Below are positions 1 through 64,000 of a stretch of DNA of 64,000 nucleotides, one piece after another. Under the pieces are notes generated by a model, which was not told the DNA's origin, searched no databases, and saw only the letters and a list, made by a program, of their open reading frames with translations. Source of the stretch: Actinoplanes lobatus. GTDB lineage: Bacteria; Actinomycetota; Actinomycetes; Mycobacteriales; Micromonosporaceae. The stretch is from NCBI RefSeq assembly GCF_014205215.1, contig NZ_JACHNC010000001.1, positions 10,226,501 through 10,290,500 of the forward strand, given 5' to 3'. Position 1 is the first letter of the stretch. The number at the start of each line of letters is the position of its first letter. The position numbers and the translations under genes are program-made.

Positions 1-108
1 GGGGTGCCGGCCGGCGCGTACAGGCGCAGGTGGGTGTCGTTGTCGCGGTGCGGTGCGCGGTGGCGGATACAATTTCGGCCGGGAGTCCCTCTACGTCGGG
101 ACAGTCGC

Positions 109-260
109 ATGAACCTCGTTCCTGCCCCGAACGATCTGGATATCGACCGCATCGCCACCTCGCCCGAGCAGCAGGTGCGGCTGCGCGTTCGCGGTGACCT
201 GGACAGGCACACCGCACACCTGCTGATGGCCGCTGTCGCCGACCCGCTCAGAGGATTTGA
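109..260 (+). pseudogene. N-terminal fragment of a STAS-domain anti-sigma factor antagonist
   Basis: From ATG 109 the frame gives about 50 residues. They match the first beta strand and helix of STAS-type anti-sigma antagonists (VRLRVRGDLDRHTAHLLMAA). The central conserved serine region and the rest of the domain are absent. After about position 255 the frame runs into sequence that is the 3' end of the opposite-strand MFS gene. It is therefore probably a broken remnant left at a rearrangement junction. No function is expected. The family call rests on a short match only. Confidence 0.45.
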
Positions 261-263
261 TCT

Positions 264-1694
264 TCAGGGTCTTCGCGCCGGAACGCGCGCGCCGACCTGG
301 CGCGGGCACTCGCCCGGGGTGCGGCGTGGGATCAGCAGGGTGGCCCCGAGTGCCGTGGCAGCGGTGAGAGCGGCGACGGCGAAGACGACGAGGTAGGCGT
401 TCAGTGACGGCGCGGTGCCGCCGCCGGGGACGGTCATGGTCAGGTTGGCCAGGATCGTGGCGACCACAGCGCTGCAGACGGCCTGGCCGATCGATCGCAT
501 GAGGGTGTTGATGCCGTTGGCGGCGGCGGTCTCGTGGACCGGCACCGCCATCATGATCAGGCTCGGCAGCGCGGAGTAGGCCAGGGCGGTACCGGCGCCG
601 ACGAACAGGGTGCCCGCCACGATCGTCCACAGGGTCTCGCTGGTGAAGATCCGTACCGTGTATCCGGCGGCCATCACCACACAGGCCAGCATCAGCGTGA
701 ACCGTGGCCCACGGTGGGTGGAGATACGGCCGGAAACCGGTGACAGCAGCGCCATCGCCAAACCGCCGGGGATCAGGCACAGGCCGCTGACGATCACCGA
801 CAGGCCGAGCCCGTACCCGGTGGACTCCGGCTCCTGCACCAACTGCGCGGTCGACAGCGTGTTGGCATAGAAGGCGAAGCCGATGAGCAGGCTGGCCATG
901 TTGGTGAACAGCACCGCGGGCCGGACCGTCGTACGCAGATCGACCAGGGGCTGCCGGGTGCGCAGTTCGAACCAGCCCCACAACGGGGCGATCAGGACGG
1001 CGGCGGCGAACAGTCCCCAGGTGCGCGGGGCGGACCAGCCCCACGCCGCGCCCTTCGACACCGCGGTCAGCAGGAAGACCAGGACCATGGTGAGGCCGAG
1101 AGCGCCGGGGATGTCGAAGCGGCCGGGCGTGCGCACCGACGATTCCGGCACGATCAGCCGGATCAGGACGATGAACAACAGGCTCAGGCCGGCGGCCACC
1201 CAGAACATGGTGTGCCAGTCGGCGAAGTGGACGACGGCTGCGGCGATCGGGATGCCGAAAGCGGCGCCGATACCCATGGTCGAACTCATGATCGCGGCCG
1301 CGGAGATCATCCGGTCCGGTGGCAGCTCGTCACGCAGGATGCTCATGCCCAACGGCACCACGGCCAGGGCGGCGCCCTGCAACGCCCGGCCGGTGATGAG
1401 GACGGCAAGGTGGGAGCTGACGGCACAGAGCAGGGAGCCGGCGACCAGCAGGCCGAGGACGCCGAGCAGGACGCGGCGTTTGCCGTACATGTCACCGGCC
1501 CGGCCGAGCAGCGGGGTGAAGACCGCGCCGGTGAGCAGGGTGACGGTGACCATCCAGCTGACGTCGGCGGGTGCGCTGTTCGTGAGCTTCGGCAGGGTCG
1601 GCAGCAGGGGAACGACGATGGTCTGCAGGATCGCCACGATGATGGCGGACGCGGCGAGCACGGCCAGGGTGAGCCGGGGACGCAAGGAGGTCAT
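264..1694 (-). CDS. MFS drug-efflux-type transporter
   Basis: A 476-residue major facilitator protein, probably a proton-driven exporter in the cytoplasmic membrane. The first helix starts near residue 8. The loop 2-3 signature GRAGDMYGKRRVL sits near residues 64-76, and hydrophobic segments continue to about residue 455 (roughly 12-14 helices). The length and the N-terminal pattern resemble the EmrB/QacA-type (DHA2) drug transporters. Its ATG overlaps the TGA of the upstream tetR-type gene (ATGA at 1691-1694), so the two are translationally coupled and the regulator probably controls the pump. The substrate cannot be read from sequence. Confidence 0.85.
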   Translation of the reverse strand: MTSLRPRLTLAVLAASAIIVAILQTIVVPLLPTLPKLTNSAPADVSWMVTVTLLTGAVFTPLLGRAGDMYGKRRVLLGVLGLLVAGSLLCAVSSHLAVLITGRALQGAALAVVPLGMSILRDELPPDRMISAAAIMSSTMGIGAAFGIPIAAAVVHFADWHTMFWVAAGLSLLFIVLIRLIVPESSVRTPGRFDIPGALGLTMVLVFLLTAVSKGAAWGWSAPRTWGLFAAAVLIAPLWGWFELRTRQPLVDLRTTVRPAVLFTNMASLLIGFAFYANTLSTAQLVQEPESTGYGLGLSVIVSGLCLIPGGLAMALLSPVSGRISTHRGPRFTLMLACVVMAAGYTVRIFTSETLWTIVAGTLFVGAGTALAYSALPSLIMMAVPVHETAAANGINTLMRSIGQAVCSAVVATILANLTMTVPGGGTAPSLNAYLVVFAVAALTAATALGATLLIPRRTPGECPRQVGARVPARRP

Positions 1695-2263
1695 GCCTGG
1701 TGGGGTCCTTCGGTGACGAGCCCGGCACCGAGCAGGTCGAAGCCCTCACGGACGAGGACGCTCAGCCGGTCGTACTCCTGATCGGGCTGCCAGGTGGCGA
1801 AAGCGCTGCGCATCACGGTCATGGCCGAGCCGGTGAGCAGCCGGGCGTGCAGGCCCTCGCCGGGATGCCGGGCGGCGGCGCAGGCGGTCAGCGCCTTCTC
1901 GAGCACGCCACTGGGAGTGACGTTGCGGAACTGTTTGTGCAGGCGGAGTTTCGCCTCGTGAGTGGCGACGAAGCCGAGGACGATCTCGCGCATGCAGATC
2001 CAGACAGGAGCGTCGGGTGGCAGGGCGCGAACGATTGCGGCCAGGCGTTCCGGCTCTTCCGGGTCGGGGCCGAACAGCAGGTCTTCCTTGGTGTCGAAGT
2101 AGTTGAACAGCGTTCGTTTGGACACGCCGGCCGCGGCGGCGATCTCTTCGACGCTGACGTTCTCGACACCGCGTTCTGCGGCCAGCCGGAGCCCGGCCTC
2201 ACGCAGCGCGGCCCAGGTCTGTCGCTTCTTGCGTTCCCGGAGGCCGCCGTCGGTTTCGGTCAC
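1691..2263 (-). CDS. TetR/AcrR-family transcriptional regulator
   Basis: A 190-residue one-component repressor. The N-terminal helix-turn-helix is plain (VEEIAAAAGVSKRTLFNYF, residues about 38-56), followed by the usual alpha-helical ligand-binding domain. GTG at 2263 is chosen as the start (TETDGGLRERKK follows); a TTG at 2281 is possible but would add six unusual residues. It is the first gene of a two-gene operon with the MFS pump, which it presumably represses until an exported compound binds it. Just upstream lie two tandem 17-bp repeats that are good candidates for its operator. Confidence 0.88.
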   Translation of the reverse strand: MTETDGGLRERKKRQTWAALREAGLRLAAERGVENVSVEEIAAAAGVSKRTLFNYFDTKEDLLFGPDPEEPERLAAIVRALPPDAPVWICMREIVLGFVATHEAKLRLHKQFRNVTPSGVLEKALTACAAARHPGEGLHARLLTGSAMTVMRSAFATWQPDQEYDRLSVLVREGFDLLGAGLVTEGPHQA

Positions 2264-2285
2264 ACCGCCGAGACTAGACAAAAGA

Positions 2286-2319
2286 TTTTACCGAGTGCAA
2301 GTTTTTACCTGGTGCAGGT
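2286..2319. promoter_or_regulatory. Two tandem 17-bp repeats, probable TetR operator/promoter
   Basis: Units at 2286-2302 (TTTTACCGAGTGCAAGT) and 2303-2319 (TTTTACCTGGTGCAGGT) agree at 14 of 17 positions and abut directly. They sit 23-56 bp upstream of the regulator's GTG, where its promoter must be. TAAAAT on the minus strand inside the first unit could serve as a -10 element. Autoregulation is inferred from position, not shown. Confidence 0.5.
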
Positions 2320-2477
2320 GCGGCCCAAGACCAGGCAGGTCTGCCTAAAACCGGCTAAACAGGCGTAATAGCCGCATAAGATCAACATCCGGATCAGCGC
2401 TGGCCACGACCTCGTTGGACGACAGGCGCCGTGCCCGCCGAGACGGGGCGCACGGCGGGTGCAGAGAAAGGGCAGAC

Positions 2478-3521
2478 ATGGACTTCGCGCCCACCAAGAC
2501 GGCCTGGATGACCCGCCGGCTACCGGCAGGGCTGGACGTGACCTGGTCGCCGGTCGGGTCTCCGACCGTCGGCGACGTACTGGCCTGTGAGGTGATCACC
2601 CTGTCCCTGCTACGACACCTCGACACCGCCGACGGCCGGCGCACCATGCTCTACCCCGGGGACCGGATCATGTGTGTGGTGGGCAACCGGTACTCGACGT
2701 CAGCATTGCAAGGACGCGGCCGCGTCACCGGGGACGTCACCGAAATGCTCAGTGCGTCCGGCCTCTGCGGTGAGGTGGTGGGGCGCAGCGCCGAGGTGGC
2801 CCCGCCGACGACGCTTCGGGTGCTCGCTCAGGCCCACCACGCGGACCGCCCGCTCAACGTTCGGTCGTTCCTCCTGCCGCCCGCCCAGCCGATCGGCCCG
2901 AAGCCGACCTGGATCGTGGTCGCCGGCTCGGCGATGGACGCCGGCAAGACAACCGCCTGCGCGTCGATCATCCACGGTCTCACCTGCGCCGGTTACCGCG
3001 TCGGCGCCGCCAAACTCACCGGTACGGCGAGCCCGCGCGACCTGTCGTCGTTCCGCGACGCCGGCGCCGACCCGGTCCTCGAATTCCTGGACATGGGCTG
3101 GCCGTCGACCGACGGCTGCGACCGGGCGGACCTCGCGGCGATCGTCGCCGGGCTGACCGGCCACCTTCAGGCCGCGGCAGTCCAGGTCGGGGTGCTGGAG
3201 ATCGCCGATGGGCTGCTGCAACGCGAGACCGAGATGATCCTGCGAGCACTTTCCGGCTGGCTGGGACCGGCGCACATCGTGCTCGCGACCCGGGAAAGCC
3301 TCGCGGCCGTCGCCGGAGCCAGGCAGTTGCGCCAGATGGGCCACGACGTTCTCGCGGTCACCGGGGTCGTGACCAACAGTCCACTCGCCTGCCAGGAGGT
3401 CGAGCTGGCCGGGGCCGGGCCGTGCATTCCTACCGCGGGTCTCGGCACCGCCGTCGCATCGTTGGTCGAGCAACGGGGTGACCGGCACATCGGGCAGCCC
3501 GCACCGGTCGCCGTCGGGTGA
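2478..3521 (+). CDS. P-loop NTPase of unknown role (DUF1611/BioD-like fold)
   Basis: A 347-residue protein. ATG 2478 is preceded by AGAAAGGG and is preferred over an upstream in-frame ATG at 2415. The N-terminal half has no recognised motif. The second half begins with a Walker A loop (AGSAMDAGKTT, near residues 155-165), followed by KLTGT and a long alpha/beta domain, in the manner of dethiobiotin-synthetase-like and DUF1611 P-loop proteins. It is 25 bp from the start of an ABC exporter on the same strand, so the two are probably co-transcribed. The reaction is unknown; an ATP- or GTP-dependent ligase or chaperone role would suit the fold. Confidence 0.6.
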   Translation: MDFAPTKTAWMTRRLPAGLDVTWSPVGSPTVGDVLACEVITLSLLRHLDTADGRRTMLYPGDRIMCVVGNRYSTSALQGRGRVTGDVTEMLSASGLCGEVVGRSAEVAPPTTLRVLAQAHHADRPLNVRSFLLPPAQPIGPKPTWIVVAGSAMDAGKTTACASIIHGLTCAGYRVGAAKLTGTASPRDLSSFRDAGADPVLEFLDMGWPSTDGCDRADLAAIVAGLTGHLQAAAVQVGVLEIADGLLQRETEMILRALSGWLGPAHIVLATRESLAAVAGARQLRQMGHDVLAVTGVVTNSPLACQEVELAGAGPCIPTAGLGTAVASLVEQRGDRHIGQPAPVAVG

Positions 3522-3546
3522 CCGCCGGCCGGCCCGGGGCCCGCGA

Positions 3547-5325
3547 ATGTTGAAGGCGGCGTGGCGGTTCCGGCGGTTCCTGCTCCCGCACGCGCCGGCC
3601 CTCGGCGCCGGCGCGCTGCTGGTGGTGCTGGGAACACTGCTCGCCCTGGCGCAGCCGTGGCCACTGCAGGTGATCGTCGACGGGGTCGTCGGCGGCCAGG
3701 CCCAGGACGGCTGGCTTCCCACCCTGATCGCCGGATCGAGCGGCAACCGGTCCGTCGTCCTCATCCGGGCGCTGGCGGCGACCGTGCTCCTGGTCGGCCT
3801 GTCCGCGCTGATCGGCTACATCAGCGACCTGCTCATGAACCGGGCCGGGGCACGGACAATCGTCACCATCCGCGGCGCGCTGTTCGCCCACGTCCAGCGA
3901 CTCTCGCTGTCGTTCCACCTCGACCAGCGGGTCGGCGACCTGGTCGCCCGGCTCACCACCGACATCGACCGCTCGCAGAACATGCTGGTGGCGATCTTCG
4001 ACACGCTGATCCCGAACGCGGTGATGCTGGCCGGACTCGCCGCGGTGATGGTGCTGGTAGAACCGTCCTTCGGCCTGCTGGCGCTGAGCATCGCGCCGCC
4101 GCTGTTCCTGGTGACCTACCACTTCACCCGCAAAATCAGGCGCGCGTCCCGGTCGGCCAGGGAAGCCGATGCCGGCCTGGCGGCAATGACCAACGAGACG
4201 CTGGGCGCGATCCGGGTGGTGCAGGCGTTCGGCCGGGAACGGCTCGAGGACGACCGGTTCGCCGGCCACAGCCGGGAGAGCCTGACGGCCAGCCTCCGCG
4301 CGATCAAGCTCCGGGCCGGCCTGCCGCCACTGATCGAGCTGATATCACTCGCCGGCACCCTGCTGGTCACCTACGTCGGGGTCCAGCGCGTGCTCGACGG
4401 CCGGATGAGCCTGGGCGTGCTGCTGGTGTTCCTCAGCTACCTCCGGTCGCTGTACCGGCCGATGCGGGCACTGTCGAAGATGTCCTACGTCGTGAGTCAA
4501 GGCGTGGCCAGCGCGGAACGGGTCGATGCCATGCTGGGCACCGACGACACGATCCCCCAGGCCCGCGACGCCCGGCCGGTCCGCCGCCTGCGCGGGCGGG
4601 TGGAGTTGCGCAACGTCACCTTCGCCTACGACCCGGCGAAACCGCGAGTGCTGAACGCGGCCAGCCTGGCCGTCGAACCGGGCGAGCACGTCGGCATCGT
4701 GGGCCGCACCGGTGCCGGCAAGTCCACCCTGATCAGCCTGATCCCCCGGTTCTACGACCCGCAGGCCGGCAGCATCCTGCTCGACGGCATCGACATCCGG
4801 GACCTGCACCTGGCCGACCTGCGCCGGCAGATAAGCCTGGTGCTGCAGGAACCGTTCCTGTTCTACGGCACGATCCTGGACAACATCCGGTACGGCGATC
4901 CCGCGGCGTCGCTCGACCAGGTGTGGGAGGCGGCCACCAGGGCCCACGTGACCGAGTTCCTCGACCGGCTCCCCCAGGGACTCGACACCAGGATCGGCGA
5001 ACGCGGCGGCACCCTGTCCGGCGGGCAGCGGCAGCGCATCGCCGTCGCCCGCGCCATGCTGCACGACGCCCCGATCCTCATCCTCGACGAGCCCACCACC
5101 GGCCTGGACCGCGACTCCGAGGCGCTGGTGCTCGACGGCCTGCACCGGCTCACCCGCGACCGCACCACGTTCGTCATCTCGCACCACCCCGCCGCACTGG
5201 CCCGGGTCGACCGGATCATCGAGGTCCGCGACGGGCACCTACTGCCGTCGGCACCGGCACCGCATCACCACTCGGCCGGTCTTCGCCTCACCCCGCAGGT
5301 GACCCGGCACCGGGCGGACACATGA
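3547..5325 (+). CDS. ABC exporter, fused membrane and ATPase domains
   Basis: A 592-residue half-transporter expected to act as a dimer in the cytoplasmic membrane. Six membrane helices fill residues about 15-310. The nucleotide-binding domain has Walker A GRTGAGKST (near 395), Q-loop LQEPFLFYG, signature LSGGQRQR, Walker B ILILDEPTTGLD and the H-loop histidine in FVISHHPA. This is the layout of MsbA/LmrA-type type IV exporters. ATG 3547 (MLKAAWRF) is the likely start; an earlier frame-open codon at 3478 lies inside the preceding gene. The substrate is unknown. Pairing with the upstream P-loop protein suggests that both handle one compound. Confidence 0.85.
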   Translation: MLKAAWRFRRFLLPHAPALGAGALLVVLGTLLALAQPWPLQVIVDGVVGGQAQDGWLPTLIAGSSGNRSVVLIRALAATVLLVGLSALIGYISDLLMNRAGARTIVTIRGALFAHVQRLSLSFHLDQRVGDLVARLTTDIDRSQNMLVAIFDTLIPNAVMLAGLAAVMVLVEPSFGLLALSIAPPLFLVTYHFTRKIRRASRSAREADAGLAAMTNETLGAIRVVQAFGRERLEDDRFAGHSRESLTASLRAIKLRAGLPPLIELISLAGTLLVTYVGVQRVLDGRMSLGVLLVFLSYLRSLYRPMRALSKMSYVVSQGVASAERVDAMLGTDDTIPQARDARPVRRLRGRVELRNVTFAYDPAKPRVLNAASLAVEPGEHVGIVGRTGAGKSTLISLIPRFYDPQAGSILLDGIDIRDLHLADLRRQISLVLQEPFLFYGTILDNIRYGDPAASLDQVWEAATRAHVTEFLDRLPQGLDTRIGERGGTLSGGQRQRIAVARAMLHDAPILILDEPTTGLDRDSEALVLDGLHRLTRDRTTFVISHHPAALARVDRIIEVRDGHLLPSAPAPHHHSAGLRLTPQVTRHRADT

Positions 5326-5530
5326 CCGCGGGACGGCCTTCGTCGGCGACACCCTGCTCGGCGGGGGAGAGTGAGCCGCACGGGCCTGACCCGCGTGTTG
5401 AAATAGAGCCCGGACAATCGGCGATTCCGATCTGCCCAGAACCATTCAACCGTGCGCGGAGGGAACCGTGTCGGCGGATCGAGGTTGAGGCCACCTCAGG
5501 GAATAGTCTCGGAGGATTGCCATTTAGGAA

Positions 5531-5570
5531 AAACCGACGGCGGCTCGCTGAACCAGTCGAGCCGCCGCCG
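5531..5570 (-). terminator. Rho-independent terminator of the cold-shock gene
   Basis: Arms GGCGGCTCG (5539-5547) and CGAGCCGCC (5558-5566) pair around a 10-nt loop. On the minus strand the stem is followed by GGTTTTTCC. It lies 17 bp after the csp stop codon. The stretch 5326-5530, between the ABC gene and this terminator, shows no gene. Confidence 0.8.
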
Positions 5571-5582
5571 GCAGTGGTGGGA

Positions 5583-5786
5583 TCAGAGAGCCCGAATGTT
5601 CTCGGCCTGCGGGCCCTTCTGACCCTGGGTGATGTCGAACTCCACCCGCTGGTTCTCGTCAAGGCTGCGGAAGCCGCTCGCCGAGATCGCCGAGAAGTGG
5701 GCGAACACGTCGGGGCCGCCACCGTCCTGGCTGATGAAGCCGAAGCCCTTGTCGCCGTTGAACCACTTCACGGTACCTGTAGCCAT
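5583..5786 (-). CDS. cspA: Cold-shock protein (CspA family)
   Basis: A 67-residue single cold-shock domain. Both RNA-binding motifs are intact: RNP1-like KGFGFI (residues 13-18) and RNP2-like VFAHF (27-31). The start is [18 protein letters not shown]. The protein binds single-stranded RNA/DNA and acts as an RNA chaperone in the cytoplasm. The gene is monocistronic, with a strong terminator behind it. Its leader is unusually structured: a 21-bp palindrome lies 23-43 nt before the ATG and a terminator-like hairpin with a U-run about 85-130 nt before it. This suggests control in the 5' leader, as is usual for cold-shock mRNAs. Confidence 0.95.
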
Positions 5787-5808
5787 GTCATTTCCTTAAC
5801 AGCTGTCG

Positions 5809-5829
5809 GAGTCCGCACTGTGCGGACTC
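5809..5829. promoter_or_regulatory. Perfect palindrome in the cspA leader
   Basis: GAGTCCGCAC and GTGCGGACTC form 10-bp arms around a single central base, 23 nt upstream of the cspA ATG. It could be a protein operator or an RNA hairpin next to the ribosome-binding region; the sequence cannot decide between them. Confidence 0.5.
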
Positions 5830-5870
5830 TCACGCCGCCGTGTTGATCACCCACGTCGAATCGACGCGGA

Positions 5871-5915
5871 AAACGAAAAAGCGCCTGGACGGGCTTCAGA
5901 TAACCCATCAGGCGC
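5871..5915 (-). terminator. Terminator-like hairpin in the cspA leader (possible attenuator)
   Basis: Arms GCGCCTG (5881-5887) and CAGGCGC (5909-5915), with an inner GGG/CCC pair, are followed on the minus strand by CTTTTTCGTTTT. No minus-strand gene lies immediately upstream for it to end. It may therefore act as an intrinsic terminator inside a long cspA leader, or end a short unrecognised transcript. Confidence 0.5.
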
Positions 5916-6071
5916 CGAAAACGTCTACGGAAATCAAAACTGCAACGGGGCAACCGTAGCACAGAAATCCGCTGCCGGCCCCGGATCTTGCAACCAGTTT
6001 CCGGCTCGGCGATTTCCGGCGGTCCGGCCGGCGCTCCGAAGTCGCTCCGGAGGGTCCGTGAGGATAGGGCG

Positions 6072-6599
6072 GTGGACGTCGTGTCGATCCTGGCTTTTGT
6101 CCTCGCGACCGTCGCCGTCGTCGCGGTGGTGCGGTGGGTCGCCGGCCGGGCCGGTCTACGGGCTTCCTCCCCGGATCCTCACCGTGATTCAGGGTGAAGG
6201 CCTTTTGAACGACGCCACCGCGCTCACCATCCTGAGCGTCGCGGTCGCCGCGGCCATCGGTGACGGATTCTCGGCGCCGGCCGCGCTCGGCCAGTTCCTC
6301 ATCGCCGCCGCGGGTGGCGTGGCCGTGGGCGTACTCGTCACTTTCGCTGCCCGCCTGCTGTCCCAGCCGCTCAGCGGCGATCCGATGCCGGCGAATGCCG
6401 TATCGCTGGCCACACCGTTCGGCGCCTGTCTTCTCGGTGAGGTGATATACGTCTCCGCCGGGTGGCCATCGATGCCCAACGGGAGGAGTTCCTGCGCTGG
6501 CGCGATGCCTGGCGGCTGCCCGACGAGGGTCCGCGTGTACCGGAACGCGAACTGGATCTTGAGGAGCGGCTGCCGCCGGACCGGCCGGCACGCCGGTGA
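6072..6599 (+). pseudogene. Decayed CPA1-family Na+/H+ antiporter
   Basis: Three pieces in two frames read as one antiporter. From GTG 6072 the frame gives an N-terminal membrane helix (VVSILAFVLATVAVVAVVRW). From about 6165, in another frame, comes the conserved core LPPRILTVIQGEGLLNDATA and two more helices. From about 6462 the original frame gives a hydrophilic tail (REEFLRWRDAWRLPDEG) ending at TGA 6597-6599. The middle membrane helices are missing, so there were at least two internal deletions as well as frameshifts. A working member would be about 500 residues with 12 helices; this one cannot function. Confidence 0.7.
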
Positions 6600-6676
6600 A
6601 CCCCGGCACACGCCTTCACGCATTCACGCAGGCCGGCACGGCCGGCACCCGACGGTTGTCATCGTCGGAGGGAGAC

Positions 6677-6844
6677 GTGTCGAGCCACGAAGGCGGAACA
6701 GTGGACATTTCAAACGCGGAAATCGATGGTGCGATGCCGCCCGGAGACCGACAAAGTAAAGAATTCGCAATGGAGGAGAAGAGCACCGGAATTCGGATCT
6801 CTCTGGCCACCGGCCAGGACGCCGATACGACCGGCCGGCAATGA
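6677..6844 (+). CDS. Small hypothetical protein (55 aa)
   Basis: GTG 6677 is preceded by a good Shine-Dalgarno GGAGGGAG (6668 onward). The product is short and hydrophilic, without signal peptide or membrane segment, and contains EFAMEEKSTGIRISLATGQD. The lower GC around EFAMEEK is unlike a random high-GC frame. No family is recognised. It is kept only because of its ribosome-binding site; it may be spurious. Apart from it, 6600-7231 shows no gene. Confidence 0.3.
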   Translation: MSSHEGGTVDISNAEIDGAMPPGDRQSKEFAMEEKSTGIRISLATGQDADTTGRQ

Positions 6845-7231
6845 GCCGCCAGGTCACCCTGGGATCGCGCGGCACCGAAGCCTCACGCCTCGTGCGCCGA
6901 CCCGCCCGCGTTCGCCGTGGCGCCACCTCGAATGGGTGGCGCGTCACCGACCGGGTCGCCCCGCCTGGCGGCGTGCTCGCCCCTCACACTACCCGCGCGG
7001 CACTGGATCGACCCTGATCAGAATTCGCGTCATCCTGTCCACCATATCTGGCACCTGAGGGATGTTCCGCCCGTGCTACGTTTGCGCTGCTGCAATTTTA
7101 TTCTCCTTTCGCCGAACATCCGACAGGAATGTGATCCGTCAGATGTTCAGTCTTGATCTCCTGGACGCGGCCCCTCAGCTCGGCGGCACGCAAGAACGCC
7201 CGGCGCAGTCTCTGAAATTCAAGGGGTAATC

Positions 7232-7441
7232 ATGATCTCCGGAACCATGAAATGGCTCAGCGCCGACAGGGGGTTTGGATTGATCACCCGCGATGACGGC
7301 GACACGGACGTTTTCGTACATTTCTCCGCCATCGCGGGATCCGGCGCCCAGGGCATCGAGAACAACCAGCGGGTCGAATTCGACATCGCGCAGAGCCGCA
7401 GAGAAATCCACGCGGTCAATATCCGCCCCATCCGGCCGTGA
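7232..7441 (+). CDS. Divergent cold-shock-domain protein
   Basis: A 69-residue cold-shock domain with AAGGGG five nucleotides before its ATG. RNP1 is altered to RGFGLI and RNP2 reads VFVHF. Position 9, tryptophan in most members, is kept (MKWLSADRGFGLI), but the usual phenylalanine after it is leucine. It shares about half its residues with the 5583-5786 protein, on the opposite strand 1.4 kb away. It probably binds nucleic acid, perhaps with different affinity. It lacks the structured leader seen at the other gene, so its regulation probably differs. Confidence 0.88.
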   Translation: MISGTMKWLSADRGFGLITRDDGDTDVFVHFSAIAGSGAQGIENNQRVEFDIAQSRREIHAVNIRPIRP

Positions 7442-7549
7442 CCTTCCGGGAGCATCGTGAGCAGCCGGCAAGATGGCGACGTGCCGTACATAGATCACTT
7501 TCGCAGAACGGAAGAACGGGCCGGCCTCCGCCGCCTGTAGGGTCGCCGC

Positions 7550-7783
7550 ATGATGGTTCAACAGCACTGGTGGAACGGCAGCAGCACCGCTCGCTTCCGG
7601 CGCGATGTCTACATCCGCAGTGACGGCTCTCAGTGGGACGTCCTGGTCCAGATCGGCGGGACGGCGGGCAGCTATCGCGTGCAGCAGTGCCCGGGACGCG
7701 GAACGGCGCAGATCGTCGCCGACGCGTGGCGCGGCTCGAACGAGGCCTGGCAGGAGCTGAAACCGCAGGCCACCGCGGACTGA
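7550..7783 (+). CDS. Small hypothetical protein (77 aa)
   Basis: Two consecutive ATGs (7550, 7553) start a 77-residue protein with a regular beta-rich pattern (RRDVYIRSDGSQWDVLVQIG ... AWRGSNEAWQEL). No signal peptide or membrane helix is present. No clear Shine-Dalgarno is visible; TAGGGT 8 bp before the ATG would suit a -10 box of a leaderless transcript. Codon use fits the genome. The family is not recognised beyond the many small conserved actinobacterial proteins of this size. Confidence 0.55.
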   Translation: MMVQQHWWNGSSTARFRRDVYIRSDGSQWDVLVQIGGTAGSYRVQQCPGRGTAQIVADAWRGSNEAWQELKPQATAD

Positions 7784-7798
7784 GAACGGCGAACCGAG

Positions 7799-8110
7799 TC
7801 ACGGCGGGTATTCCGCCACCGGTACCACCGCACCCACGCCATCGTCGACCTCAGCGAACGTGGTGAGCAAGCCGGCAAGGGCGTCGAGGGCCGCGGCGCC
7901 GGTCAGGCCCAGATCGTGCACGAACTCGAGCAGCCCCTGGTCTCCGCAATGTCCGCCGGCCCGGTCCGAACCTCCGCCAATCCGCCGCGGTATCCCCGCC
8001 AGGCGAGCAGGGTGGCGATGATCTCGCACGGAAAACCGCTCGTCACCTGCTCGATGCGGTCGGCCGGCACCCCGTTCCAACGGCGCCCCGCCGGCCATGC
8101 AGCCGATCGA
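7799..8110 (-). pseudogene. Frameshifted hypothetical protein
   Basis: Two overlapping minus-strand frames join into one plausible chain. The upstream part is VPADRIEQVTSGFPCEIIAT with LLAWRGYRG; the downstream part is GLLEFVHDLGLTGAAALDAL and on to the stop at 7799. The switch lies near 7940. Each half has natural codon use and amphipathic helices, which suggests a single gene broken by an indel. No family or function is recognised. The remainder to 8224 holds nothing further. Confidence 0.35.
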
Positions 8111-8224
8111 AGGCCGTCGAAGGGTTTCGTAACGCCGAACCGGGGCATCCCAGTCGCAGCACCGTTGCTCAGCGAGATGTCGTCAACCGACGAGGTCCGT
8201 GCGCGAGCGCGGGAGAGGAACGTC

Positions 8225-8401
8225 ATGGGGCTCGACGACAAGATCGAGAACAAGGCGCAGGAAGCCACGGGCGAGGCGAAACAGACCATCGGCGAGGCCA
8301 CCGACGACAAGGAACTCCAGGCCGAGGGCAAGGCGGACCAGAGGTCCGCAAATCTCAAGCAGGCCGGTCAGAAGATCAAGGACGCCTTCCGAAGGAAGTG
8401 A
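8225..8401 (+). CDS. CsbD-family stress protein
   Basis: A 58-residue, highly charged helical protein: MGLDDKIENKAQEATGEAKQ, then a glycine- and lysine-rich middle and KIKDAFRRK at the end. This is the compact CsbD pattern, and the length is normal. Members are general-stress proteins of unknown mechanism, under sigma-B control in Bacillus. The ATG has GAGAGGA 5-11 nt upstream. It stands alone between hypotheticals and a convergent exporter gene. The following 210 bp (8402-8614) show nothing. Confidence 0.85.
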   Translation: MGLDDKIENKAQEATGEAKQTIGEATDDKELQAEGKADQRSANLKQAGQKIKDAFRRK

Positions 8402-8614
8402 CAGCCGTACGCCTCGACGGGGCCGGCTCCGGCTGCTGACCTCGTCGAGGGTGCGGGGCCGCTGGAAGCCGATCAACTCGGTTCCGGCCAGCGACACGAG
8501 ACCTGTGGGCCGAGTGTCCATATTAGTCCAAAACATCCCGCTCGTACGGGCTTCGGACCAACCGCCTGATCGGAGCACGCCGGCCAGGGCCGCCATCGTG
8601 CGGCCACGAGGCGT

Positions 8615-9646
8615 TCACCGGTGTACGACCAGCAGGGTGGCGCCGAGCGCGCCGACCGTGATGAAGAGCGTGGCCGCCGCCGCGAGCAGGACCGAGCCCT
8701 TGCTGCGGCGTACCAGTGAGGCGAGGTGGACACTGGTGCCCATCCCGAATAGGGCGACGCCGAGCGCGATCGTCTGCAGCGTACCGATCCAGCCGAGCGC
8801 CGCCTGCGGCACGACGCCCGTGCTGCGCAATCCCGCGCAGGCGAGAAAGCCGAGGACGAACAGCGGGATCAGCGGAGGGCGTGCGGTCTCGCCGCCGGTA
8901 CGGGATGACCGGATCCGCCGCAGCGCGCTCACACCGGCGACGACCGGGGCGAGAAGCAGTACCCGGGTGAGTTTCACGACGACCGCCACGGTGACGACGG
9001 CCGCACCGGCCGGACTGGCAGCGGCCACGACCTGACCGACCTCGTGCACCGACGCGCCGGTCCACACGCCGTACTGCACGTCGTCGAGACCGAACGGCGA
9101 GCGCAGCAGCGGAAACGCTGTCAGCGCGATCGTGCCGAACAGAGTGATCATCGCGATGGCGGTGGTGACGTCCTCCTCGTCGGCTTCGGCGGCGTCCTCC
9201 ATGGCGGCGATGGCCGCCGCGCCGCAGATCGCCACACCGGTGCCGATGAGCAGGCTGCGCGGCCCGCCCAGGCGCATCCGCGTACCCAGCCAGGTGGTGC
9301 CCACGAGCGTGGCGAGCAGCATGCCGGCGACCGCGGCGATGACGGGTACGCCGAGCGCGGCTATCGCATCGATCGACACCGAGAACCCCAGCAATATCAC
9401 GCCTGCTCGCAGCAGCCGCTTGGTCAGCCGGGTGAGAACGGCTCGGCCCCGCTGGGGCAGCAGGTTGAGGTTGGCGGCCGCGACGCCGAGGGCGACCGCC
9501 CAGGTGAGCACGCCGATCTGGGGAACGATCCGGTGGCCGAGCAGCGCCCCGCCGAGGCCGGCCGCGGCCATCAGCAGGCCGGGCGCGAGACCCGGCTGCT
9601 GGTGGCGGCCGGCCGGGGCCTGGGCGGCGACGTCCGTCGCGGTCAA
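8615..9646 (-). CDS. YeiH/UPF0324-family membrane protein, putative sulfate exporter
   Basis: A 343-residue integral membrane protein with about ten helices. The conserved core GTGVAICGAAAIAAM (about residues 144-158) and VWTGASVHEVGQVVAA are typical of the UPF0324 (YeiH) family. Some members occur in sulfonate-degradation clusters and are proposed to export sulfate. TTG 9646 is the likely start because it overlaps the stop of the preceding ligase gene (TTGA); an in-frame extension to 9754 would run inside that gene. It is the last gene of a seven-gene operon that includes a TauD-type dioxygenase, which makes removal of sulfite or sulfate a reasonable guess. Confidence 0.75.
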   Translation of the reverse strand: MTATDVAAQAPAGRHQQPGLAPGLLMAAAGLGGALLGHRIVPQIGVLTWAVALGVAAANLNLLPQRGRAVLTRLTKRLLRAGVILLGFSVSIDAIAALGVPVIAAVAGMLLATLVGTTWLGTRMRLGGPRSLLIGTGVAICGAAAIAAMEDAAEADEEDVTTAIAMITLFGTIALTAFPLLRSPFGLDDVQYGVWTGASVHEVGQVVAAASPAGAAVVTVAVVVKLTRVLLLAPVVAGVSALRRIRSSRTGGETARPPLIPLFVLGFLACAGLRSTGVVPQAALGWIGTLQTIALGVALFGMGTSVHLASLVRRSKGSVLLAAAATLFITVGALGATLLVVHR

Positions 9647-11196
9647 CGACCGGCCAGTTCGCGCTTGAGGATCTTGCCGGTCGCCGTCATCGGCAGCTCG
9701 TCGACGAACTCGACGATGCGGGGGTATTTGTAGGACGCCATGGTCTCGCGGCACCAGGCGATCAGTTCGCCTTCGGTGACCGCACCGGTACGGATCACGA
9801 AGGCCTTGACCTCCTCGCCGTAGCAGGCGTGCGGCACCCCGACGACGGCGGCGAGGGACACCGCCGGGTGGGTCAGCAGCACCTCCTCGATCTCACGGGG
9901 GTACACGTTGAAGCCACCCCGGATGATCATGTCTTTGGCGCGGTCGACGATGTAGTAGAAGCCGTCCTCGTCCCGCCGGGCCAGGTCCCCGGTGCGGAAC
10001 CAGCCGTCCCGCATCACCTCGGCGGTCGCCTCCGGCCGCCGGTGGTAACCCTTCATGATGTTGTGGCCGCGGATGGCGATCTCGCCGATCTGGTCCGCGC
10101 CCTCGACGGTCTTCCATTCGGCGTCGATCAGTTTCACCTCGACACCCCAGATCGGTACGCCGATGGAGCCGGGCCGGGGCTCGCGCTCCGGGTCGCTGAA
10201 GGTGGCCACGGGCGAGGTCTCCGACAGCCCGTACCCTTCCAGGATCTGCACCCCGAACCGCTCCCGGACCTGGTTGATGATCTCCACCGGGAGCGACGCC
10301 CCGCCCGAGACGGCCACCCGCATGTTGCGGGCGATCTCCGCCACGTCAACGCCCTCGTGCAGCGCACCGAGCAGGCCCCAGTACATCGTCGGCACCCCGG
10401 CAAAGAAGGTGATCTTCTCCCGTTGCAGCAGCTCCACCGCCTGCTCCGCCTGGAAGCGGGGCAGCAGCACGAGCGTGGAGGCGACCGCGAACCCGGCGTT
10501 CATCTGCACGGTCGAACCGAACGAGTGGAACAGCGGCAGCGTGATCAGATGCCGCTCGTGGTCGGTGGCGAGGTTGCCGAACAGGCGGTTGCAGGTGAGC
10601 GCGTTGAACACCAGGTTGCCGTGCGACAGTTCGGCGCCTTTGGGCTGCCCGGTCGTTCCGCTGGTGTAGAGGATGACCGCGGTGTCGGTCTCGTTCGTGG
10701 CCGCCGTCTCGAAGGCGCCGGACCTGCCGGCGAGCGCCTGGCCGAGTGTCCGCGCGCCCTCGATCGGCGAGGCCGCCGCCGGGTCGGCCGTAATGAGCAG
10801 GAACTGCTCGCACCCGGGCGTCTGCTGGAAGCCGGCGAACCCCTCGGCGCCCATCGCCAGCTCGGCGGTGCCCTCGAAGCACAGGTACGCCGCGGCCTGC
10901 GAGTCCGCCAGGTGATAGGCGATTTCGCGGCCTTTGAGAAGCACATTCAACGGTACGACGACCGCGCCCGCTTTGAGGATGCCGTAGTAGGCGATCGGGA
11001 AGTACGGCAGGTTCGGGCAGGACAGGGCGACCCGGTCGCCCGGCTGGACTCCCAGGTCCACCAGCAGACCGGCCACCTGATCAGCGGCCCGGTCGACATC
11101 GGCGTACGACAGCCGGGTGTCGCCGAGCACGACCGCGTCGCGGTCCGGGTGCCGTCGGGCGCTGTCTTCCAGCAGGGTGGCGAGATTGAGGATCAT
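9643..11196 (-). CDS. AMP-forming acyl-CoA ligase (FadD-like)
   Basis: A 517-residue member of the ANL superfamily. It activates a carboxylic acid with ATP and joins it to coenzyme A in the cytoplasm. All core motifs are present: A3 YTSGTTGQPKGAE, A5 GYGLSETSPV, A7 WFRTGDLA, A8 DRAKDMIIRGGFNVYPREIE, and the catalytic A10 lysine in PMTATGKILKREL. ATG 11196 (MILNLATLL) has GAAGGC upstream and overlaps the previous stop. In this operon it would supply the CoA thioester of an acid made or cleaved by the neighbouring enzymes. Chain length cannot be told. Confidence 0.88.
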   Translation of the reverse strand: MILNLATLLEDSARRHPDRDAVVLGDTRLSYADVDRAADQVAGLLVDLGVQPGDRVALSCPNLPYFPIAYYGILKAGAVVVPLNVLLKGREIAYHLADSQAAAYLCFEGTAELAMGAEGFAGFQQTPGCEQFLLITADPAAASPIEGARTLGQALAGRSGAFETAATNETDTAVILYTSGTTGQPKGAELSHGNLVFNALTCNRLFGNLATDHERHLITLPLFHSFGSTVQMNAGFAVASTLVLLPRFQAEQAVELLQREKITFFAGVPTMYWGLLGALHEGVDVAEIARNMRVAVSGGASLPVEIINQVRERFGVQILEGYGLSETSPVATFSDPEREPRPGSIGVPIWGVEVKLIDAEWKTVEGADQIGEIAIRGHNIMKGYHRRPEATAEVMRDGWFRTGDLARRDEDGFYYIVDRAKDMIIRGGFNVYPREIEEVLLTHPAVSLAAVVGVPHACYGEEVKAFVIRTGAVTEGELIAWCRETMASYKYPRIVEFVDELPMTATGKILKRELAGR

Positions 11197-11780
11197 GGCA
11201 GTGCCTTCACGTGGTCGAGTTCGTTGATCAGCGGTTCGGCGCCGGGCCACGCGCCGTAACCGGATGCCGGGTTGAGATGGCCCACGGCGCCGAGCTCGTG
11301 GTAGCGGCTGCCCCAGGCGCCGGCGAGGGCGCGGACCCGTGCCGGGTCGCCGAGTGAGTCGTCGGAGCTGGCCGCCACGATGCTGGGGAACGGCAATGGC
11401 AGCCGGGGTATCGGCAGCCAGCCCTGGTCGGCCAGGGTGGACAGCGAGGGGTAGACCGCGGGTAGTGGCGCCGCCAGGTCCGGTGGAGTGGCCAGTAGCG
11501 CGCCCCGCACCTGCCGGGCGGTTGCGGGATGGCGGGCGGCCCAGTGGACGGTGACGATCACGCCGGCGCTGTGCGCCACGATCACGACCGGTTCGCCGGC
11601 CGCCTCGACCGCGATGTGCAGTGCCGTCACCCGCTCGTCCAGGCTCGGATTCTCCCGTCCGAGCGGCATGACGGGCCGAACGTTCGCCAGGCCGTCGGCG
11701 AGCCTGGTCTGCCAGTGGTCGGGTACGTGCCCGCGGAGCCCGGGCACTGTAATGATCACCGTGCCCGGGCCGGGGGTCAC
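11193..11780 (-). CDS. RBBP9/YdeN-type serine hydrolase
   Basis: A 195-residue small alpha/beta hydrolase. The nucleophile motif is AHSAGV (serine near residue 71). The acid sits in the SSDDSLGDP segment, and the histidine in GHLNPASGYGAWP, which is typical of the RBBP9 family. GTG 11780 overlaps the stop of the MFS gene (GTGA), and its own stop overlaps the ligase ATG (ATGA), so three genes are translationally coupled. A carboxylesterase or thioesterase role in the pathway is inferred from context only. Confidence 0.78.
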   Translation of the reverse strand: MTPGPGTVIITVPGLRGHVPDHWQTRLADGLANVRPVMPLGRENPSLDERVTALHIAVEAAGEPVVIVAHSAGVIVTVHWAARHPATARQVRGALLATPPDLAAPLPAVYPSLSTLADQGWLPIPRLPLPFPSIVAASSDDSLGDPARVRALAGAWGSRYHELGAVGHLNPASGYGAWPGAEPLINELDHVKALP

Positions 11781-13111
11781 GCGGTGTCCCCGTCCTGAGC
11801 GTCGGTGGCTGCCGCGGGTTCGAGTCGGCGGATGCTGGACGGGTAGGCCTGGCGTCCGGCGATCAGCAGGATGACGGCGCCGACCGCGGCGAGTGGGACG
11901 TATCGCATGGCGGTTTCCAGGCCAAACCGGTCGGCGAGGATGCCCGTCACGAGCGAGCCGGCGGCCAGGCCGAGCACGTTGTTGAAGAAGGTGAGGGTGC
12001 CGAACGCGGTGGCCCGGATCGACTCGTGGGTCAGCCGCGCCACCATCGCGCCCGTCGGTCCGGTGGTACCGGCGGCGAAGAAGCAGCCGACCGCGAGTAG
12101 CAGCTTCTGCGGTCCGCCCGGTTGCATCGCGAAGCCCGCGCCGAGGAAGACCAGGGTCAGGGCGGCGAAGACGATGGCGACGGTCCACTTGCCGAGTGGC
12201 TGGACCCGCCCGACACGGTCGGTGACCATGCCGCAGACGACCATGCCGGCCCCGATGACCAGGATGTACAGCGCGGCAACCTTCGCCGCCCGGTCCGGTG
12301 CCAGGTCGTACGCCCGGTTGAAGTAGCTGGGCAGCCAGGCGAACAGCGAGCCGGTGATGAACAGTTGCAGCCCGCCACCGAGGTAGGCGAAGACCACCGC
12401 CGGGGTGGAGAAGAGCGTGGCCAGGCGGGCGCGCTGCTCTCCGGCGGCCAGCGACGGCCCGGTCTCAGCGTCATCGTCGATCTTGTGGGCGGTCAGTTTC
12501 CGCTCGGTGATCAGGGCCCGGTACAGGACGGCGAGGACGAGGCCGAAGATGCCCATGGCGGCGAAGGCCCAGCGCCAGCCGAAGTGGACGGCGAGGACGC
12601 CGCCGAGGGCGACGCCGAGCACTGATCCGAAGGAGCCGGCGGCCATGAACGCGCCGGTGAGTGAGGCGCGCCGCTTCGCGGAGAAGACGGCGAGGACGAC
12701 GGCGAGGCCGACGCTGCCGTACGCGGCCTCGCCCACGCCGATGAGCAGGCGGGCCGCGAGTAGATGTCCGTATCCGGCGGCGAGGGCGCAGCCGAGGGTG
12801 GCGAGGCTCCAGACGACGGCCATGACGACGATCGCCCGCACCCGTCCCCATCGGTCGCCGACCAGTGACAGCGGGACCGCGAGAACGCCGACGGTGAGGG
12901 CGACGATGCTGGTCAGGCTGCCCAGCTGGGTGTCGGTGAGCCCCCATTCCTCCTTCAGGAAGGGAAAGACCGCCGACAGGACCTGCCGGGACATGTAGTC
13001 CGACAGCAGCAGCCCGAAGGTGAGCGTGAAGACGACCCAGGGGAAGACCCGGGAGACCCGGGAGAGGGGGGAGGCCGGGGCCACGACGCCCGCACTGACT
13101 GGCAAGGCCAT
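11777..13111 (-). CDS. MFS transporter, probable uptake permease of the catabolic operon
   Basis: A 444-residue 12-helix transporter. Loop 2-3 carries GDRWGRVRAIV (near residues 85-95) and the central cytoplasmic loop is polar (residues about 195-225). The overall pattern resembles the organic-anion (ACS-like) or spinster-type MFS groups. ATG 13111 has GGAGCG upstream. It lies between the BKACE-type enzyme and the hydrolase, 112 bp downstream of the former, and probably imports the substrate of the pathway. A hairpin in the 112-bp gap may lower transcription into the distal genes. Confidence 0.82.
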   Translation of the reverse strand: MALPVSAGVVAPASPLSRVSRVFPWVVFTLTFGLLLSDYMSRQVLSAVFPFLKEEWGLTDTQLGSLTSIVALTVGVLAVPLSLVGDRWGRVRAIVVMAVVWSLATLGCALAAGYGHLLAARLLIGVGEAAYGSVGLAVVLAVFSAKRRASLTGAFMAAGSFGSVLGVALGGVLAVHFGWRWAFAAMGIFGLVLAVLYRALITERKLTAHKIDDDAETGPSLAAGEQRARLATLFSTPAVVFAYLGGGLQLFITGSLFAWLPSYFNRAYDLAPDRAAKVAALYILVIGAGMVVCGMVTDRVGRVQPLGKWTVAIVFAALTLVFLGAGFAMQPGGPQKLLLAVGCFFAAGTTGPTGAMVARLTHESIRATAFGTLTFFNNVLGLAAGSLVTGILADRFGLETAMRYVPLAAVGAVILLIAGRQAYPSSIRRLEPAAATDAQDGDTA

Positions 13112-13171
13112 GCTCGCTCCAAGAATGAGCCGGGAGGGGAAGGTGCTATGAGAGACCAGAAGGGGGTGAAG

Positions 13172-13201
13172 GCGTGGGGTACGACACGGCGCACCCCACG
13201 C
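13172..13201 (-). other. Intercistronic hairpin inside the catabolic operon
   Basis: Perfect 9-bp arms GCGTGGGGT (13172-13180) and ACCCCACGC (13193-13201) with a 12-nt loop. They lie between the BKACE-type gene and the MFS gene. No U-run follows, so it is more likely a partial terminator or RNA-stability element than a full stop. Confidence 0.5.
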
Positions 13202-13223
13202 GAGCGAACAGGGGGATCCGGGC

Positions 13224-14276
13224 TCAGGCGTGGAAGGTGAAGCCGACCTGGCCGGGTTTGCGGTTGGGGGCGTAGCCGAGCTTGGCGAGGGCTTCGTCGG
13301 CGCTGTCCCAGTACTCGCCGATCTTGTAGATGTCGCGGGCTTCCTTGCCGTCGGCGATCTTGCGGCCGAGTTCGCCGGCGATCCGGACGAGTTGTTCGAC
13401 CTGCCGGACGGAGGTCATCTTCTCGCCCTTGGCGTACCAGAGGTTGTCCTCGTTGCCGCAGCGGGTGTGCAGGCCCATGGCGATGCCCATGGTGTTGATC
13501 GGCAGCACCGCGCGCATGATCGATTCCATGGTCAGGCTCGCGCCGTCGGGCACCCGGCGGATGAAATCCATCATGGTGTACGGGTTCGGGCCGTCGAAGC
13601 CGCCACCGATCGCGACCCAGCTGATGTTGAGCGGCCCGGTGTAGACACCGCGACGCACCAGCCGTTCCACGGTTTCGAGTTGGGCGCTGTGGGCGAGCTG
13701 GAAATGCGGTTGGATACCGGCCGCACGCAGTCGCTTGAGGTGTTCCTCGACCCAGGCGGGTTCGGCGGGGACGACCATGTTACGGAACGCCTCGTGCAGT
13801 GCGGGTCGTTCGAAGGAGGTGCCGGCGATGTCGTCGGCGGTCATCAACTCCACGATGTTCATCTGGCTGGTGTTGATGGCGATGGTGACCTGATCCGGGG
13901 CCGGGTCGAGGGTGGTCAGCAGGTGCCGGGCCTCGTCCTCGAGCCACTTGGCGGCCTCACCGTCGTTCTCCGGGGTGAACGAGATCGAGCCGCCGATCTG
14001 CAAAATCATGTCGGGTACGGCGTCGCGCAGCCGGCCGAGCAACTCGTTGAACATCGACATCCGCTTCGAGCCCTTGCCGTTGAGCTCACGAACGTGGATG
14101 TGCAGGACGGTGGCGCCGGCGTTGTAGCAGTCGACCGCGGCCTGAACCTGCTGGTCCATGGTGACCGGGATGTCCTCGGGGAAGTCGCCCGGCTCCCATT
14201 CCGGCCCGTAGGGAGCCGCGGTGATGACCAGCTTCTCCTGGGTTTCCGGCCACAGTGAATCGTCATGGAAATGCAT
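13224..14276 (-). CDS. BKACE (DUF849) beta-keto acid cleavage enzyme
   Basis: A 350-residue TIM-barrel enzyme of the BKACE family. It condenses a beta-keto acid with acetyl-CoA and splits the product to acetoacetyl-CoA (or analogue) and a new CoA ester. The family's metal-binding signature is clear: GATVLHIHVRE (about residues 54-64). QIGGSISF, HFQLAHSAQLE and GLHTRCGNEDN follow. Known members act on 3-keto-5-aminohexanoate, dehydrocarnitine and other keto acids; the exact substrate depends on pocket residues that I cannot assign. It is the third gene of the operon, 37 bp after the TauD-type gene. Confidence 0.85.
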   Translation of the reverse strand: MHFHDDSLWPETQEKLVITAAPYGPEWEPGDFPEDIPVTMDQQVQAAVDCYNAGATVLHIHVRELNGKGSKRMSMFNELLGRLRDAVPDMILQIGGSISFTPENDGEAAKWLEDEARHLLTTLDPAPDQVTIAINTSQMNIVELMTADDIAGTSFERPALHEAFRNMVVPAEPAWVEEHLKRLRAAGIQPHFQLAHSAQLETVERLVRRGVYTGPLNISWVAIGGGFDGPNPYTMMDFIRRVPDGASLTMESIMRAVLPINTMGIAMGLHTRCGNEDNLWYAKGEKMTSVRQVEQLVRIAGELGRKIADGKEARDIYKIGEYWDSADEALAKLGYAPNRKPGQVGFTFHA

Positions 14277-14313
14277 GAGGGGGGTCTCCTGTCCAAGGGG
14301 GGAGGGAGGGGGT

Positions 14314-15216
14314 TTAGAATGTTTTGTCGCCGATGACCCCGGCGCGTTCCATCTTGCGGACGGCGGGCCAGTAGTCCTGTACGGCGTAGTGCTGGGTGCT
14401 GCGGTTGTCCCAGATCGCGAAGCTGTTGCGCGTCCACCGCCAGCGCACCTGATACTCCGGTACGGCGGCCTGACGGATCAGATAGTTGAGCAGTTCACTG
14501 CCGCCGGGGGTGTAGTCGAACCCGAACCGCACGTTCGCCGGCGTGTGGAAGTTGGTGAAATGCGTGGTGAACGCGTTGACGAACAGCACCTTCTCCCCGG
14601 TCTCCGGATGCGTGCGGACCACCGGATGTTCGGCCTCGGGGAACCGCTGGTGCAGGGCGAGACGCTGCTCGATCGGCATGTTCGCCCCGAAGGACGCCTC
14701 GATGCTGTGCCGCGCCCGCAACCCCTCGATCCGGGCCTTCACCTCGTCGGGCAGCCGCCGATAGGCCTCGGCCATGTTCACCCAGATCGTGTCACCACCC
14801 ACCGGCGGGCCTTCGACCATCCGCAGCACACAACCCAGCGGCGGGGCTTCCCGCCAGGTCGCATCACAGTGGTAGGCGTTCTCGTAGTGTTCGGCCGGGC
14901 TGTCCAGGTCCTTGTAGATACGCACCAGACCGGGATGGTCCGGGTCGCTGCCGGCCACCGGATGGTCCTCCAGGGGCCCGAACCGTTCCGCCAAAGCCAC
15001 ATGCTCGGCCCGGCTGATGTCCTGATCACGGACGAACAACACCTTGTACCGCAGCAGCAGCGACCGGAGCTCGGCGAACAGTTCGTCGCTGCGCGAGACC
15101 TCGGCCAGATCCACGCCGCGCAGCTCAGCGCCGATGTGCACCGTCAGCGGATGCACCTCGAACGGGCTCTCGGGCGCTGCCACCGGCTCGACGGCCGCGG
15201 CGATGGTGTCCTGCAT
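14314..15216 (-). CDS. TauD/TfdA-family Fe(II)/2-oxoglutarate dioxygenase
   Basis: A 300-residue oxygenase. The iron ligands are visible as H-x-D in YHCDATW (near residue 116) and the distal histidine in NRSTQHYAVQDY (near 276). The 2-oxoglutarate-binding arginine follows in RKMERAG. The family hydroxylates next to a sulfonate, ether or quaternary amine and often releases the leaving group with formation of an aldehyde. A strong GGAGGAATTCC precedes the ATG. With the YeiH-type exporter at the end of the operon, an organosulfur substrate is an attractive possibility; a carnitine-like substrate would fit the BKACE gene equally well. Confidence 0.85.
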   Translation of the reverse strand: MQDTIAAAVEPVAAPESPFEVHPLTVHIGAELRGVDLAEVSRSDELFAELRSLLLRYKVLFVRDQDISRAEHVALAERFGPLEDHPVAGSDPDHPGLVRIYKDLDSPAEHYENAYHCDATWREAPPLGCVLRMVEGPPVGGDTIWVNMAEAYRRLPDEVKARIEGLRARHSIEASFGANMPIEQRLALHQRFPEAEHPVVRTHPETGEKVLFVNAFTTHFTNFHTPANVRFGFDYTPGGSELLNYLIRQAAVPEYQVRWRWTRNSFAIWDNRSTQHYAVQDYWPAVRKMERAGVIGDKTF

Positions 15217-15231
15217 GGAATTCCTCCGATG

Positions 15232-16209
15232 TCAGTCGACGGTGAAGACCGAGGAGCCGATGCTGCGACCGGCCTCGAGGTCCCGGTGGGCGGCGACGGC
15301 GTCCTCCAACCGGAACCGCTGATTGATCTGGATCTTGATCCGGCCGGACGCGACGTGGTCGAACAGTTCGCCGGCGAGTTCGGCCCGCTCGCTCTCGTCC
15401 GCGATGTAGTCCGCCAGCGCCGGCCGGGTGACGAACACCGAGCCGTGGATCGCCAGCTGCATCGCGTCGATCGGCGGCACCGGGCCGGACGAGGTACCGA
15501 AACACACCAGCAGCCCGCGGCGCCGCAACGACCTCAGCGACTGGTGGAACGTGGTCGCGCCGATGCTGTCGTAGACCACCGGCACACCGGCGCCGTCGGT
15601 CAGTTCGCGGACCCGGGCGGCCACATCCTCACGCGGGTAGACGATGGTGTGCGCGCAACCGTGCGCCCGGGCGACCGCGGCCTTCTCATCGGTGGAGACC
15701 GTGCCGATCACGTTGATACCGAGCAGACTCGCCCACTGCGTGAAGATCAGACCGACACCACCGGCCGCCGCGTGCAGCAGCACCGTGTCACCCGGCGCCA
15801 ACGTGGCGATACGCCGCAGCAGATAGGCCGAGGTCAGGCCACGCATGGTCATCGCGGCCGCGGTCTCGAACGAGATCGCATCCGGCAGCCTGATCAACGA
15901 AGCCGCCGGCATAACCCGGCTGGTGCTGTACGCACCGAGCGGACTACCGGTATAGGTCACCCGATCACCGACCGCGAAGGCCGCGACACCGGGCCCGACC
16001 GCCTCGACGACACCGGCCGCCTCCACACCCAGACCGGCGGGCAGTACGGCCGGGTAGAGCCCACTGCGGAAGTAGGTGTCGGCGAAATTGAGACCGACCG
16101 CGTGATGCCGTACCCGAACCTCACCCGGACCCGGCTCACCCACCTCCACCGACTCCCACCGCATGACCTCCGGCCCGCCGGACCGGTAGAAGCGGATGGC
16201 CTTCGCCAC
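15232..16209 (-). CDS. Quinone oxidoreductase (MDR superfamily, zinc-free)
   Basis: A 325-residue NADPH:quinone reductase-like enzyme that reduces enones or quinones. The NADPH-binding motif HAAAGGVGLIFTQWA lies near residues 145-159, and the N-terminal catalytic GroES-like domain has GVEAAGVVEAVG. Zinc-ligand cysteines of classic alcohol dehydrogenases are absent, as expected for Qor types. It is the first gene of the operon: GTG 16209 has GGAGG six bases upstream, and the 172-bp divergent region with the AraC regulator precedes it. Confidence 0.88.
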   Translation of the reverse strand: MAKAIRFYRSGGPEVMRWESVEVGEPGPGEVRVRHHAVGLNFADTYFRSGLYPAVLPAGLGVEAAGVVEAVGPGVAAFAVGDRVTYTGSPLGAYSTSRVMPAASLIRLPDAISFETAAAMTMRGLTSAYLLRRIATLAPGDTVLLHAAAGGVGLIFTQWASLLGINVIGTVSTDEKAAVARAHGCAHTIVYPREDVAARVRELTDGAGVPVVYDSIGATTFHQSLRSLRRRGLLVCFGTSSGPVPPIDAMQLAIHGSVFVTRPALADYIADESERAELAGELFDHVASGRIKIQINQRFRLEDAVAAHRDLEAGRSIGSSVFTVD

Positions 16210-16381
16210 GGATTACCTCCAGGGGTAGCGTGCCGCCCACAGCAGCTGCGGTTGGACTCACAAACGGCGCTCGCAAGGGGCGAACGTCCTGTGACACCGG
16301 CAACAGTAGGCGTGACGCTCACCACATGCTTTACTCAGCGGGACATATTTCTTGCCCTACCGGGACACCACGGAGGGATGT
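16210..16381. promoter_or_regulatory. Divergent promoter region, AraC regulator / catabolic operon
   Basis: This 172-bp region separates the GTG of the minus-strand operon from the start of the AraC-type gene. Its low-GC stretch near 16318-16350 (ACATGCTTTACTCAGCGGGA) is where both promoters and the activator site are expected. No perfect palindrome is seen, as is normal for AraC-type sites. Confidence 0.5.
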
Positions 16382-17395
16382 TTGCGACCTTCTCTCAGAT
16401 ACGCGACATTGAGTGGCTATCTACAGCTCGCTCAGGCGTTTGACATCGATCCCGATGCCCTGATGCTCGCCGTCGACCTCGATCCGGCGGATCTGGCCAC
16501 CCCTGACAAATGGGTGCCGGCAGTCCGTGTCGCCCGCCTGCTGGAGCTGTCCGCCCGAGCTTGCGGGCACGCCGATTTCGGGCTCAGGCTGGCCGAGTAC
16601 CGCCGGCTGTCGACGCTGGGCCCGCTGAGTCTCGCCCTGCGCGGGGAGAGCACCCTGCGGGACGCGCTCAGTCTGCTGATCCGCTACGAGCACAGCTACA
16701 ACGAGGCGATCCGCATCCGGCTCGTGGAGGCGGAAGGGCTCGCGTCCGTACGCCTGTGGTTCGAAATGGGTGAGCCGGCGCCGTCGGCGCAGGCCGAGGA
16801 ACTCGCGGTCGGCGCCCTGCACGGCATCGTCCGCGAGGTCATCGGATCCCGATGGCAACCGCTGGCGGCGTGTTTCACGCACGACGCACCGGAGAACGTC
16901 GACACCTACCACCGGCTGTTCGGCGGGCGTGTGCATTTCGGCCACGACTTCACCGGCCTGGTCTTCTACGCCAAGGACCTCGGCTCGGCGAACATACTCG
17001 CCGGCGCGGAACCGGTCAGCCGCCATGACGGAATGTTCGATTCGCTGGCCGCTCCACGAGGTGTCACCACCACGGACCGGGTCAGGGACCTGGTGGAGGT
17101 GTTGTTGCCGACCGGCCGCTGTGGCGCCGAACAGGTAGCTCACAGCCTGGGCATGGACCGGCGGACCCTGCACCGGCATCTGGCCGCCACCGGGGAGACC
17201 TTCACCTCGACAGTGGACCTGGTCCGGGCCGGACTGGCCGAACGCTACCTGTCCAACAAGCGCTACCGTCTCACCGAGATCTCCGACCTGCTGGGCTTCG
17301 CCGCCCCCAGTGCCTTCACCCGCTGGTTCCGCCGCCGGTTCGGCGACAGCCCGAGCAAATGGCGGGCCCGCCGAACGGAGCTGCCGGCCGGCTGA
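16382..17395 (+). CDS. AraC-family transcriptional regulator with arabinose-binding-like N domain
   Basis: A 337-residue activator. TTG 16382 (LRPSLRYATLSGY) is chosen because GGAGGG lies five bases before it; a TTG at 16352 has no ribosome-binding site. Residues 1-200 match the Arabinose_bd/OruR-type sensor domain. The C-terminal 90 residues hold two helix-turn-helix units (QVAHSLGMDRRTLHRHLAA and LTEISDLLGFAAPSAFTRWF). It is divergent from the catabolic operon and most probably activates it when the substrate or an intermediate binds. This arrangement is common for OruR/ArgR-like AraC proteins. Confidence 0.88.
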   Translation: MRPSLRYATLSGYLQLAQAFDIDPDALMLAVDLDPADLATPDKWVPAVRVARLLELSARACGHADFGLRLAEYRRLSTLGPLSLALRGESTLRDALSLLIRYEHSYNEAIRIRLVEAEGLASVRLWFEMGEPAPSAQAEELAVGALHGIVREVIGSRWQPLAACFTHDAPENVDTYHRLFGGRVHFGHDFTGLVFYAKDLGSANILAGAEPVSRHDGMFDSLAAPRGVTTTDRVRDLVEVLLPTGRCGAEQVAHSLGMDRRTLHRHLAATGETFTSTVDLVRAGLAERYLSNKRYRLTEISDLLGFAAPSAFTRWFRRRFGDSPSKWRARRTELPAG

Positions 17396-17456
17396 AGAGC
17401 GACCAGCGGCTGCGAACATAAGGAAAAATCTTGCCAAAAGTGGCATCATCCGGTAC

Positions 17457-20400
17457 GTGGCTGAGGAGCTGCTGTACCTGAGCGACCGGACACAGGTGAC
17501 CCGCCACACCCCGTCCGACGGTCCCGCCGTGGTCTGCAAACACGCCACCGGGACCGGCGCGGCCCGTCGCATCGAGCATGAACGTGCCGTACTGGAAAAG
17601 CTCGCCGGCCTGCCCGGCGTCCCCCGCCTCGCCGCGAACCAGGCGCGCCGGACCCTGGTCATACAGGATGACGGCGGCGCTCCACCGCCGGCCGGGCCGA
17701 TGCCCCTGCCCGACCTGGTCCGTACCGCACACGCCCTGGCCACCACGATCGCCGCGGTCCACCGTGCCGGCGTCCTGCACCGCGACATCGCCCCGGCCAA
17801 CGTCGTGCTGCGCCCAGACGCTCCTCCGCTGCTCATCGACTTCGACCTGGCGCTCACCGGCGCCCCTGAACCGGACGAGGGCCCCGTCGGCACTCTCGGG
17901 TTCCTGGCGCCCGAACAGACCGGCCGTACCGGCCTGAGCACCGACCGTCGCGCCGACCTCTACGGCCTCGGCGCCACCCTGTACACCCTCGCCACCGGCA
18001 CTCCCCCGGTCACCGGCCACGACCCTCTGGAGCTGGTACGCGGCACCCTGGTCGGCACCCCGTCCGCCTCGGGCCTGCCACCACGGCTGGGCGACATCAT
18101 CATGCGGCTGCTGGAGAAGGACCCGGACCGGCGCTATCAGAGCGCCGAGGGCCTGGCCTACGATCTCGCCCGCTGGACGGCCGACCCGGACGGCGACTGG
18201 ACGCCGGGCGACCGGGACTTCCCGCTGTTCCTGCCGGCGCCGCCGATCCTGGTCGGCCGGGACCCGCAGATCGGCGCACTGGTCACGGCCCTGGACCGGG
18301 CGCTGGCCGGCGACGGCCGGGCCGTGCTGGTCAGCGGGCCGGCCGGAATCGGCAAGAGCGCCCTGATACAAACGCTGCGACCGCTGATCGCCGCTCGCGG
18401 CGGCTGGTTTCTCGCCGGCAAGTATGAGCAGTTCCGCACCGGTGTCGACGCCGACGGCACGAGCCAGGTGATCAGAAACCTGGCCAGGCTGCTGCTCGCC
18501 CTGCCGGAGGCGGAACTGGCCGGCCACCGGGAACGGCTGGTCGCCGCGCTGAATCCGGTCGGCAAGGTGTTGTCCGGCGCGGTGCCCGAGCTGGACATAC
18601 TTCTCGGCGGGCAGGAGGCGGCCGAGCCGCTGGACCTGGTCACCCCGCCGACCTGGGCCAGCGGGACCTCGGTCACGCTGCTGCGCACCGTGGCGGCGCA
18701 CCGCCCCCTGGTCATGGTGGTCGACGACCTGCAATGGGCGACCAGCACATCGCTGCGGGTGCTGGACGGCCTGGTGACCGCTGGGCCGGTCCCCGGGCTG
18801 CTGGTCGTGTGCGCCTACCGGGACGAGAAAAGCGACGCCGGCCGTCCGCTCGCCGGCCTCACCTCGCGCTGGGAACGCGACGGACTCGCCGATCCGCCGT
18901 TGCGGCTGGCCGGGCTGGATCGGACCGGGCTGGCCGAGCTGACCGGGACGGTGCTGCGTCTGGAGCCCTCGGCCGCGGAGTCGCTCGCCGACCTGATCGG
19001 CACGGCGACCTCCGGGAATCCGTACGCCACGGTGGCACTGATCAACGGCCTCCGCGCAGAGGGTCTGCTGACACCGGCGGAAGGCGGCTGGGACTGGGAC
19101 CCTGATCCGGTACGGAATTTCGTCACCCGCCACCGCCTGCCGCAACTGCTCACCGCCCGCCTGGAGCAACAGCCGGAGACGACCCGGCGCCTACTGGTCG
19201 CGCTGACCTGTCTCGGCAGCGACGTCCCCCCGGAGCTGCTCGCCACCGCCACCGCGACCCCGCCCGGAACCCTCCCGGCACACCTCGCTCCCGCCGTCAC
19301 CGATGGCCTGATCAGCGCGGACAAAACCGTCAAGTTCTGCCACGACCTGGTCCTGCAGGCGGCCCGGGATCTGCTTCCGGCCGCCGAGATGGATCGATCG
19401 CGGCTTTCCATGGCCCGCCTCCTGGCCGCACACGGCGACTACGAACAGCAGGCCGCCGAGCAGTACCTCGCGGTCACCGGCCTCATCCGCGACGACGGCG
19501 AGCGCCGGACCGCATCGGCTGTGCTGCACCAGGCCGGCCGCCACGCCGCGCGGATGACCAACTATCCGAGTGCCGACGAACTGCTGACCGCCGCCGACCG
19601 GGTCCTCGCCCCCGGCGCCGCCGCGGACCGCGACGCGATCGCCGTGGACCGGCACACCGCGCTCTTCTGCCTGGGCCGGCACGCCGAGGCCGACCGGATC
19701 TACCACGATCTCGCCGCTCGCACCCCGGACCCACTCGTCCTGGCCACGGCCACCGCCGTACAGATCAACAGTCTGACCCAGCGCGACGAGTGCCACGCGG
19801 CGATCGCTCTCGGGCTCGACGCGCTGCGGCGGTTCGGCATCGCCCCGCCGGCCGATCTGGAAGCGGACAACCAGCGCGCCGTGCTCGAGCTCCGGGACTG
19901 GGTGGCCGACCGCGGACCGGCCTACCCGACGAGGGAGTCCACCGATCCGCGGATCATCGCGGTGGCCCGAATTCTGCAGCGGATGCTCGTGCCCACCTTC
20001 GTGGCCGACCCGAACCTCCACGCCTGGCTGGTGCTACGGACACACGTGCTGTGGCAACAGAACGGGGTGTGCTCGCCGCTGACCGGCACCCTCGGCGGGG
20101 CCATCCGGGTGACGAGCTGGCTCCTCGACGACCACCGCACCGGATACCTGCTGACCGGTCACGCGCTGCGGGCCGCTCGCGAGCACGGTTACCACGCGGC
20201 GGCGGCGGTGGCCGCCTACCAGCACCTGATGCTGGCCGCGCCCTGGTTCGAACCGCTCGAAGAGGTCGTCGAGGGCTGCTGGCAGGCCCGCGACGAGCTT
20301 CTCGCGGTCGGCGACGTGCAGATCGCCGGATGGCACTGGGCGCGGCTGCTGGTCCTGCTGATGGAGACCGAGGACTCGTTGCAGACCTGCGCCGAGGAGA

Positions 20401-22322
20401 CCGCGGCGGTGCTGGCCTTCGCGGAGCAGACCGGCAACTGGTACGCCCGGATGATCGTTCTCGGACACCGGCAGCTGATCCGGGTGTTGCGTGGGCAACC
20501 CGCTGTGCCGGGACCGTTCGACGGCGAGGGCTTCGACGAGGCGGCCTACCTGGACGAAATCGGCGAAAACTCGGCCCTGGTGGCCGGCCATCACCTGGAC
20601 CAGGCGCTGGCCGCGCTGCTCAGCGACGACACCGAGGCCCTGGAGAAGCACTCGGCCGCGGCGATGGCGCACTGCAAGGCGATCCGCGGGTTCTACGCCA
20701 GTGCGCTCGCCCGGGTCACCCGCTGCCTCAGCGACCCCTCCCCCGCAACGGCCGACGCTCGGGACTGGCTGGCCCGGCGGGCCGCCGACACGCCCCGCAA
20801 CTTCCGGCCGCTGCTACTGCTCGTGGACGCCGAGATCGCCCGGGCCGGTGGCGACGCCGTCGCCGCGATCCGCCTGTTCGACGAGGGCCTGAACGAGGTG
20901 ACGGGCCGCCCGTGGCATCACGCCCTGCTCGCCGAGCGGGCCGCCCGCCTGCATCTGGAGCAGGGGCTGACCCACGCCGGGCGCCGGCTGCTGGTCGAGG
21001 CGCGCGACGCGTACCAGGCGTGGGGTGCCGGCGGCCCGGTCGCACGCCTCGAGGCCGAGCACCCGTTCCTGCGGAACATGGCAGGCATCGGCCCGGGCAG
21101 CGGCGCCGACCGCCTGGACCTGAGGGCGATCCTGCGCGCGTCGCGGGCGCTCAGCTCGAAGACCACCCTCGCCGGACTGACCACGCAGGTGATCGATGTG
21201 CTGTGCGCGATGACCGGGGCCACCGACGTGCACCTGTCGCTGCGGGACCGCACCGTCTCCGGCTCCTCCACCAACGGCCTGCCGTCGTCCGCCGTCCGTT
21301 ACGTCCAGCGCACCCACCAGCCGCTGCTGGTCGCCGACGCGACCCGGGACGACCGGTTCTCGCAAGATCCGTACCTGAACGGTCTCGAGGTCTGCAGCCT
21401 GCTGGTCATCCCGGTGCCCTGCCAGAGCACCAAGGACGCCGTCCTGGTCCTCGCCAACCACCGGCAGCCCGGTGTCTTCTCCACCGGCCGCCTGGAGACC
21501 GTCGAGCTGATCGCCGGCCAGCTGGCCGTCTCCCTGGACAACGCCCTGCACTACGACTCCCTGGAGAGCGAGGTCCGGGCCCGCACCGCGGAGATCGCCG
21601 ACCGCAACCACGAGCTGGAGGCCGCCAACCAGCTCAAGGCCGACCTGATCGGCATACTCGGCCACGAGATCAACAATCCCCTGGCCACGATCCTCGGCAT
21701 CCTCGACCTGGTCCTGACCGGCGATCCCCTGCCGCCGTCGGCCGAGCAACTGCTCGGCCGGATGCAGGGCGCCACCCGGCGGCTGGCCGGCATCGTCGAG
21801 GAGGTACTCGCCCTCGTCAGCATCGACGCCGGCCGACTCACCGCGACCCCGCGCCCGGTCCGGGTAGCCGACCACATCGAGGCCGTACTCGGCGCCACCG
21901 CCACCACCGCGGTCACCGTCTCCTGCCCGCCCGACCTCGTCGCCGCCGTCCAGCCCGGCCACCTCGACCAGATCCTCACCAACCTGATCAGCAACGCGGA
22001 CAAGTACGGCGGCGGCGTCGAGACGATCGACGTGCACGGCTCCAACGGCGGCCCCGTGACCATCGACGTAGCCGACCGGGGCCCAGGCGTGCCGCCGGAG
22101 TTCCGCGACCGGCTGTTCGACCGTTTCGCACGCGCCGAGAGCACCGCCGGAAAGGTCGCCGGCACCGGCCTGGGCCTGTACATCGTCCGCGAACTGGCTC
22201 GCGCCAACGGCGGCGACATCCGCTATCGCCACTCACCCGAGCACGGATCGACTTTCGTCGTCTCCCTGCCACCGGCAACCGTCGTCACGGCGGGAACTCA
22301 CCCGGACACGAACCGCCCCTGA
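17457..22322 (+). CDS. Ser/Thr-kinase/STAND ATPase/GAF/histidine-kinase hybrid (HstK-like)
   Basis: A 1621-residue signalling protein; GTG 17457 is the best start (VAEELLYLSDRTQV). Domains in order: a Ser/Thr kinase-like domain (1-255) with HRDIAPANVVL and a DFD in place of DFG; an AAA/STAND ATPase (from VGRDP near 266, P-loop GPAGIGKS near 295, Walker B-like LVMVVDDLQWA near 424); a long helical TPR-like region (600-1200); a GAF domain (about 1235-1380); and a histidine kinase with H-box LGHEINNPL (near 1402), N-box NLISNADKYG, and DRGPGVPP and GTGLGLYIV loops. This is the layout of the cyanobacterial/myxobacterial HstK-type receptors. No response regulator is adjacent. The altered DFG suggests weak or absent kinase activity at the N terminus. 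Confidence 0.85.
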   Translation: MAEELLYLSDRTQVTRHTPSDGPAVVCKHATGTGAARRIEHERAVLEKLAGLPGVPRLAANQARRTLVIQDDGGAPPPAGPMPLPDLVRTAHALATTIAAVHRAGVLHRDIAPANVVLRPDAPPLLIDFDLALTGAPEPDEGPVGTLGFLAPEQTGRTGLSTDRRADLYGLGATLYTLATGTPPVTGHDPLELVRGTLVGTPSASGLPPRLGDIIMRLLEKDPDRRYQSAEGLAYDLARWTADPDGDWTPGDRDFPLFLPAPPILVGRDPQIGALVTALDRALAGDGRAVLVSGPAGIGKSALIQTLRPLIAARGGWFLAGKYEQFRTGVDADGTSQVIRNLARLLLALPEAELAGHRERLVAALNPVGKVLSGAVPELDILLGGQEAAEPLDLVTPPTWASGTSVTLLRTVAAHRPLVMVVDDLQWATSTSLRVLDGLVTAGPVPGLLVVCAYRDEKSDAGRPLAGLTSRWERDGLADPPLRLAGLDRTGLAELTGTVLRLEPSAAESLADLIGTATSGNPYATVALINGLRAEGLLTPAEGGWDWDPDPVRNFVTRHRLPQLLTARLEQQPETTRRLLVALTCLGSDVPPELLATATATPPGTLPAHLAPAVTDGLISADKTVKFCHDLVLQAARDLLPAAEMDRSRLSMARLLAAHGDYEQQAAEQYLAVTGLIRDDGERRTASAVLHQAGRHAARMTNYPSADELLTAADRVLAPGAAADRDAIAVDRHTALFCLGRHAEADRIYHDLAARTPDPLVLATATAVQINSLTQRDECHAAIALGLDALRRFGIAPPADLEADNQRAVLELRDWVADRGPAYPTRESTDPRIIAVARILQRMLVPTFVADPNLHAWLVLRTHVLWQQNGVCSPLTGTLGGAIRVTSWLLDDHRTGYLLTGHALRAAREHGYHAAAAVAAYQHLMLAAPWFEPLEEVVEGCWQARDELLAVGDVQIAGWHWARLLVLLMETEDSLQTCAEETAAVLAFAEQTGNWYARMIVLGHRQLIRVLRGQPAVPGPFDGEGFDEAAYLDEIGENSALVAGHHLDQALAALLSDDTEALEKHSAAAMAHCKAIRGFYASALARVTRCLSDPSPATADARDWLARRAADTPRNFRPLLLLVDAEIARAGGDAVAAIRLFDEGLNEVTGRPWHHALLAERAARLHLEQGLTHAGRRLLVEARDAYQAWGAGGPVARLEAEHPFLRNMAGIGPGSGADRLDLRAILRASRALSSKTTLAGLTTQVIDVLCAMTGATDVHLSLRDRTVSGSSTNGLPSSAVRYVQRTHQPLLVADATRDDRFSQDPYLNGLEVCSLLVIPVPCQSTKDAVLVLANHRQPGVFSTGRLETVELIAGQLAVSLDNALHYDSLESEVRARTAEIADRNHELEAANQLKADLIGILGHEINNPLATILGILDLVLTGDPLPPSAEQLLGRMQGATRRLAGIVEEVLALVSIDAGRLTATPRPVRVADHIEAVLGATATTAVTVSCPPDLVAAVQPGHLDQILTNLISNADKYGGGVETIDVHGSNGGPVTIDVADRGPGVPPEFRDRLFDRFARAESTAGKVAGTGLGLYIVRELARANGGDIRYRHSPEHGSTFVVSLPPATVVTAGTHPDTNRP

Positions 22323-22952
22323 CCTCAGACGGCCAACGGCCCCTTTGCGGCGTGGTTCGAACCGGCCGAAGTCGTTGGCGCTGCTGGGCTCGGGCGCCAT
22401 AACGTCGATGGACGGCTCGATACACGCCGCCGTAGCCACCATCGCAAGTGGACCTGACCCCGACGTGAACGCCCGCTACGGCGAGCTCGAGAACGGCACC
22501 CACGCTCGGATCACCAGGACCGATCAGTCTGGTCGCCTCCTGGGCGCGTCTGGTTGCCATCCGGGCTGAGGCATCCCAGAGCCGCCCGGTCCAGGGCGGG
22601 CAGCCCTGGCCGCCGGAGGCTTTCCCCGGGTGCAGGGCCGGGAGGTCCTGCCCGCCGGAGACACGGCTCTTGTCACTGATCACGCGAAGCCCCGGACGTT
22701 CCCGAGTGCGAACGTTCGGGCTTCGGCGTGTCCAGCGGTCGTCGCGCGGCTGGATGCCGGCTCGCGCTGTGGCCGCCCGCGGCCTAAAGCGCGAACGGCC
22801 GGCAGATCCCGGCTGGCGTGCGGGCCGAAGGCCCGCCTTGAAGATGTAGAGAAAAGTTCTCACCGTAGCGGCGATCCGTGCCCGCCCAGAAGAATGGCGA
22901 GGAACGAGGGGCAGGGTGTTCGGCCGCCGCGGTGGACTCCGAAGATCCCTGG
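22323..22952. other. Non-coding stretch with two hairpins
   Basis: No convincing gene is seen in these 630 bp. A long hairpin at 22686-22724 has arms GAAGCCCCGGACGTTC and GAACGTTCGGGCTTC (one bulge). A shorter one at 22820-22836 is GCGGGCC-GAA-GGCCCGC. Neither has a U-run. They lie between the kinase gene and the convergent secreted-protein gene and may end transcription from both sides. Confidence 0.4.
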
Positions 22953-23402
22953 TCAGGCCGCTGGCCGGTTCCTCGTCCTATAGGCAACCAATTCGGACTC
23001 GTCTGGGCGATCCTCGTAGTACGAGACCTGGACCGATTGGAAGCCCCCGGCAGGAGCACCGTTGATCGTGAAGCTGAAACCTCTGGTGGTGTCAATCGCA
23101 GTCCGGCACTCACTGTCCGCTCCGACCGGAATTCCTTCGCCGGTAGCATTCGGTCCGAAGTACGCGACAACGCAGGCGCGGGTTGTGACGTTACCGCCTG
23201 AAGCACAACAGAGGTCTTTGACCCAGCCGCTGATGCCAACCGAGCGGTTGTACCAAGTGACCTGAACCTGGTTGGAGCCCCAGGGGCCGCCAAACTCCGG
23301 GAACAGGGTGACCGGGTAGGCGGCGAGCGCAGGCTGTGCGGAAGTGGCCAACACTGCGACAGTGCTGATGGCTGCGGCGGTCACCGACCGTAGCATTTTC
23401 AC
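22953..23402 (-). CDS. Secreted hypothetical protein
   Basis: A 149-residue exported protein. GTG 23402 or ATG 23396 starts it; GGGAGA lies eight bases before the GTG. A Sec signal peptide (MLRSVTAAAISTVAVLATS, then AQPALA) is followed by a cleavage-like ALA-AY near residue 28. The mature part is about 120 residues, rich in aromatic and beta-strand sequence, with four cysteines (CC, then single C twice) that probably form disulfides. No enzyme motif is recognised. It is monocistronic. Confidence 0.65.
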   Translation of the reverse strand: MKMLRSVTAAAISTVAVLATSAQPALAAYPVTLFPEFGGPWGSNQVQVTWYNRSVGISGWVKDLCCASGGNVTTRACVVAYFGPNATGEGIPVGADSECRTAIDTTRGFSFTINGAPAGGFQSVQVSYYEDRPDESELVAYRTRNRPAA

Positions 23403-23503
23403 GCGAGTCTCCCTTGTGTAGCGTCGAGATCATGATCATCGTATGTGAATGCTCCGATCTCTGCTGCCCCGTCGATTCGTTTCGTGCGCGGTAACGGGGC
23501 TGT

Positions 23504-23950
23504 CTACTGCCAATCCTCGGCGATCAGCTGCACCCCGTCATGGAGGCGAACCGCGACATTGGTGGTGTCCAGCGCGTCCAGGACGCGGACGGCGAATGTC
23601 TCGCTCATGTGCTCGGTGACCTCGTCGGCGGTCCACCAGGCGACGGCGGCGCTCTCGTCGGTGGGGCCGGGTTTGCCGCTGACGACTCGGGCGCGGAAGA
23701 CCAGGGCAACAACGCCAAGCCGGAGGTTCTTGTAGACGCCGGTCAGGCACTCCGGCTCGATGCTGACGCCGGTTTCCTCCTCAACCTCCCGGCGTACGCC
23801 TGCGGGCACGGACTCGTTCAGTTCGAGGATGCCGCCGGGGATCTCCCACTTGCCGGTGTCGCGCCGCTGGACGACGAGTACCCGGGAAGCCTCGTCGGTG
23901 ATGACTGCGGCGACGCTGACGGAGTGCCGTGGACGATCCACCTGAGTCAT
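23504..23950 (-). CDS. NUDIX hydrolase
   Basis: A 148-residue NUDIX protein. The box reads GGILELNESVPAGVRREVEE plus ETGV, matching GX5EX7REUXEEXGU with all metal-binding glutamates kept. ATG 23950 (MTQVDRPRHS) is the start. The family hydrolyses nucleoside diphosphates linked to another group (dNTPs, ADP-ribose, NADH, caps); the substrate is not readable. A broken acetyltransferase gene ends 14 bp upstream on the same strand, so the two were probably an operon. Confidence 0.88.
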   Translation of the reverse strand: MTQVDRPRHSVSVAAVITDEASRVLVVQRRDTGKWEIPGGILELNESVPAGVRREVEEETGVSIEPECLTGVYKNLRLGVVALVFRARVVSGKPGPTDESAAVAWWTADEVTEHMSETFAVRVLDALDTTNVAVRLHDGVQLIAEDWQ

Positions 23951-23963
23951 AGGTCGGGTCCGA

Positions 23964-24395
23964 TCAAGAGGGCGCGGAGATGGCTCGCTGGAACAGGGCA
24001 CCAGATCCGCGGTGCGGCAGGTCAATCGTCCGCACGTGCCGGAACCCGTGGCCTAGGTAGTAGGCGTGTAGGTGCGGGTTCGTGCGCCACGCGTCCAGCC
24101 GAAGCCAGTGCCGCCCCGCCTCGGCGGCTTTCTCTGACACCCACGCGAGCAGCTTGCCGCCAATGCCCAGTCCGGCATGGCTGCGCGCCACGATCATCCG
24201 AGGTACGTATAACGCATCACTACGTATAACGCATCACCGGGATCGTCCACGTCCAGCCAGAACTCCGGGTCGCCCGGTGGCGGATGAGTCAGGGTTCGCC
24301 GGTGGCCGTGCTGGATCGGCTGCTCCGCGCGGAAGATCGTCTCCCAGATTTCTCCCGAACGGGTGGGAGAAACAATTCAGGACCGGTCCGCGTTT
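23964..24395 (-). pseudogene. GNAT acetyltransferase broken by a 17-bp tandem duplication
   Basis: The C-terminal part (MIVARSHAGLGIGGKLLAW, then LRLDAWRTNPHLHAYYLG) carries the acetyl-CoA loop and helix of GNAT enzymes. Directly upstream in another frame is EIWETIFRAEQPIQHG and, further on, DPEFWLDVDDPGDALYV. A 17-bp unit is present twice in tandem (24204-24220 and 24221-24237). Removing one copy joins the frames as DALYVPRMIVARSHAG, a perfect GNAT sequence. The duplication therefore broke the gene. The 5' end is also missing: an in-frame stop lies near 24392, shortly before the tRNA-like attachment repeat at 24429. Confidence 0.8.
24204..24237. repeat. 17-bp perfect tandem duplication
   Basis: TACGTATAACGCATCAC occurs twice back to back. 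It lies inside the acetyltransferase reading frame and shifts it by two bases. It looks recent because both copies are identical. Confidence 0.9.
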
Positions 24396-24428
24396 CCGCG
24401 ATACCGGCCCTGACCTGCTGATTTAATC

Positions 24429-24471
24429 GTCGGGCTGACAGGATTTGAACATGCGACCCCTTGACCCCCAG
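24429..24471 (-). repeat. tRNA-Pro 3'-end duplication (att site), copy 1
   Basis: 43 bp match the 3' half of the tRNA-Pro gene (T-arm to anticodon loop) with one mismatch (A at 24451). It lies at the border between the broken acetyltransferase and the island, and so marks the outer left end. 24472-24802 beyond it has no gene; 24472-24560 resembles 27509-27600. Confidence 0.85.
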
Positions 24472-24812
24472 GCCGTTGGAGTCGACGTTTGCGCACGTCA
24501 AGCGCGATGCGCATCGTTCAAACGGGTGTCGAGTGTGGAGGTCCGTGTGCTGCCGCGCTTACCGTGTGGTCCCCAGATGGTTCCAGGCGGTTTCGAGAGG
24601 GCCAACGAGTGCAAACCGAACCCAGCCGCTCACGCCGATCGCGGCCGGACCTCAACGCCGGGGGTGGTAGAAGTCGTCCGCCGGCAGCAGCGAGAGCAGC
24701 CCTCGGGGATTCACCACATACCCACGCCGCCGCACCCCCGCTACAGTCGGCTACCGAAAGAGAGCGGAGCGTCCGCGGTGCATCTCTAAGCCGTACTACG
24801 AGCGAAGGACCC

Positions 24813-26136
24813 CAGGGCCCCGGCAAAGTCCTAAATGAGGCCGAGGAGTGTCAACGGGCGGTTGCTGTCGCGGGCGTGATGGCGGGTGGCGGCGGCGATG
24901 TTGGTGGTTCCGGCTGCCCGTAATGCGCTGATGGCAGCGTCGCGGAGGGCGGCCATGACGTGTGGTCCGGTGCCGGTACGGATTTGGCTGCGGTCTTCTG
25001 CGTAGGTGACGTCGCGAACCCAGTGGATCTTGTTTTCGATGGTCCAGTGCCCGCGGATCCAGGCTGCCAGTTGGGCAGGTTTTGCCTGGTGGACGTGTAG
25101 GTCGGTGATGGCGTAGACGGTTTGGGTGGTGAAGCGCCGTGGCTGGTCGAGGCGGCGTCTACGACGGCGGATCTGCAGGGCTTGGACGGCATGCGGGAAG
25201 TCGATGCCTGCGGCGACGGTCACGATCCTCAGGGTGCGGATCTCCCGGCGGCCGTGGCCGCGGTCATCCTGGCGGGCAGCTTGCGGGACTTGCCGCCAGG
25301 GCAGACGGGAGAGCTGTTTGTGCAGGTGCGGTTGGTTGCCTTTGACGGTCAGGATCCAATGGGCGCCCCGTTCGGCGAGGTAGTCGACGTGTTCGCGCTG
25401 GCAGTGCATCGCGTCGGCGGTGATCACGGCGTCTCGTAGGTCGCCGATCTGGTCCAGCAGAGGCGCGAATCGGGTGATCTCATTGGTCTTGCTGTCGATA
25501 TCGGTGCTGGCCAGGACCATGCCGGCGTTCTGATCGCAGGCGGCCAGCAGGTGCCGGGCGGTGCTGTCGCCGGTGCGGGATCCGCGCAGTGTCTTGCCGT
25601 CGACCGCGATGGCCTGCCGGCTTGTCGAGGTCTCGGCCCGGCCTACGAGCCAGACAGCGATCGCCGTGGTCAGCAGCTGCGCATCGAGGGCCTGCAGCAA
25701 TCGGCGGATCATCGCTTCAGAGGGGCGCCGGTCAGGGGCGATACCCAGGGCGAGAGCTGTCGAGGCCGGAACGTCGGCGACCCATTCGGCGATCGCCGTA
25801 TAGGAACGGCAGCCGGCGATCACGGCACAGACTGCTGCGATCACTACCGCCGTCAACCGGTGCCGGACCCCACGACGTGCCCGCGGATCAGGCAGGCAAT
25901 CGAGCACTGCCACCAGGCCGCCAGCGGTTTCGGGCACGGTCAGAGCCGGTGCGCAGGACAAAGAGGAGATCAGCGATGATGGCAGTGCGGGCATGACTCA
26001 CTTCGGATAGATCATCGTGGCGTAGGAACCTTGATGATCTTTCGAACCGGTCATGCCCGTCTTGCTACACCCAACAGCGGCGCTTCTACTCCAGATCCCC
26101 CAAGTCGGACACCGTCACGACTTTGCCGGGGCCCTG
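24813..26136 (-). mobile_element. ISAs1-family insertion sequence, complete
   Basis: Perfect 18-bp terminal inverted repeats CAGGGCCCCGGCAAAGTC (24813-24830, and reversed at 26119-26136) are flanked by an exact 10-bp target duplication CGAAGGACCC (24803-24812 and 26137-26146). The element is 1324 bp with one intact transposase. The target duplication includes the ribosome-binding sequence of the gene at 26150. Confidence 0.95.
24831..25994 (-). CDS. ISAs1-family (H-repeat) transposase
   Basis: A 387-residue DDE transposase. It has the N-terminal DDE_Tnp_1-associated domain (LPDPRARRGVRHRLTAVVI). The catalytic parts follow: AVDGKTLRGS with the first D near residue 148, VITADAMHCQ with the second D near 209, and the Y-x2-R/E region WTIENKIHWVRDVTYAED with the glutamate. 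Length is normal for the family. No frameshift or stop is seen, and the inverted repeats are perfect, so the element may still move. Confidence 0.93.
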   Translation of the reverse strand: MPALPSSLISSLSCAPALTVPETAGGLVAVLDCLPDPRARRGVRHRLTAVVIAAVCAVIAGCRSYTAIAEWVADVPASTALALGIAPDRRPSEAMIRRLLQALDAQLLTTAIAVWLVGRAETSTSRQAIAVDGKTLRGSRTGDSTARHLLAACDQNAGMVLASTDIDSKTNEITRFAPLLDQIGDLRDAVITADAMHCQREHVDYLAERGAHWILTVKGNQPHLHKQLSRLPWRQVPQAARQDDRGHGRREIRTLRIVTVAAGIDFPHAVQALQIRRRRRRLDQPRRFTTQTVYAITDLHVHQAKPAQLAAWIRGHWTIENKIHWVRDVTYAEDRSQIRTGTGPHVMAALRDAAISALRAAGTTNIAAATRHHARDSNRPLTLLGLI

Positions 26137-26149
26137 CGAAGGACCCCGT

Positions 26150-27049
26150 ATGACTACAGCGGCGAGGATCCCACTCCCCCCAGATGTTCTGAGCTACATA
26201 CGAGAGGTGTTCGCCACCGCGAACGAGCGGGTCACCTCCCGCCTCGACCGAATGCCCACCACACACGAGGAAACTCTCGACTTCGCCTTCATCGACGCCT
26301 TGGTCGAAGCCAGGGGGCCGCACCTGACGATGTCTGGAACGGTGGTCGATATTGACGCCCACTTCGTGGGGGGCGGTTGGCACTGGCAGCGGTGGGAGAT
26401 CGCCGACCTGGGCCTAATCATCAACTTCCGGCAAAGGGGCAACCTCCTGCGCACAAAGGTCGTTCTCCTGCAAAGCAAACGCCTGTATCCACGTGAAGCC
26501 GAATTTACAGAAGACTTAGGACTGGCCCGCCCTGGCGGATTTGGCTCCTTGATGGCGAAATCCCTGCCTGCCACGGTTGGCCCTCGAGTCTTCCGCTTCG
26601 ATGATTCGTGTCGCTACCGCGCCCTGCAGGTGGGGGACGACCAATGGCAATCTATCGCGAAATACGAGACGACATTTGGACTGCCGATTCACTACATGCT
26701 ATATCACCCTCGCGCAATGCCATCTCAGTCATCTATTCCCGTTCAGCTACCCTTCAATCCACCTACCATTCCGCTGGTGACAGGATCGCGAGTAATGTCC
26801 GCGAGCGCCATACGCGCATCAACCTCACATTTCAGTAGGAACTACGCGCCGGCTTTCGGTGAGCTTCGAGGCGGAAGTGCCGCACCAGGTGCTCCCATTC
26901 AAGACTTCATCGTGGACGAAGTACTCGCCTGCCACGAGGGGTATGTTGTAGATGACGGTGCTGAAAATGAGGGCCTAGTTCGCGTCTTCAGCCAACGTGG
27001 CGCGCCTATTGCAGCAGCGGTCCGCATCGACATCGACCTTCCGGGCTAG
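26150..27049 (+). CDS. Hypothetical protein with possible restriction-nuclease-like core
   Basis: A 299-residue protein not assigned to a family. ATG 26150 follows GAAGGACCCC, a ribosome-binding site that lies within the IS target duplication. Residues about 85-115 contain WEIADLGLIINFRQRG followed by KVVLLQSKRLYP. A D-x(n)-Q-x-K spacing on two predicted strands recalls the Mrr/PD-(D/E)XK nuclease core; this is suggestive only. GC content is clearly below that of the flanks, which argues for transfer. It stands alone in the outermost island segment, and the ISAs1 element has cut off its original promoter. Confidence 0.5.
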   Translation: MTTAARIPLPPDVLSYIREVFATANERVTSRLDRMPTTHEETLDFAFIDALVEARGPHLTMSGTVVDIDAHFVGGGWHWQRWEIADLGLIINFRQRGNLLRTKVVLLQSKRLYPREAEFTEDLGLARPGGFGSLMAKSLPATVGPRVFRFDDSCRYRALQVGDDQWQSIAKYETTFGLPIHYMLYHPRAMPSQSSIPVQLPFNPPTIPLVTGSRVMSASAIRASTSHFSRNYAPAFGELRGGSAAPGAPIQDFIVDEVLACHEGYVVDDGAENEGLVRVFSQRGAPIAAAVRIDIDLPG

Positions 27050-27253
27050 GAGCGCAGCGCCTCACTGTAGAACTCGCTAACCGTTTAAACGGCGTCGAGC
27101 ATGATGCTCGAGTCCGCCGAACGCATGACCGACGCTGCTTGACCCGCGGTCAAGGTGCAGTACCGCGTAGCGCACTTGACCATCGCGGTCCCCAAGACAC
27201 GCAGTATGCCGGCCCTGGAACCGGACCGGCATACTGACCTGCATCTTTGCACT

Positions 27254-27289
27254 GTCGGGCTGACAGGATTTGAACCTGCAACCGCTTGT
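27254..27289 (-). repeat. tRNA-Pro 3'-end duplication (att site), copy 2
   Basis: The first 26 bp are identical to the tRNA-Pro end, then two mismatches occur before similarity ends near 27289. It is the most worn copy. It marks the border between the outer and middle island segments. Confidence 0.75.
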
Positions 27290-27741
27290 TACCGACCACG
27301 ACGATCCGAAGCTTGTCATCCATTGCCGAAACTTGCGGTTGACCTGCACCAATACCGTCAACCAGCGGTCATATTTGTCACTCGATGTCACTAGTCGGAC
27401 GTAGTTTTCGAGGGGTAACCGGGGGCCAGATCGGCCGCCAATCGAACAACGACGGGAACTACCGGCCGTGACCAATGCCCATGCGGCCAACGGCAGGACC
27501 CGCACGGCCGAGGCCCGTTGGAGTCCGCGCTTCCGCACGTCAAGCCCGATGCGCGCTGTTCACCCCGATGCCAAGCGTGTAGACCAACGCAGTGCCGCGC
27601 ATGGCGTGTGGTCTCCACATGGTCCCCACCACCTGCTCAGCCGCCGAACGAGGCCTAGTCTGACAGCCCTGTCCGCCTGTCACACACCGTTCCCGCAGGT
27701 GAGACGCCAGAGCAAAGTTTGCGCTTCACGAATGACCGTAC
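27290..27741. other. Gene-free island stretch with diverged repeat of the copy-1 flank
   Basis: No gene is supported. The part 27509-27640 is clearly related to 24472-24580: both share CCGTTGGAGTC, GCACGTCAAG and a TGCCGCGC...GTGTGGT block, with many changes. It is probably the remnant of a related integrative element next to its attachment site. Confidence 0.4.
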
Positions 27742-28479
27742 TCAATACCGCCGAGTCGACCAACGGACAAATGATCGCCAAACTGAATGATTGCCGGTTC
27801 GAATCAGGGAGAAAGGCGCCTCATCGGCTCCGTCCCAGATAGCGAACCACCGTGAAATACCGAAGTCATCGTCGGCAACCTCACGCGCCAGTCGCTGGCA
27901 AACTTTCGCCTCATTTGATCCCGCCAGCACCTCTTCCGCGGCATATGCGAGCCTTCGAATTACACGGGAACGCCCCTCTTCGGCCGCCTCCGTCGAAAGA
28001 GTCTTTATAATTTTCAAAGTCTCCACTGCTCGTGGATCGAGCGTGCCACCAAGGTCCCTCTCAACGACTACACCGGTAGCTGTATCAAGAAACAGGAAGC
28101 GCCACGGATCACACCATGTTGGATTAATAAGTAGCGGCTTACCGAGGCTATCTACAGGGAATTTGTTGGACTTATATCTATTGCAGCCCGTACAGACATA
28201 GAGAAAGTTCTTCCACTTAAAAGCTTCTTCAGAATATCCCACAATGGGCTTGAAGTGTTCAATGTCTGTCCCCCGCGAGTCGCTACAGTAGTAGCAACGA
28301 GCGCGCGTACCGGCCATAAAAGCTAGCCTTTCGGCTACAGCATTTCCAGCAACCGTCTTTCTAAAATTTTCCCATTCCTTTGCGACGTCGCCCGTTGCCG
28401 CAGCTTGGATCTGTCGGCGAAATAACGCCTCGGTCAATGGTCGTGCGAGCTCTTCACGATGGATGAATCTCACGATCAC
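27742..28479 (-). CDS. ptuB: HNH endonuclease, Septu PtuB-like
   Basis: A 245-residue nuclease with a zinc-braced HNH core: CYYC (C62, C65), DIEHFKP (H75) and CTGCNRYKSNKF (C96, C99, asparagine 100). It starts with GTG at 28479, overlapping the stop of the ATPase gene (GTGA). An AAA ATPase followed by an HNH nuclease, tightly coupled, is the definition of the Septu anti-phage system. The expected action is nucleic-acid cutting triggered by the ATPase partner during infection. GC is low for this genome, so recent acquisition is likely. Other ATPase-HNH pairs (for instance retron effectors) are possible, but no retron is adjacent. Confidence 0.72.
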   Translation of the reverse strand: MIVRFIHREELARPLTEALFRRQIQAAATGDVAKEWENFRKTVAGNAVAERLAFMAGTRARCYYCSDSRGTDIEHFKPIVGYSEEAFKWKNFLYVCTGCNRYKSNKFPVDSLGKPLLINPTWCDPWRFLFLDTATGVVVERDLGGTLDPRAVETLKIIKTLSTEAAEEGRSRVIRRLAYAAEEVLAGSNEAKVCQRLAREVADDDFGISRWFAIWDGADEAPFSLIRTGNHSVWRSFVRWSTRRY

Positions 28480-29747
28480 ACCGTCGTAAATAGTGACAAC
28501 TGCTCCATCTCCTGCTCTTCCCCCTCGCTAAGCCTGCGCATACGCGCTTTCGCTCTGAGTTGAGCATGCCTCCGCCGAGACTCCACTGCCCGCGGCGACC
28601 GTGTATGCTCTAGCCCAAAAGCAGGAGTCAATAGGATCTCATCAGCCTTCCCTGCGATCACCTTATTGAATTCATCTTCAGTTAGGATGAACGGCTCGCC
28701 TACTCCAGGCTGCGGCAAGTGATAGATTCGACCGTTGTCCGCCGCCTGACAAACTAGAGGGCTGTGCGTAGTTACAATGAATTGAATCAACGGGAAGTGG
28801 CGCTTGAGCCAAAAGCCAATCTCACGCTGCCAAGCAGGGTGCAAATGTGCGTCCACTTCGTCGATAATGACCACTCCGGGCCTGCGGAGAAAGACGCCAT
28901 TTGGCCCTTCCTCAAGAAGACCATCGGGTCCATACACATCCACCATATGGCGAAAAATATCCATCAGCATAGCCAGAGCCGAGCGATACCCTTCGCTCAT
29001 ATCGGTCAATGACATCCGGCGGCCGGCCTGATCCAGCAGCCAAATTCCATCCGAATTTACGTCCTTGATCGTCATCCCCTGCCGAAGGAAGTCATCCCTC
29101 AATAGAGTTAGAAGCATGTCGAGGGTTTTGCGCTCATGCTCACGCTGCTCAAGCTTGCGGTACATGAGCTGCTTCGCCCACTCTTCCACCTCACCGAGAG
29201 TGGCGTCTTCTTTGAACAGGGTGGCAAATCTTGGGATTCTACCGGGAATTACCATCAATCGCTGCGCATCCGGCGAGCTCCCATACAACCGCCGAAAAGG
29301 GCCGTACCCTAATGCAAACCACCCATTGGTTGACAACGACCATGGCCCAGTGAAAGCACCTTTCTTCTTATTGCGAAAGATATCTGTCGGCGCAAGGTCC
29401 CACGTCGGCCCATTCCGGGTCACTTCGACTTCAGCCCAGAAGGTCCCCTGTACAGGATTTCCCCCGCGAACCGTTTTGTCCCACTCGTGATTTGGCTTAA
29501 TTTCTACCGAAATACTTCCAGACTCCTGCCCTTCGGTTACCCATCCTCGTAGGTCAGGGACAATACTCCTTGCCTGGTCGGGACCCAGGATCGCCAGCGA
29601 AATTGCCTTGATGAATGCAGTCTTACCAGCGCCATTGTCGCCTGTGACGACAGCCCAGCCGGGATACTCGTCGCCGTCCGGGCACAGGTCGATATCCGCC
29701 TGTTCAAAACCTTTGATGTTATTGAGAACCACGCGCTTTATATACAT
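28476..29747 (-). CDS. ptuA: AAA/ABC-type ATPase, Septu PtuA-like
   Basis: A 423-residue SMC/OLD-like ATPase without a TOPRIM domain. Motifs: Walker A TGDNGAGKTAFIKAI (near residues 35-49), signature LTDMSEGYRSALA (near 243-255), Walker B VVIIDEVDAHLHP (near 290-302) and the H-switch FIVTTHSPLV. AGGGG precedes the ATG. The lack of TOPRIM separates it from Gabija GajA and OLD nucleases; the downstream HNH gene supplies the nuclease. Predicted role: sense phage or altered nucleotides and control the HNH partner. Low GC, like its partner. Confidence 0.75.
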   Translation of the reverse strand: MYIKRVVLNNIKGFEQADIDLCPDGDEYPGWAVVTGDNGAGKTAFIKAISLAILGPDQARSIVPDLRGWVTEGQESGSISVEIKPNHEWDKTVRGGNPVQGTFWAEVEVTRNGPTWDLAPTDIFRNKKKGAFTGPWSLSTNGWFALGYGPFRRLYGSSPDAQRLMVIPGRIPRFATLFKEDATLGEVEEWAKQLMYRKLEQREHERKTLDMLLTLLRDDFLRQGMTIKDVNSDGIWLLDQAGRRMSLTDMSEGYRSALAMLMDIFRHMVDVYGPDGLLEEGPNGVFLRRPGVVIIDEVDAHLHPAWQREIGFWLKRHFPLIQFIVTTHSPLVCQAADNGRIYHLPQPGVGEPFILTEDEFNKVIAGKADEILLTPAFGLEHTRSPRAVESRRRHAQLRAKARMRRLSEGEEQEMEQLSLFTTV

Positions 29748-30517
29748 GTGCCCCTCGCTTGATCCGGGTCCTGTAAGAGTAAAGCAGCCGCAAACTGCTG
29801 GGAACCCTCCGACAACTCAGGTACTCCCCGGCTCGCAGAACATCCTGCTCCTTGAGTAGATCCTTGGCTTCGGAGGATCTGGCGCCTCAGCGCTTCCGCT
29901 ATTTCCCTCATGGAGGTTACTACCGCATCGGCACCAGCAAGGGCTTCGACCTTCCAGAGCCGGTGAGAACCGATGCCGACGTCTGCCGCCAGAGCCGCCC
30001 CGATATCCGAAAGCAGGTCGCCGATCAGGGTGCAGGAGGAGGCGTGGACGGTTCAGCATCCTGGCAGCAGGCAAGGCAAGTTCTGACATGTGCCCGTGAC
30101 GACGACATGTGAGCGGGGTCGCTGACGGGGTACAGCGGCGCGCCTATTCGGTCAGGCCGGCTGAACTCGCCCTGGTTACAATCAGTCGCAACGCCCCGCC
30201 GCCGTCGCTTGCGACACGTAGCGACGTCGGAGAATAGCCCGGACACAGGGCGCTTTGGCCCCGACGACGCAACGCGTGCTACGGGGCGACCTTGGGATGG
30301 CCTTGCCTGTCTCCACCCTGGACTGACGCGGCTGGCGGCCGAACAGCACTGCGGGTGCCGAAAGCTTCATCCGCCCTGGTCACGGCCACCCTGGTCGCCG
30401 ACGCGTGCGACCGGGGCCGCAGCGGACACCAGCGGCAAGACCGCGACGGTGATCTCTGCAGAGCATTCCGTGAGGATGTTCTGTTGTGCTGCTGCGACTG
30501 ACATACCTCGGCGTGAC
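29748..30517. other. Gene-free stretch upstream of the Septu pair
   Basis: 770 bp with no convincing gene on either strand. The promoter of the ATPase/HNH pair should lie at its left edge (29750-29850), which is relatively AT-rich. The rest returns to high GC and may be old island debris. Confidence 0.35.
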
Positions 30518-31458
30518 TAGGCCGTATCTGGCGGATCATGGACGTCGGTCGTTATACGAGTCGTGGCGCGTTTCGATCTGACGGACGACGAGTGGGCGAT
30601 CTTGGAGCCGTTGCTGCCTCAGGGTGGTAAACGAGGAGGTCGTTGGCGTGATCACCGGCAGGTGATCAACGGGATCTGCTGAGTGAAACGGACCGGGTCG
30701 CCGTGGGCGGACATGCCGGAGCGGTACGGGCCTCACCAGACTGCTTATGACCGGTTCGCCAAATGGCGCGACGACGGCACCTGGGCCCGGCTTAAGCAAG
30801 CGGTGATCGCGTTGGCCGAGGCCGACGAGGACATCGACTGGAACGCGCAGGTCGATTCGACGGTCGTGCGCGCGCATCAGCACGCCGCGGGCGCCCGTAA
30901 AGAGGGCTGGACGCGAAGGAGTCGCAGGTACGTCAAGGTCTGGGTCGCTCCCGCGGGGGACTGACCACGAAGGTGCACACTATCGGCGATGGCCGGGGCC
31001 GGTCGCTCGCCACGCGTATCACCCCGGGTCAGGCTGCCGACACCAAGCAGCTCAAGCCGTTGCTCGACGATGTCGCGGTCCGGCGTCCTGGTGGGGTCGG
31101 TCGTCCTCGTAAGCGCCCGGACTCGGTCAGCGCGGACAAGGCGTACTCCAGCAAGGCCAACCGTGCTGACCTGCGCCGCCGGAGGATCACGACGGTGATC
31201 CCGGAGCGTAAGGATCAGCAGGCCAACCGGGCGAAGAAGGGTTCCGCCGGCGGGCGGCCGCCGAACTTCGACGCCGAGGCGTACAAGAAACGCAACCAGA
31301 TCGAGCGGGGCTTCAGCCGGCGCAAGCAGTGGCGTGGGGTAGCGACCCGGTATGACAAGCGCGGTGATTCGTACAAGGCAGTCCTGGACCTTGCTGAAAC
31401 CCTCGACTGGCTACGAGCCAAACCGGATCGCACCCGTTGATCCACCAGATACGGCCTA
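30518..31458 (+). mobile_element. IS5-family (IS427-like) insertion sequence, defective
   Basis: Terminal repeats TAGGCCGTATCTGGCGGATCA (30518-30538) and its reverse complement with one change (31438-31458) enclose a 0.9-kb element, with CTA on both sides as the likely 3-bp target duplication. The single transposase region is interrupted, so it cannot move by itself. Confidence 0.85.
30563..31440 (+). pseudogene. IS5-family transposase, nonsense and frameshift
   Basis: GTG 30563 opens ARFDLTDDEWAILEPLLPQG, which runs to a TGA at 30678-30680 (CTGAGTG) where related transposases have tryptophan. The frame continues as VKRTGSPWADMPERYG and then AQVDSTVVRAHQHAAG. It is lost again near 30915, and the rest resumes in another frame: GLTTKVHTIGDGRGRSL, SVSADKAYSS, NQIERGFSRRKQW and on to the stop at 31440. 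IS427-type elements can use a programmed frameshift, but the internal stop and a small deletion around KEGW/TRRS make this copy inactive. Confidence 0.85.
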
Positions 31459-31487
31459 ACACTCTTGCTCTGCTACGGCTGCCGCCG

Positions 31488-31920
31488 ATGAACGACCGCG
31501 ACAAGGACACCGAGATCCTCGCGTTGCGGCATCAGATCATGGTCCTGCATCGGCAGCTGCACGGCGATCGGGCCGGTTCACCTCGATCGACCGGGCCTGG
31601 CCAGCGGCCCTGCTGCACCCGCTACCACGAACCGTGCTGAACCAACTGCGGCTGCTCGTACGCCCGGAGACCGTACTGCGCTGGCACCGCGATCTGATCG
31701 CCCGCCGGCACGCCCGACAGCCCGTCCCGGACGGCCGCCGACGAACCGATCGATCCGCGCGCTGGTACTGCGCCTAGCATCGGAGAACACCGGCTGGAGA
31801 TACCGGCGCATCCACGGCGAACTCGTCGTCCTCGGTGCGAAGGTCGCCGCCTCGACCATCTGAGAGATCCTCAAAGACGCCGGGATCGACCCGAGACGAC
31901 ACGGACCGTGGACGTATCAC
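31488..31920 (+). pseudogene. Integrase-core (rve) transposase fragment
   Basis: ATG 31488 gives MNDRDKDTEILALRHQIMVL, the usual N terminus of a streptomycete IS integrase group. The following sequence keeps recognisable pieces in other frames: TVLRWHRDLIARRHARQ, then GWRYRRIHGELVVLGAKVAA and EILKDAGIDP. At least two frameshifts and a TGA in place of tryptophan are present, and the catalytic DDE half is missing. It starts 30 bp after the IS5-type element. No gene is seen from 31921 to 32253. Confidence 0.6.
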
Positions 31921-32253
31921 GCAGGTGGGTCCCAGGTACGGCATATCGATTCGTCGGTGAGCGTGGCTGGCCCGACCTCGACAAGCCGGGCTGCGCCATC
32001 CAGTGGGCGTATAAACCTGTGAATCAGGTCGACGCTGGGCAGCGTCGAATACGCGATCGTGCGGGTGTTTCCCGCAGACCGGTGGCAGGCTCAATCGGCT
32101 AGACCAGTCTTTGGATGTTGGGGTCAGCATCAAATTTTGAGGCGCCTGTATCCGATCAGGTGACAAGGCTATTTTGGTTCCGTGCCCCCAAGTTGCCCCC
32201 AAACAAGAAAGGGGCCTTACCCAGTGACTACCGGGAAAGACCCTCTGACCTGC

Positions 32254-32296
32254 GTCGGGCTGACAGGATTTGAACCTGCGACCCCTTGACCCCCAG
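32254..32296 (-). repeat. tRNA-Pro 3'-end duplication (att site), copy 3
   Basis: 43 bp identical to 52091-52133 of the intact tRNA-Pro gene. It marks the border between the Septu segment and the Wadjet segment. As the only perfect copy it is probably the youngest junction. 32297-32757 beyond it holds no gene. Confidence 0.92.
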
Positions 32297-32757
32297 CAGC
32301 TGAAAGGCCCAGCGACGTGCTCGACAACGTTTTACCAGGTCACCGATAAGCATACCAGGGCGAGTTAAGGTGTCGCTACCAGAAGCCTCGACCGCGCTCC
32401 AAACAAGGCATTCTAGCTGCGGTTATGCAGAGTGGATTCTCAGAGCGGCGATTCTCATAGATTATCAGCACGTTCCGGTGCCACCCTGCCACCTGACTCA
32501 ACGGGGGCGAGCGGCGGGCTAGAAAGTTGATCAGTAGAACCCTAGGCCCGGGCCGTCCCCATAAGGCATATCTCCTCTATTTAGAGAACCAATATTTTGA
32601 TGAGAATGTACCCTTTGAAGCTCCTCATTGACTCTCAAACAGGACCTCGGGATTCGGTTCCCAATCCCGGCCGCTCGATTCCGTGCGCGCTTTGTTCGAT
32701 GCGTTATACGGCCATACGGAACCGGCGGCATCCTGTTGTACCGCTCCGGCGACATGC

Positions 32758-32976
32758 TCAGGCCGCGAGATGTCGTGTCGGTGGCGCCACCAAGTCGGCG
32801 ATCTCGTGGGCGACTTGCAGGCGTCGAGCGGCGTCGACGCAGACATAGCAACGAATCAGGGTTGCGGCGTCGTGGCCGAGCCGTTCGGCGACCTCGTGGA
32901 TGCCGCGCCCAGCGTCGATCAGGTTCGACGCGATCGAATGCTGGACCTGATGGGGGACGAGCTGCTCGATCATCAC
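32758..32976 (-). pseudogene. Tyrosine recombinase (phage integrase) C-terminal fragment
   Basis: About 72 residues match the end of tyrosine integrases: PHQVQHSIASNLIDAG, VAERLGHDAATLIRCYV and the helix after it. The nucleophile tyrosine is kept in RCYV and the LGH motif is intact. The second catalytic arginine (LRH in active enzymes) is glutamine here (VQH), and the first 300 or so residues are missing. It lies 460 bp from attachment copy 3, where the integrase of such an element is expected. Inactive. Confidence 0.65.
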
Positions 32977-35738
32977 TGATCAAGCGGTCGACATCCAGGA
33001 TCCCTATCCGACATTTCGCTACATAAACGGCAATCGGTCCGGCGCAAACCACATCCCGTTCCGTTCGGCAGCAGATCATTGAAGGGGCCGAGGTCGAGGC
33101 CGGTCGCAAACCTGCCGTCGCCAGTCAAACCGAAACGGGTCAATTGCTGAGCCGATCTCCCGTCGCCTATAGCGGTGAGCAACCTTGCCCAGGCGAATCC
33201 TGCACCTCGGTCACCCAGGTCTACGGCGCGCAGGTACATGGCCATAGCACCTGCCGGATCCCCTGCCTCTACCCGAACCTCAGCCAGCTCGTGGAGGGCA
33301 TCCATGTCGCCATGATCGGCGGCAAGCAGACGTAGCTCATCGGCGCCGACATCGTCACCACTCCCCTCGCGCAGCCCAGCCAGCCAGAACAGCAAATGCG
33401 GCTGACCTCGGTGCGCAGCTTCCCGGCAGACCTCTTCGACGCCGGCCATATCTCCCGCGTCGAGCATCAGCCGTGCCAGTGGTCGCCAGGCCTTACCGGA
33501 ACCGAGGTCGACTGCCTGGCGATACAGGTTGGTGGCCCCGTCGACGTCGCCGATCTCGGCATGCATCCTGGCTAAAGCGATCACCGCATCTGGCATGCCG
33601 TATATCGCAGCCTGACGGTAGTAGGCCTCAGCGCCCATGAAGTCATCGCACCGTTCCCGAAGGCCAGCCCAGACCATCCATGCCTCGCTAGACCCGCGCG
33701 CCGTGTAGGTCCGACACAGGCTCTCGGCTCCGGCAAGGTCTTCGCGCATCACACGACGGTGGACGAGAAATTGCAGTGCAAATGTCTCACCAGCGTCGGC
33801 ACCCTGTTCCAGCAGGGCCTCACAAGCTGCATCGTCCCCGAGCCGATCACGGATACCCGCCAGCGCGAGTAGCCCACCGCTGACACGACGGTCAACTGCT
33901 TGTCGGCAAAGCGCTTCGGCACCGGTCAGATCGCCCGCGTTACGGCACAGGTCGGCGGCACGCAGCAGCGACGCTCCATCGCCGCGAGTAGCCGCCCGCT
34001 GGTACAACACCATCGCATCGTCAAGGTTCCCCGCACGTTCACACCGCTGGGCAAGCGCCACCGCTGCACTGACAGATCCGCCGTCGAGCGCAAGCTGATA
34101 CAGCCGCTCGGCGCCAACTGTCTCTCCCGCGCCCTCGAGCACTCCGGCAATGCTGGTCAGGGCATCGGCATCGCCCAGGTCGGCCGCTTTGAGATACAGC
34201 CGGATCGCTTCCTGCAAGCGCAGCCGTGATCCCGCCTGATTGCCCAGCCGCCGTAGCACAACCGGGTCCACAGTGGCAGCCGGGTCAATGTCGGTGGTGC
34301 TGAACGCCTGCCACAGGCTGTCAGGCGGGTACACGCTGGCGCGCTCAGTGCGGCCAAGTTGTTCGAGGTAGTCGGCCAGCCGGTAGCAGGGCTGCCCGCC
34401 CGCCGACGGCGGTTCGCCGTGGCGGGGCCGGATCCGGGTCAGCGGACTGCGGGCGCCTTTGCACGGCTGGGCGGTGTAGGCCAGCGCCTGCTCGAGCCAG
34501 TCATCTCCGCATGCGTCCCAGTCGTGATCGGTGAGGTAGCCGGGGGCCGCCTGTTCCAGCAGAGCGTGCGGTAACGCGACCGGGTAACCGAGGCGGCGGG
34601 CGTCGATGGCCACCTGCAGGATCGCCCGGGCCGCTGGTGGTGCGGTGCGGTAACGATCTTCCAAGGCGGGAGCACCAGCCAAATACTGCGTAATCCGGCC
34701 GCTCTCGGCCTGCTTGGCGGCGTACCGCAGCCGCACGTCGACGCCTGGGCCAACCAGTCCCGCGAGTTCGGCGGGGGTGAACGTGTCGCCGAGGTCAACC
34801 TTGACGCTGAGGGCCAATAGCTCCCGGACCTGCCCATACACATCCGCTCCCGGCTCGGAAGGCCGGCTGGTCAGGGTATTCCAATAGTCCGTCCACATGG
34901 TGGACAGGACTAGCACCGGGCCCCGGCTCGGCTCGGTCAACAAGGTCCGTAACCCTGCGGCGATCCGCTCCCCCAGGGCGGTGTCGGGAGGCATCAGATA
35001 GTCCTGGGCCTCGTTCAGCCACACGATCGTCTCCGGGCCCGCATTCGCCAGATTCGCCAGGGCCGCCTGCGGGCGGGTCGGATCGAACGGATGCCACAAC
35101 CGCCACCTGCCCGGCCGCTGGTTCTTCAAATACTGGGCCAGCTCCCAGCCGGTCCGGGTCTTGCCTGTCGACGACCCACCCACCAATGTCACCAGCCGCG
35201 ACCGGCCATCGGCCAGCATCCCGTCGACCAACTCCCGCAGCCGTCCATCGTGGGCCCTCGGCATGTAACGGGGCAGCACATCGGCCGTAACCTCCCAGGG
35301 GACCTGGATCGCCGGGTGTACCCCCAACACGAGGGGGTCGCATTCACCGATCGGCCAGCCCAGCCGATCATAAGTCGTCGCGGAAGGCTCGGCCGTGGCG
35401 GCGGCTATCCACAGCTGGCGGACCTGCTCCGCGACATGCGCAACATCCCGGCACCCGGCGGCCCAGGCCAAAACGGTCGCGACAGTCACCGTGTCCTGCT
35501 GGCCCGCTAACCCGTCGCCACTGATGATTTTGCCGATCAGATCCTTGCCCGGCGAACCGGGTAGATCATTGTCCTCGGCGATCTTTCGGGCGAGTTCGGC
35601 CAACTGCGGCCGATCTGCCTCCGCGTACAACCGGTAGACCGCGTCTCGCAGGTCCCGGGCCAGCCCGGCAGGCAGCGGCTTCTTCTCCACGGGCCTCGCA
35701 CGGCGGCCCGACAGCGGTCGGGACTCATCGGCACTCAT
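32973..35738 (-). CDS. HTH/STAND-type NTPase with Sel1/TPR repeats
   Basis: A 921-residue protein from ATG 35738 (MSADESRPLSG); GTG 35786 would add 16 residues. An XRE-like helix-turn-helix region (LARDLRDAVYRLYAEADR and onward) occupies residues about 25-100. It is followed by a P-loop NTPase (TLVGGSSTGKTRTGWELAQY, near 185-205) with acidic Walker B-like IVWLNEAQDYL. The C-terminal 450 residues are about 11 Sel1/TPR-type helical repeats of 35-37 residues (EAIRLYLKAADLGDADAL and similar). The layout suggests a STAND-like sensor that oligomerises on a signal. In this island a defence role is plausible but not shown. The end overlaps the integrase fragment. Confidence 0.7.
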   Translation of the reverse strand: MSADESRPLSGRRARPVEKKPLPAGLARDLRDAVYRLYAEADRPQLAELARKIAEDNDLPGSPGKDLIGKIISGDGLAGQQDTVTVATVLAWAAGCRDVAHVAEQVRQLWIAAATAEPSATTYDRLGWPIGECDPLVLGVHPAIQVPWEVTADVLPRYMPRAHDGRLRELVDGMLADGRSRLVTLVGGSSTGKTRTGWELAQYLKNQRPGRWRLWHPFDPTRPQAALANLANAGPETIVWLNEAQDYLMPPDTALGERIAAGLRTLLTEPSRGPVLVLSTMWTDYWNTLTSRPSEPGADVYGQVRELLALSVKVDLGDTFTPAELAGLVGPGVDVRLRYAAKQAESGRITQYLAGAPALEDRYRTAPPAARAILQVAIDARRLGYPVALPHALLEQAAPGYLTDHDWDACGDDWLEQALAYTAQPCKGARSPLTRIRPRHGEPPSAGGQPCYRLADYLEQLGRTERASVYPPDSLWQAFSTTDIDPAATVDPVVLRRLGNQAGSRLRLQEAIRLYLKAADLGDADALTSIAGVLEGAGETVGAERLYQLALDGGSVSAAVALAQRCERAGNLDDAMVLYQRAATRGDGASLLRAADLCRNAGDLTGAEALCRQAVDRRVSGGLLALAGIRDRLGDDAACEALLEQGADAGETFALQFLVHRRVMREDLAGAESLCRTYTARGSSEAWMVWAGLRERCDDFMGAEAYYRQAAIYGMPDAVIALARMHAEIGDVDGATNLYRQAVDLGSGKAWRPLARLMLDAGDMAGVEEVCREAAHRGQPHLLFWLAGLREGSGDDVGADELRLLAADHGDMDALHELAEVRVEAGDPAGAMAMYLRAVDLGDRGAGFAWARLLTAIGDGRSAQQLTRFGLTGDGRFATGLDLGPFNDLLPNGTGCGLRRTDCRLCSEMSDRDPGCRPLDQ

Positions 35739-35888
35739 CGCCGACCAGGATGCCCGAACCGACCCCGCCAGCACACCAATCGACACTCATCGGCACCAAG
35801 AATCGCCCATCAGGAAGGGATCGACCCTGGGATGCACAGCCGCGCTACCTCCCACATCCCAAGCACAGCAACCTGACGGAGCAACCCG

Positions 35889-36023
35889 ATGACCCAGATC
35901 CAACAGACCCCTAACGGCCCGCAGAGAAACCGGATCCGCATCGCCCTGGCTGCCCTTACCGGCGTCCTTGCCGGCGCCAGCCGCGCGATCACTGACTGGC
36001 TACTGCACCACCTCGACACGTAA
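35889..36023 (+). CDS. Small membrane-type protein (44 aa)
   Basis: ATG 35889 is preceded by ACGGAG eight bases upstream. The product, MTQIQQTPNGPQRNRIRIAL followed by AALTGVLAGASRAITDWLLH, has a polar start and one hydrophobic helix. It is divergent from the NTPase/TPR gene, 150 bp away. No family is recognised. Size, ribosome-binding site and sensible composition support it moderately; it may be a small partner of the neighbouring protein. Confidence 0.4.
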   Translation: MTQIQQTPNGPQRNRIRIALAALTGVLAGASRAITDWLLHHLDT

Positions 36024-36029
36024 CTCGCA

Positions 36030-37348
36030 GGGGCGGACCACCCAGGGTCGGGTCGCCCGAAGGGATTTCACCTCCGGGCTCCCACGGAACGGAGCGTGAC
36101 AGTCTCCCGTCACTCCGCTCGTACCACCCTGGCCATCATCAGAGGATTACGGACCCAGGCCCAGTGTGCGAAGTAGCGCGGGTGTTGCGAGATGATGCGT
36201 TCCCACACGACTCGTGCCTTGCGTCGGGGTCGTAGCCGCCGGTACTTCTTGCGGATCCAGCGCACCAGGTAGGAATTGATACGCGCCAGGAAGGTGTAGA
36301 GCGCGGAGCGGTAGAACCGTCCGTAGTAGCTCATCCACCCGCGTACGACCGGGTTGATCATCTCGGCGAGTTCGGCCCAGCTCAGGTCCAACCGGCGGTG
36401 GATCTGCCAGCGCAGGACGGTACGGCTGAGTCGCTTGAGAGCGTCCTTGCTGACCGCCGGGAGGAATGCGATAAACAGCTCTCCATGGCGGTCCTTGGCC
36501 CCGCGCGGACGGAACGTGTATCCGAGGAACGTGAACGAGGTGTCCGGGTGGATGCCTCGCCGGTTGGTGTCCTTGCAATACACGATCTTGGTCTTGTCCG
36601 GGTGCAAACGCAGCCCGACCTCAACCATCCTGTCCTCGATCGCCTGGCGCACCACGTGCGCCTGGCGTTCGCTGGCGCAGTGCACCACCGCGTCGTCGGC
36701 GTAACGTTCGAACGGCACGGACGGAAACGTCCGGACCATCCAGGTGTCGAACGCGTAGTGCAGGAACAGGTTCGCCAGCACGGGTGAGACCGCGGACCCT
36801 TGCGGGGTTCCCCGGTCTCGGGGTTGCAGGCTGCCGTCGGGCTGCTGCATCGGGGCGGTGAGCCACCGCTTGACGTACAGCAGCACCCAGGGCAGGTCGG
36901 TGTTCGCCTCCACCGCTTTGATCATGAGGTCGTGGTCGATGCTGTCGAAGAACGCCTGGACGTCCAGATCGACGACCCAGTCGTAACGCCAGCACCGTTG
37001 CCGGCATGCCGCTACCGCGTCCAGCGCCGACCGTCGCGGCCAGTAGCCGTAGGAGTCGGGGTGGAAGATCGGTTCGACCTTCTCCTCGATCCTGCGGGCC
37101 ACCACGGTCTGCGCCACTCGATCACCCACAGTGGGCACACCGAGTGTTCTGACCCCACCCTGCGATTTCGGTATCTGCACCGCTTTCACCAGAGGCGGGA
37201 AGTAGCTGCCCTTGGGTTCCTGGTCGGTGCGCGAGGTGTCACCCGGCCCGTCCCAGTCCGAACGCTGCCCCGATGGATGCCCTTGTGTGCTTGGGTCATT
37301 TTCGGGCCGCCCTCGGCGCGTGGGGCATCGAGGGCGGTCGGGCAGCAT
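36030..37348 (-). mobile_element. Group II intron, 5'-truncated
   Basis: Downstream of the reverse transcriptase, on the minus strand, 36120-36086 folds as domain V (GAGCGGAGTGACGGGAGACT, then GTCACGCTCCGTTC). A second stem to about 36030 (GGGAGCCCGGAGG...CCTTCGGGCGACCC) fits domain VI and the intron end. The 5' ribozyme domains are not seen: the coding frame begins only about 10 bp from the next gene, so the 5' part is missing. Confidence 0.65.
36110..37348 (-). CDS. ltrA: Group II intron reverse transcriptase/maturase, N-terminally truncated
   Basis: A 412-residue open frame. Reverse-transcriptase blocks are complete from block 1: YFPPLVKAVQIPKSQGGVRT, LGVPTVGDRVAQ, VVDLDVQAFFDSIDHDL, GTPQGSAVSPVLANLFLHYA and the catalytic FERYADDAVV. 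The GIIM maturase domain follows (WAELAEMINPVVRGWMSYYG). There is no HNH endonuclease domain, as in bacterial class C/ML types. Before residue 45 the sequence does not look like the usual RT-0 region, so the true N terminus has been lost. Translation is therefore doubtful, and the intron is probably immobile. Confidence 0.8.
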   Translation of the reverse strand: MLPDRPRCPTRRGRPENDPSTQGHPSGQRSDWDGPGDTSRTDQEPKGSYFPPLVKAVQIPKSQGGVRTLGVPTVGDRVAQTVVARRIEEKVEPIFHPDSYGYWPRRSALDAVAACRQRCWRYDWVVDLDVQAFFDSIDHDLMIKAVEANTDLPWVLLYVKRWLTAPMQQPDGSLQPRDRGTPQGSAVSPVLANLFLHYAFDTWMVRTFPSVPFERYADDAVVHCASERQAHVVRQAIEDRMVEVGLRLHPDKTKIVYCKDTNRRGIHPDTSFTFLGYTFRPRGAKDRHGELFIAFLPAVSKDALKRLSRTVLRWQIHRRLDLSWAELAEMINPVVRGWMSYYGRFYRSALYTFLARINSYLVRWIRKKYRRLRPRRKARVVWERIISQHPRYFAHWAWVRNPLMMARVVRAE

Positions 37349-37357
37349 GGCCGTCGT

Positions 37358-37615
37358 TCAGCTGGCGATGATTCCGGCGGCGATGAGGATGAGCAGGATG
37401 ATCAGTCCGGCGATGAGCAGCGAGGCATCGTCGCCGTCGCCGGTAGGGGTGGACTGGCTTGTGGTGACGGTGCGTTGGTGGCTGCGGACGTAGGTGCCGT
37501 CACTGCGGTAGTGGGCGCGGACGCGGGTGGTTCCGGCCGTTTTGGGTGTGGTGCGTCGGGTGTGTGGGCGGACGTAGCTGCCGTTTCGTCGGTAGTGGCC
37601 TCGGACGTGGGTCAT
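37358..37615 (-). CDS. Small membrane-anchored protein with doubled HYR-x-x-G-x-YVR-x-H motif
   Basis: An 85-residue protein. ATG 37615 has AGAAGGG at good spacing; an upstream GTG at 37621 is too close to it. Two copies of one motif occur, THVRGHYRRNGSYVRPHTR and RVRAHYRSDGTYVRSHQR, separated by a short linker. A threonine/serine-rich stretch and a single C-terminal membrane helix (LLIAGLIILLILIAAGIIAS) follow. The motif is widespread in small actinobacterial and phage proteins without known function. The ribosome-binding site lies in the loop of a 7-bp inverted repeat (37615-37634: TGATCAC / GTGATCA). Confidence 0.65.
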   Translation of the reverse strand: MTHVRGHYRRNGSYVRPHTRRTTPKTAGTTRVRAHYRSDGTYVRSHQRTVTTSQSTPTGDGDDASLLIAGLIILLILIAAGIIAS

Positions 37616-37779
37616 GATCACCCTTCTGTGATCAACTTGTTACTTTCCGCCCAAGATGGTTACACCTACCTCCGACATGAACTGCGGCATGAAACTGAGT
37701 CGATCAATGCATTTACGGCTTCTGGTGCGCTCCTTGACGTTTCGTCACTCTGCGCACGGCCGACGACCGAACTGGTCGC

Positions 37780-40700
37780 CTACCGGCGAGCCCCGTGTTG
37801 GGAAGTGAGTGATGTCTCCCACCGACAACGTGCGGGACGGCCGCCTGGTCCGGCTACTCCGGTTTGGGCGTAGCAGCGCCAAAAGAAGCCCTGCCGGATG
37901 GTGCGGTGCAGCACGAGGGTGGCGTTCCCGCAGGCGCCGCATGTCGGTGGAGCGGAGATGGCGCGGGCTTGTTCATGGTCGAGCAGTTTGCGGGCGAAGT
38001 GTTCGCCTTCCATGACGAGCATGACTTCGCGGCTGCTGCTCTGCGACAGTGCGTTGAGGCTGCCGAAGAGCACGATGCGTTCGTCGATGACGATGATCTT
38101 CTGGTGCATCTTGAACACTTCCACCACGGCAGGCACGACCGTCCGAAGGACGGTGACCTGTTGTTGATATAGGGGTTGTCCTTGGTTGTGGTCGCTGGAG
38201 TCGCGGACGAAGACGACCGTCTTGACGCCGCGGCTGGCTACGTCGGCGATCGCCGGTAGGACTTTCGTAAGTCGGCTGGCGGTCCAGGTGGCCCAGATCC
38301 ATAGGCTGTGCTGGGCGGATCGCAGGTGGGTAGTGAACGTTTCGTAGAACTGGCGCTCGTCCTGGATCGCGGTGATGCGCACGTGTTGGGCGAGGATGTC
38401 CGCGAGGTCCTTGCCGACCAGGCCCAGGCTGGCCTGTCGGCGTGTGTCGCGCGGGTCTGCTGGCAGACCGAGTAGGAGGCGGGCGGGGACGGTCCGCACG
38501 GTTGTGCCGAGAGCGGCAATGGCGCCGAGCGCGGTGCCGGGTGCGGCGTCGATGATGAGGTTGCGGCTACCGATCAGGTAGAGGCGGTGTTTGGTGCGGG
38601 TGATCGCGACGGTGAACAATCGCAGGCCGTCTCGGCCGAAGGAGCCTTCATGGGGGCCGGCTGCGGCCATCCAGCGGGGAGTGGTGCCGTCTTCGACGAG
38701 GTCGAAGACGGCGATATCGAACTGGCGGCCTTGGAAGCGGTGGGCGGTGCCGACGTCGGTGGGGTTGTTGTCGTCGTGTTCGCGGTCGCGGAAGGCTTCA
38801 AGGGTTGCTTCGGCCTGGTGCTTGTACGGGGTGAGGACGCCGACGTCCTCGCCTTGGCCGCGGTGGTAGTCGGCGAGAACCCGGGCGATGAGTACTCCGA
38901 TCGGCCACCATCCGGTCCTGGGTCCGGTGGGTCGGACTTCGGCGAGGTCGTCAATGTCGTCGGTGTCGATCAGGACGATTTCGGGGTCGTTGGGGTCGTG
39001 GTCGCGGATCTCGTCGCCGGCGGTGAGTTGCCCGTCGTAGGCGATGGTGTTGGCCAGGTTCATGATCTGTGGGCCGAAGCGATGCTGGATGTCCAGGGTG
39101 GTGCAGCCGGGGTGGGCGCGTGCTTCGGCAGGGACGGTGATGCCGGTCAGGGCGAAGACGTCGCGGAACAGCCACCGGCGTACGTCGGGGTCTTTCGTGT
39201 TCTTGATGGGGCCGGTGATCACGGCGCCGAGTTGCAGGAAATCCCCCAGTAGGATTGCGGTCGTGCGGGCGCGAGAGACGGCGAGCAGGACTTCGGGCAA
39301 GGTAGCGGCGCCGACCTCGTCGATGAGGACGACGTCGTAGGGGCCGTCGAGCAGCGTTTTGCTGGTCCGCATTCGTGCGAGGGTGGTGGCTACCACGGTG
39401 GCTTTTTTGATCAGTTCGGTCTCGGCGTCGCGGCGTAGCCGGTCGAATTCGTCCTGGGCCTCGGCGTATTGCTGTTCGAGGCGTTGACGGCTGGCTTCGG
39501 CGGTGGCGGCATCGGCACGCATGATCAGCAGTTGTTCGTGCCGGCGTGGCAGGTCGTCACGGGCGGCGCGTTCAACGGCGGCGCGTTCGGCGTCGGTGGG
39601 TGGTGGTGTGGCTTCGGCTGCGGTCAGCTCGGCTTCGGCCGCGCGCAGGCGTTCGTCGAGGCCGGCTTCCTGGTCGGCGATGGCGTCGCGGTAGGCGCGT
39701 GCTTTTGCCAGAGCGGCATGCTTCTGGGAGATCTGTTCGTCGGTGTAGCGCACTCGCTGGCGCAGATTGGTGATCTGTTCTTCGGTCGATATGCGGACGC
39801 GGGCAAGAACCTCGCGATTGTGCTGGTCGCGGCGTTCGGCCTCGTCGGCGAGGCTGCGTTGAGTGCGTACGCCGGCCTCGAGAGCGGTAATGGTGTTGCG
39901 ATTGCGCCATCGCTGCAGCTTGGTGCCGGCCATGGCGGCGCGTAGTTCACCGGCAAGGCGGTCGGCTTCAGCACGGGAGGTCATGGCGGTGACGCTGATC
40001 TGATCGCCTGCGTTCTGGGTAGCTGTCCATTCGCGGTTCAGGTCGGCGATAGAGCCGAGCGCCTGGAGGGTTTCGGCGGTGTCCGCGACCGCTGCTTCCG
40101 CGACGCCGATCAGTTCGTCGGCGCGGGCGAGAGCTGCCTGACCGGTTCGGTGCTCACGCCTCGCCTGTTGCAGCGCGGCGGTGAGGTGCGGGATCTGGTC
40201 GGTCTTGGCGATCAGCGTGCGGATGCGGATGTGTTCGGTGGGGTCGAACCCGGCCAGGGCGTTCTCGGCTGCGGCGAGGTCGTCGGCGGCGCGGCGAAGA
40301 GTAAGAAGGTGCTGGTTGAGCTGGTCGCGGCGTTGTTCGACCGTGGTGAGCCGGTTGCGGACGAGGTTGGTCAAGGACACGTCTGGGTCGGCGGCTATCG
40401 CGCGTAGATGCGGTGCGCCGACACGTACGAGCTCGCCTGGCCGGTGCCTGCGGTGGCGTAATACCCCCAGCAGGGCGTTGTCGACGGCCACGTTTGTGGC
40501 CGAGACCAGCAGTACGCGTTTGCCGGCGGCAGCCAAGGCGTTGATGGCCTCGCTGAGCACCCACGTTTTGCCGGTTCCAGGTGGCCCCCACACCAGCCGG
40601 ACCCCGGGAGCGAGGCAGGAGGCGTATGCCTGACGCTGCGCGAAGGAGAACCCGGCAATCTTGGGCGGATCAGCTGGGGCGGCGGCGAGCCGGCCGGCGA

Positions 40701-41244
40701 CGAGATCGTGGGCGAGGCTCGTGTCGCCGATGGCGCGCAGGCCGTCACGTAGCTGGGTCAACAGATATGTGGCCGGCTGGCGTTGCCGCCACAGATGCGC
40801 GTCCTTCAGGGCGACGAATTCGGCGACACGTACGCGTAACCGCCGGCCGTCGTAGATGACGTCCAGTGGTGCATAGCCTTGGCCGGGCTGGGGAGGGTTT
40901 CGGCCGGCCAGGCGGAGCCCTTCGGCCCGGTCGGGGTCGAAGGCGGAAGATCGAAGGTCGACCGCGTACCAGCCGGCTTCTGCTTCCCCGCAGGCCACGC
41001 CGACCAACGTAAGACCTGGTCGGCCAGGGCCGGAACGCCTGTCACCAGCGTCGCCGCCTTCCGTCTGGAGCCAGGTTTCGACTGCTGCGCATACCTCATC
41101 ACGCCAGTCAGGCAGAGCACACCTCCAGCCAGACAAATCCGAATCAAGACAGAAAGTAATCCAGCAACCACCTAGAGCAATATATTGCTGTCGATGTTCT
41201 GACGGATGAATCACCAGGCGCCGAGGCGAATCGCTGACGACCAC
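37780..41244 (-). CDS. SF1 helicase with coiled coil, PLD nuclease domain and zinc finger
   Basis: Up to 1154 residues (GTG 41244; the start is uncertain because no ribosome-binding site is seen). An SF1B/Upf1-like helicase has motif I GPPGTGKTWVL (about 220-230) and motif II VVLIDEVGAA (about 636). It continues with IQHRFGPQIMNLAN, TAHRFQGRQFDIAVF and VAITRTKHRLYLIG. A coiled-coil insert of some 340 residues (300-635) separates motifs I and II. The C-terminal part is a phospholipase D-type phosphodiesterase (HQKIIVIDERIVLFGS near 1045), then a CxxC...C zinc site (CGACGNATLVL). Helicase plus PLD nuclease on one chain, inside a defence island, suggests DNA-degrading immunity. It is not one of the systems I can name with certainty. 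Confidence 0.75.
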   Translation of the reverse strand: MVVSDSPRRLVIHPSEHRQQYIALGGCWITFCLDSDLSGWRCALPDWRDEVCAAVETWLQTEGGDAGDRRSGPGRPGLTLVGVACGEAEAGWYAVDLRSSAFDPDRAEGLRLAGRNPPQPGQGYAPLDVIYDGRRLRVRVAEFVALKDAHLWRQRQPATYLLTQLRDGLRAIGDTSLAHDLVAGRLAAAPADPPKIAGFSFAQRQAYASCLAPGVRLVWGPPGTGKTWVLSEAINALAAAGKRVLLVSATNVAVDNALLGVLRHRRHRPGELVRVGAPHLRAIAADPDVSLTNLVRNRLTTVEQRRDQLNQHLLTLRRAADDLAAAENALAGFDPTEHIRIRTLIAKTDQIPHLTAALQQARREHRTGQAALARADELIGVAEAAVADTAETLQALGSIADLNREWTATQNAGDQISVTAMTSRAEADRLAGELRAAMAGTKLQRWRNRNTITALEAGVRTQRSLADEAERRDQHNREVLARVRISTEEQITNLRQRVRYTDEQISQKHAALAKARAYRDAIADQEAGLDERLRAAEAELTAAEATPPPTDAERAAVERAARDDLPRRHEQLLIMRADAATAEASRQRLEQQYAEAQDEFDRLRRDAETELIKKATVVATTLARMRTSKTLLDGPYDVVLIDEVGAATLPEVLLAVSRARTTAILLGDFLQLGAVITGPIKNTKDPDVRRWLFRDVFALTGITVPAEARAHPGCTTLDIQHRFGPQIMNLANTIAYDGQLTAGDEIRDHDPNDPEIVLIDTDDIDDLAEVRPTGPRTGWWPIGVLIARVLADYHRGQGEDVGVLTPYKHQAEATLEAFRDREHDDNNPTDVGTAHRFQGRQFDIAVFDLVEDGTTPRWMAAAGPHEGSFGRDGLRLFTVAITRTKHRLYLIGSRNLIIDAAPGTALGAIAALGTTVRTVPARLLLGLPADPRDTRRQASLGLVGKDLADILAQHVRITAIQDERQFYETFTTHLRSAQHSLWIWATWTASRLTKVLPAIADVASRGVKTVVFVRDSSDHNQGQPLYQQQVTVLRTVVPAVVEVFKMHQKIIVIDERIVLFGSLNALSQSSSREVMLVMEGEHFARKLLDHEQARAISAPPTCGACGNATLVLHRTIRQGFFWRCYAQTGVAGPGGRPARCRWETSLTSQHGARR

Positions 41245-41341
41245 GGCCTACGCGACTACCCGACCCGCCGGATGCATGAAGAACAGAGGCACCCCGGGCG
41301 AGACCCAGCAGGCAGAGCGGCGGCCCGACTGCAACCCCTCA

Positions 41342-41365
41342 CATATCTGAACTACTTCAGATATG
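41342..41365. promoter_or_regulatory. Palindromic operator of the toxin-antitoxin pair
   Basis: CATATCTGAA and TTCAGATATG are perfect 10-bp arms around CTAC. The palindrome ends 8 bp before the antitoxin ATG, and AGATAT within it could be the -10 element of a leaderless transcript. This is the usual place for antitoxin autorepression. Confidence 0.8.
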
Positions 41366-41373
41366 CTGGTGGC

Positions 41374-41838
41374 ATGTCGGTGCAAAGCTTCTCGTACAGC
41401 TCCTTTCTTCGAGGGCCTTCCCAGGTCCTGCCGTCGCTCACCGACGCTGACGTCATCCTTGAGCGCCGCGACGAGGAGAACCTCATACTCAGCCGCGCCG
41501 AGCGGTTCGAAGCCGTCGCCACCGGGCTTCGCATTGCCGCGCGATCGCTGGCGATCCTCGCCCGCCGCCACCGCGACCTGGCCGAAGAGGCACTCGCCGA
41601 AGAACTCCCCTGGCTGACCTGGCTCCCAGCCGAGGAACGCCTCACCTGTGTACGCGAGCTGCTCGCCGACCTCGTCGCCGGCGCCGACACCGGCCTTCTC
41701 ATCCCCTTCGCCCGCAATCTCGCATCCTGGCGCTCGACCGCCGAAGCGTGGTCCGACCCCCAGCTCGCCCGCGAGCTCCAGGGCCCGTTCGACGGCGACG
41801 GTCCCACCCTCGACCGCCCGGCAGGAAACCTGGCATGA
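41374..41838 (+). CDS. Antitoxin, Phd/prevent-host-death-like
   Basis: A 154-residue protein. The N-terminal 45 residues (SYSSFLRGPSQVLPSLTDAD, then VILERRDEENLILSRAERFE) fit the Phd/YefM DNA-binding fold that represses its own operon. The longer C-terminal helical part would wrap the toxin. ATG 41374 follows the palindromic operator directly. The stop overlaps the next ATG (ATGA), so toxin synthesis is coupled. The gene is longer than a classic Phd (about 80 residues), a size seen in several actinobacterial pairs. Confidence 0.7.
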   Translation: MSVQSFSYSSFLRGPSQVLPSLTDADVILERRDEENLILSRAERFEAVATGLRIAARSLAILARRHRDLAEEALAEELPWLTWLPAEERLTCVRELLADLVAGADTGLLIPFARNLASWRSTAEAWSDPQLARELQGPFDGDGPTLDRPAGNLA

Positions 41839-42182
41839 GCGGACGCGGCGCAGAGCTCCCCCGGCCCAACCCGTGGACCGTGCGAGCAGCGGACCGTCAG
41901 GCATATCAGGGCTGGCAGCGGCTCCTGACAGCGATCCCGGACAACCTCGACCGGGCCTGGACGGCGCTAACCAGCGACCCTCGTCACGTCGACCAGCGGC
42001 AACATCCATTGAAGGGCCAGCTCGGCGTCGTCAAGGTCGGTGGAGCACCCCTTGAGCAGTGGCAGTATGAGGTCACCGGCGCGGGCCGCATCTGGTACGC
42101 CATCGACGATGACGCCCGCACGCTCTGGATCACCCGAGCCGGCGCGGGCCACCCGAAGCAAACAGACACCCGCGGCAGATAG
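41835..42182 (+). CDS. RelE/ParE-type toxin
   Basis: A 115-residue protein. WTVRAADRQAYQGWQRLLTA, HPLKGQLGVVKVGGAPLEQW and RIWYAIDDDARTLWITRAGA give the helix-helix-beta pattern of RelE/ParE toxins, including the basic core and aromatic strand. The usual action is ribosome-dependent mRNA cutting or gyrase poisoning; which one cannot be told here. Its position behind a Phd-like antitoxin supports the call. Such pairs often stabilise islands, here beside the Wadjet operon. Confidence 0.72.
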   Translation: MSGRGAELPRPNPWTVRAADRQAYQGWQRLLTAIPDNLDRAWTALTSDPRHVDQRQHPLKGQLGVVKVGGAPLEQWQYEVTGAGRIWYAIDDDARTLWITRAGAGHPKQTDTRGR

Positions 42183-42231
42183 CCCCAGGCCAGTGCTGGG
42201 CGACCTCACGGCCACGAGGCCGTCGATTCGA

Positions 42232-43278
42232 TCAAATCTGCACCCAAGATGCGAGAACATGCGCAGGAATGGATTCCTGCGCGACGCGCCCTCGCGTTTC
42301 TCGGACGGTGGCGGTCTGCTGCCAGAGGTGTTCTCCGAGCCATCCTCGACCGGGTATCGCTGACCAGTCGACGTTTCCGATGTTCTGGACGGGGCGCTCG
42401 GCCATGGCGGCCCACAGGGCCGCGGCAGGTTTGATGTCGGGCAGTCCGGCGGCGGCTGCGGCTGCTGCGGCGTCGGAGGCGATCGTGAGTCCGGCGGGGT
42501 CCAGGTCGCCCCAGTACCAGACGGTTCCGGTGACGGGGCCGCGGCCACCGATGTCGACGCCGAGGGCGGCAACCTGTGAGGGAAAGGCGTTGCCGCAACC
42601 CCAGGCGACCGCGCCGACGCGGTGGGTTTGGCTGTTTCGCAGAGTGTCGGCGGCGACCCAGTAGGTGTCGCTGTTCTCGACGACCAGAATGTCCGGTCCT
42701 GCGCCGACTACGACGGCGGGTATCGGCGGGGGTATGCGCACGCAGGCCAGCAGGTCGAAGCTGAGTCGGCCGGGGCCGAACAGGTTGGTCCGGGCCATGC
42801 CGTCCAGGCACTTCTCGTCGCCGAAGATTTCGGCCGATCGGTAGCGCACCGGGACAACCTCGGTTTTGCCGCCGTCGGTGTGTGCAAGCCATTCGTTGAC
42901 GGCGATGAGTTCCCGCAGTCGCGCGTCGGAGAGTGTCAGCAGGGAGGCGATCCAGCCGAGTTCGTGGCGCCACGGGAACCTGATCCATTGCTTGGCGCGG
43001 AGGGCACGGCGGGCGGCCGGGATCGTGACCGACCGTGGCAGCGGAGGTGTCGTTGACGTGTCCCAGGCGGTAGTCGGCATTTCCAGCAGGCCGCGGGATT
43101 CGAGGTCGCGTAGGGCCGCTTCAAGGGCCGCGGCCTGGATCGCCTCGCCGATCAGACGTGGGGCGGCCGTGGTCCACAGAGTCCAGACCTGAGGCAGTGG
43201 CACGCGGACGGATCCGGTCCGGGCCAGCGCGTCAGCGAGGGCGTTGACTTCGGCCGGCCGGGTGAGGGTGGATGTCAT
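42232..43278 (-). CDS. jetD: Wadjet JetD, Toprim-type nuclease subunit
   Basis: A 348-residue protein with an N-terminal DUF3322-like part and a C-terminal DUF2220/Toprim domain related to topoisomerase VI A. The metal-binding residues are visible: glutamate in ILVVENSDTYW (near 200) and the D-x-D in WYWGDLDPAGL (near 255-265). In Wadjet complexes JetD cuts plasmid DNA that the SMC motor has looped. ATG 43278 overlaps the stop of jetC (ATGA), so it is the last gene of the coupled operon. Catalytic residues appear complete. Confidence 0.85.
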   Translation of the reverse strand: MTSTLTRPAEVNALADALARTGSVRVPLPQVWTLWTTAAPRLIGEAIQAAALEAALRDLESRGLLEMPTTAWDTSTTPPLPRSVTIPAARRALRAKQWIRFPWRHELGWIASLLTLSDARLRELIAVNEWLAHTDGGKTEVVPVRYRSAEIFGDEKCLDGMARTNLFGPGRLSFDLLACVRIPPPIPAVVVGAGPDILVVENSDTYWVAADTLRNSQTHRVGAVAWGCGNAFPSQVAALGVDIGGRGPVTGTVWYWGDLDPAGLTIASDAAAAAAAAGLPDIKPAAALWAAMAERPVQNIGNVDWSAIPGRGWLGEHLWQQTATVRETRGRVAQESIPAHVLASWVQI

Positions 43279-46200
43279 CGGCGGATCTCGTAGGTGGTGG
43301 CGTCGACCCAGTTTTTCGGTTCGTTCGGGTCGCGGCCGGCGGTGAGGGTGGCGGCGATGTCGATGCCGTCGACGATGCGGGCGCGTAGTCGCAGGAAGGA
43401 CAGGTTGCGTCGTAGGTCGCCGTCGTTGCGGAGTTTGACGACGACGGATCCGGGGCCGGTGAAGGCGGCGTCGACGCCGGCGTCGTGCAGGCCGGTGGCG
43501 CAGACCAGTTGCAGGCCGGTGTGGGCGGCGAGCCGGTGTTGCATGGCGATGAGGGTCTCGGCGGATGCGGCGCCGAAGGGGTTGTCCAGTAGCAGGGTGC
43601 CGGGTGGCCGGGCGCCGCCGGGGCGGTGTGTGCTGCGCACGCCGGACAGGGCGCAGTAGACGAGGACGGCGAGGGTGAGGACTTGGCCGCCGGAGAATTC
43701 CTGTGGGATGCGGTCGGGTGGGCAGTAGATGACTTTGCCGTCGATGCGGGGTTTGAGGATTTCGATGGACCAGGCGCCGGCGCGGAGGCGGTCGATGACG
43801 GTGTCGCGGACGGCGTCGGCGAGCCAGCGGGCGCGGACGTCGGCTGAGGAGGCGCGTTTGGGGTTGGCGGCAAGTTCGGTGGCCCACGCGTCGATGCGGT
43901 CGGCCAGCCGGACGGCTGATTCGTCGTCGGCGGCTTCCTCGAAGCGGATCTTGATGGCGGGGTGGTCGGAGAATTCGCCGAGTCCGGTGGGCAGGCGGGA
44001 GGCGCGGGTTACTTCGCGCAGCAGCCGGCGTTGTTCGCGGCAGAGGGTGAGTAGTCCGTCGCGGAGGATGGCGCGGTGGGTGTCGAGGTCGTTGAGGTCG
44101 GCGCGGGCGGATTCGGCCATGGATTGGATCCGGCGGGCGAGGGTGTCTGCTTCGGTGATCAGGTCGGTGTCGGGCAGGGTTCGGACTCGGGCGGCGGCTG
44201 GGGCGTCCAGGTCGCGCCAGCGGGGTTCGTTGGCGCCGGCGCGGACGTTGGTGACGGCTTCGCCCAGCAGGTCACGTGCGGTGCGTTCGGCGGTTTCGGC
44301 TTGGCGGTGGGCTTGGAACAGTGTTCGCATGTCGGTCCTGGCGGTGTCTTTGCCGCCGGCGTAGATGCGGCCGGTGTGCATGAGTTCGGCGGGCCACATG
44401 CCGATGGTGTCGCTGAATGCGCTGATGTCGGCCAGGACGGCGGCGTGCAGCTCTTCGGCGTCGTGCTGGGCTTGCTCGGCGGCTTCGCGGCGGGCGAGCT
44501 GTTCTGCGTTGTGGATCTCGAGTCGTTCCAGCAGGTGCGGGATGTCGGTGGGTGTGGCCGGTAGCCACTGCGGTGTGTTGGACAGGTCGATGTGGTTCTG
44601 CCGGTCGTTGGAGGCCGGTGCCGCCTCCCGTACCTCGGTAGTGGCGCTTTCCTGTTCAGTGGCTGCTCGAAGGTGGGCTTTCTCGGCTTCGGTCGCCTGG
44701 GCCCGGGCCCGGTTTTGCGCGGCGATCAGCGCGTCACGTGATGAGGCGGAGGTGGAGCGGGCCAGAACGTCGGCTCGCTGCACGATCGGCGGGGCGAACC
44801 GGTCACGGCGTTCGATGGCCTGGTCAAGATGTAGTTGCGCGCGGTTGAGGAATTCGGCCTCTCGCAGGCCTTGTTCGGCGGAGTTGAGTTCCCTGCGCAG
44901 TGAGTCCCAGGCGGCTTGGACGACAGCGAGGTTGCCGCCGGGGTCGGCTGCGGCGTGTTCGACGCCCAGTTCGTCGCGCGATGTCTGCCAGGTTCGGCGG
45001 TCCGCGCGGGCTTGAGCGGCGGCGCCAAGGCCGGCGGACATCCTGGCTTTGGCGGCGGCTCGGTTCTGTTCGGCGAGGGCGAGCTGGCGTACGGCGTCAG
45101 CCTCGGCCGTCACGATGTGTGTTCGCTGGTCAGTTGCGGTAGTGGCGGCGTCGGCGATGGCGACGAGTTGCTCTGCCTGTGTGGAGGTGTCTCGTGCCAG
45201 TTGGCGTTCGCGTCGTGCTTGGTCAGCGAGGCGGCGGTGTTGGGCGGCTGCTTGGCGTTGGCGGTCCCGTTCGATGCCCAGGGCGGTCTTGTGACGTACG
45301 GATGATTCGACTTGGTCGGCTGAGCTTGTCGAGGTTGCGAGCAGTGCGGATCGTGTGGTGGCGGGCCAGGTGTCGGTGAAGGCGGAGCATGATGCGGCTG
45401 CTGTCCGGTGTGCTTCGGCGGCGGTGCGGGCTTCGGACAGCTTCTTGGCCTGCTGTTGTTCGGTGGTTTCGAGTTCAGTGCGGGTGGCGCGGGCCCATTC
45501 ACGGTCCCAAGTTGCGCGGTGCGGCACGACCACGTGCTGCGGTCCGGCGTTGGTTCGGGTGGTGGCGCTGTTCGTCGACGTGGGTGGGACGGTGACTGTG
45601 ACCGGCACGCGGGTTCGTGGCTTCACCTGCGCGAGATGGGTGATGGCCGCGGCGAACCGGTTCGGGTCGGAGACGATGACGGCGCCGGCAATCTCCGGAC
45701 GGGCGGTGATGAATGCGGGTCGATCGGTGGGCTCGATGATGTTGCGTTCGATCCAGTCCAGGCCGGTGACTGCTCCGATGCGCTCGGCCAGGAGGATGTC
45801 CAGGATGGCGAGTACGTCGGCGCCGGTGGGGGCGGTGCCTGTCTCGTCAAGGTGTGCCAGTTCGTCGCGGGCGGCTCGGACTTGGCGCTCGTGGTCGGCT
45901 GCGCGCTCGTCGGCACGCCGGGCGGCCTGTCCGGCCAGCTCGACGGCGCGGCCGATGTCGGCTACGTCGGCGGGCGCGCCGCCGAGCAGTGCGGTCACGG
46001 TGTCGTTCGCGGTGAGCGCGGCGAGTTGGGCGTCGAAGGCCTCCAGCTTGATGCGGTCGGCGTTGGCCGCGGTGCGCAGTCCGACAAGCTGTTCCTCACG
46101 GTCGGCCAGGTCTGTCTGAAGGTCGTCGAAGGCGGTCTCGGCGGCCTCGGCCAGGCCGTCTTGGCGTTCCGCCTCGGCGGCGGCCGTCCCGATCGCATCG

Positions 46201-47801
46201 TGCCACCGGCGCAGGCATCGCACGGGACGCTCGCCGGGTAGCAGCCACCCTGCTTCATAGGCTGCTTCGGTGGCCGTTTCGGCGGCTTGGACGGCGGCGT
46301 CGATGCGGGCCAGCTCCTGACGTGCCGCGTCGCGGGCGCCCTCTGCCTCCTTCTCGAGGTCGAAGGCTTTACCGAGGGCCTGCTCGCCCTCCCGCGCTTG
46401 TTCGTCGGCGGCTTCAGCGACGGCATCAGCCTCGGCGATCAGACCGTTCAGACGGCCCGCGAGTGCTGCCGCGGCTCTGGTGACTTGGTCGCGCAGGGGT
46501 GCCAGCTCCGCGTGAGCAGTTTCGTAGGCGATCTTCGCGGCGTCGCGTTGTTCACGGGCCACGTCCACCTCGAGAACGCGGTCGACCGCCTCCCACGCGT
46601 CTCTTTCCGAGGCGGCATCGGTGGCCAGGCCGGCGCGGTGCAGAACGGCGGCGTTTGCTTCAGCGAGCCGATGGCGTGCACGTTCCAGTTGCAACTGCAA
46701 CCGGATGTCGCTGATCTGGCCGTACTCCCGGCGCGCAGCGGCCAGCTCCCGGACGGCGGCCTCGACGGCGTTGCTTAGATCGGTCAGCGCAGCGGTGTCC
46801 TGTGCCACGCGGTTGGACAGTGCGGCCGCGTGTTCGCCGCCGGCGACCTTGGCCTTGAGGGCCAGGGAAGCCTTCTCATCCAGCGCGGCTTTGCGTTGGG
46901 CCAGCAGTTCGACCCGTGGGGCGAGTTCCGTGCCGAATCCGGCGAGTGCGTCCAGGTAGGGCCGCTGGGCGGCGAGTTCGGCGTAGGGGCCGAGTTTGCC
47001 GGTGAAGTCGGCGATCTCCCGGTCGTCGTTGAGCGCGGCGATGAAGAACCGCACCACATTGTCCGGCGAGTCGAAGCTGGCGAGCAGTTTCTCGGCGCCG
47101 GCCTCGGAGTCGTTCATGCGCATCTGGTAGCTGAACAGCACCGGGTCGATGCTGGTGCGGTCCTGCAGCGCCTGCGTCCACTCGGTTTGGACCCGGGTGA
47201 GGACCCATTGCGTACGAGAATGGGCGGACATCAGCCCGGTCACCTGCGCAAGGTAGTTCTCCAGGCCCGTACGGCGACCGTCGGCGACAAACGGCAGGTC
47301 GTCGATGCCAGGCAGACCCGGCCCGGTGCGGAACAGGTACCAGGCCCGGTGCATGTTGGTGGTAGAGCGTTGTTTGTGGCCGGGCTGCCGGCGGCCGTCC
47401 TTCCATTCCATCACCGCGCCGGTGATGGTGCGGGTTCCGGTCGTGGCGTCCTCCCATTCGCAGAGGATGTGGGACGTGTCGCCAGTGAGGACGTAGTCGC
47501 CCAGGTTCTTCCCGCCGACCTGGGCCCGGGAGGCGGGTACGACCAGGCTGCACACCAACGTGATCAGCGTGGATTTCCCGCCGGTGTTCGTCAACGACAG
47601 CAACACCCGGGAGGCGGCGCCGTCGCTGGTGGTGAAGTCCAGATCGAGCGGGTCGAATCGGGCGCCGTCGGGTCCGACGCCGTGCAGGCGGATACGGCGC
47701 AGCCGCAACGGCGGAATTGGAAGCCGGTCTGCTGGTTGCTCGGCGGCCTGGGTGAAAAGGTCGGCAGCAGCGATCGTGTGGTGCGGGCCGAGGTCGGTCA
47801 C
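43275..47801 (-). CDS. jetC: Wadjet JetC, SMC-like ATPase
   Basis: A 1508-residue MukB/SMC-type motor. Walker A is LSLTNTGGKSTLITLV near residue 69. Long coiled coils fill about 330-520 and 880-1300, with a hinge-like globular part around 600-760. The ABC signature EFSGGQVLTLAVLVY is near 1367 and Walker B GTLLLDNPFGAAS near 1402. It is the loop-extruding motor of a Wadjet complex that selects small circular DNA. The length is close to MukB (about 1486). GTG 47801 overlaps the jetB stop (GTGA). Alanine-, arginine- and glutamate-rich coils match host codon use. Confidence 0.88.
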   Translation of the reverse strand: MTDLGPHHTIAAADLFTQAAEQPADRLPIPPLRLRRIRLHGVGPDGARFDPLDLDFTTSDGAASRVLLSLTNTGGKSTLITLVCSLVVPASRAQVGGKNLGDYVLTGDTSHILCEWEDATTGTRTITGAVMEWKDGRRQPGHKQRSTTNMHRAWYLFRTGPGLPGIDDLPFVADGRRTGLENYLAQVTGLMSAHSRTQWVLTRVQTEWTQALQDRTSIDPVLFSYQMRMNDSEAGAEKLLASFDSPDNVVRFFIAALNDDREIADFTGKLGPYAELAAQRPYLDALAGFGTELAPRVELLAQRKAALDEKASLALKAKVAGGEHAAALSNRVAQDTAALTDLSNAVEAAVRELAAARREYGQISDIRLQLQLERARHRLAEANAAVLHRAGLATDAASERDAWEAVDRVLEVDVAREQRDAAKIAYETAHAELAPLRDQVTRAAAALAGRLNGLIAEADAVAEAADEQAREGEQALGKAFDLEKEAEGARDAARQELARIDAAVQAAETATEAAYEAGWLLPGERPVRCLRRWHDAIGTAAAEAERQDGLAEAAETAFDDLQTDLADREEQLVGLRTAANADRIKLEAFDAQLAALTANDTVTALLGGAPADVADIGRAVELAGQAARRADERAADHERQVRAARDELAHLDETGTAPTGADVLAILDILLAERIGAVTGLDWIERNIIEPTDRPAFITARPEIAGAVIVSDPNRFAAAITHLAQVKPRTRVPVTVTVPPTSTNSATTRTNAGPQHVVVPHRATWDREWARATRTELETTEQQQAKKLSEARTAAEAHRTAAASCSAFTDTWPATTRSALLATSTSSADQVESSVRHKTALGIERDRQRQAAAQHRRLADQARRERQLARDTSTQAEQLVAIADAATTATDQRTHIVTAEADAVRQLALAEQNRAAAKARMSAGLGAAAQARADRRTWQTSRDELGVEHAAADPGGNLAVVQAAWDSLRRELNSAEQGLREAEFLNRAQLHLDQAIERRDRFAPPIVQRADVLARSTSASSRDALIAAQNRARAQATEAEKAHLRAATEQESATTEVREAAPASNDRQNHIDLSNTPQWLPATPTDIPHLLERLEIHNAEQLARREAAEQAQHDAEELHAAVLADISAFSDTIGMWPAELMHTGRIYAGGKDTARTDMRTLFQAHRQAETAERTARDLLGEAVTNVRAGANEPRWRDLDAPAAARVRTLPDTDLITEADTLARRIQSMAESARADLNDLDTHRAILRDGLLTLCREQRRLLREVTRASRLPTGLGEFSDHPAIKIRFEEAADDESAVRLADRIDAWATELAANPKRASSADVRARWLADAVRDTVIDRLRAGAWSIEILKPRIDGKVIYCPPDRIPQEFSGGQVLTLAVLVYCALSGVRSTHRPGGARPPGTLLLDNPFGAASAETLIAMQHRLAAHTGLQLVCATGLHDAGVDAAFTGPGSVVVKLRNDGDLRRNLSFLRLRARIVDGIDIAATLTAGRDPNEPKNWVDATTYEIRR

Positions 47802-48517
47802 GGGCGGTCCTCATCGACATCGGTGAGCTGGTTGACGATCGCGTACAGGTCGGAGTCCTCACACAGCACGGTGACCGCGTGCCGGAAACGTGGCCGGGCC
47901 AGCCAGGTGCCGCCGTCGGTGTCGCCGCGGGCGGTCAGGTATCCGGCGTCGGTCAGCATGCGGCACACCCGGTTCACGAGGCCCGGGCGGTCGTTGGCGG
48001 AGCGGCGTCGCGCGTTCGGGCGTGCGATCTGCAGGCCGGCCCATTGCCGCCAGGCCTCGACCAGGTCGTCGTCGACGGGGCCGTCCTCGCCGGTAGCCTC
48101 GGCGTGGGCCTGCACGGCACGGTCGAGGGCATCGACGACCGACTGGGTGGTGAACACGGCCACCCGGTCCGGGTCGTCGAGCATCGCAGCGTCCGGGTAT
48201 GCGGTGCGGGCGATCGTGAGGATGACCGCTCCGATCGCCGCCCGGTGCGCTGGTTGTGCCCGCTTGACGACGTCGGACGCGGTGACTCGTAGCGGTGAGT
48301 CTGCGTTGGCGGTGGCCACGATCCCATCGCGGTCGTCGACCAGCAAGTAGAGGCCGGCGCCGGTGAAGACCGCGTCGACGGTGGCGGCGAAGTCCGGCTC
48401 GTTGCGGTACCGGGCCACTACCCGGTGGTAGTCGTCGTGGCGGCCCGGTGTTTCTCGCGGCCGGCCGGCCCATGCCAGCATCCGGCCGACGTCGACGCTG
48501 TCATTGTTGGCGCTCAT
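47798..48517 (-). CDS. jetB: Wadjet JetB, KITE-type winged-helix subunit
   Basis: A 239-residue protein, MukE/MksE-like by position and size. The predicted winged-helix segments include NRVCRMLTDAGYLTARGDTD near residues 180-200. In SMC complexes the KITE dimer links kleisin and SMC heads. Sequence similarity across this family is low, so the call depends mostly on the operon: ATG 48517 overlaps the jetA stop and its own stop overlaps the jetC GTG. Confidence 0.78.
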   Translation of the reverse strand: MSANNDSVDVGRMLAWAGRPRETPGRHDDYHRVVARYRNEPDFAATVDAVFTGAGLYLLVDDRDGIVATANADSPLRVTASDVVKRAQPAHRAAIGAVILTIARTAYPDAAMLDDPDRVAVFTTQSVVDALDRAVQAHAEATGEDGPVDDDLVEAWRQWAGLQIARPNARRRSANDRPGLVNRVCRMLTDAGYLTARGDTDGGTWLARPRFRHAVTVLCEDSDLYAIVNQLTDVDEDRP

Positions 48518-50061
48518 GCTGCCTCCGCGGTGTCCGGGACATCGATGCGCCCGGCTGCCGGTTCCTCGATGTCGGCGGTGACCCATCCCGGTAGCAGCAG
48601 GAGGTCGGCCGTCCGGAGCAGGTCGGTGCTGAGTTGTTCGCCGGTGTCCACGGCGACGAGGACCCGGTCGCCGGCCGTCCGGCCTGCCAGCCGCGCCGCC
48701 CATGCCCGGTGGGCGGCGTGCACCATCGCCGCCGCGAGCAGATCGGCGTCCAGCGGCTCGCCGTCATCGTCGCTGACCTGCGCAGCAAGCTGATCGGCCC
48801 GGGCGATCAACTGGGACAGGCGTACCGGCTCTTCGACCGCCTCGAAGATCGCCTCGACGGTGTCCTCGTAGGTTTCCCACCACTCCGGCGTCTCATCGTC
48901 GTCGAATTCCGGCGGCTCGAACTGCTCCCCCGGCTCCGGCACCCGGACCGGGGCGCACAGCTCGTCGGTCAGGACGGCCAACGAGGGCAGCCACCGGGCT
49001 GTCAGCCCACCCACGACCGCCACCAGTCGATCGGCCAGCACGGCTGCCGTCCCCGTCGGTGCGGCCAGGTAGGGGTTGAGCAGGTCCCGGCCGAGGTCGG
49101 AACGGTGCGTCGAGCGCGGGGCACGAACGAATCGGTCGTCTAGCGCCTCCCGCAGACGGGTCCGCGCACCAATCAGGTGGGTGTGCAGCTCGTCGTGCCG
49201 GTGACGGCATTCGCGGAGGATCTCGATCAGCGTGTTCGCTGCCTGCACCTTGGTTCTGTCATCCAGTTCGAACCGTCGCTCGGCGACCGCCTCCAGCAAG
49301 GAGGACTCACCCGCCAGGCGCTCCCGGACGTGCAGCAGCGCTGCATCGAGCAGCGCCGGGACCTCGCCCACCCAGTCGTGGGTGTCCGGGTCGATGAGGG
49401 TGTCGGCGATGATCCGGCGGATTCGTTCCTGATACTGGATCGACTGGTAGCGGGCGTAACGGGCGATCTGCACCGCGGATTCGATCGCGCCACGGGCGAT
49501 CAACGCGGTCAGCTGCGCTTCGGTGGCGATCTGTGCCGCCTCGATGTCCAGGTCCAACGCGTCGATGAAGATGTTGATCGCCTGCTCGGAGGCGCGCAGA
49601 TACTCGGCCGCGTCACCACCGGCATGCACATACAGCAGCCGGAAACGCTGTGCCCGCCATTGCGGCCCCGCCTCGGTGTACGTCAGATAGGGGACGGTCT
49701 CGATGTCGGTGGTCACCAGCGACACGACGACACGCTCGGCCACCGCCGTCCATTGGCTGCCGTCGGCGTCCGGCGCCTGGCGGGCAGCCTGGCTCGTGGC
49801 GTAGTCGACCGTCTCGTCCCACGTCTTGCCGGCCGAGATCCCCATCGCGAGCGCTACCTGGTCGATCACGGCAAGCGCGATGGTGAACAGGTCGTAGCGG
49901 TGCCAGAAGTCGCCATCGAGGCTTGTCTTGGTCCGCTCGATGTCGGTCAGAACTTGAATCGGTGCGAGTGCGCGCCGGCGGCGGGCGATGGAGGTGTCAT
50001 CGGTTGGGATCGTGATGTCCCAGTCGATGGGCTCCACCGGCACGTCCCACTCGGTTGGCAC
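48514..50061 (-). CDS. jetA: Wadjet JetA, kleisin (MukF-like) subunit
   Basis: A 515-residue, mainly helical protein and first gene of the four-gene operon. GTG 50061 has AAGGAG nine bases upstream. Acidic clusters (EFDDDETPEWWETYEDTVEA near 395-415) and a C-terminal winged-helix-like end fit a kleisin that bridges the two SMC heads. Family sequence identity is weak, so the order kleisin-KITE-SMC-Toprim is the main evidence. The promoter must lie in 50062-50320, which holds no other gene. Wadjet protects against plasmid transformation. Confidence 0.8.
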   Translation of the reverse strand: MPTEWDVPVEPIDWDITIPTDDTSIARRRRALAPIQVLTDIERTKTSLDGDFWHRYDLFTIALAVIDQVALAMGISAGKTWDETVDYATSQAARQAPDADGSQWTAVAERVVVSLVTTDIETVPYLTYTEAGPQWRAQRFRLLYVHAGGDAAEYLRASEQAINIFIDALDLDIEAAQIATEAQLTALIARGAIESAVQIARYARYQSIQYQERIRRIIADTLIDPDTHDWVGEVPALLDAALLHVRERLAGESSLLEAVAERRFELDDRTKVQAANTLIEILRECRHRHDELHTHLIGARTRLREALDDRFVRAPRSTHRSDLGRDLLNPYLAAPTGTAAVLADRLVAVVGGLTARWLPSLAVLTDELCAPVRVPEPGEQFEPPEFDDDETPEWWETYEDTVEAIFEAVEEPVRLSQLIARADQLAAQVSDDDGEPLDADLLAAAMVHAAHRAWAARLAGRTAGDRVLVAVDTGEQLSTDLLRTADLLLLPGWVTADIEEPAAGRIDVPDTAEAA

Positions 50062-50320
50062 TCGAAAGTCTCCTTCCCAGCACGTATCTACGGCGGCATC
50101 TGGCCTGACACGCCGTCATTCTAGGAGAGGGGTCCGACACTGTTGGTGAGCAAACCGGTCGATCTGGAATCCCCGGATGAGTGAATCAGCTAGCCCCTGG
50201 CCCCTTTACTTCCAGCCGACTCGCGGATAGAGCAGGGCATCCATTTCCGGACTCAGGTGATAGAAGACGACGGTGCTGAACATACGCTGCGGGTAGCCGA
50301 CCGAGGCTGGACGCGGGCTG

Positions 50321-50371
50321 GCTGCTGGGCGATGTGTCCTCGATCGGCGAGGTGACACACCGCCCAGCAGC
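50321..50371. terminator. Long inverted repeat after the 198-residue gene
   Basis: Perfect 11-bp outer arms GCTGCTGGGCG / CGCCCAGCAGC are continued by TGTGTC/GACACA and CTCG/CGAG around a short centre. The 51-bp structure lies 49 bp beyond the stop of the minus-strand gene at 50420 and upstream of the Wadjet operon. It probably ends transcription so that jetABCD depends on its own promoter. No U-run is present. Confidence 0.5.
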
Positions 50372-50419
50372 GAGTCGAAGATGCCGAGGTAGATGAGGTG
50401 AACGGGCGGCGAATCGCCG

Positions 50420-51016
50420 TCAGGCGGCTCTGCGGGGTGTATTCGTGCTGCGCGTTCTCAGATCCGCAAGGTCGGATACTTCCGCTTCCAGCCATGCCGC
50501 GCAGTCGGCTTGCCGGGTATGTTCCGTATTTCGTCTGACGTCCAGTAGGACCGGGCGGGCTCCGGGCAGGCATTGCGTCATGGCTCGCCGCAGCAGATGG
50601 AGGGTCGCGGCCGTGGCGCGGGCGGTGGGTGGGTCGAGGCGTAGGTAGAGCTTGACGGCGTCGTAGGTTCCGTTTTCGCGGCGGATGGCGAGGTCGGGAG
50701 TTACTCGTACGGTGAGGTCGGATACATGCCATCGGCCGGTCGGGAGGTCGATAATCGTGTCGGCGTTGCATGATGCGACGTAGCGCAGCCAGCCGTCGGC
50801 GAGTTCTTGGTAGTTCTGTTTCTTGTTGCGGGGGCAGGACGCGAGGACGCCGTCCATCGCGAGGTGGTCTTTGTTCATGCGCCGGCCGGATTTGATGGCG
50901 GCGCGGATCTGGCGGTAGAAGTCGCGTTCGGGCTCGTAGTCGTCGTCGATGCCGGCGGCCAGGGCGTTGCGTTTCTTGGTGGAGGTGGTGTCGACGAAGG
51001 CGATGAGCGTGCTCAT
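50420..51016 (-). CDS. Hypothetical protein, possible Wadjet neighbour
   Basis: A 198-residue protein from ATG 51016 (MSTLIAFVDTTSTKKRNALA). A helical N-terminal half is followed by TPDLAIRRENGTYDAVKLYL and, further on, ARPVLLDVRR. Two beta strands with a PD and a lysine at nuclease-like spacing recall the PD-(D/E)XK fold, but the central acidic residue is an alanine, so it is degenerate or only similar in shape. It is on the same strand as jetABCD, 360 bp upstream, and separated by a hairpin. Function unknown. Confidence 0.55.
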   Translation of the reverse strand: MSTLIAFVDTTSTKKRNALAAGIDDDYEPERDFYRQIRAAIKSGRRMNKDHLAMDGVLASCPRNKKQNYQELADGWLRYVASCNADTIIDLPTGRWHVSDLTVRVTPDLAIRRENGTYDAVKLYLRLDPPTARATAATLHLLRRAMTQCLPGARPVLLDVRRNTEHTRQADCAAWLEAEVSDLADLRTRSTNTPRRAA

Positions 51017-51337
51017 GCTGATCGTCGTCGGTGGGGTGGGTGGGGTCGTTGGTTCCGCCACTGCCGGTGCCCTTTCGTGGCCCTGTCGTACAGGGCAGTC
51101 CGGCGCACGGCGCTGGCGGGTGTCGATCGTGTCACGACCCCCGTTCGTGGGGTCGCGCTGATCCACAGCAGCCAGTAGGGTCGAATCCAGCGACTGATCG
51201 AGCCCCCAGTGCGACGTCCTGCCCCGAGGCAGACGGTCTGCCTGGGGCCGTCTGCTGTCAGCAGGCGACACCGGTGACGCATTCCCGGGCGCTGATCTCT
51301 TGAAGTGCGGCCGCGCTGCTCATCGGATACGCAGGCG

Positions 51338-51646
51338 TCACGGTGAGCCGTTCGCGTTTGAGGGCTTTCGGCGCTTGCCGGCTGCGGCGCGTCCGCGGTC
51401 TCGCCAGTGGCGGGCGCGGCATCGTGCCGAGCAGAACTCGGCCGAGGGATCTCGGTCGTCGCTTCCCCAACATCGATCGCATCCCCGGCAGCGGATCATG
51501 AAATCCGATGAGGTCGGTCTTTCAGAGTCGCTGCGGCGGCTGCGGTAGGCCCTTGTTCGGCATTTCGGCGAGCAGTAGACGGCGTCTCTGCGCTTTCGAA
51601 GAGGCATGGGACCGCCGCATTGAGGGCACACCACCACCGCCGCCAC
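51338..51646 (-). CDS. Small zinc-ribbon protein
   Basis: About 102 residues from GTG 51646; other GTGs lie within a few codons, so the start is open. There are two zinc-binding modules. The first is CPQCGG...YCSPKCRTRAYRSRR; the second is CRGCDRCW...FCSARCRARHWRDRG. Each has the C-x2-C...C-x3-C spacing of treble-clef fingers and a basic tail, suggesting nucleic-acid binding. No close family name comes to mind. 51647-52050 beyond it holds no supported gene. Confidence 0.5.
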   Translation of the reverse strand: MAAVVVCPQCGGPMPLRKRRDAVYCSPKCRTRAYRSRRSDSERPTSSDFMIRCRGCDRCWGSDDRDPSAEFCSARCRARHWRDRGRAAAGKRRKPSNANGSP

Positions 51647-52050
51647 AAACCGAAAGTATCTGAACGAGCACCTTATGTCACCATCGCGATTGCGGTGATC
51701 ACCGCGTCGGCGGGCAAGAGCCCCGCTCCTCACCTCACAACGCCGGACTCGCCCCGAGGCCCTGCACTGCCGGCGGCGTCAGCCGTTCGAGGACTGACTC
51801 CCTCACCGTGGACACCACTGGCCGCCGAAAACGGGCAAGCCCTGCCCCATGGCTTCGATCGAATTGCGTAAGATATCGTTCTGCGTCCGCTGGCAGGCAG
51901 GCCGAGCCGGCCGACGGCAGTCCTGCACGTTCCGCGGGCCGGCGGCGGATATGGCGCTCGCGGCGAAGACGCTCGCCGAGCCCCGGCATCACCTGGAGCG
52001 GGTGCCGAAAGCGCGACCACACTGCGACCACAATGGCCCAAATACAGAAC

Positions 52051-52080
52051 AGCGGATATTCCCAATCAGGAATATCCGCT
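52051..52080 (-). terminator. Terminator hairpin of tRNA-Pro
   Basis: AGCGGATATTCC (52051-52062) and GGAATATCCGCT (52069-52080) are perfect 12-bp arms with a 6-nt loop, eight bases beyond the CCA end of the tRNA on the minus strand. It separates the tRNA from the island. Confidence 0.65.
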
Positions 52081-52088
52081 GGTCAGAT

Positions 52089-52165
<77 letters not shown>

Positions 52166-52216
52166 ATCCCGCCCGGAACCTCAGCCCCGCGCGACATCTC
52201 CTAAAGACTACCAACC

Positions 52217-53656
52217 TCACCCGTGGGCTTTTCCGCGACCCCCCGGCCCTGTCTTCTTGCGGGGCTTCACCGAGACCTCCACCGGCGTACCCTCGAAGCC
52301 GAACTCCTCGCGCAGCTTGCGCTCGATGAAGCGCAGGTAGCCGGCGTCGAACGGGCCGGTCGTGAACAACACGAACCGCGGCGGTGCCACTCCGGCCTGC
52401 GTCGCGAAGAGGACCCGCGGCGCGCGACCTCCACGAACGGGGTGTGGTGTGGCCTGTGTCAGCGCGGTCAGCCACTGGTTGAGGGCGCCGGTCGGGACCC
52501 GGGTCTCCCACGACGCCAGGGCACGGCGGATCGCCGGGGCCAGCTTGTCGACGGCGCGGCCGGTCTTCGCGGAGATGTTCACCCGGACGGCCCAGGTGAC
52601 CCGCTTGAGGTCCCGGTCGATCTCCTTGTCGAGGTAGAACCGGCGCTCCTCGTCCACCAGGTCCCACTTGTTGAAGGCGATGACGAGGGCCCGCCCGGAC
52701 TCGATGACCTGGGTGATCACGCGCTGGTCCTGCTCGCTGATCACGTCGCCGGAGTCGAGGAGGACGACCGCGACCTCGGCGGCCTCGACGGCGCCGGCGG
52801 TGCGCAGGGACGCGTAGTACTCCGTACCGGAGGCCTGGTGCACCCGTTTGCGGAGTCCGGCGGTGTCGACGAACTGCCAGATGTCGCCGTCCATCTCGAC
52901 CAGGCTGTCGACCGGGTCGACAGTGGTGCCGGCGACCGAGTCGACGACCGCCCGCTCCTCCTTGGCGACCCGGTTGAGCAGGCTCGACTTGCCCACGTTC
53001 GGGCGGCCGACCAGCGCCACCCGGCGCGGACCGCGGGGGCCACCTTCGGTGACCGGCGGCGTCGGCGGCAGCGAGTCCAGGATCTGGTCCAGCAGGTCGC
53101 CGGAGCCACGGCCGTGCAGAGCCGAGATCGGGTACGGCTCCCCGAGCCCCAGCGACCACAGCGAGACGGCCTCGAGCTCGAGGTTCTGGTTGTCCGCCTT
53201 GTTGGCGACCAGGATGACCGGCTTGTGGCTGCGCCGCAGCATCTTGACGGCAGCCTCGTCGACATCCGTGGCGCCGACCGACACGTCGACCACGAACACG
53301 ACCACATCGGCGGTCTGCACCGCGATCTCGGCCTGGTTCGCGATGGCCGCGGCACGGTCCTTGGCGTCGGGTTCCCAGCCGCCGGTGTCGACGACGGTGA
53401 ACCGCCGCCCACTCCACTGGGCGTCGTAGGGCACCCGGTCGCGGGTCACGCCGGGCTTGTCCTCGACGACCGCCTGGCGGCGGCCGATGATCCGGTTGAC
53501 CAGCGTGGATTTGCCCACGTTGGGCCGCCCGACGACGGCGACGACAGGCACCGGGCCGGTGAATTCCTCGGACGAGGAATCAGGAGACGAGGAGTCGGAA
53601 AACTCGAACCCGCCCTCGAAGTCGTTGAGATCGAGGCCGGCGGGAAGTTCAGTCAC
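52217..53656 (-). CDS. der: GTPase Der (EngA), ribosome assembly
   Basis: A 479-residue tandem GTPase needed for maturation of the 50S subunit. Two G domains are visible: GRPNVGKST (near 43) with DTGGW and NKAD, and GRPNVGKSS (near 217) with DTAGL and NKWD. The C-terminal KH-like domain ends in a basic tail ([16 protein letters not shown]). An acidic serine-rich N-terminal extension of about 35 residues is usual in actinobacteria. GTG 53656 overlaps the cmk stop (GTGA), the standard cmk-der order. Confidence 0.97.
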
Positions 53657-54333
53657 TTACTTACCTTGCTGTTGAGTAGACCGAGAAGATGCTGGACGAC
53701 CTCGTCGATACCCATACCGGTGGTGTCGACCTCAATGGCGTCGGACGCCTGCTTGAGCGGGTCGACGGCACGGCTGGAGTCGAGCTTGTCGCGGCGGGCC
53801 AGGTCGGCCTCGGTCGCGGCGACGTCGGTGGCGTTCTCGGCGCTGCGGCGGGCGGCGCGGGCGGCGGCCGACGCGGTCAGGTAGACCTTGAGGTCGGCGT
53901 CGGGGGCGACCACGGAGGCGATGTCGCGGCCCTCGACGATGATCCGCGGGTGGGCCGCGATGATCGCCCGTTGGAGCGCGACCAGGTGCTTGCGGACCGC
54001 GGGAACGGCGGCGACCGCGGAGACCGCGCCGGTCACCTCGGAGCCGCGGATGGGTTCGTCGACGTTGATGCCGTTGGCGGCGAAGTGCGGGGCCGTCGGG
54101 TCGGTGCCGATCGACAGCTCGGTCTCCAGCGCGATCTTGGCGATCGCGTCGGGGTCTGCCAGGTCAGCGCCACCCTGGAGGACCGCCCAGGTGATCGCCC
54201 GGTACATCGCGCCGGTGTCGAGGTAGACCCCGTCGACAGCGCTGGCCAGTCGCCGGGAGACGGTGGACTTGCCCGATCCGGACGGGCCGTCGACGGCCAC
54301 CACGCACTTCTCCGGCCGTTCCGAAAGCGCCAC
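53653..54333 (-). CDS. cmk: Cytidylate kinase
   Basis: A 226-residue nucleotide kinase that converts CMP/dCMP to the diphosphate with ATP. P-loop [15 protein letters not shown] (near 16-30), [12 protein letters not shown] and EGRDIASVV are all conserved. GTG 54333 is chosen because AGGAGG lies just upstream; the frame is open to 54396 but without a ribosome-binding site. It overlaps der by four bases. Confidence 0.95.
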
Positions 54334-54451
54334 CGTTCCTCCTGAGGGGTTCTCATGGCAAACCAACCCTCCCATTGTGCCGGGGCTCGGAGCCATCGAC
54401 GAACCGGGGCCGGTCCGCTATGTTACCGACAGGTAACTAAGGAGGCCCGAC

Positions 54452-55126
54452 ATGCCGACCCTTGACCGCCACGACGACGTCTACGTCCTCGACCTCGGCG
54501 ACACCGAGAACCGGCTCCATCCCGACATGCTCACCGCGCTCAACAAACTGCTCGACGAGATCGAGGCGGACACCCGGAACGCGCCACGCCCGGTAGCCCT
54601 GGTCACCACCGCGAGCGGCCGCCACTACAGCCTCGGGCTCGACCTCGACTGGCTGGCCGGCCACCCCCAGGAGCGCCTGGCGTACGCCATCTCCGTACAC
54701 GATCTCCTCGCCCGGATCCTGACCCTCCCGATGGTGACCGTCGCCGCGATGCCCGGCCACGTCTTCGCCGGAGGCGCCATGCTCTCGCTCGCCCACGACC
54801 TGCGCGTCATGCGCGCCGACCGCGGCTTCTGGTGCCTGCCGGAAGCGGACATCAACCTGCCCTTCACCCCCGGCATGAGCGCTCTCATCCAGGCCCGCCT
54901 CACTCCGCAGACCGCACACGAGGCGATGGTCACCGCCCGCCGCTACGGCGGCCTCGACGCTGCTGAGCTGCGCATCATCGACCAGGCCGTCCCCGCCGAC
55001 GACGTCCTGCCGACCGCGGTCTCGCTCGCCGCGTCGCTGGCGAGCAAGGCCGGCCCCGCGCTCGGCACGATCAAAACCCGCCTGTACCCCGACGTCCTGC
55101 AAGCGTTGCGCTCACCCCAGCTCTAG
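54452..55126 (+). CDS. Enoyl-CoA hydratase/isomerase family protein
   Basis: A 224-residue crotonase-fold protein with AAGGAGG before its ATG. The oxyanion-hole segments are recognisable (SGRHYSLGLDLDWLAG near 52-67 and GHVFAGGAMLSLAHDLRVM near 102-120). The usual catalytic glutamates are hard to place: LPEADINLPFTPGMS has a glutamate at the second site. It is shorter than typical hydratases (about 260), closer to the delta3,delta2-enoyl-CoA isomerase group. Divergent from cmk, 118 bp away. Confidence 0.8.
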   Translation: MPTLDRHDDVYVLDLGDTENRLHPDMLTALNKLLDEIEADTRNAPRPVALVTTASGRHYSLGLDLDWLAGHPQERLAYAISVHDLLARILTLPMVTVAAMPGHVFAGGAMLSLAHDLRVMRADRGFWCLPEADINLPFTPGMSALIQARLTPQTAHEAMVTARRYGGLDAAELRIIDQAVPADDVLPTAVSLAASLASKAGPALGTIKTRLYPDVLQALRSPQL

Positions 55127-55230
55127 ACGTACGCCCCAAGCGCACCGCCCCGCGAAAAGGCAGGGTCATCCACCGGCTTCCCGTCAGCCAGGAAGCCGGT
55201 GGTGGTCCACCGGCCGGATCGGCTCACCGC

Positions 55231-55320
55231 GCCCGGATTCAGCCACGGGTCGCCTCGGCGGGCTCGGGATCGTGGGCCCGGGTTCAGCCGCGGGTCGCCT
55301 CGGCGGGCTCGGGGTGACGG
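55231..55320. repeat. 45-bp tandem duplication at the 3' end of the EamA gene
   Basis: Two 45-bp units (55231-55275 and 55276-55320) differ at a few bases and both contain CGGGTCGCCTCGGCGGGCTC. The unit equals 15 codons and includes the stop codon of the transporter gene, so the outer copy lies just after the present stop. 55127-55230 holds no gene. Confidence 0.75.
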
Positions 55321-56204
55321 GCTCGAGTGGGGCGGCTGCGGGAGACGGCCACACCGGCCAGGCACAGGGCGCCGCCGGCCAGGGTCAGCCAGCCGGGCAC
55401 CTCGCCGAGGATCAGCCAGGACATCAGGACGACCACGGCCGGGACCGCGTATGCGGCGGAGCCCATCTTTCCCGCGGTGGTGCGGGCCAGGGCGTATGCC
55501 CATGTCGTGAACGCGATCGCGGTGGGGAAGACGCCCAGGTAGACGACGTTCAGGGTGATCGCGACGGGGGCCGCCCGGACGTCGGCGATCAGCTGGCCGG
55601 CGAACGGGAGGCAGGCGAACGCGCCGATCACGCAGCCGAACGTGGTCGCCTGCAATGCTGACGCGTGCTTCAAGGCGGGCTTCTGGGCCACCACCCCGGC
55701 CGCGTAGGTGACCGCTGCCACCAGGCACAGGACCACTCCCAGGACCGAGGAACCGCCGCTGCCGGACATCGAATAGCCGACGATGACCGTTCCGGCGAAG
55801 GACACCGCCATTCCGGCCAGCAGGCGTGGCGGGAAACCCTCGTGCAGCAGCCATCCGGCCAGCAGGGCCATGATCGCCGGGCCGACGTTGACCAGCAGGG
55901 CGGCGGTGCCGGCGTCGACGAGTTCCTCGCCCCAGTTCAGGGCGACCATGTAGCCGCCGAACCACACCACCCCGGAGATCACGATGCCCGGCCAGGCGGC
56001 CCGCGGCGGCAGGCCCTGGCGGCTGATCAGCAGGAAGATCAGCAGGGTGACGGCGCCGGCCAGCAGACGGCCCAGGGCCAGCGAGCCGGGGGCGAAATGT
56101 GGGGCGGCCGCCCGGATTCCGACGAACGCGGACGCCCACAACACCACCGTCACGGCTGCGGCTATGACGGCGGAACGCTCCGGGCGTACAGAATCTGGTG
56201 TCAC
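55284..56204 (-). CDS. EamA/DMT-family metabolite exporter
   Basis: A 306-residue membrane protein with ten helices in two EamA repeats (VVLWASAFVGIRAAAPHF near 21-38, and the second starting VLCLVAAVTYAAGVVA near 158). The drug/metabolite transporter superfamily exports amino acids and other metabolites; the substrate is unknown. GTG 56204 is the start. The C-terminal tail is hydrophilic (RARHPEPAEATRG) and its coding sequence has been duplicated. Confidence 0.85.
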   Translation of the reverse strand: MTPDSVRPERSAVIAAAVTVVLWASAFVGIRAAAPHFAPGSLALGRLLAGAVTLLIFLLISRQGLPPRAAWPGIVISGVVWFGGYMVALNWGEELVDAGTAALLVNVGPAIMALLAGWLLHEGFPPRLLAGMAVSFAGTVIVGYSMSGSGGSSVLGVVLCLVAAVTYAAGVVAQKPALKHASALQATTFGCVIGAFACLPFAGQLIADVRAAPVAITLNVVYLGVFPTAIAFTTWAYALARTTAGKMGSAAYAVPAVVVLMSWLILGEVPGWLTLAGGALCLAGVAVSRSRPTRARHPEPAEATRG

Positions 56205-56295
56205 GTGGGACAGCTAAGCGTGCCGCGCGGCACGCGGCTAGCGAGAATCGGACGTCGCGTTGAACACAGCCTCGCGTCCGGCAGCGGCGTGCGGA

Positions 56296-57213
56296 TCAGG
56301 GTGCGGTCAGGAGGCCGAGGGACTGGATCGCGTCGAAGGCGTCTTTACGGACCGCGTAGCGGGTGATGCCCCAGCGCTTCTCGTGGCGTTCGATCGCGGC
56401 GCGGATCTCGGCGGGCGTGCCGATCAGCACGAACGGCGCGGCCAGGACGTCGGCGACCGTCATGCCGATGCGTTCGGCGTGGGGTGCGGCTTCGGCCTCG
56501 GCGTCGTCGGTGACCGCCACGATCTGGACGAGAGCCTCCAGGGCGGGCGGGGTGTCGCGGCCTGCCGCACCCGCGGTGACCTGCTCGATCTGGTGGTCGA
56601 TCTGGTCGGCCAGCCAGCGGGGCTCATGGCGGTGGCCGTCCTCGAGGGTGCGGCCCAGGCCGCTCAGGCCCACGATGTCGGCGTGTTCGCCGGCCCAGCG
56701 CAGCATGCGGGAGTTGGCGGTGCCCAGGAGCAGCGGGATCCGTTCCTGCACCGGGCGGGGCTTGGCGAGATGGGCCTCGTGCATGTCCAGTCCGGCCTGG
56801 TGGACGGTGACGGTGTCGCCGGCGAGCAGGGCCTGGGTGGCCTCGGCTACGGCCAGGCAGCGGTCCACCCGTTCGGTGACGCCAGGTCGTTGCCGGCCGA
56901 TCGCCTGCCATTCGGCGGGGGTGTGCCCGGCGCCGAGGCCGAGCCAGGCCCGGCCGCCGGAGACCACGTCCAGGGTGGCGGCGTCGACGGCCAGGTGGAT
57001 CGGCTCGCGTACGCCCGCATTGGACACATACGCGCAGAGGGCGATCCGTTCGGTGACCGCCGCCGCGGCGGCGAGGGCCACGCTCGGGGCGGCGCAGGAT
57101 CCGGGGTGGTCGGGCGAGTAGAGGGCGTCGAATCCGGCGGCCTCGGCCCGTCTCGCCAGGGCGAGCCAGGAGGCGGCATCTTCGGGTACGGCCTGGAGCG
57201 CGAAGGTCGTCAC
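56296..57213 (-). CDS. LLM-class F420-dependent oxidoreductase
   Basis: A 305-residue bacterial-luciferase-like TIM-barrel flavin enzyme. FDALYSPDHPGS near 28-39, the strand ERIALCAYVSN, the segment VVSGGRAWLGLGAGHTPAEW (near 83-102), and the RIPLLLGTANSRMLRWAGEH region fit F420-dependent members common in actinobacteria. The substrate is unknown. GTG 57213 starts it, 150 bp from the divergent NUDIX regulator gene; the two promoters share that space. Confidence 0.83.
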   Translation of the reverse strand: MTTFALQAVPEDAASWLALARRAEAAGFDALYSPDHPGSCAAPSVALAAAAAVTERIALCAYVSNAGVREPIHLAVDAATLDVVSGGRAWLGLGAGHTPAEWQAIGRQRPGVTERVDRCLAVAEATQALLAGDTVTVHQAGLDMHEAHLAKPRPVQERIPLLLGTANSRMLRWAGEHADIVGLSGLGRTLEDGHRHEPRWLADQIDHQIEQVTAGAAGRDTPPALEALVQIVAVTDDAEAEAAPHAERIGMTVADVLAAPFVLIGTPAEIRAAIERHEKRWGITRYAVRKDAFDAIQSLGLLTAP

Positions 57214-57329
57214 CCGTTCGAGCCTGGCAGCGCGCCACTCCCCCGGGAACCCGATTATGCGGACGGCAGACGATGTTGCGGAACTGCGTGCGCTCCTGAT
57301 CGCAGCCGGAAAGCTGACACGCGGACGTA

Positions 57330-57352
57330 CTTCCTGTCAGTTTGACAAGAAG
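57330..57352. promoter_or_regulatory. Palindrome before the NUDIX/winged-helix gene, probable NrtR-type operator
   Basis: CTTCCTGTCA-GTT-TGACAAGAAG: 10-bp arms with one mismatch and a 3-bp centre, ending 13 bp before ATG 57366. The core GTCA-n3-TGAC resembles sites bound by NrtR-type NUDIX repressors. Autoregulation is inferred. Confidence 0.65.
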
Positions 57353-57365
57353 CTACATTGCATCC

Positions 57366-58100
57366 ATGGACGACGATTCCTGGGTGCCGCCGGCCGTGCT
57401 CATCGCGGTCGATCTCGTCATCTTCACGCTGCGCGAATCCCGCCTTCAGGTGCTCCTCGTGGAGCGCGGCGTCGACCCGTTCCGCGGCGCTCTCGCCCTG
57501 CCCGGCGGCTTCCTCGCCCACGCCGAGGAGGATCTGCTCGCCGCCGCCCACCGAGAGCTGGCCGAGGAAGCCGGGTTCGCCGCCGACCAGCTGCATCTGG
57601 AACAGCTCAGCGTCTACGGGACGCCGGGCCGTGACCCGCGCGGCCGGGTCGTGTCGGTGGCGTACCTCGCCATCACACCGCGCCTGCCCGAGCCGGTCGC
57701 CGGCACTGACGCGTCCGACGCCTGGTGGATCCCCACCGACCGGGCGCTGTCACCGGACACCCGGCTCGCCTTCGACCATCGACGGATCGTCGCCGACGGC
57801 GTCGAGCGGGCACGCACCAAGCTGGAGCACTCGGCTCTGGCTACCGCGTTCTGCCCGCCGCTGTTCACGATCAGCGAGTTGCAGGAGGTCTACGAGGCGG
57901 TGTGGGGCGTCCGCCTCGATCCCCGCAACTTCTACCGCAAGGTTCAGAGCGTCAACGGCTTCATTGAACCGGCTGGTCCCGTCCGCAAGACGGAGAACGG
58001 GCGGCCCGCGCGGCTGTTCCGGCCCGGCCCACGCCAAGCGCTGCATCCCCCGATGAACCGGCCACCCGAGCCGGGCGCCAGCGAGAGGAGACCCATATGA
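57366..58100 (+). CDS. NUDIX/winged-helix regulator (NrtR-like)
   Basis: A 244-residue protein with an N-terminal NUDIX domain (box GGFLAHAEEDLLAAAHRELA then EEAG, near 50-72) and a C-terminal winged helix (LFTISELQEVYEAVWGVRLD, then NFYRKVQSVNGFIEP) as in NrtR regulators. Those bind ADP-ribose-type ligands and leave DNA. The NUDIX box keeps most acidic residues, so hydrolysis is possible. ATG 57366 follows a palindromic operator. The stop overlaps the next ATG (ATGA): regulator, nucleosidase and membrane protein form one coupled operon, not the usual NAD-biosynthesis setting. Confidence 0.85.
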   Translation: MDDDSWVPPAVLIAVDLVIFTLRESRLQVLLVERGVDPFRGALALPGGFLAHAEEDLLAAAHRELAEEAGFAADQLHLEQLSVYGTPGRDPRGRVVSVAYLAITPRLPEPVAGTDASDAWWIPTDRALSPDTRLAFDHRRIVADGVERARTKLEHSALATAFCPPLFTISELQEVYEAVWGVRLDPRNFYRKVQSVNGFIEPAGPVRKTENGRPARLFRPGPRQALHPPMNRPPEPGASERRPI

Positions 58101-59221
58101 CCAGCGACCTCGTCGTCATCCTCACCGCGCTGAACCTCGAGTACGAGGCGGTCCGCGGCAAGCTCGACAACCCACGGGTCCACTGGCATCCGGCGGGCAC
58201 CCGCTTCGAGACCGGGCGGCTGGGCCGCGACGGCTGCCGCGTGGCGCTGGGGCTCGTCGGCAAGGGCAACCATCCGGCGGCCGTGCTGGCCGAGCGTGCC
58301 ATCGCCGAGTTCTCCCCCGCCGCGGTGCTCTTCGCCGGCGTCGCCGGAGGACTGTGGCCGAGCATCAAACTCGGCGACCTCGTGGTCGCCTCGCAGGTGT
58401 ACGCGTACCACGGTGGGACCAGCGAGGACGACGGACTGAAAGCGCGGCCGCGTGCATGGGAGATCCCGCATCGGGCCGGGCAGATCGCACAGCATCTGAT
58501 CCGCAGCGAGGAGTGGCTGGACCCGTCGGTCGGCGGCGAGCGGCCGACCGTGCACTTCGGGCCGATCGCGGCCGGTGAGGTGGTGCAGGACTCCAGCGTC
58601 TCCGAACACGCCCGGTGGGTGCGGGAGCACTACAACGACGCGCTCGCCATCGAGATGGAGGCGGCCGGGGTCGCTCAGGCGGCGCATCTCAACGAGGCGC
58701 TTCCGATCGTGGTGATCCGCGGCATCAGCGACCGGGCCGACGGCACCAAGTCATCGACGGACGGACAGAACTGGCAGCCGCGGGCCGCCGCGAATGCCGC
58801 CGCCTTCGCCGTCGCACTGGCTCAGCAACTGGTCACCGACAGCACCGCTGGACAGGAGAGGAACTCCGAGATGGGACCGAGCTTCCGCAACATCGCCACC
58901 GGGAACGCGCGAGTGGGCGTACAGGCTGGGCAAATCTTCGGTGGGGCGCACGTCGGGGATCGTGCGGATCAGCCGGTCGACATCGTGGCGGCGATCGCGG
59001 AGCTGCGCCGGCTGGTGCGGGCCGCACACCAGGACGGGCGGCTCGACGACGACACGTACAAGGCCGCGGAGGCGGAGCTCGACGACGCCACCGACCGCGC
59101 CTCGTCCGGGCGTGGCGGCCTTCTGGTGACGCTCAAGCGGCTCAGCGGACTGGTCGCCGACGTCGCCGAGGTCGCCGCGCGCCTGTCAGCGGTGATCGTC
59201 GCGGTCCGGGACCTGTCATGA
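58097..59221 (+). CDS. PNP/MTA-SAH-type nucleosidase with amyloid-like motif and helical tail
   Basis: A 374-residue protein. Residues 1-245 form a nucleoside phosphorylase/nucleosidase domain: LTALNLEYEAV, AGVAGGLWPSIKLGDLVVAS, the ribose-binding IEMEAAGVA (184-193) and the catalytic aspartate in RGISDRAD (near 212). Residues 263-283 carry FRNIATGNARVGVQAGQIFG, which resembles RHIM-like bacterial amyloid signalling motifs. Then follows a helical tail (300-374). The next gene begins with a matching motif. PNP-type domains joined to adaptor motifs are known from bacterial conflict systems, so an N-glycosidic effector acting on a nucleotide or NAD-like molecule is proposed. Substrate unknown. 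Confidence 0.8.
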   Translation: MTSDLVVILTALNLEYEAVRGKLDNPRVHWHPAGTRFETGRLGRDGCRVALGLVGKGNHPAAVLAERAIAEFSPAAVLFAGVAGGLWPSIKLGDLVVASQVYAYHGGTSEDDGLKARPRAWEIPHRAGQIAQHLIRSEEWLDPSVGGERPTVHFGPIAAGEVVQDSSVSEHARWVREHYNDALAIEMEAAGVAQAAHLNEALPIVVIRGISDRADGTKSSTDGQNWQPRAAANAAAFAVALAQQLVTDSTAGQERNSEMGPSFRNIATGNARVGVQAGQIFGGAHVGDRADQPVDIVAAIAELRRLVRAAHQDGRLDDDTYKAAEAELDDATDRASSGRGGLLVTLKRLSGLVADVAEVAARLSAVIVAVRDLS

Positions 59222-61221
59222 CCATGACGGATTTCACCAACACCGCCTCCGGCGACGCGCGGGTCGGCTACCAGGCCGGGATCGTGGTGAATGTGAACGG
59301 CAGCTACAAGGTGCCGCCGGGCGCCACGCCGGAGGAGATCTTCCGGATCGGTGTCGAGTTCTTGAAGGCCCGGATGCCGCTCGAAGCCCGGAAGCTGATC
59401 GCGAAGGCGATCGCGCTCGGCCACGCCACCGAGGAGGTCCACTTCTACCGGCTGCTGGCGCAACTCAGCGGCAAAAATCTGCGCGAGCTGAACAGCGACG
59501 ACATGGAGGGTCTGAAGACGATCTGCGCGGAACTTCCCACGCCGCACGGCAACGACGACTGGACCGTAGGACTCCGGTCGGTGGCGTCGATGCTCACCTA
59601 CTTCTCCGGCGCCGACGAGCCCGCGTTACTGGACAAGGAACTGGCCGGCCTGCCTCCGCTCCAGCGGGAACTGATCGTCGACCACCTCGGCGAACTGCTC
59701 GACGGATCGGTTCAGGACCGGATGTGGCTGCGGTCCGTCGAACGCGCCGGCCAGTTGCAGCTGGCGAACGACCGGGAGAACCGGGTCTGGATCTTCTTCG
59801 AGCCGGAGCCCCGGCGCCCCCGGCGGCGGTATGCCGGACGCCCCAGGTTCCGCTTCGCTGATCTACTCCTGGCGATCATCAGCGGCGGGGCGTTCCTGTA
59901 CGCGGTCGGCAGCATCGGCTGGCTGCTCGCCCAGGGCGGCAAAGCCACGCTCCTGCTCGCCTATGCCGCCGCCGTCGCCGGAACCGCCGTGTCCCTCTGG
60001 TCCGGCTCGGCATGGCACTTCCGGGCGCAACGGGTGCGGGCCAAGGACGCCGAACTCGTGCCGTCCCGGCGTCGCCGCCGGGACGCTCCGGCGGGTGGTT
60101 TCGCCCGCAAGGTGGACCAGATCTTCGACGACTGTTTCGGTCGCTACGTGCCCCGCGACACCGACCGCTCCTACTGGCTGAAACAGACCCGGGGCCTCCG
60201 GGAGCGCCTACGCGACGAAGTGGTGGACATGTACCGGGACCAGCCGGTCAAGGCCGACGAGATCGCCTGGTTGATCCGTCACCTCGTCGCCGACGTCAAA
60301 CAGCGATGGCAGAAGGACACGCTGACCGCCTACCGGCAACGGTGGCGCACTCCGGCACGAATCCAGGCGACCTGTCTCGCCGGGTTGCTGGCCCTCGCCG
60401 GCGGTTGTTTCCACATCGTCCCCGCCATCGTTTCCGAGTCGCCGATCGCTGGGACGGGCTGGGTAGCGCTCGCTCTGATCGCAGCGGTGATCTGTGCCCC
60501 CGCGCTGTTCGCCATCCTCGGCGAGTACCGGCGGATCCCAGCCGACCAGACCGAGTACGACGAGCAGTACCGGACTCGCTCGCTGGCCTATCAACGGTGG
60601 GCGGACAAGCTGGCGCCCCGGCCCTCGGATCGGGAGATGGCCGACTGGCTGGAATGCGATCGCAAACTTCTCGTCGACAAGGCCCTCCGGCAGTACCGGC
60701 TCAGAGCCAGTCAGGTGATCGCGCACGCCTTCATCGAGGCGCCGCAAAGGGGCACCAAACGGGCCCGGGTTCAGCACGGGCCGTTGCGCTACTCGAAATA
60801 CCAGATGCTGCTGTTCCTGTTGACCGACGACGGTGTCCGGCAGGTCAACTTCCTGCACGACTTCGAGAATGCCGACTCCTTCCCCATCGTGCGCCTGAAC
60901 TACCGCTTCGACGCGGTCGCCGCGGTCCGGGTCCACGGCTCACCGACCAGCCGCCAGCACTTCGAACTGACGCTCGTCAACGGTGCACCGATCACCGCCC
61001 TGATCAGCGAGACCATCGACGAGAACATCCGGCCCGACGAGGACGTCACCGCCCTGTCCGAGGCCACGCTCGATGCCTCGGGTCTCCCGCGCACCCTCAA
61101 CGTGCTGGAGGGCGTCGCCGCCGAGGGAAAGGAGTGGATCAGGTACCAGCAGCGGCGGATAGAGCACCGCTTGGAGGTTCTCGGCGACATCCTCGGACCG
61201 TTCCGGAGTACACGGAGATGA
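59218..61221 (+). CDS. Membrane protein with N-terminal amyloid-like motif
   Basis: A 667-residue protein; ATG 59218 overlaps the nucleosidase stop (ATGA). Residues 5-21 read FTNTASGDARVGYQAGI, matching the motif in the preceding protein at 11 of 16 positions. A helical region (residues 35-200) follows. Then come two pairs of membrane helices (about 213-262 and 381-434) and a cytoplasmic C-terminal region of some 230 residues (SKYQMLLFLLTDDGVRQVNF and onward) that I do not recognise. The shared motif suggests physical contact between the two. The membrane part may be a sensor, or a pore-forming effector. Confidence 0.7.
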   Translation: MTMTDFTNTASGDARVGYQAGIVVNVNGSYKVPPGATPEEIFRIGVEFLKARMPLEARKLIAKAIALGHATEEVHFYRLLAQLSGKNLRELNSDDMEGLKTICAELPTPHGNDDWTVGLRSVASMLTYFSGADEPALLDKELAGLPPLQRELIVDHLGELLDGSVQDRMWLRSVERAGQLQLANDRENRVWIFFEPEPRRPRRRYAGRPRFRFADLLLAIISGGAFLYAVGSIGWLLAQGGKATLLLAYAAAVAGTAVSLWSGSAWHFRAQRVRAKDAELVPSRRRRRDAPAGGFARKVDQIFDDCFGRYVPRDTDRSYWLKQTRGLRERLRDEVVDMYRDQPVKADEIAWLIRHLVADVKQRWQKDTLTAYRQRWRTPARIQATCLAGLLALAGGCFHIVPAIVSESPIAGTGWVALALIAAVICAPALFAILGEYRRIPADQTEYDEQYRTRSLAYQRWADKLAPRPSDREMADWLECDRKLLVDKALRQYRLRASQVIAHAFIEAPQRGTKRARVQHGPLRYSKYQMLLFLLTDDGVRQVNFLHDFENADSFPIVRLNYRFDAVAAVRVHGSPTSRQHFELTLVNGAPITALISETIDENIRPDEDVTALSEATLDASGLPRTLNVLEGVAAEGKEWIRYQQRRIEHRLEVLGDILGPFRSTRR

Positions 61222-61236
61222 TCGCGGGTGGGGAGT

Positions 61237-61309
61237 GAGGGCCGACCGGATTCGAACCGGTGTCCTCCGCCTGTGCAGGGCGGCGCGACGACCTCTGCGC
61301 TACGGTCCC
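61237..61309 (-). tRNA. tRNA-like gene, anticodon GCA (Cys), degenerate
   Basis: A cloverleaf can be drawn: acceptor GGGACCG with CGGCCCT (one A-C mismatch, one G-U), anticodon stem CCGCC/GGCGG with loop CTGCACA, and T-arm ACCGG-TTCGAAT-CCGGT. The loop gives GCA, but base 37 is C, not a purine, the discriminator is C where tRNA-Cys has U, and no CCA is encoded. It is likely a decayed or specialised tRNA, not the cell's main tRNA-Cys. Confidence 0.6.
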
Positions 61310-61324
61310 CACTCGCGCGACAGC

Positions 61325-62464
61325 CTAGCGGCCACCGGGGTCGAAGTGTTCGGCCAGTTCCCGTAGGACGGTTGAGCGGTGGCGCAGCGTCTCGTCGGCC
61401 GTCTGGTCGGCGGCTGCCCGGCACTGCGCGGCCTGCATTCGCAGCCGGGGGCCGTGGTGGCGCATCTCCTCCGACGGTTCCAGGGACGCGGCCAGGAAGG
61501 TCACCAGGTCCATGTCCTCGCTCTCGACGACGTGGCCGAACGCTTCCGGGGTGATCAGCGCGCCTTCCGCGGCCAGGCGGCGGGCCAGGTGGGCGTCGGC
61601 CGCGTGGGCGCCGACGCGCAGGGTGTTCGTCACCGGGACGCGGCGGGTGAGCAGCCACTCGACGGCCGGGAGATGGCGGTTGGCCAGTGCGATGTCGATC
61701 GGGGTGAGGCCGTTGCGGACCGGTTCGGCGACGTCGCAGCCGGCCGCGGCCAGGCGGTCGAGCAGGTCGATGTCGCCGGTCGCGGCGGCGCGGTCGAGGC
61801 CGATGCGCCGCATTCGGGGCTGTGCGGCGATCTCGGCCCGTGCCAGCGCCGCGCGCCAGTCGAGAATCGTCGAGCGGGCCAGATTCCGAAGTTTCGCGGC
61901 CACGTCCGGTGATTCTTCGCCGAGTTCGTCGATCGCGTCGCGTAGTTCGATGCCGGAATCGCCGCCGTTCCACGGGTCGTCTTCGAGGGCCAGTCGTCCG
62001 AACAGTTCGCCCAGTCCGGGCGCCAGCGCCGCGGCGTGGTCACCGGTTTCGAGTTCCCATCCGGGTGGGAGTCCCTGCTGCCAGTAGACGACGGCGCCGT
62101 CGCCTTCGGTGTCCACATAGAATCGGTCGAGGTATTCGAATCCGCCGAACGGCAGGTACCGCAGCTTTGCCGATCCGGCCAGCTCGGTCTCGTGGTCGAT
62201 CCATCCCCACAGGTCGTGATAGCCGTCGTGGGAACCGAACACCTCGCTGAACGAGACGGGCGCGTCCAGGTCGTAGTCGAGTCGGCCGCCGAATGCGCTC
62301 CGCCACAGTGCGACCAGTTCCACCGGAATGGTTCCGGAACACCGGGCCGCCACGGCCGCGAGGGTTTCGGCGTCGATCGGCGGTTCCGCTTCGGTGATGA
62401 TCCGGTTCGCGAAAACCACGATCCCGGCTTCGGCGGCGGTTTCTTGGTCTCTTTCGCTCAGCAC
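61325..62464 (-). CDS. SUKH-like domain protein with ankyrin repeats
   Basis: A 379-residue cytoplasmic protein (GTG 62464). Residues 20-150 fit the SMI1/KNR4 (SUKH) fold (IPVELVALWRSAFGGRLDYD, FGGFEYLDRFYVDTEGDGAV). The C-terminal half has about four ankyrin-type repeats (GLDRAAATGDIDLLDRLAAA, NGLTPIDIALANRHLPAVEW). SUKH proteins often act as immunity proteins to polymorphic toxins. No toxin gene is adjacent, so it may be a stand-alone immunity gene. Alternatively it may be an internal scaffold protein. Confidence 0.65.
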   Translation of the reverse strand: MLSERDQETAAEAGIVVFANRIITEAEPPIDAETLAAVAARCSGTIPVELVALWRSAFGGRLDYDLDAPVSFSEVFGSHDGYHDLWGWIDHETELAGSAKLRYLPFGGFEYLDRFYVDTEGDGAVVYWQQGLPPGWELETGDHAAALAPGLGELFGRLALEDDPWNGGDSGIELRDAIDELGEESPDVAAKLRNLARSTILDWRAALARAEIAAQPRMRRIGLDRAAATGDIDLLDRLAAAGCDVAEPVRNGLTPIDIALANRHLPAVEWLLTRRVPVTNTLRVGAHAADAHLARRLAAEGALITPEAFGHVVESEDMDLVTFLAASLEPSEEMRHHGPRLRMQAAQCRAAADQTADETLRHRSTVLRELAEHFDPGGR

Positions 62465-62633
62465 GGGGCCACTCTCTCAAATTCATCACCCCTTTTCTGG
62501 TACGGGACTGGCAATTCCGCCATATTTGCCCCGTTCCCGGAAGCTCCCGGCGATCATCTGCCGGGGCGCGCCCGTGCGGCCGCATCCGGGCTCAGCTGCC
62601 GAAACAGGCCGCGAAACAACGGGCCGGGCTACC

Positions 62634-63050
62634 TCAGCAGGCCGCGATCACCGCGGCCGGCAGTCCGGAGGCCTGGCAGCCGTACCATCTCTGCTGGTAT
62701 CCGTCGACCTTGACGGTGAGGGAGTCGGAGGAGTCGGCGTACCGGAGCAGTTCGATGGTGCCGGTGGTCCCCCAGACCGGATATTTCAGGTTGATCGTCG
62801 ACTCGGACACCTCGAAGGTGAAGGTTTTCTGGCTCTGTACCGGCCACGCGGTCTGGCTGGGTAGATAGCTTGTCGAATACCCGCTGCCGGTGTCGGAGTC
62901 GAAATGCCAGATCAGCGACGGGGTGAACTGGTCGCCTCCCGGCTGGTACCAGGTTTCGCTGTCGCTGTCGGCGCTGGCCGGTGCAGCGATCAGCAGGCTC
63001 GCGAGAAATCCCGCCAGAACCGCCATCCGCCTGATCGTCGCCGTTCCCAT
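62634..63050 (-). CDS. Secreted hypothetical protein
   Basis: A 138-residue exported protein. ATG 63050 (MGTATIRRMAVLAGFLASLL) has GGAAGGCGGGGA just upstream and is preferred over a frame-open codon at 63098. The signal peptide ends at APASA-DS near residue 28. The mature part is rich in aromatic and hydroxyl residues with a predicted beta-sandwich pattern and two cysteines near the C terminus (YGCQASG, IAAC). No family is recognised. Monocistronic; the flanks 62465-62633 and 63051-63236 show no gene. Confidence 0.6.
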   Translation of the reverse strand: MGTATIRRMAVLAGFLASLLIAAPASADSDSETWYQPGGDQFTPSLIWHFDSDTGSGYSTSYLPSQTAWPVQSQKTFTFEVSESTINLKYPVWGTTGTIELLRYADSSDSLTVKVDGYQQRWYGCQASGLPAAVIAAC

Positions 63051-63236
63051 GGCATCCCCGCCTTCCGTAGCCGATGCACACCACGGTATTCGCAGCATTA
63101 CCGACGGTGAACGGAATTCATTCCGGGGAGCGGTTCACGACCGTCCACCGGGTTACCGGCATTGCGATCACCGACCCGGATGTGGTGGCCGTTGCCGCAG
63201 CCGGGCCCGCAGCGGGCCTACGGCCTTGACCCGGCA

Positions 63237-63268
63237 GACGGCCGCCCCGAACCGGCGGGGCGGCCGTC
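63237..63268 (-). terminator. Strong hairpin after the acyl-CoA dehydrogenase gene
   Basis: Perfect 12-bp arms GACGGCCGCCCC / GGGGCGGCCGTC with an 8-nt loop, 48 bp beyond the stop. No U-run, as is common for actinobacterial terminators. Confidence 0.6.
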
Positions 63269-63315
63269 GTTGTGGTTGTGGCGCGCGGTCACCCGTACCG
63301 GAAAGGGGTGGTTTT

Positions 63316-64000
63316 CTACAGGCCGTAGGTCTTGCCGATGATGTCGCGCTGGATTTCGCTGGTGCCGCCGTAGATCGTCGAAACCAGGGTGGCGCGGACG
63401 TGGCGTTCCATGTCGTATTCGGTGGCGTAGCCGTAGCCGCCCATCATCTGCATGCCGGCCAGCGCCACCTGGCGGGCGACCTCGGTGGTCTTGAGTTTGA
63501 CCATGGAGCTTTCGCGCGGGAGGACCTTGTGGGGGTCGCGGTCGGCGAGGGTGGCGACGCGGTGGACGAGCAGGCGGCAGCATTCGATCTCGGTGGCCAG
63601 ATCGGCGACGCGGTGGCGCAGGGCCTGGAAGGAGCCGACCGGGCGGCCGAACTGTTTGCGCTGCTTGATGAAGTCGAGGGCGTCGTCGAAGGCGCGCTGG
63701 GCGGTGCCGAGCATGAGGGCGGCGAGGATGAGGCGCTCGACGTTGAGGCCGGCCATGAGTTGCTGCCAGCCGCGGTCGACGGTGCCGACGACGGCGTCGG
63801 CGGGGACCACGACGTCGGTGAAGTAGAGGTCGTTGACCTCGCGGCCGCCCATCGTCTCGATGCCGCTGATCCGCAGGCCGGCGGCGTCGGTGGGGACCAG
63901 CAGCATGGTGAGGCCGTGGTGGTCGCCGGGGTGTCCTCCGGTGCGGGCGACCAGCAGGATGGCGTCGGCGATGTGGGCGTTGGAGCACCACGTCTTCTGG
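63316..64000 (-). CDS. Acyl-CoA dehydrogenase, C-terminal part (runs off the window)
   Basis: 228 residues in an open frame that continues beyond position 64000. The reading enters at QKTWCSNAHIADAILLVART, the FAD-binding beta domain. It continues through DVVVPADAVVG, QRKQFGRPVGSFQALRHRVA (the helical domain with the FAD-binding arginine and glutamine), MQMMGGYGY and IYGGTSEIQRDIIGKTYGL. The glutamate in GGTSE-type ends is near the FAD site. The enzyme oxidises an acyl-CoA to the 2-enoyl-CoA using FAD and electron-transfer flavoprotein. Chain length is unknown because the substrate-binding N-terminal part is outside the window. Confidence 0.9.
   Translation of the reverse strand, partial: QKTWCSNAHIADAILLVARTGGHPGDHHGLTMLLVPTDAAGLRISGIETMGGREVNDLYFTDVVVPADAVVGTVDRGWQQLMAGLNVERLILAALMLGTAQRAFDDALDFIKQRKQFGRPVGSFQALRHRVADLATEIECCRLLVHRVATLADRDPHKVLPRESSMVKLKTTEVARQVALAGMQMMGGYGYATEYDMERHVRATLVSTIYGGTSEIQRDIIGKTYGL

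Follow-up and report, generated by a model that had tools for sequence, protein, structure and literature searches.

A nucleosidase and a membrane protein that share a short motif in Actinoplanes lobatus suggest a receptor-effector operon without the usual NLR-type immune sensor

Organization of the operon

The operon described here is found in the window, the whole stretch of 64,000 nucleotides of Actinoplanes lobatus DNA that was analysed. It consists of three genes only, NUDIX, PNP and MP, all on the + strand. The first gene (57366..58100) codes for an NrtR-like regulator of 244 amino acid residues. It is followed by the gene of PNP (58097..59221, 374 residues), an MTAN-like nucleosidase and the proposed effector, and by the gene of the membrane protein MP (59218..61221, 667 residues), the proposed receptor or scaffold. 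Both junctions, NUDIX/PNP and PNP/MP, are four-nucleotide ATGA overlaps, as stated in the preliminary description, and the NUDIX/winged-helix and PNP-type domains named there are all matched in Pfam: NUDIX with E 2.2e-16, NrtR_WHD with E 3.4e-16 and PNP_UDP_1 with E 4.1e-35. The regulator, which also matches PDB 3gz5/3gz6 (E 2.3e-28), has the Nudix domain and the NrtR winged helix of an NrtR protein.

The nearest solved relatives of PNP in the PDB are MTA/SAH nucleosidases. Residues E15, E188 and D212 are invariant across 38 relatives, and we take them to be the MTAN active-site residues; with this assumed equivalence, fold and active-site residues place PNP in the MTAN / PNP_UDP_1 family. The PADLOC effector profile PDLC00759 matches the protein as well (1.4e-19). 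The AlphaFold2 model has a C-terminal domain of four helices (residues 296-373, 58982..59215), preceded by a low-confidence linker (residues 254-291).

No Pfam family, NTPase domain included, is found above the cut-off in MP. Its structure model consists of a predicted TPR-like helical region (residues about 31-193, 59308..59796), four predicted membrane helices, of which 1-2 fall in residues 213-280 (59854..60057) and 3-4 in residues 380-465 (60355..60612), and a putative beta domain (residues 502-597, 60721..61008) with a weak PH-like character. The Foldseek search gave no structural neighbour of MP below 0.001, and its structural matches to bestrophin and PH are weak. The profile search of a protein collection, when repeated, returned the same 23 proteins; Q[AIV]G is absent from the N-terminus in 11 of these and in 2 is present only just before the core.

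The shared motif

The two copies of the motif are FRNIATGNARVGVQAG in PNP (residues 263-278, 58883..58930, + strand), located within the linker, and FTNTASGDARVGYQAG in MP (residues 6-21, 59233..59280, + strand), located in the low-confidence N-terminus of the model. Eleven of 16 positions are identical, as first described; the start given for MP, residue 5, was off by one, and the span given for PNP, 263-283, is right for the core, while the stretch up to 283 takes in a less shared tail. Taken alone the match is modest and only suggestive, because the BLASTP E-value is 0.002, 43 of 2000 shuffled MP sequences score at least as high as the real pair (Smith-Waterman 55), and the pair ranks third among the 41 adjacent called-gene pairs in the window. 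As proof of the motif, the E-value and the shuffles of this single pair are too weak. A degenerate DNA pattern of the motif was found 28 times forward and 28 times reverse in the genome itself versus 18 and 26 in a reversed control, which is not a clear enrichment; in the called genes at 30 of these 56 places a single match was seen, and it is unrelated.

The claim of a motif common to adjacent genes is borne out by its co-variation in cognate pairs. The set of 63 operons was reduced to 53 at 85% MP identity, the window being represented by its near relative L144. It does not include L129, which was assigned by hand, or L109 and L128, where no gene in the same direction was called as partner, and the test predates the tally correction in which L111, L115, L117 and L122 were added and L128 was re-assigned. 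The cognate motif mean is 58.7 versus 41.0 +/- 1.4 for permuted pairs, and none of 20000 permutations reaches it. Five other segments of MP give no comparable signal (reached by 324 to 2850 of 5000 permutations). When partners are swapped between nearest relatives, the cognates are favoured 29:8 with 3 ties (Wilcoxon p 2.9e-5), and permutations within clusters reach the signal 0, 1 and 4 times in 5000 at 40, 45 and 50% body identity. Between close relatives the co-variation is lost (850/5000 at 55% and 1754/5000 at 60% body identity), a partial Mantel test gives an r of just 0.18 (8/2000), and in L115 the best PNP-MP alignment lies outside the motif.

It is important to consider that the resemblance could have arisen by chance or by simple shared ancestry, with no interaction of the two proteins. 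The number of shuffles that reach the window-pair score and the absence of co-variation among close relatives are consistent with such an origin, but the permutation result and the tests allowing for relatedness argue against it, as do the several separate motif types, each matched within operons. We do not favour this explanation and regard it as very improbable. To judge from the comparative data, the shared motif is real.

The RHIM core tetrad is [IV]-Q-[IV]-G. The motifs in the window read VQAG and YQAG and so do not contain it; some orthologues read AQVG or AQIG at this position. The Pfam test covered 74 of the 110 motif peptides and gave a best E-value of 0.02 and one Ses_B match, with RHIM not among the 18 families listed; in another scan, a Ses_B match of L131 is below its cut-off. 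The earlier likening of the motif to RHIM is not upheld by these data, and RHIM and the other Pfam amyloid models were rejected for the motif on the same values. Comparison with one published BASS3 peptide is borderline (5/200 shuffles).

Distribution and regulation of the operon

In 56 of the 73 MP loci, MP follows PNP; in 12 it follows a small motif-plus-helix protein and in 2 a TIR-motif-helix protein, TIR PF13676 being above the cut-off in both. The remaining loci have another partner or none (2) or lie at a contig edge (1). The tally began with 69 loci, to which 4 were added, with L128 re-assigned: L111, L115, L117 and L122 have no called MP and L128 has no called PNP, and in each of these five loci stop-to-stop frames gave NUDIX, PNP and MP, with a degenerate PNP in L128. 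Eight duplicate loci were left out, as were loci in which the MP fragment is shorter than 500 aa, L110, L120 and L123 among them. In the 69-locus tally MP overlaps or touches PNP in 44 of 51 cases, the helix-only partner in 11 of 12 and the TIR partner in 2 of 2. The neighbourhood and overlaps proposed for a genome survey are thus conserved. The proposed trio stands as regards PNP-MP linkage and the regulator, present in 51 of the 56 PNP operons; it does not extend to the 12 operons that are enzyme-free, nor to the 14 helix-only or TIR operons, none of which has the regulator. Comparison of these loci documents conserved linkage, motif co-variation and exchange of the putative effector (PNP, TIR or none).

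The 12 enzyme-free operons have no need of a nucleosidase, an observation that counts against an explanation with PNP as the effector.

The motif-helix unit of the PNP C-terminus occurs elsewhere alone or behind a TIR domain. Since the same PNP family is also fused to NB-ARC-TPR or adjoins STAND-TPR genes, MP apparently takes the place of the NLR. In the PNP-STAND pairs L174 and L182, the cognate motif match is not above background.

A candidate operator of the NrtR-like regulator, the palindrome CTTCCTGTCAGTTTGACAAGAAG (57330..57352, no strand assigned), is located 13 bp before the ATG of that gene, and nowhere else in the 10.4-Mb genome is there a full match. At least 8 of 10 matches to TGTCAnnnTGACA are found within 160 bp in 51 of the 53 NUDIX upstream stretches, one of which (L123) is empty, and 10 of 10 in 31; the shuffles used for the palindrome keep base composition only. 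The palindrome was not found before any of the 14 helix-only or TIR operons. By sequence, the putative site at the controlled promoter is palindromic, as with NrtR-type proteins, in agreement with the proposed NUDIX/winged-helix control, and regulator and palindrome appear tied to the PNP version of the operon.

The operon is patchy in soil actinobacteria (76 of 300 family genomes). A flank gene is common to 11 of 1431 locus pairs, and one copy of the trio is on a plasmid typed mobilizable. A tRNA lies within 500 bp in 4 of 55 loci, with about 0.5 expected; two of the four are the window itself and L144, closely related to it, and this neighbourhood is suggestive only. The flank scan for defence genes gave 74 families (many of them redundant kinase models) for 108 of the 149 flank proteins, and the control, 88 proteins taken at 30 places in a single genome, gave 3 families. 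These are counts of families and not of proteins matched, and we do not take the difference as evidence for the operon's role. The phage collection searched has no match to the operon.

These data bear on a second explanation, in which the motif is an ordinary, non-amyloid docking peptide that holds a metabolic nucleosidase of the MTA/SAH type at the membrane under NrtR control, with no part in immunity. The nearest solved relatives of PNP agree with it, and so does the control of NAD metabolism by NrtR proteins in the accessible text of PMC6800001. However, the distribution is patchy with variable flanks and a plasmid copy, the enzyme is replaced by TIR or by nothing, and the same sequence is found on both sides and changes together, as in homotypic assembly. 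This explanation is considered unlikely.

Proposed mechanism

The best reading is an NLR-free operon of receptor and effector, apparently BASS-like in its gene arrangement and shared motif. The motif, changing in step in both proteins, suggests a receptor that switches on its enzyme through co-assembly, with no NLR-type sensor in between. We think it somewhat probable that the operon is a compact unit of this kind, with MP as the receptor, co-assembly through the motif, PNP switched on and repression by the NrtR-like protein.

What follows is our inference on whether the assembly is amyloid, how MP lies in the membrane, which way the signal runs, what PNP cuts, which ligand is sensed and whether the role is an immune one. 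MP would be anchored by its four membrane helices with the TPR-like and PH-like regions on the cytoplasmic side, as a receptor or scaffold in the place of the NLR. Upon a trigger, its N-terminal motif would nucleate co-assembly with the matching motif of PNP, probably in an amyloid-like form, and the clustering could turn the nucleosidase on. Active PNP may then cut a purine nucleoside or nucleotide, leading to growth halt or cell death. The NrtR-like protein would repress the operon through the palindrome until released by an ADP-ribose-type signal. The TIR swap and the use of the PNP family by NLR-like proteins fit an immune or stress role.

The signal could also run in the reverse direction, with the motif-helix protein as trigger or adaptor, whether or not it carries PNP or TIR, and MP as a membrane-disturbing effector, an arrangement that we find rather improbable. 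The preferred reading, with MP as receptor, may be widened tentatively, as a possibility that falls short of an even chance, to an amyloid signalosome lacking an NLR: a membrane-anchored TPR/PH-like receptor would template its motif onto interchangeable effectors (nucleosidase, TIR NADase or bare helical bundle), the nucleosidase version being under its own ADP-ribose-responsive repressor. If this were true, the nucleosidase version could be armed when other defences break down NAD.

Comparison with known systems

A literature search, mostly outside subscription papers, found no description of a PNP-MP operon. In the available part of PMC7889193, BASS pairs consist of a Bell, TIR or CHAT effector and an NLR with an amyloid motif in common, and occur in actinobacteria. 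The operon resembles them in its adjacent or overlapping genes, in a short motif common to the putative effector and the N-terminus of its partner, here also the products of adjacent genes, in its occurrence in actinobacteria and in TIR effectors. It differs in the partner of the effector: where BASS pairs have an NLR, MP has four predicted membrane helices, a TPR-like region and a PH-like one, and no NTPase was found in it. Fungal PNP_UDP-PUASM-NLR pairs, experimentally tested according to the accessible text of PMC9815663, carry an amyloid motif after PNP that is common to the neighbouring receptor. The order of PNP effector and shared motif is the same here, but the motif is another one, the fungal receptor is an NLR, and the organisms are fungi.

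In EAD-coupled conflict systems of multicellular bacteria, as in the operon, effector and partner each carry a copy of a homotypic element, the two genes are often neighbours, and PNPase and TIR occur as effectors (PMC7159879 and PMC8195603, available parts). However, EADs are folded domains, while the motif of PNP and MP is about 20 residues long and falls where the models have low confidence, and no membrane partner of MP type was found in the accessible descriptions of these two papers.

The regulator resembles NrtR and Nudix-HTH regulators in its Nudix domain and NrtR winged helix, its palindromic site and likely auto-repression. The palindrome is different from the mycobacterial NrtR site GTTTTCGA-N7-TCGAAAAC given in the part of PMC6800001 available, and the predicted target is the PNP-MP operon rather than NAD genes. 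The accessible portion of PMC9503650 describes Nudix-HTH regulators that belong to conflict systems. The PNP effectors of Detocs and others are immune ATP nucleosidases (PMC10197012, in its available part). The operon has a putative PNP_UDP_1 effector like that of Detocs; unlike it, the nearest solved structures are those of MTA/SAH nucleosidases. The genes that we take to be the partners in Detocs-type systems are absent from the trio.

If the proposed mechanism is true, membrane-anchored receptors join bacterial co-assembly signalling, and a nucleosidase effector is tied to an NrtR-type switch. The review PMC7889193, in its accessible text, asks whether signalling amyloids exist in NLR-independent bacterial pathways. 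The operon family is a concrete candidate that makes this question directly testable, as it contains naturally occurring motif pairs that match and others that do not, along with effectors that can be exchanged and a candidate operator.

Organization of the operon

The operon in the window (positions 57366-61221, plus strand) consists of three genes, coding for a NUDIX/winged-helix regulator, a 374-residue nucleosidase (PNP) proposed as the effector, and a 667-residue membrane protein (MP) proposed as receptor or scaffold. The gene positions were checked, and the 4-nt ATGA overlap of the preliminary description is present at both junctions. Both domains named for the regulator, NUDIX and the NrtR winged helix, were matched in Pfam, and its closest PDB relative is 3gz5/3gz6. 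The PNP is an MTA/SAH-nucleosidase-like enzyme by Pfam and PDB comparison, and the MP has no Pfam family above cut-off and no NCBIfam match. A tRNA-Cys gene (61235-61310, minus strand) lies 14 bp beyond the MP gene; a tRNA is found within 500 bp of the operon in 4 of 55 loci, a pair of near relatives among them, where about 0.5 would be expected.

The motif noticed earlier in both proteins was recovered at residues 263-278 of the PNP and 6-21 of the MP, with 11 of 16 positions identical. The BLASTP E-value of the motif pair is 0.002. The PNP-MP alignment score is reached in 43 of 2000 shuffles, and the pair ranks third best among the 41 pairs of neighbouring genes in the window. Taken singly, the statistics of this pair are modest.

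Genes in the fetched regions of other genomes were called by a small script, and NUDIX, PNP and MP were marked by profiles. The first tally covered 69 loci with an MP longer than 500 residues: 51 with a PNP, 12 with a motif-helix protein, 2 with TIR, 3 with another gene or nothing, and 1 at a contig edge. It was extended with four NUDIX-PNP-MP loci (L111, L115, L117, L122), and locus L128 was placed in the PNP class. In the resulting 73 loci, the gene ahead of the MP codes for a PNP in 56, a helix-only protein of 99-125 residues in 12 and a TIR-motif-helix protein in 2, while two loci have another gene or none (L109, L129) and one is a contig edge. An overlap or direct contact of the two genes is seen in 44 of 51 PNP, 11 of 12 helix-only and both TIR operons of the 69-locus tally. 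The TIR domain exceeds the Pfam cut-off in both proteins, and one TIR operon (L132) has an HTH-type gene upstream.

Several loci depart from these layouts. In L128 (3333-5210, plus strand) a short degenerate PNP lies between a divergent NUDIX gene and the MP; the EME and SD stretches usual for the active site seem to be missing, and it may perhaps be an inactivated copy. In L109, and also in L041, a reversed 412-residue gene splits the PNP-MP pair. A 162-residue motif-bearing protein follows NUDIX-PNP in L173 (5108-5593) as another partner type. Weak motif-helix relatives (L220 6691-7059, L221 5808-6149, L224 6385-6726, L225 5826-6167) adjoin a different membrane-protein-like gene of 566-593 residues, perhaps a second NLR-free pairing.

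Co-variation of the motif

The motif type differs among operons, and the two partners change in step. Examples are NSPVVGQGGTIQGGV with NSPIVGQNGTILGDV in L183, GGSHGAVAGIIHGGVHN with GGSHGAVADTIHGGVHN in L116, GNMNVVQAGRIDG with GAVNVVQAKTIHG in L168, and STVGIMGGTVENSSVHVT with STVGIQAEVVHNATVNFT on a plasmid. For 53 non-redundant operons the mean motif score of cognate (same-operon) partners is 58.7, against 41.0 ± 1.4 when permuted, and none of 20000 permutations reaches it. For five other MP segments the cognate score is reached by 324 to 2850 of 5000 permutations.

Since related operons are not independent, partners were also swapped between nearest relatives. The cognate partner scores higher in 29 of 40 swaps and lower in 8, with 3 ties (Wilcoxon p 2.9e-5; some members enter more than one swap). 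Permutation within clusters of related MPs reaches the score 0, 1 and 4 times in 5000 at 40, 45 and 50% identity of the MP body, and 850 and 1754 times at 55 and 60%. A partial Mantel test gives a correlation of 0.18 (8 of 2000 permutations). The co-variation is thus real at depth but invisible between close relatives. Among the later-added loci, the motif is the best PNP-MP alignment in L111, L117 and L122 (scores 59, 48 and 52); in L115 the best alignment (41) falls elsewhere.

Regulator and palindrome

The NUDIX regulator is present in 51 of 56 PNP operons (38 by gene caller, 8 by tblastn, 5 among the added or moved loci) and absent from all 12 helix-only and both TIR operons. In the 69-locus tally this is 46 of 51 against 0 of 14 (Fisher 1.9e-10; the rows are not independent). 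There the regulator gene is divergent in five operons, whose PNPs are short and end at or soon past the motif, and is fused to the PNP in one.

The palindrome CTTnnTGTCAnnnTGACAnnAAG, a candidate operator, sits upstream of the regulator gene. At least 8 of its 10 core positions match in 51 of 53 upstream stretches (all 10 in 31), against 3.3% of shuffles, and in 35 of these 51 its end lies 15-22 bp ahead of the start used. The copy upstream of the regulator is the only full match in its own genome, where four other places have 3 mismatches, the same as a reversed control. In the 14 helix-only and TIR operons, the palindrome is missing from the 160 bp upstream (61 bp in L168), where no more than 7 of 10 positions match. 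These observations point to the NUDIX protein as a probable dedicated auto-regulator, with a putative ligand proposed by analogy with NrtR proteins. The palindrome is kept (at least 9 matches, within 400 bp) before four of the five PNP operons in which no regulator gene was detected (L148, L165, L118, L119), as though they had lost the regulator or it acted from another place. Conflict systems with Nudix-HTH regulators are already described (PMC9503650).

Distribution and likely role

The protein collection search gave 23 MP relatives and 2464 PNP relatives among 7999 candidates scored. The loose pattern Q[AIV]G occurs beyond residue 230 in 113 of the best 120 of these 2464 PNPs, and lies within residues 1-60 of only 12 of the 23 MPs, two of which have it just ahead of the core; the other MPs carry variants at the same place. 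In genomes sampled from the family, the MP occurs in 76 of 300 and the PNP (E up to 1e-60) in 60 of 300, and the MP occurs in 2 of 296 genomes of the phylum sample, own genome counted. The occurrence is therefore patchy, with Micromonosporaceae as its centre; outliers include Nocardiopsis (L042, L043) and a Streptomyces plasmid, typed mobilizable, that carries NUDIX-PNP-MP. Flanking genes are common to only 11 of 1431 locus pairs.

Wadjet JetA (DUF2397) genes lie directly downstream of the MP in L035 (11181-12716) and L114 (8238-9740). A membrane protein family of 176-184 residues (EYxxLKxEQxxRIxxRDNLxYxT) recurs beside PNP operons and cyanobacterial plasmid PNPs (L143 9149-9676, L183 8076-8603, L219 5490-6017, L226 7046-7579, L227 4290-4841, L228 4214-4765); in three members scanned, no Pfam cut-off is reached. 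The most probable role of the operon is in conflict or stress, a view that draws chiefly on its predicted effectors.

Relation to known systems

L176 has a protein in which a PNP of this family is joined to NB-ARC and TPR repeats. In L174 the PNP, behind a NUDIX regulator, overlaps by 4 nt a following 1493-residue STAND-TPR gene, and in L182 it is found 483 bp past a STAND-TPR protein. In these two pairs the motif gives no cognate match (scores 23 and 28, respectively). A stretch of the L182 PNP is very similar to the L174 STAND N-terminus (score 80). In L222 a weak helix-only relative (E 1.6e-4) precedes a 1142-residue gene that is NB-ARC-like by eye. From these fusions to NLR-like proteins and positions beside them, we infer that the PNP occupies an effector slot which such proteins can also drive, with the MP in the place of the receptor.

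The motif had been likened to bacterial amyloid signalling (BASS) and RHIM motifs, and no membership in either could be established. No description of the PNP-MP operon was found in the literature searched, which included PMC8086366, PMC12261475, PMC7889193, PMC8195603, PMC7159879, PMC9503650, PMC9815663, PMC6800001, PMC10197012 and PMC12881547, and where the founding BASS paper is represented through other papers. The PNP-MP layout works like that of BASS pairs and of fungal PNP-PUASM-NLR pairs; however, the receptor here, the MP, is not an NLR.
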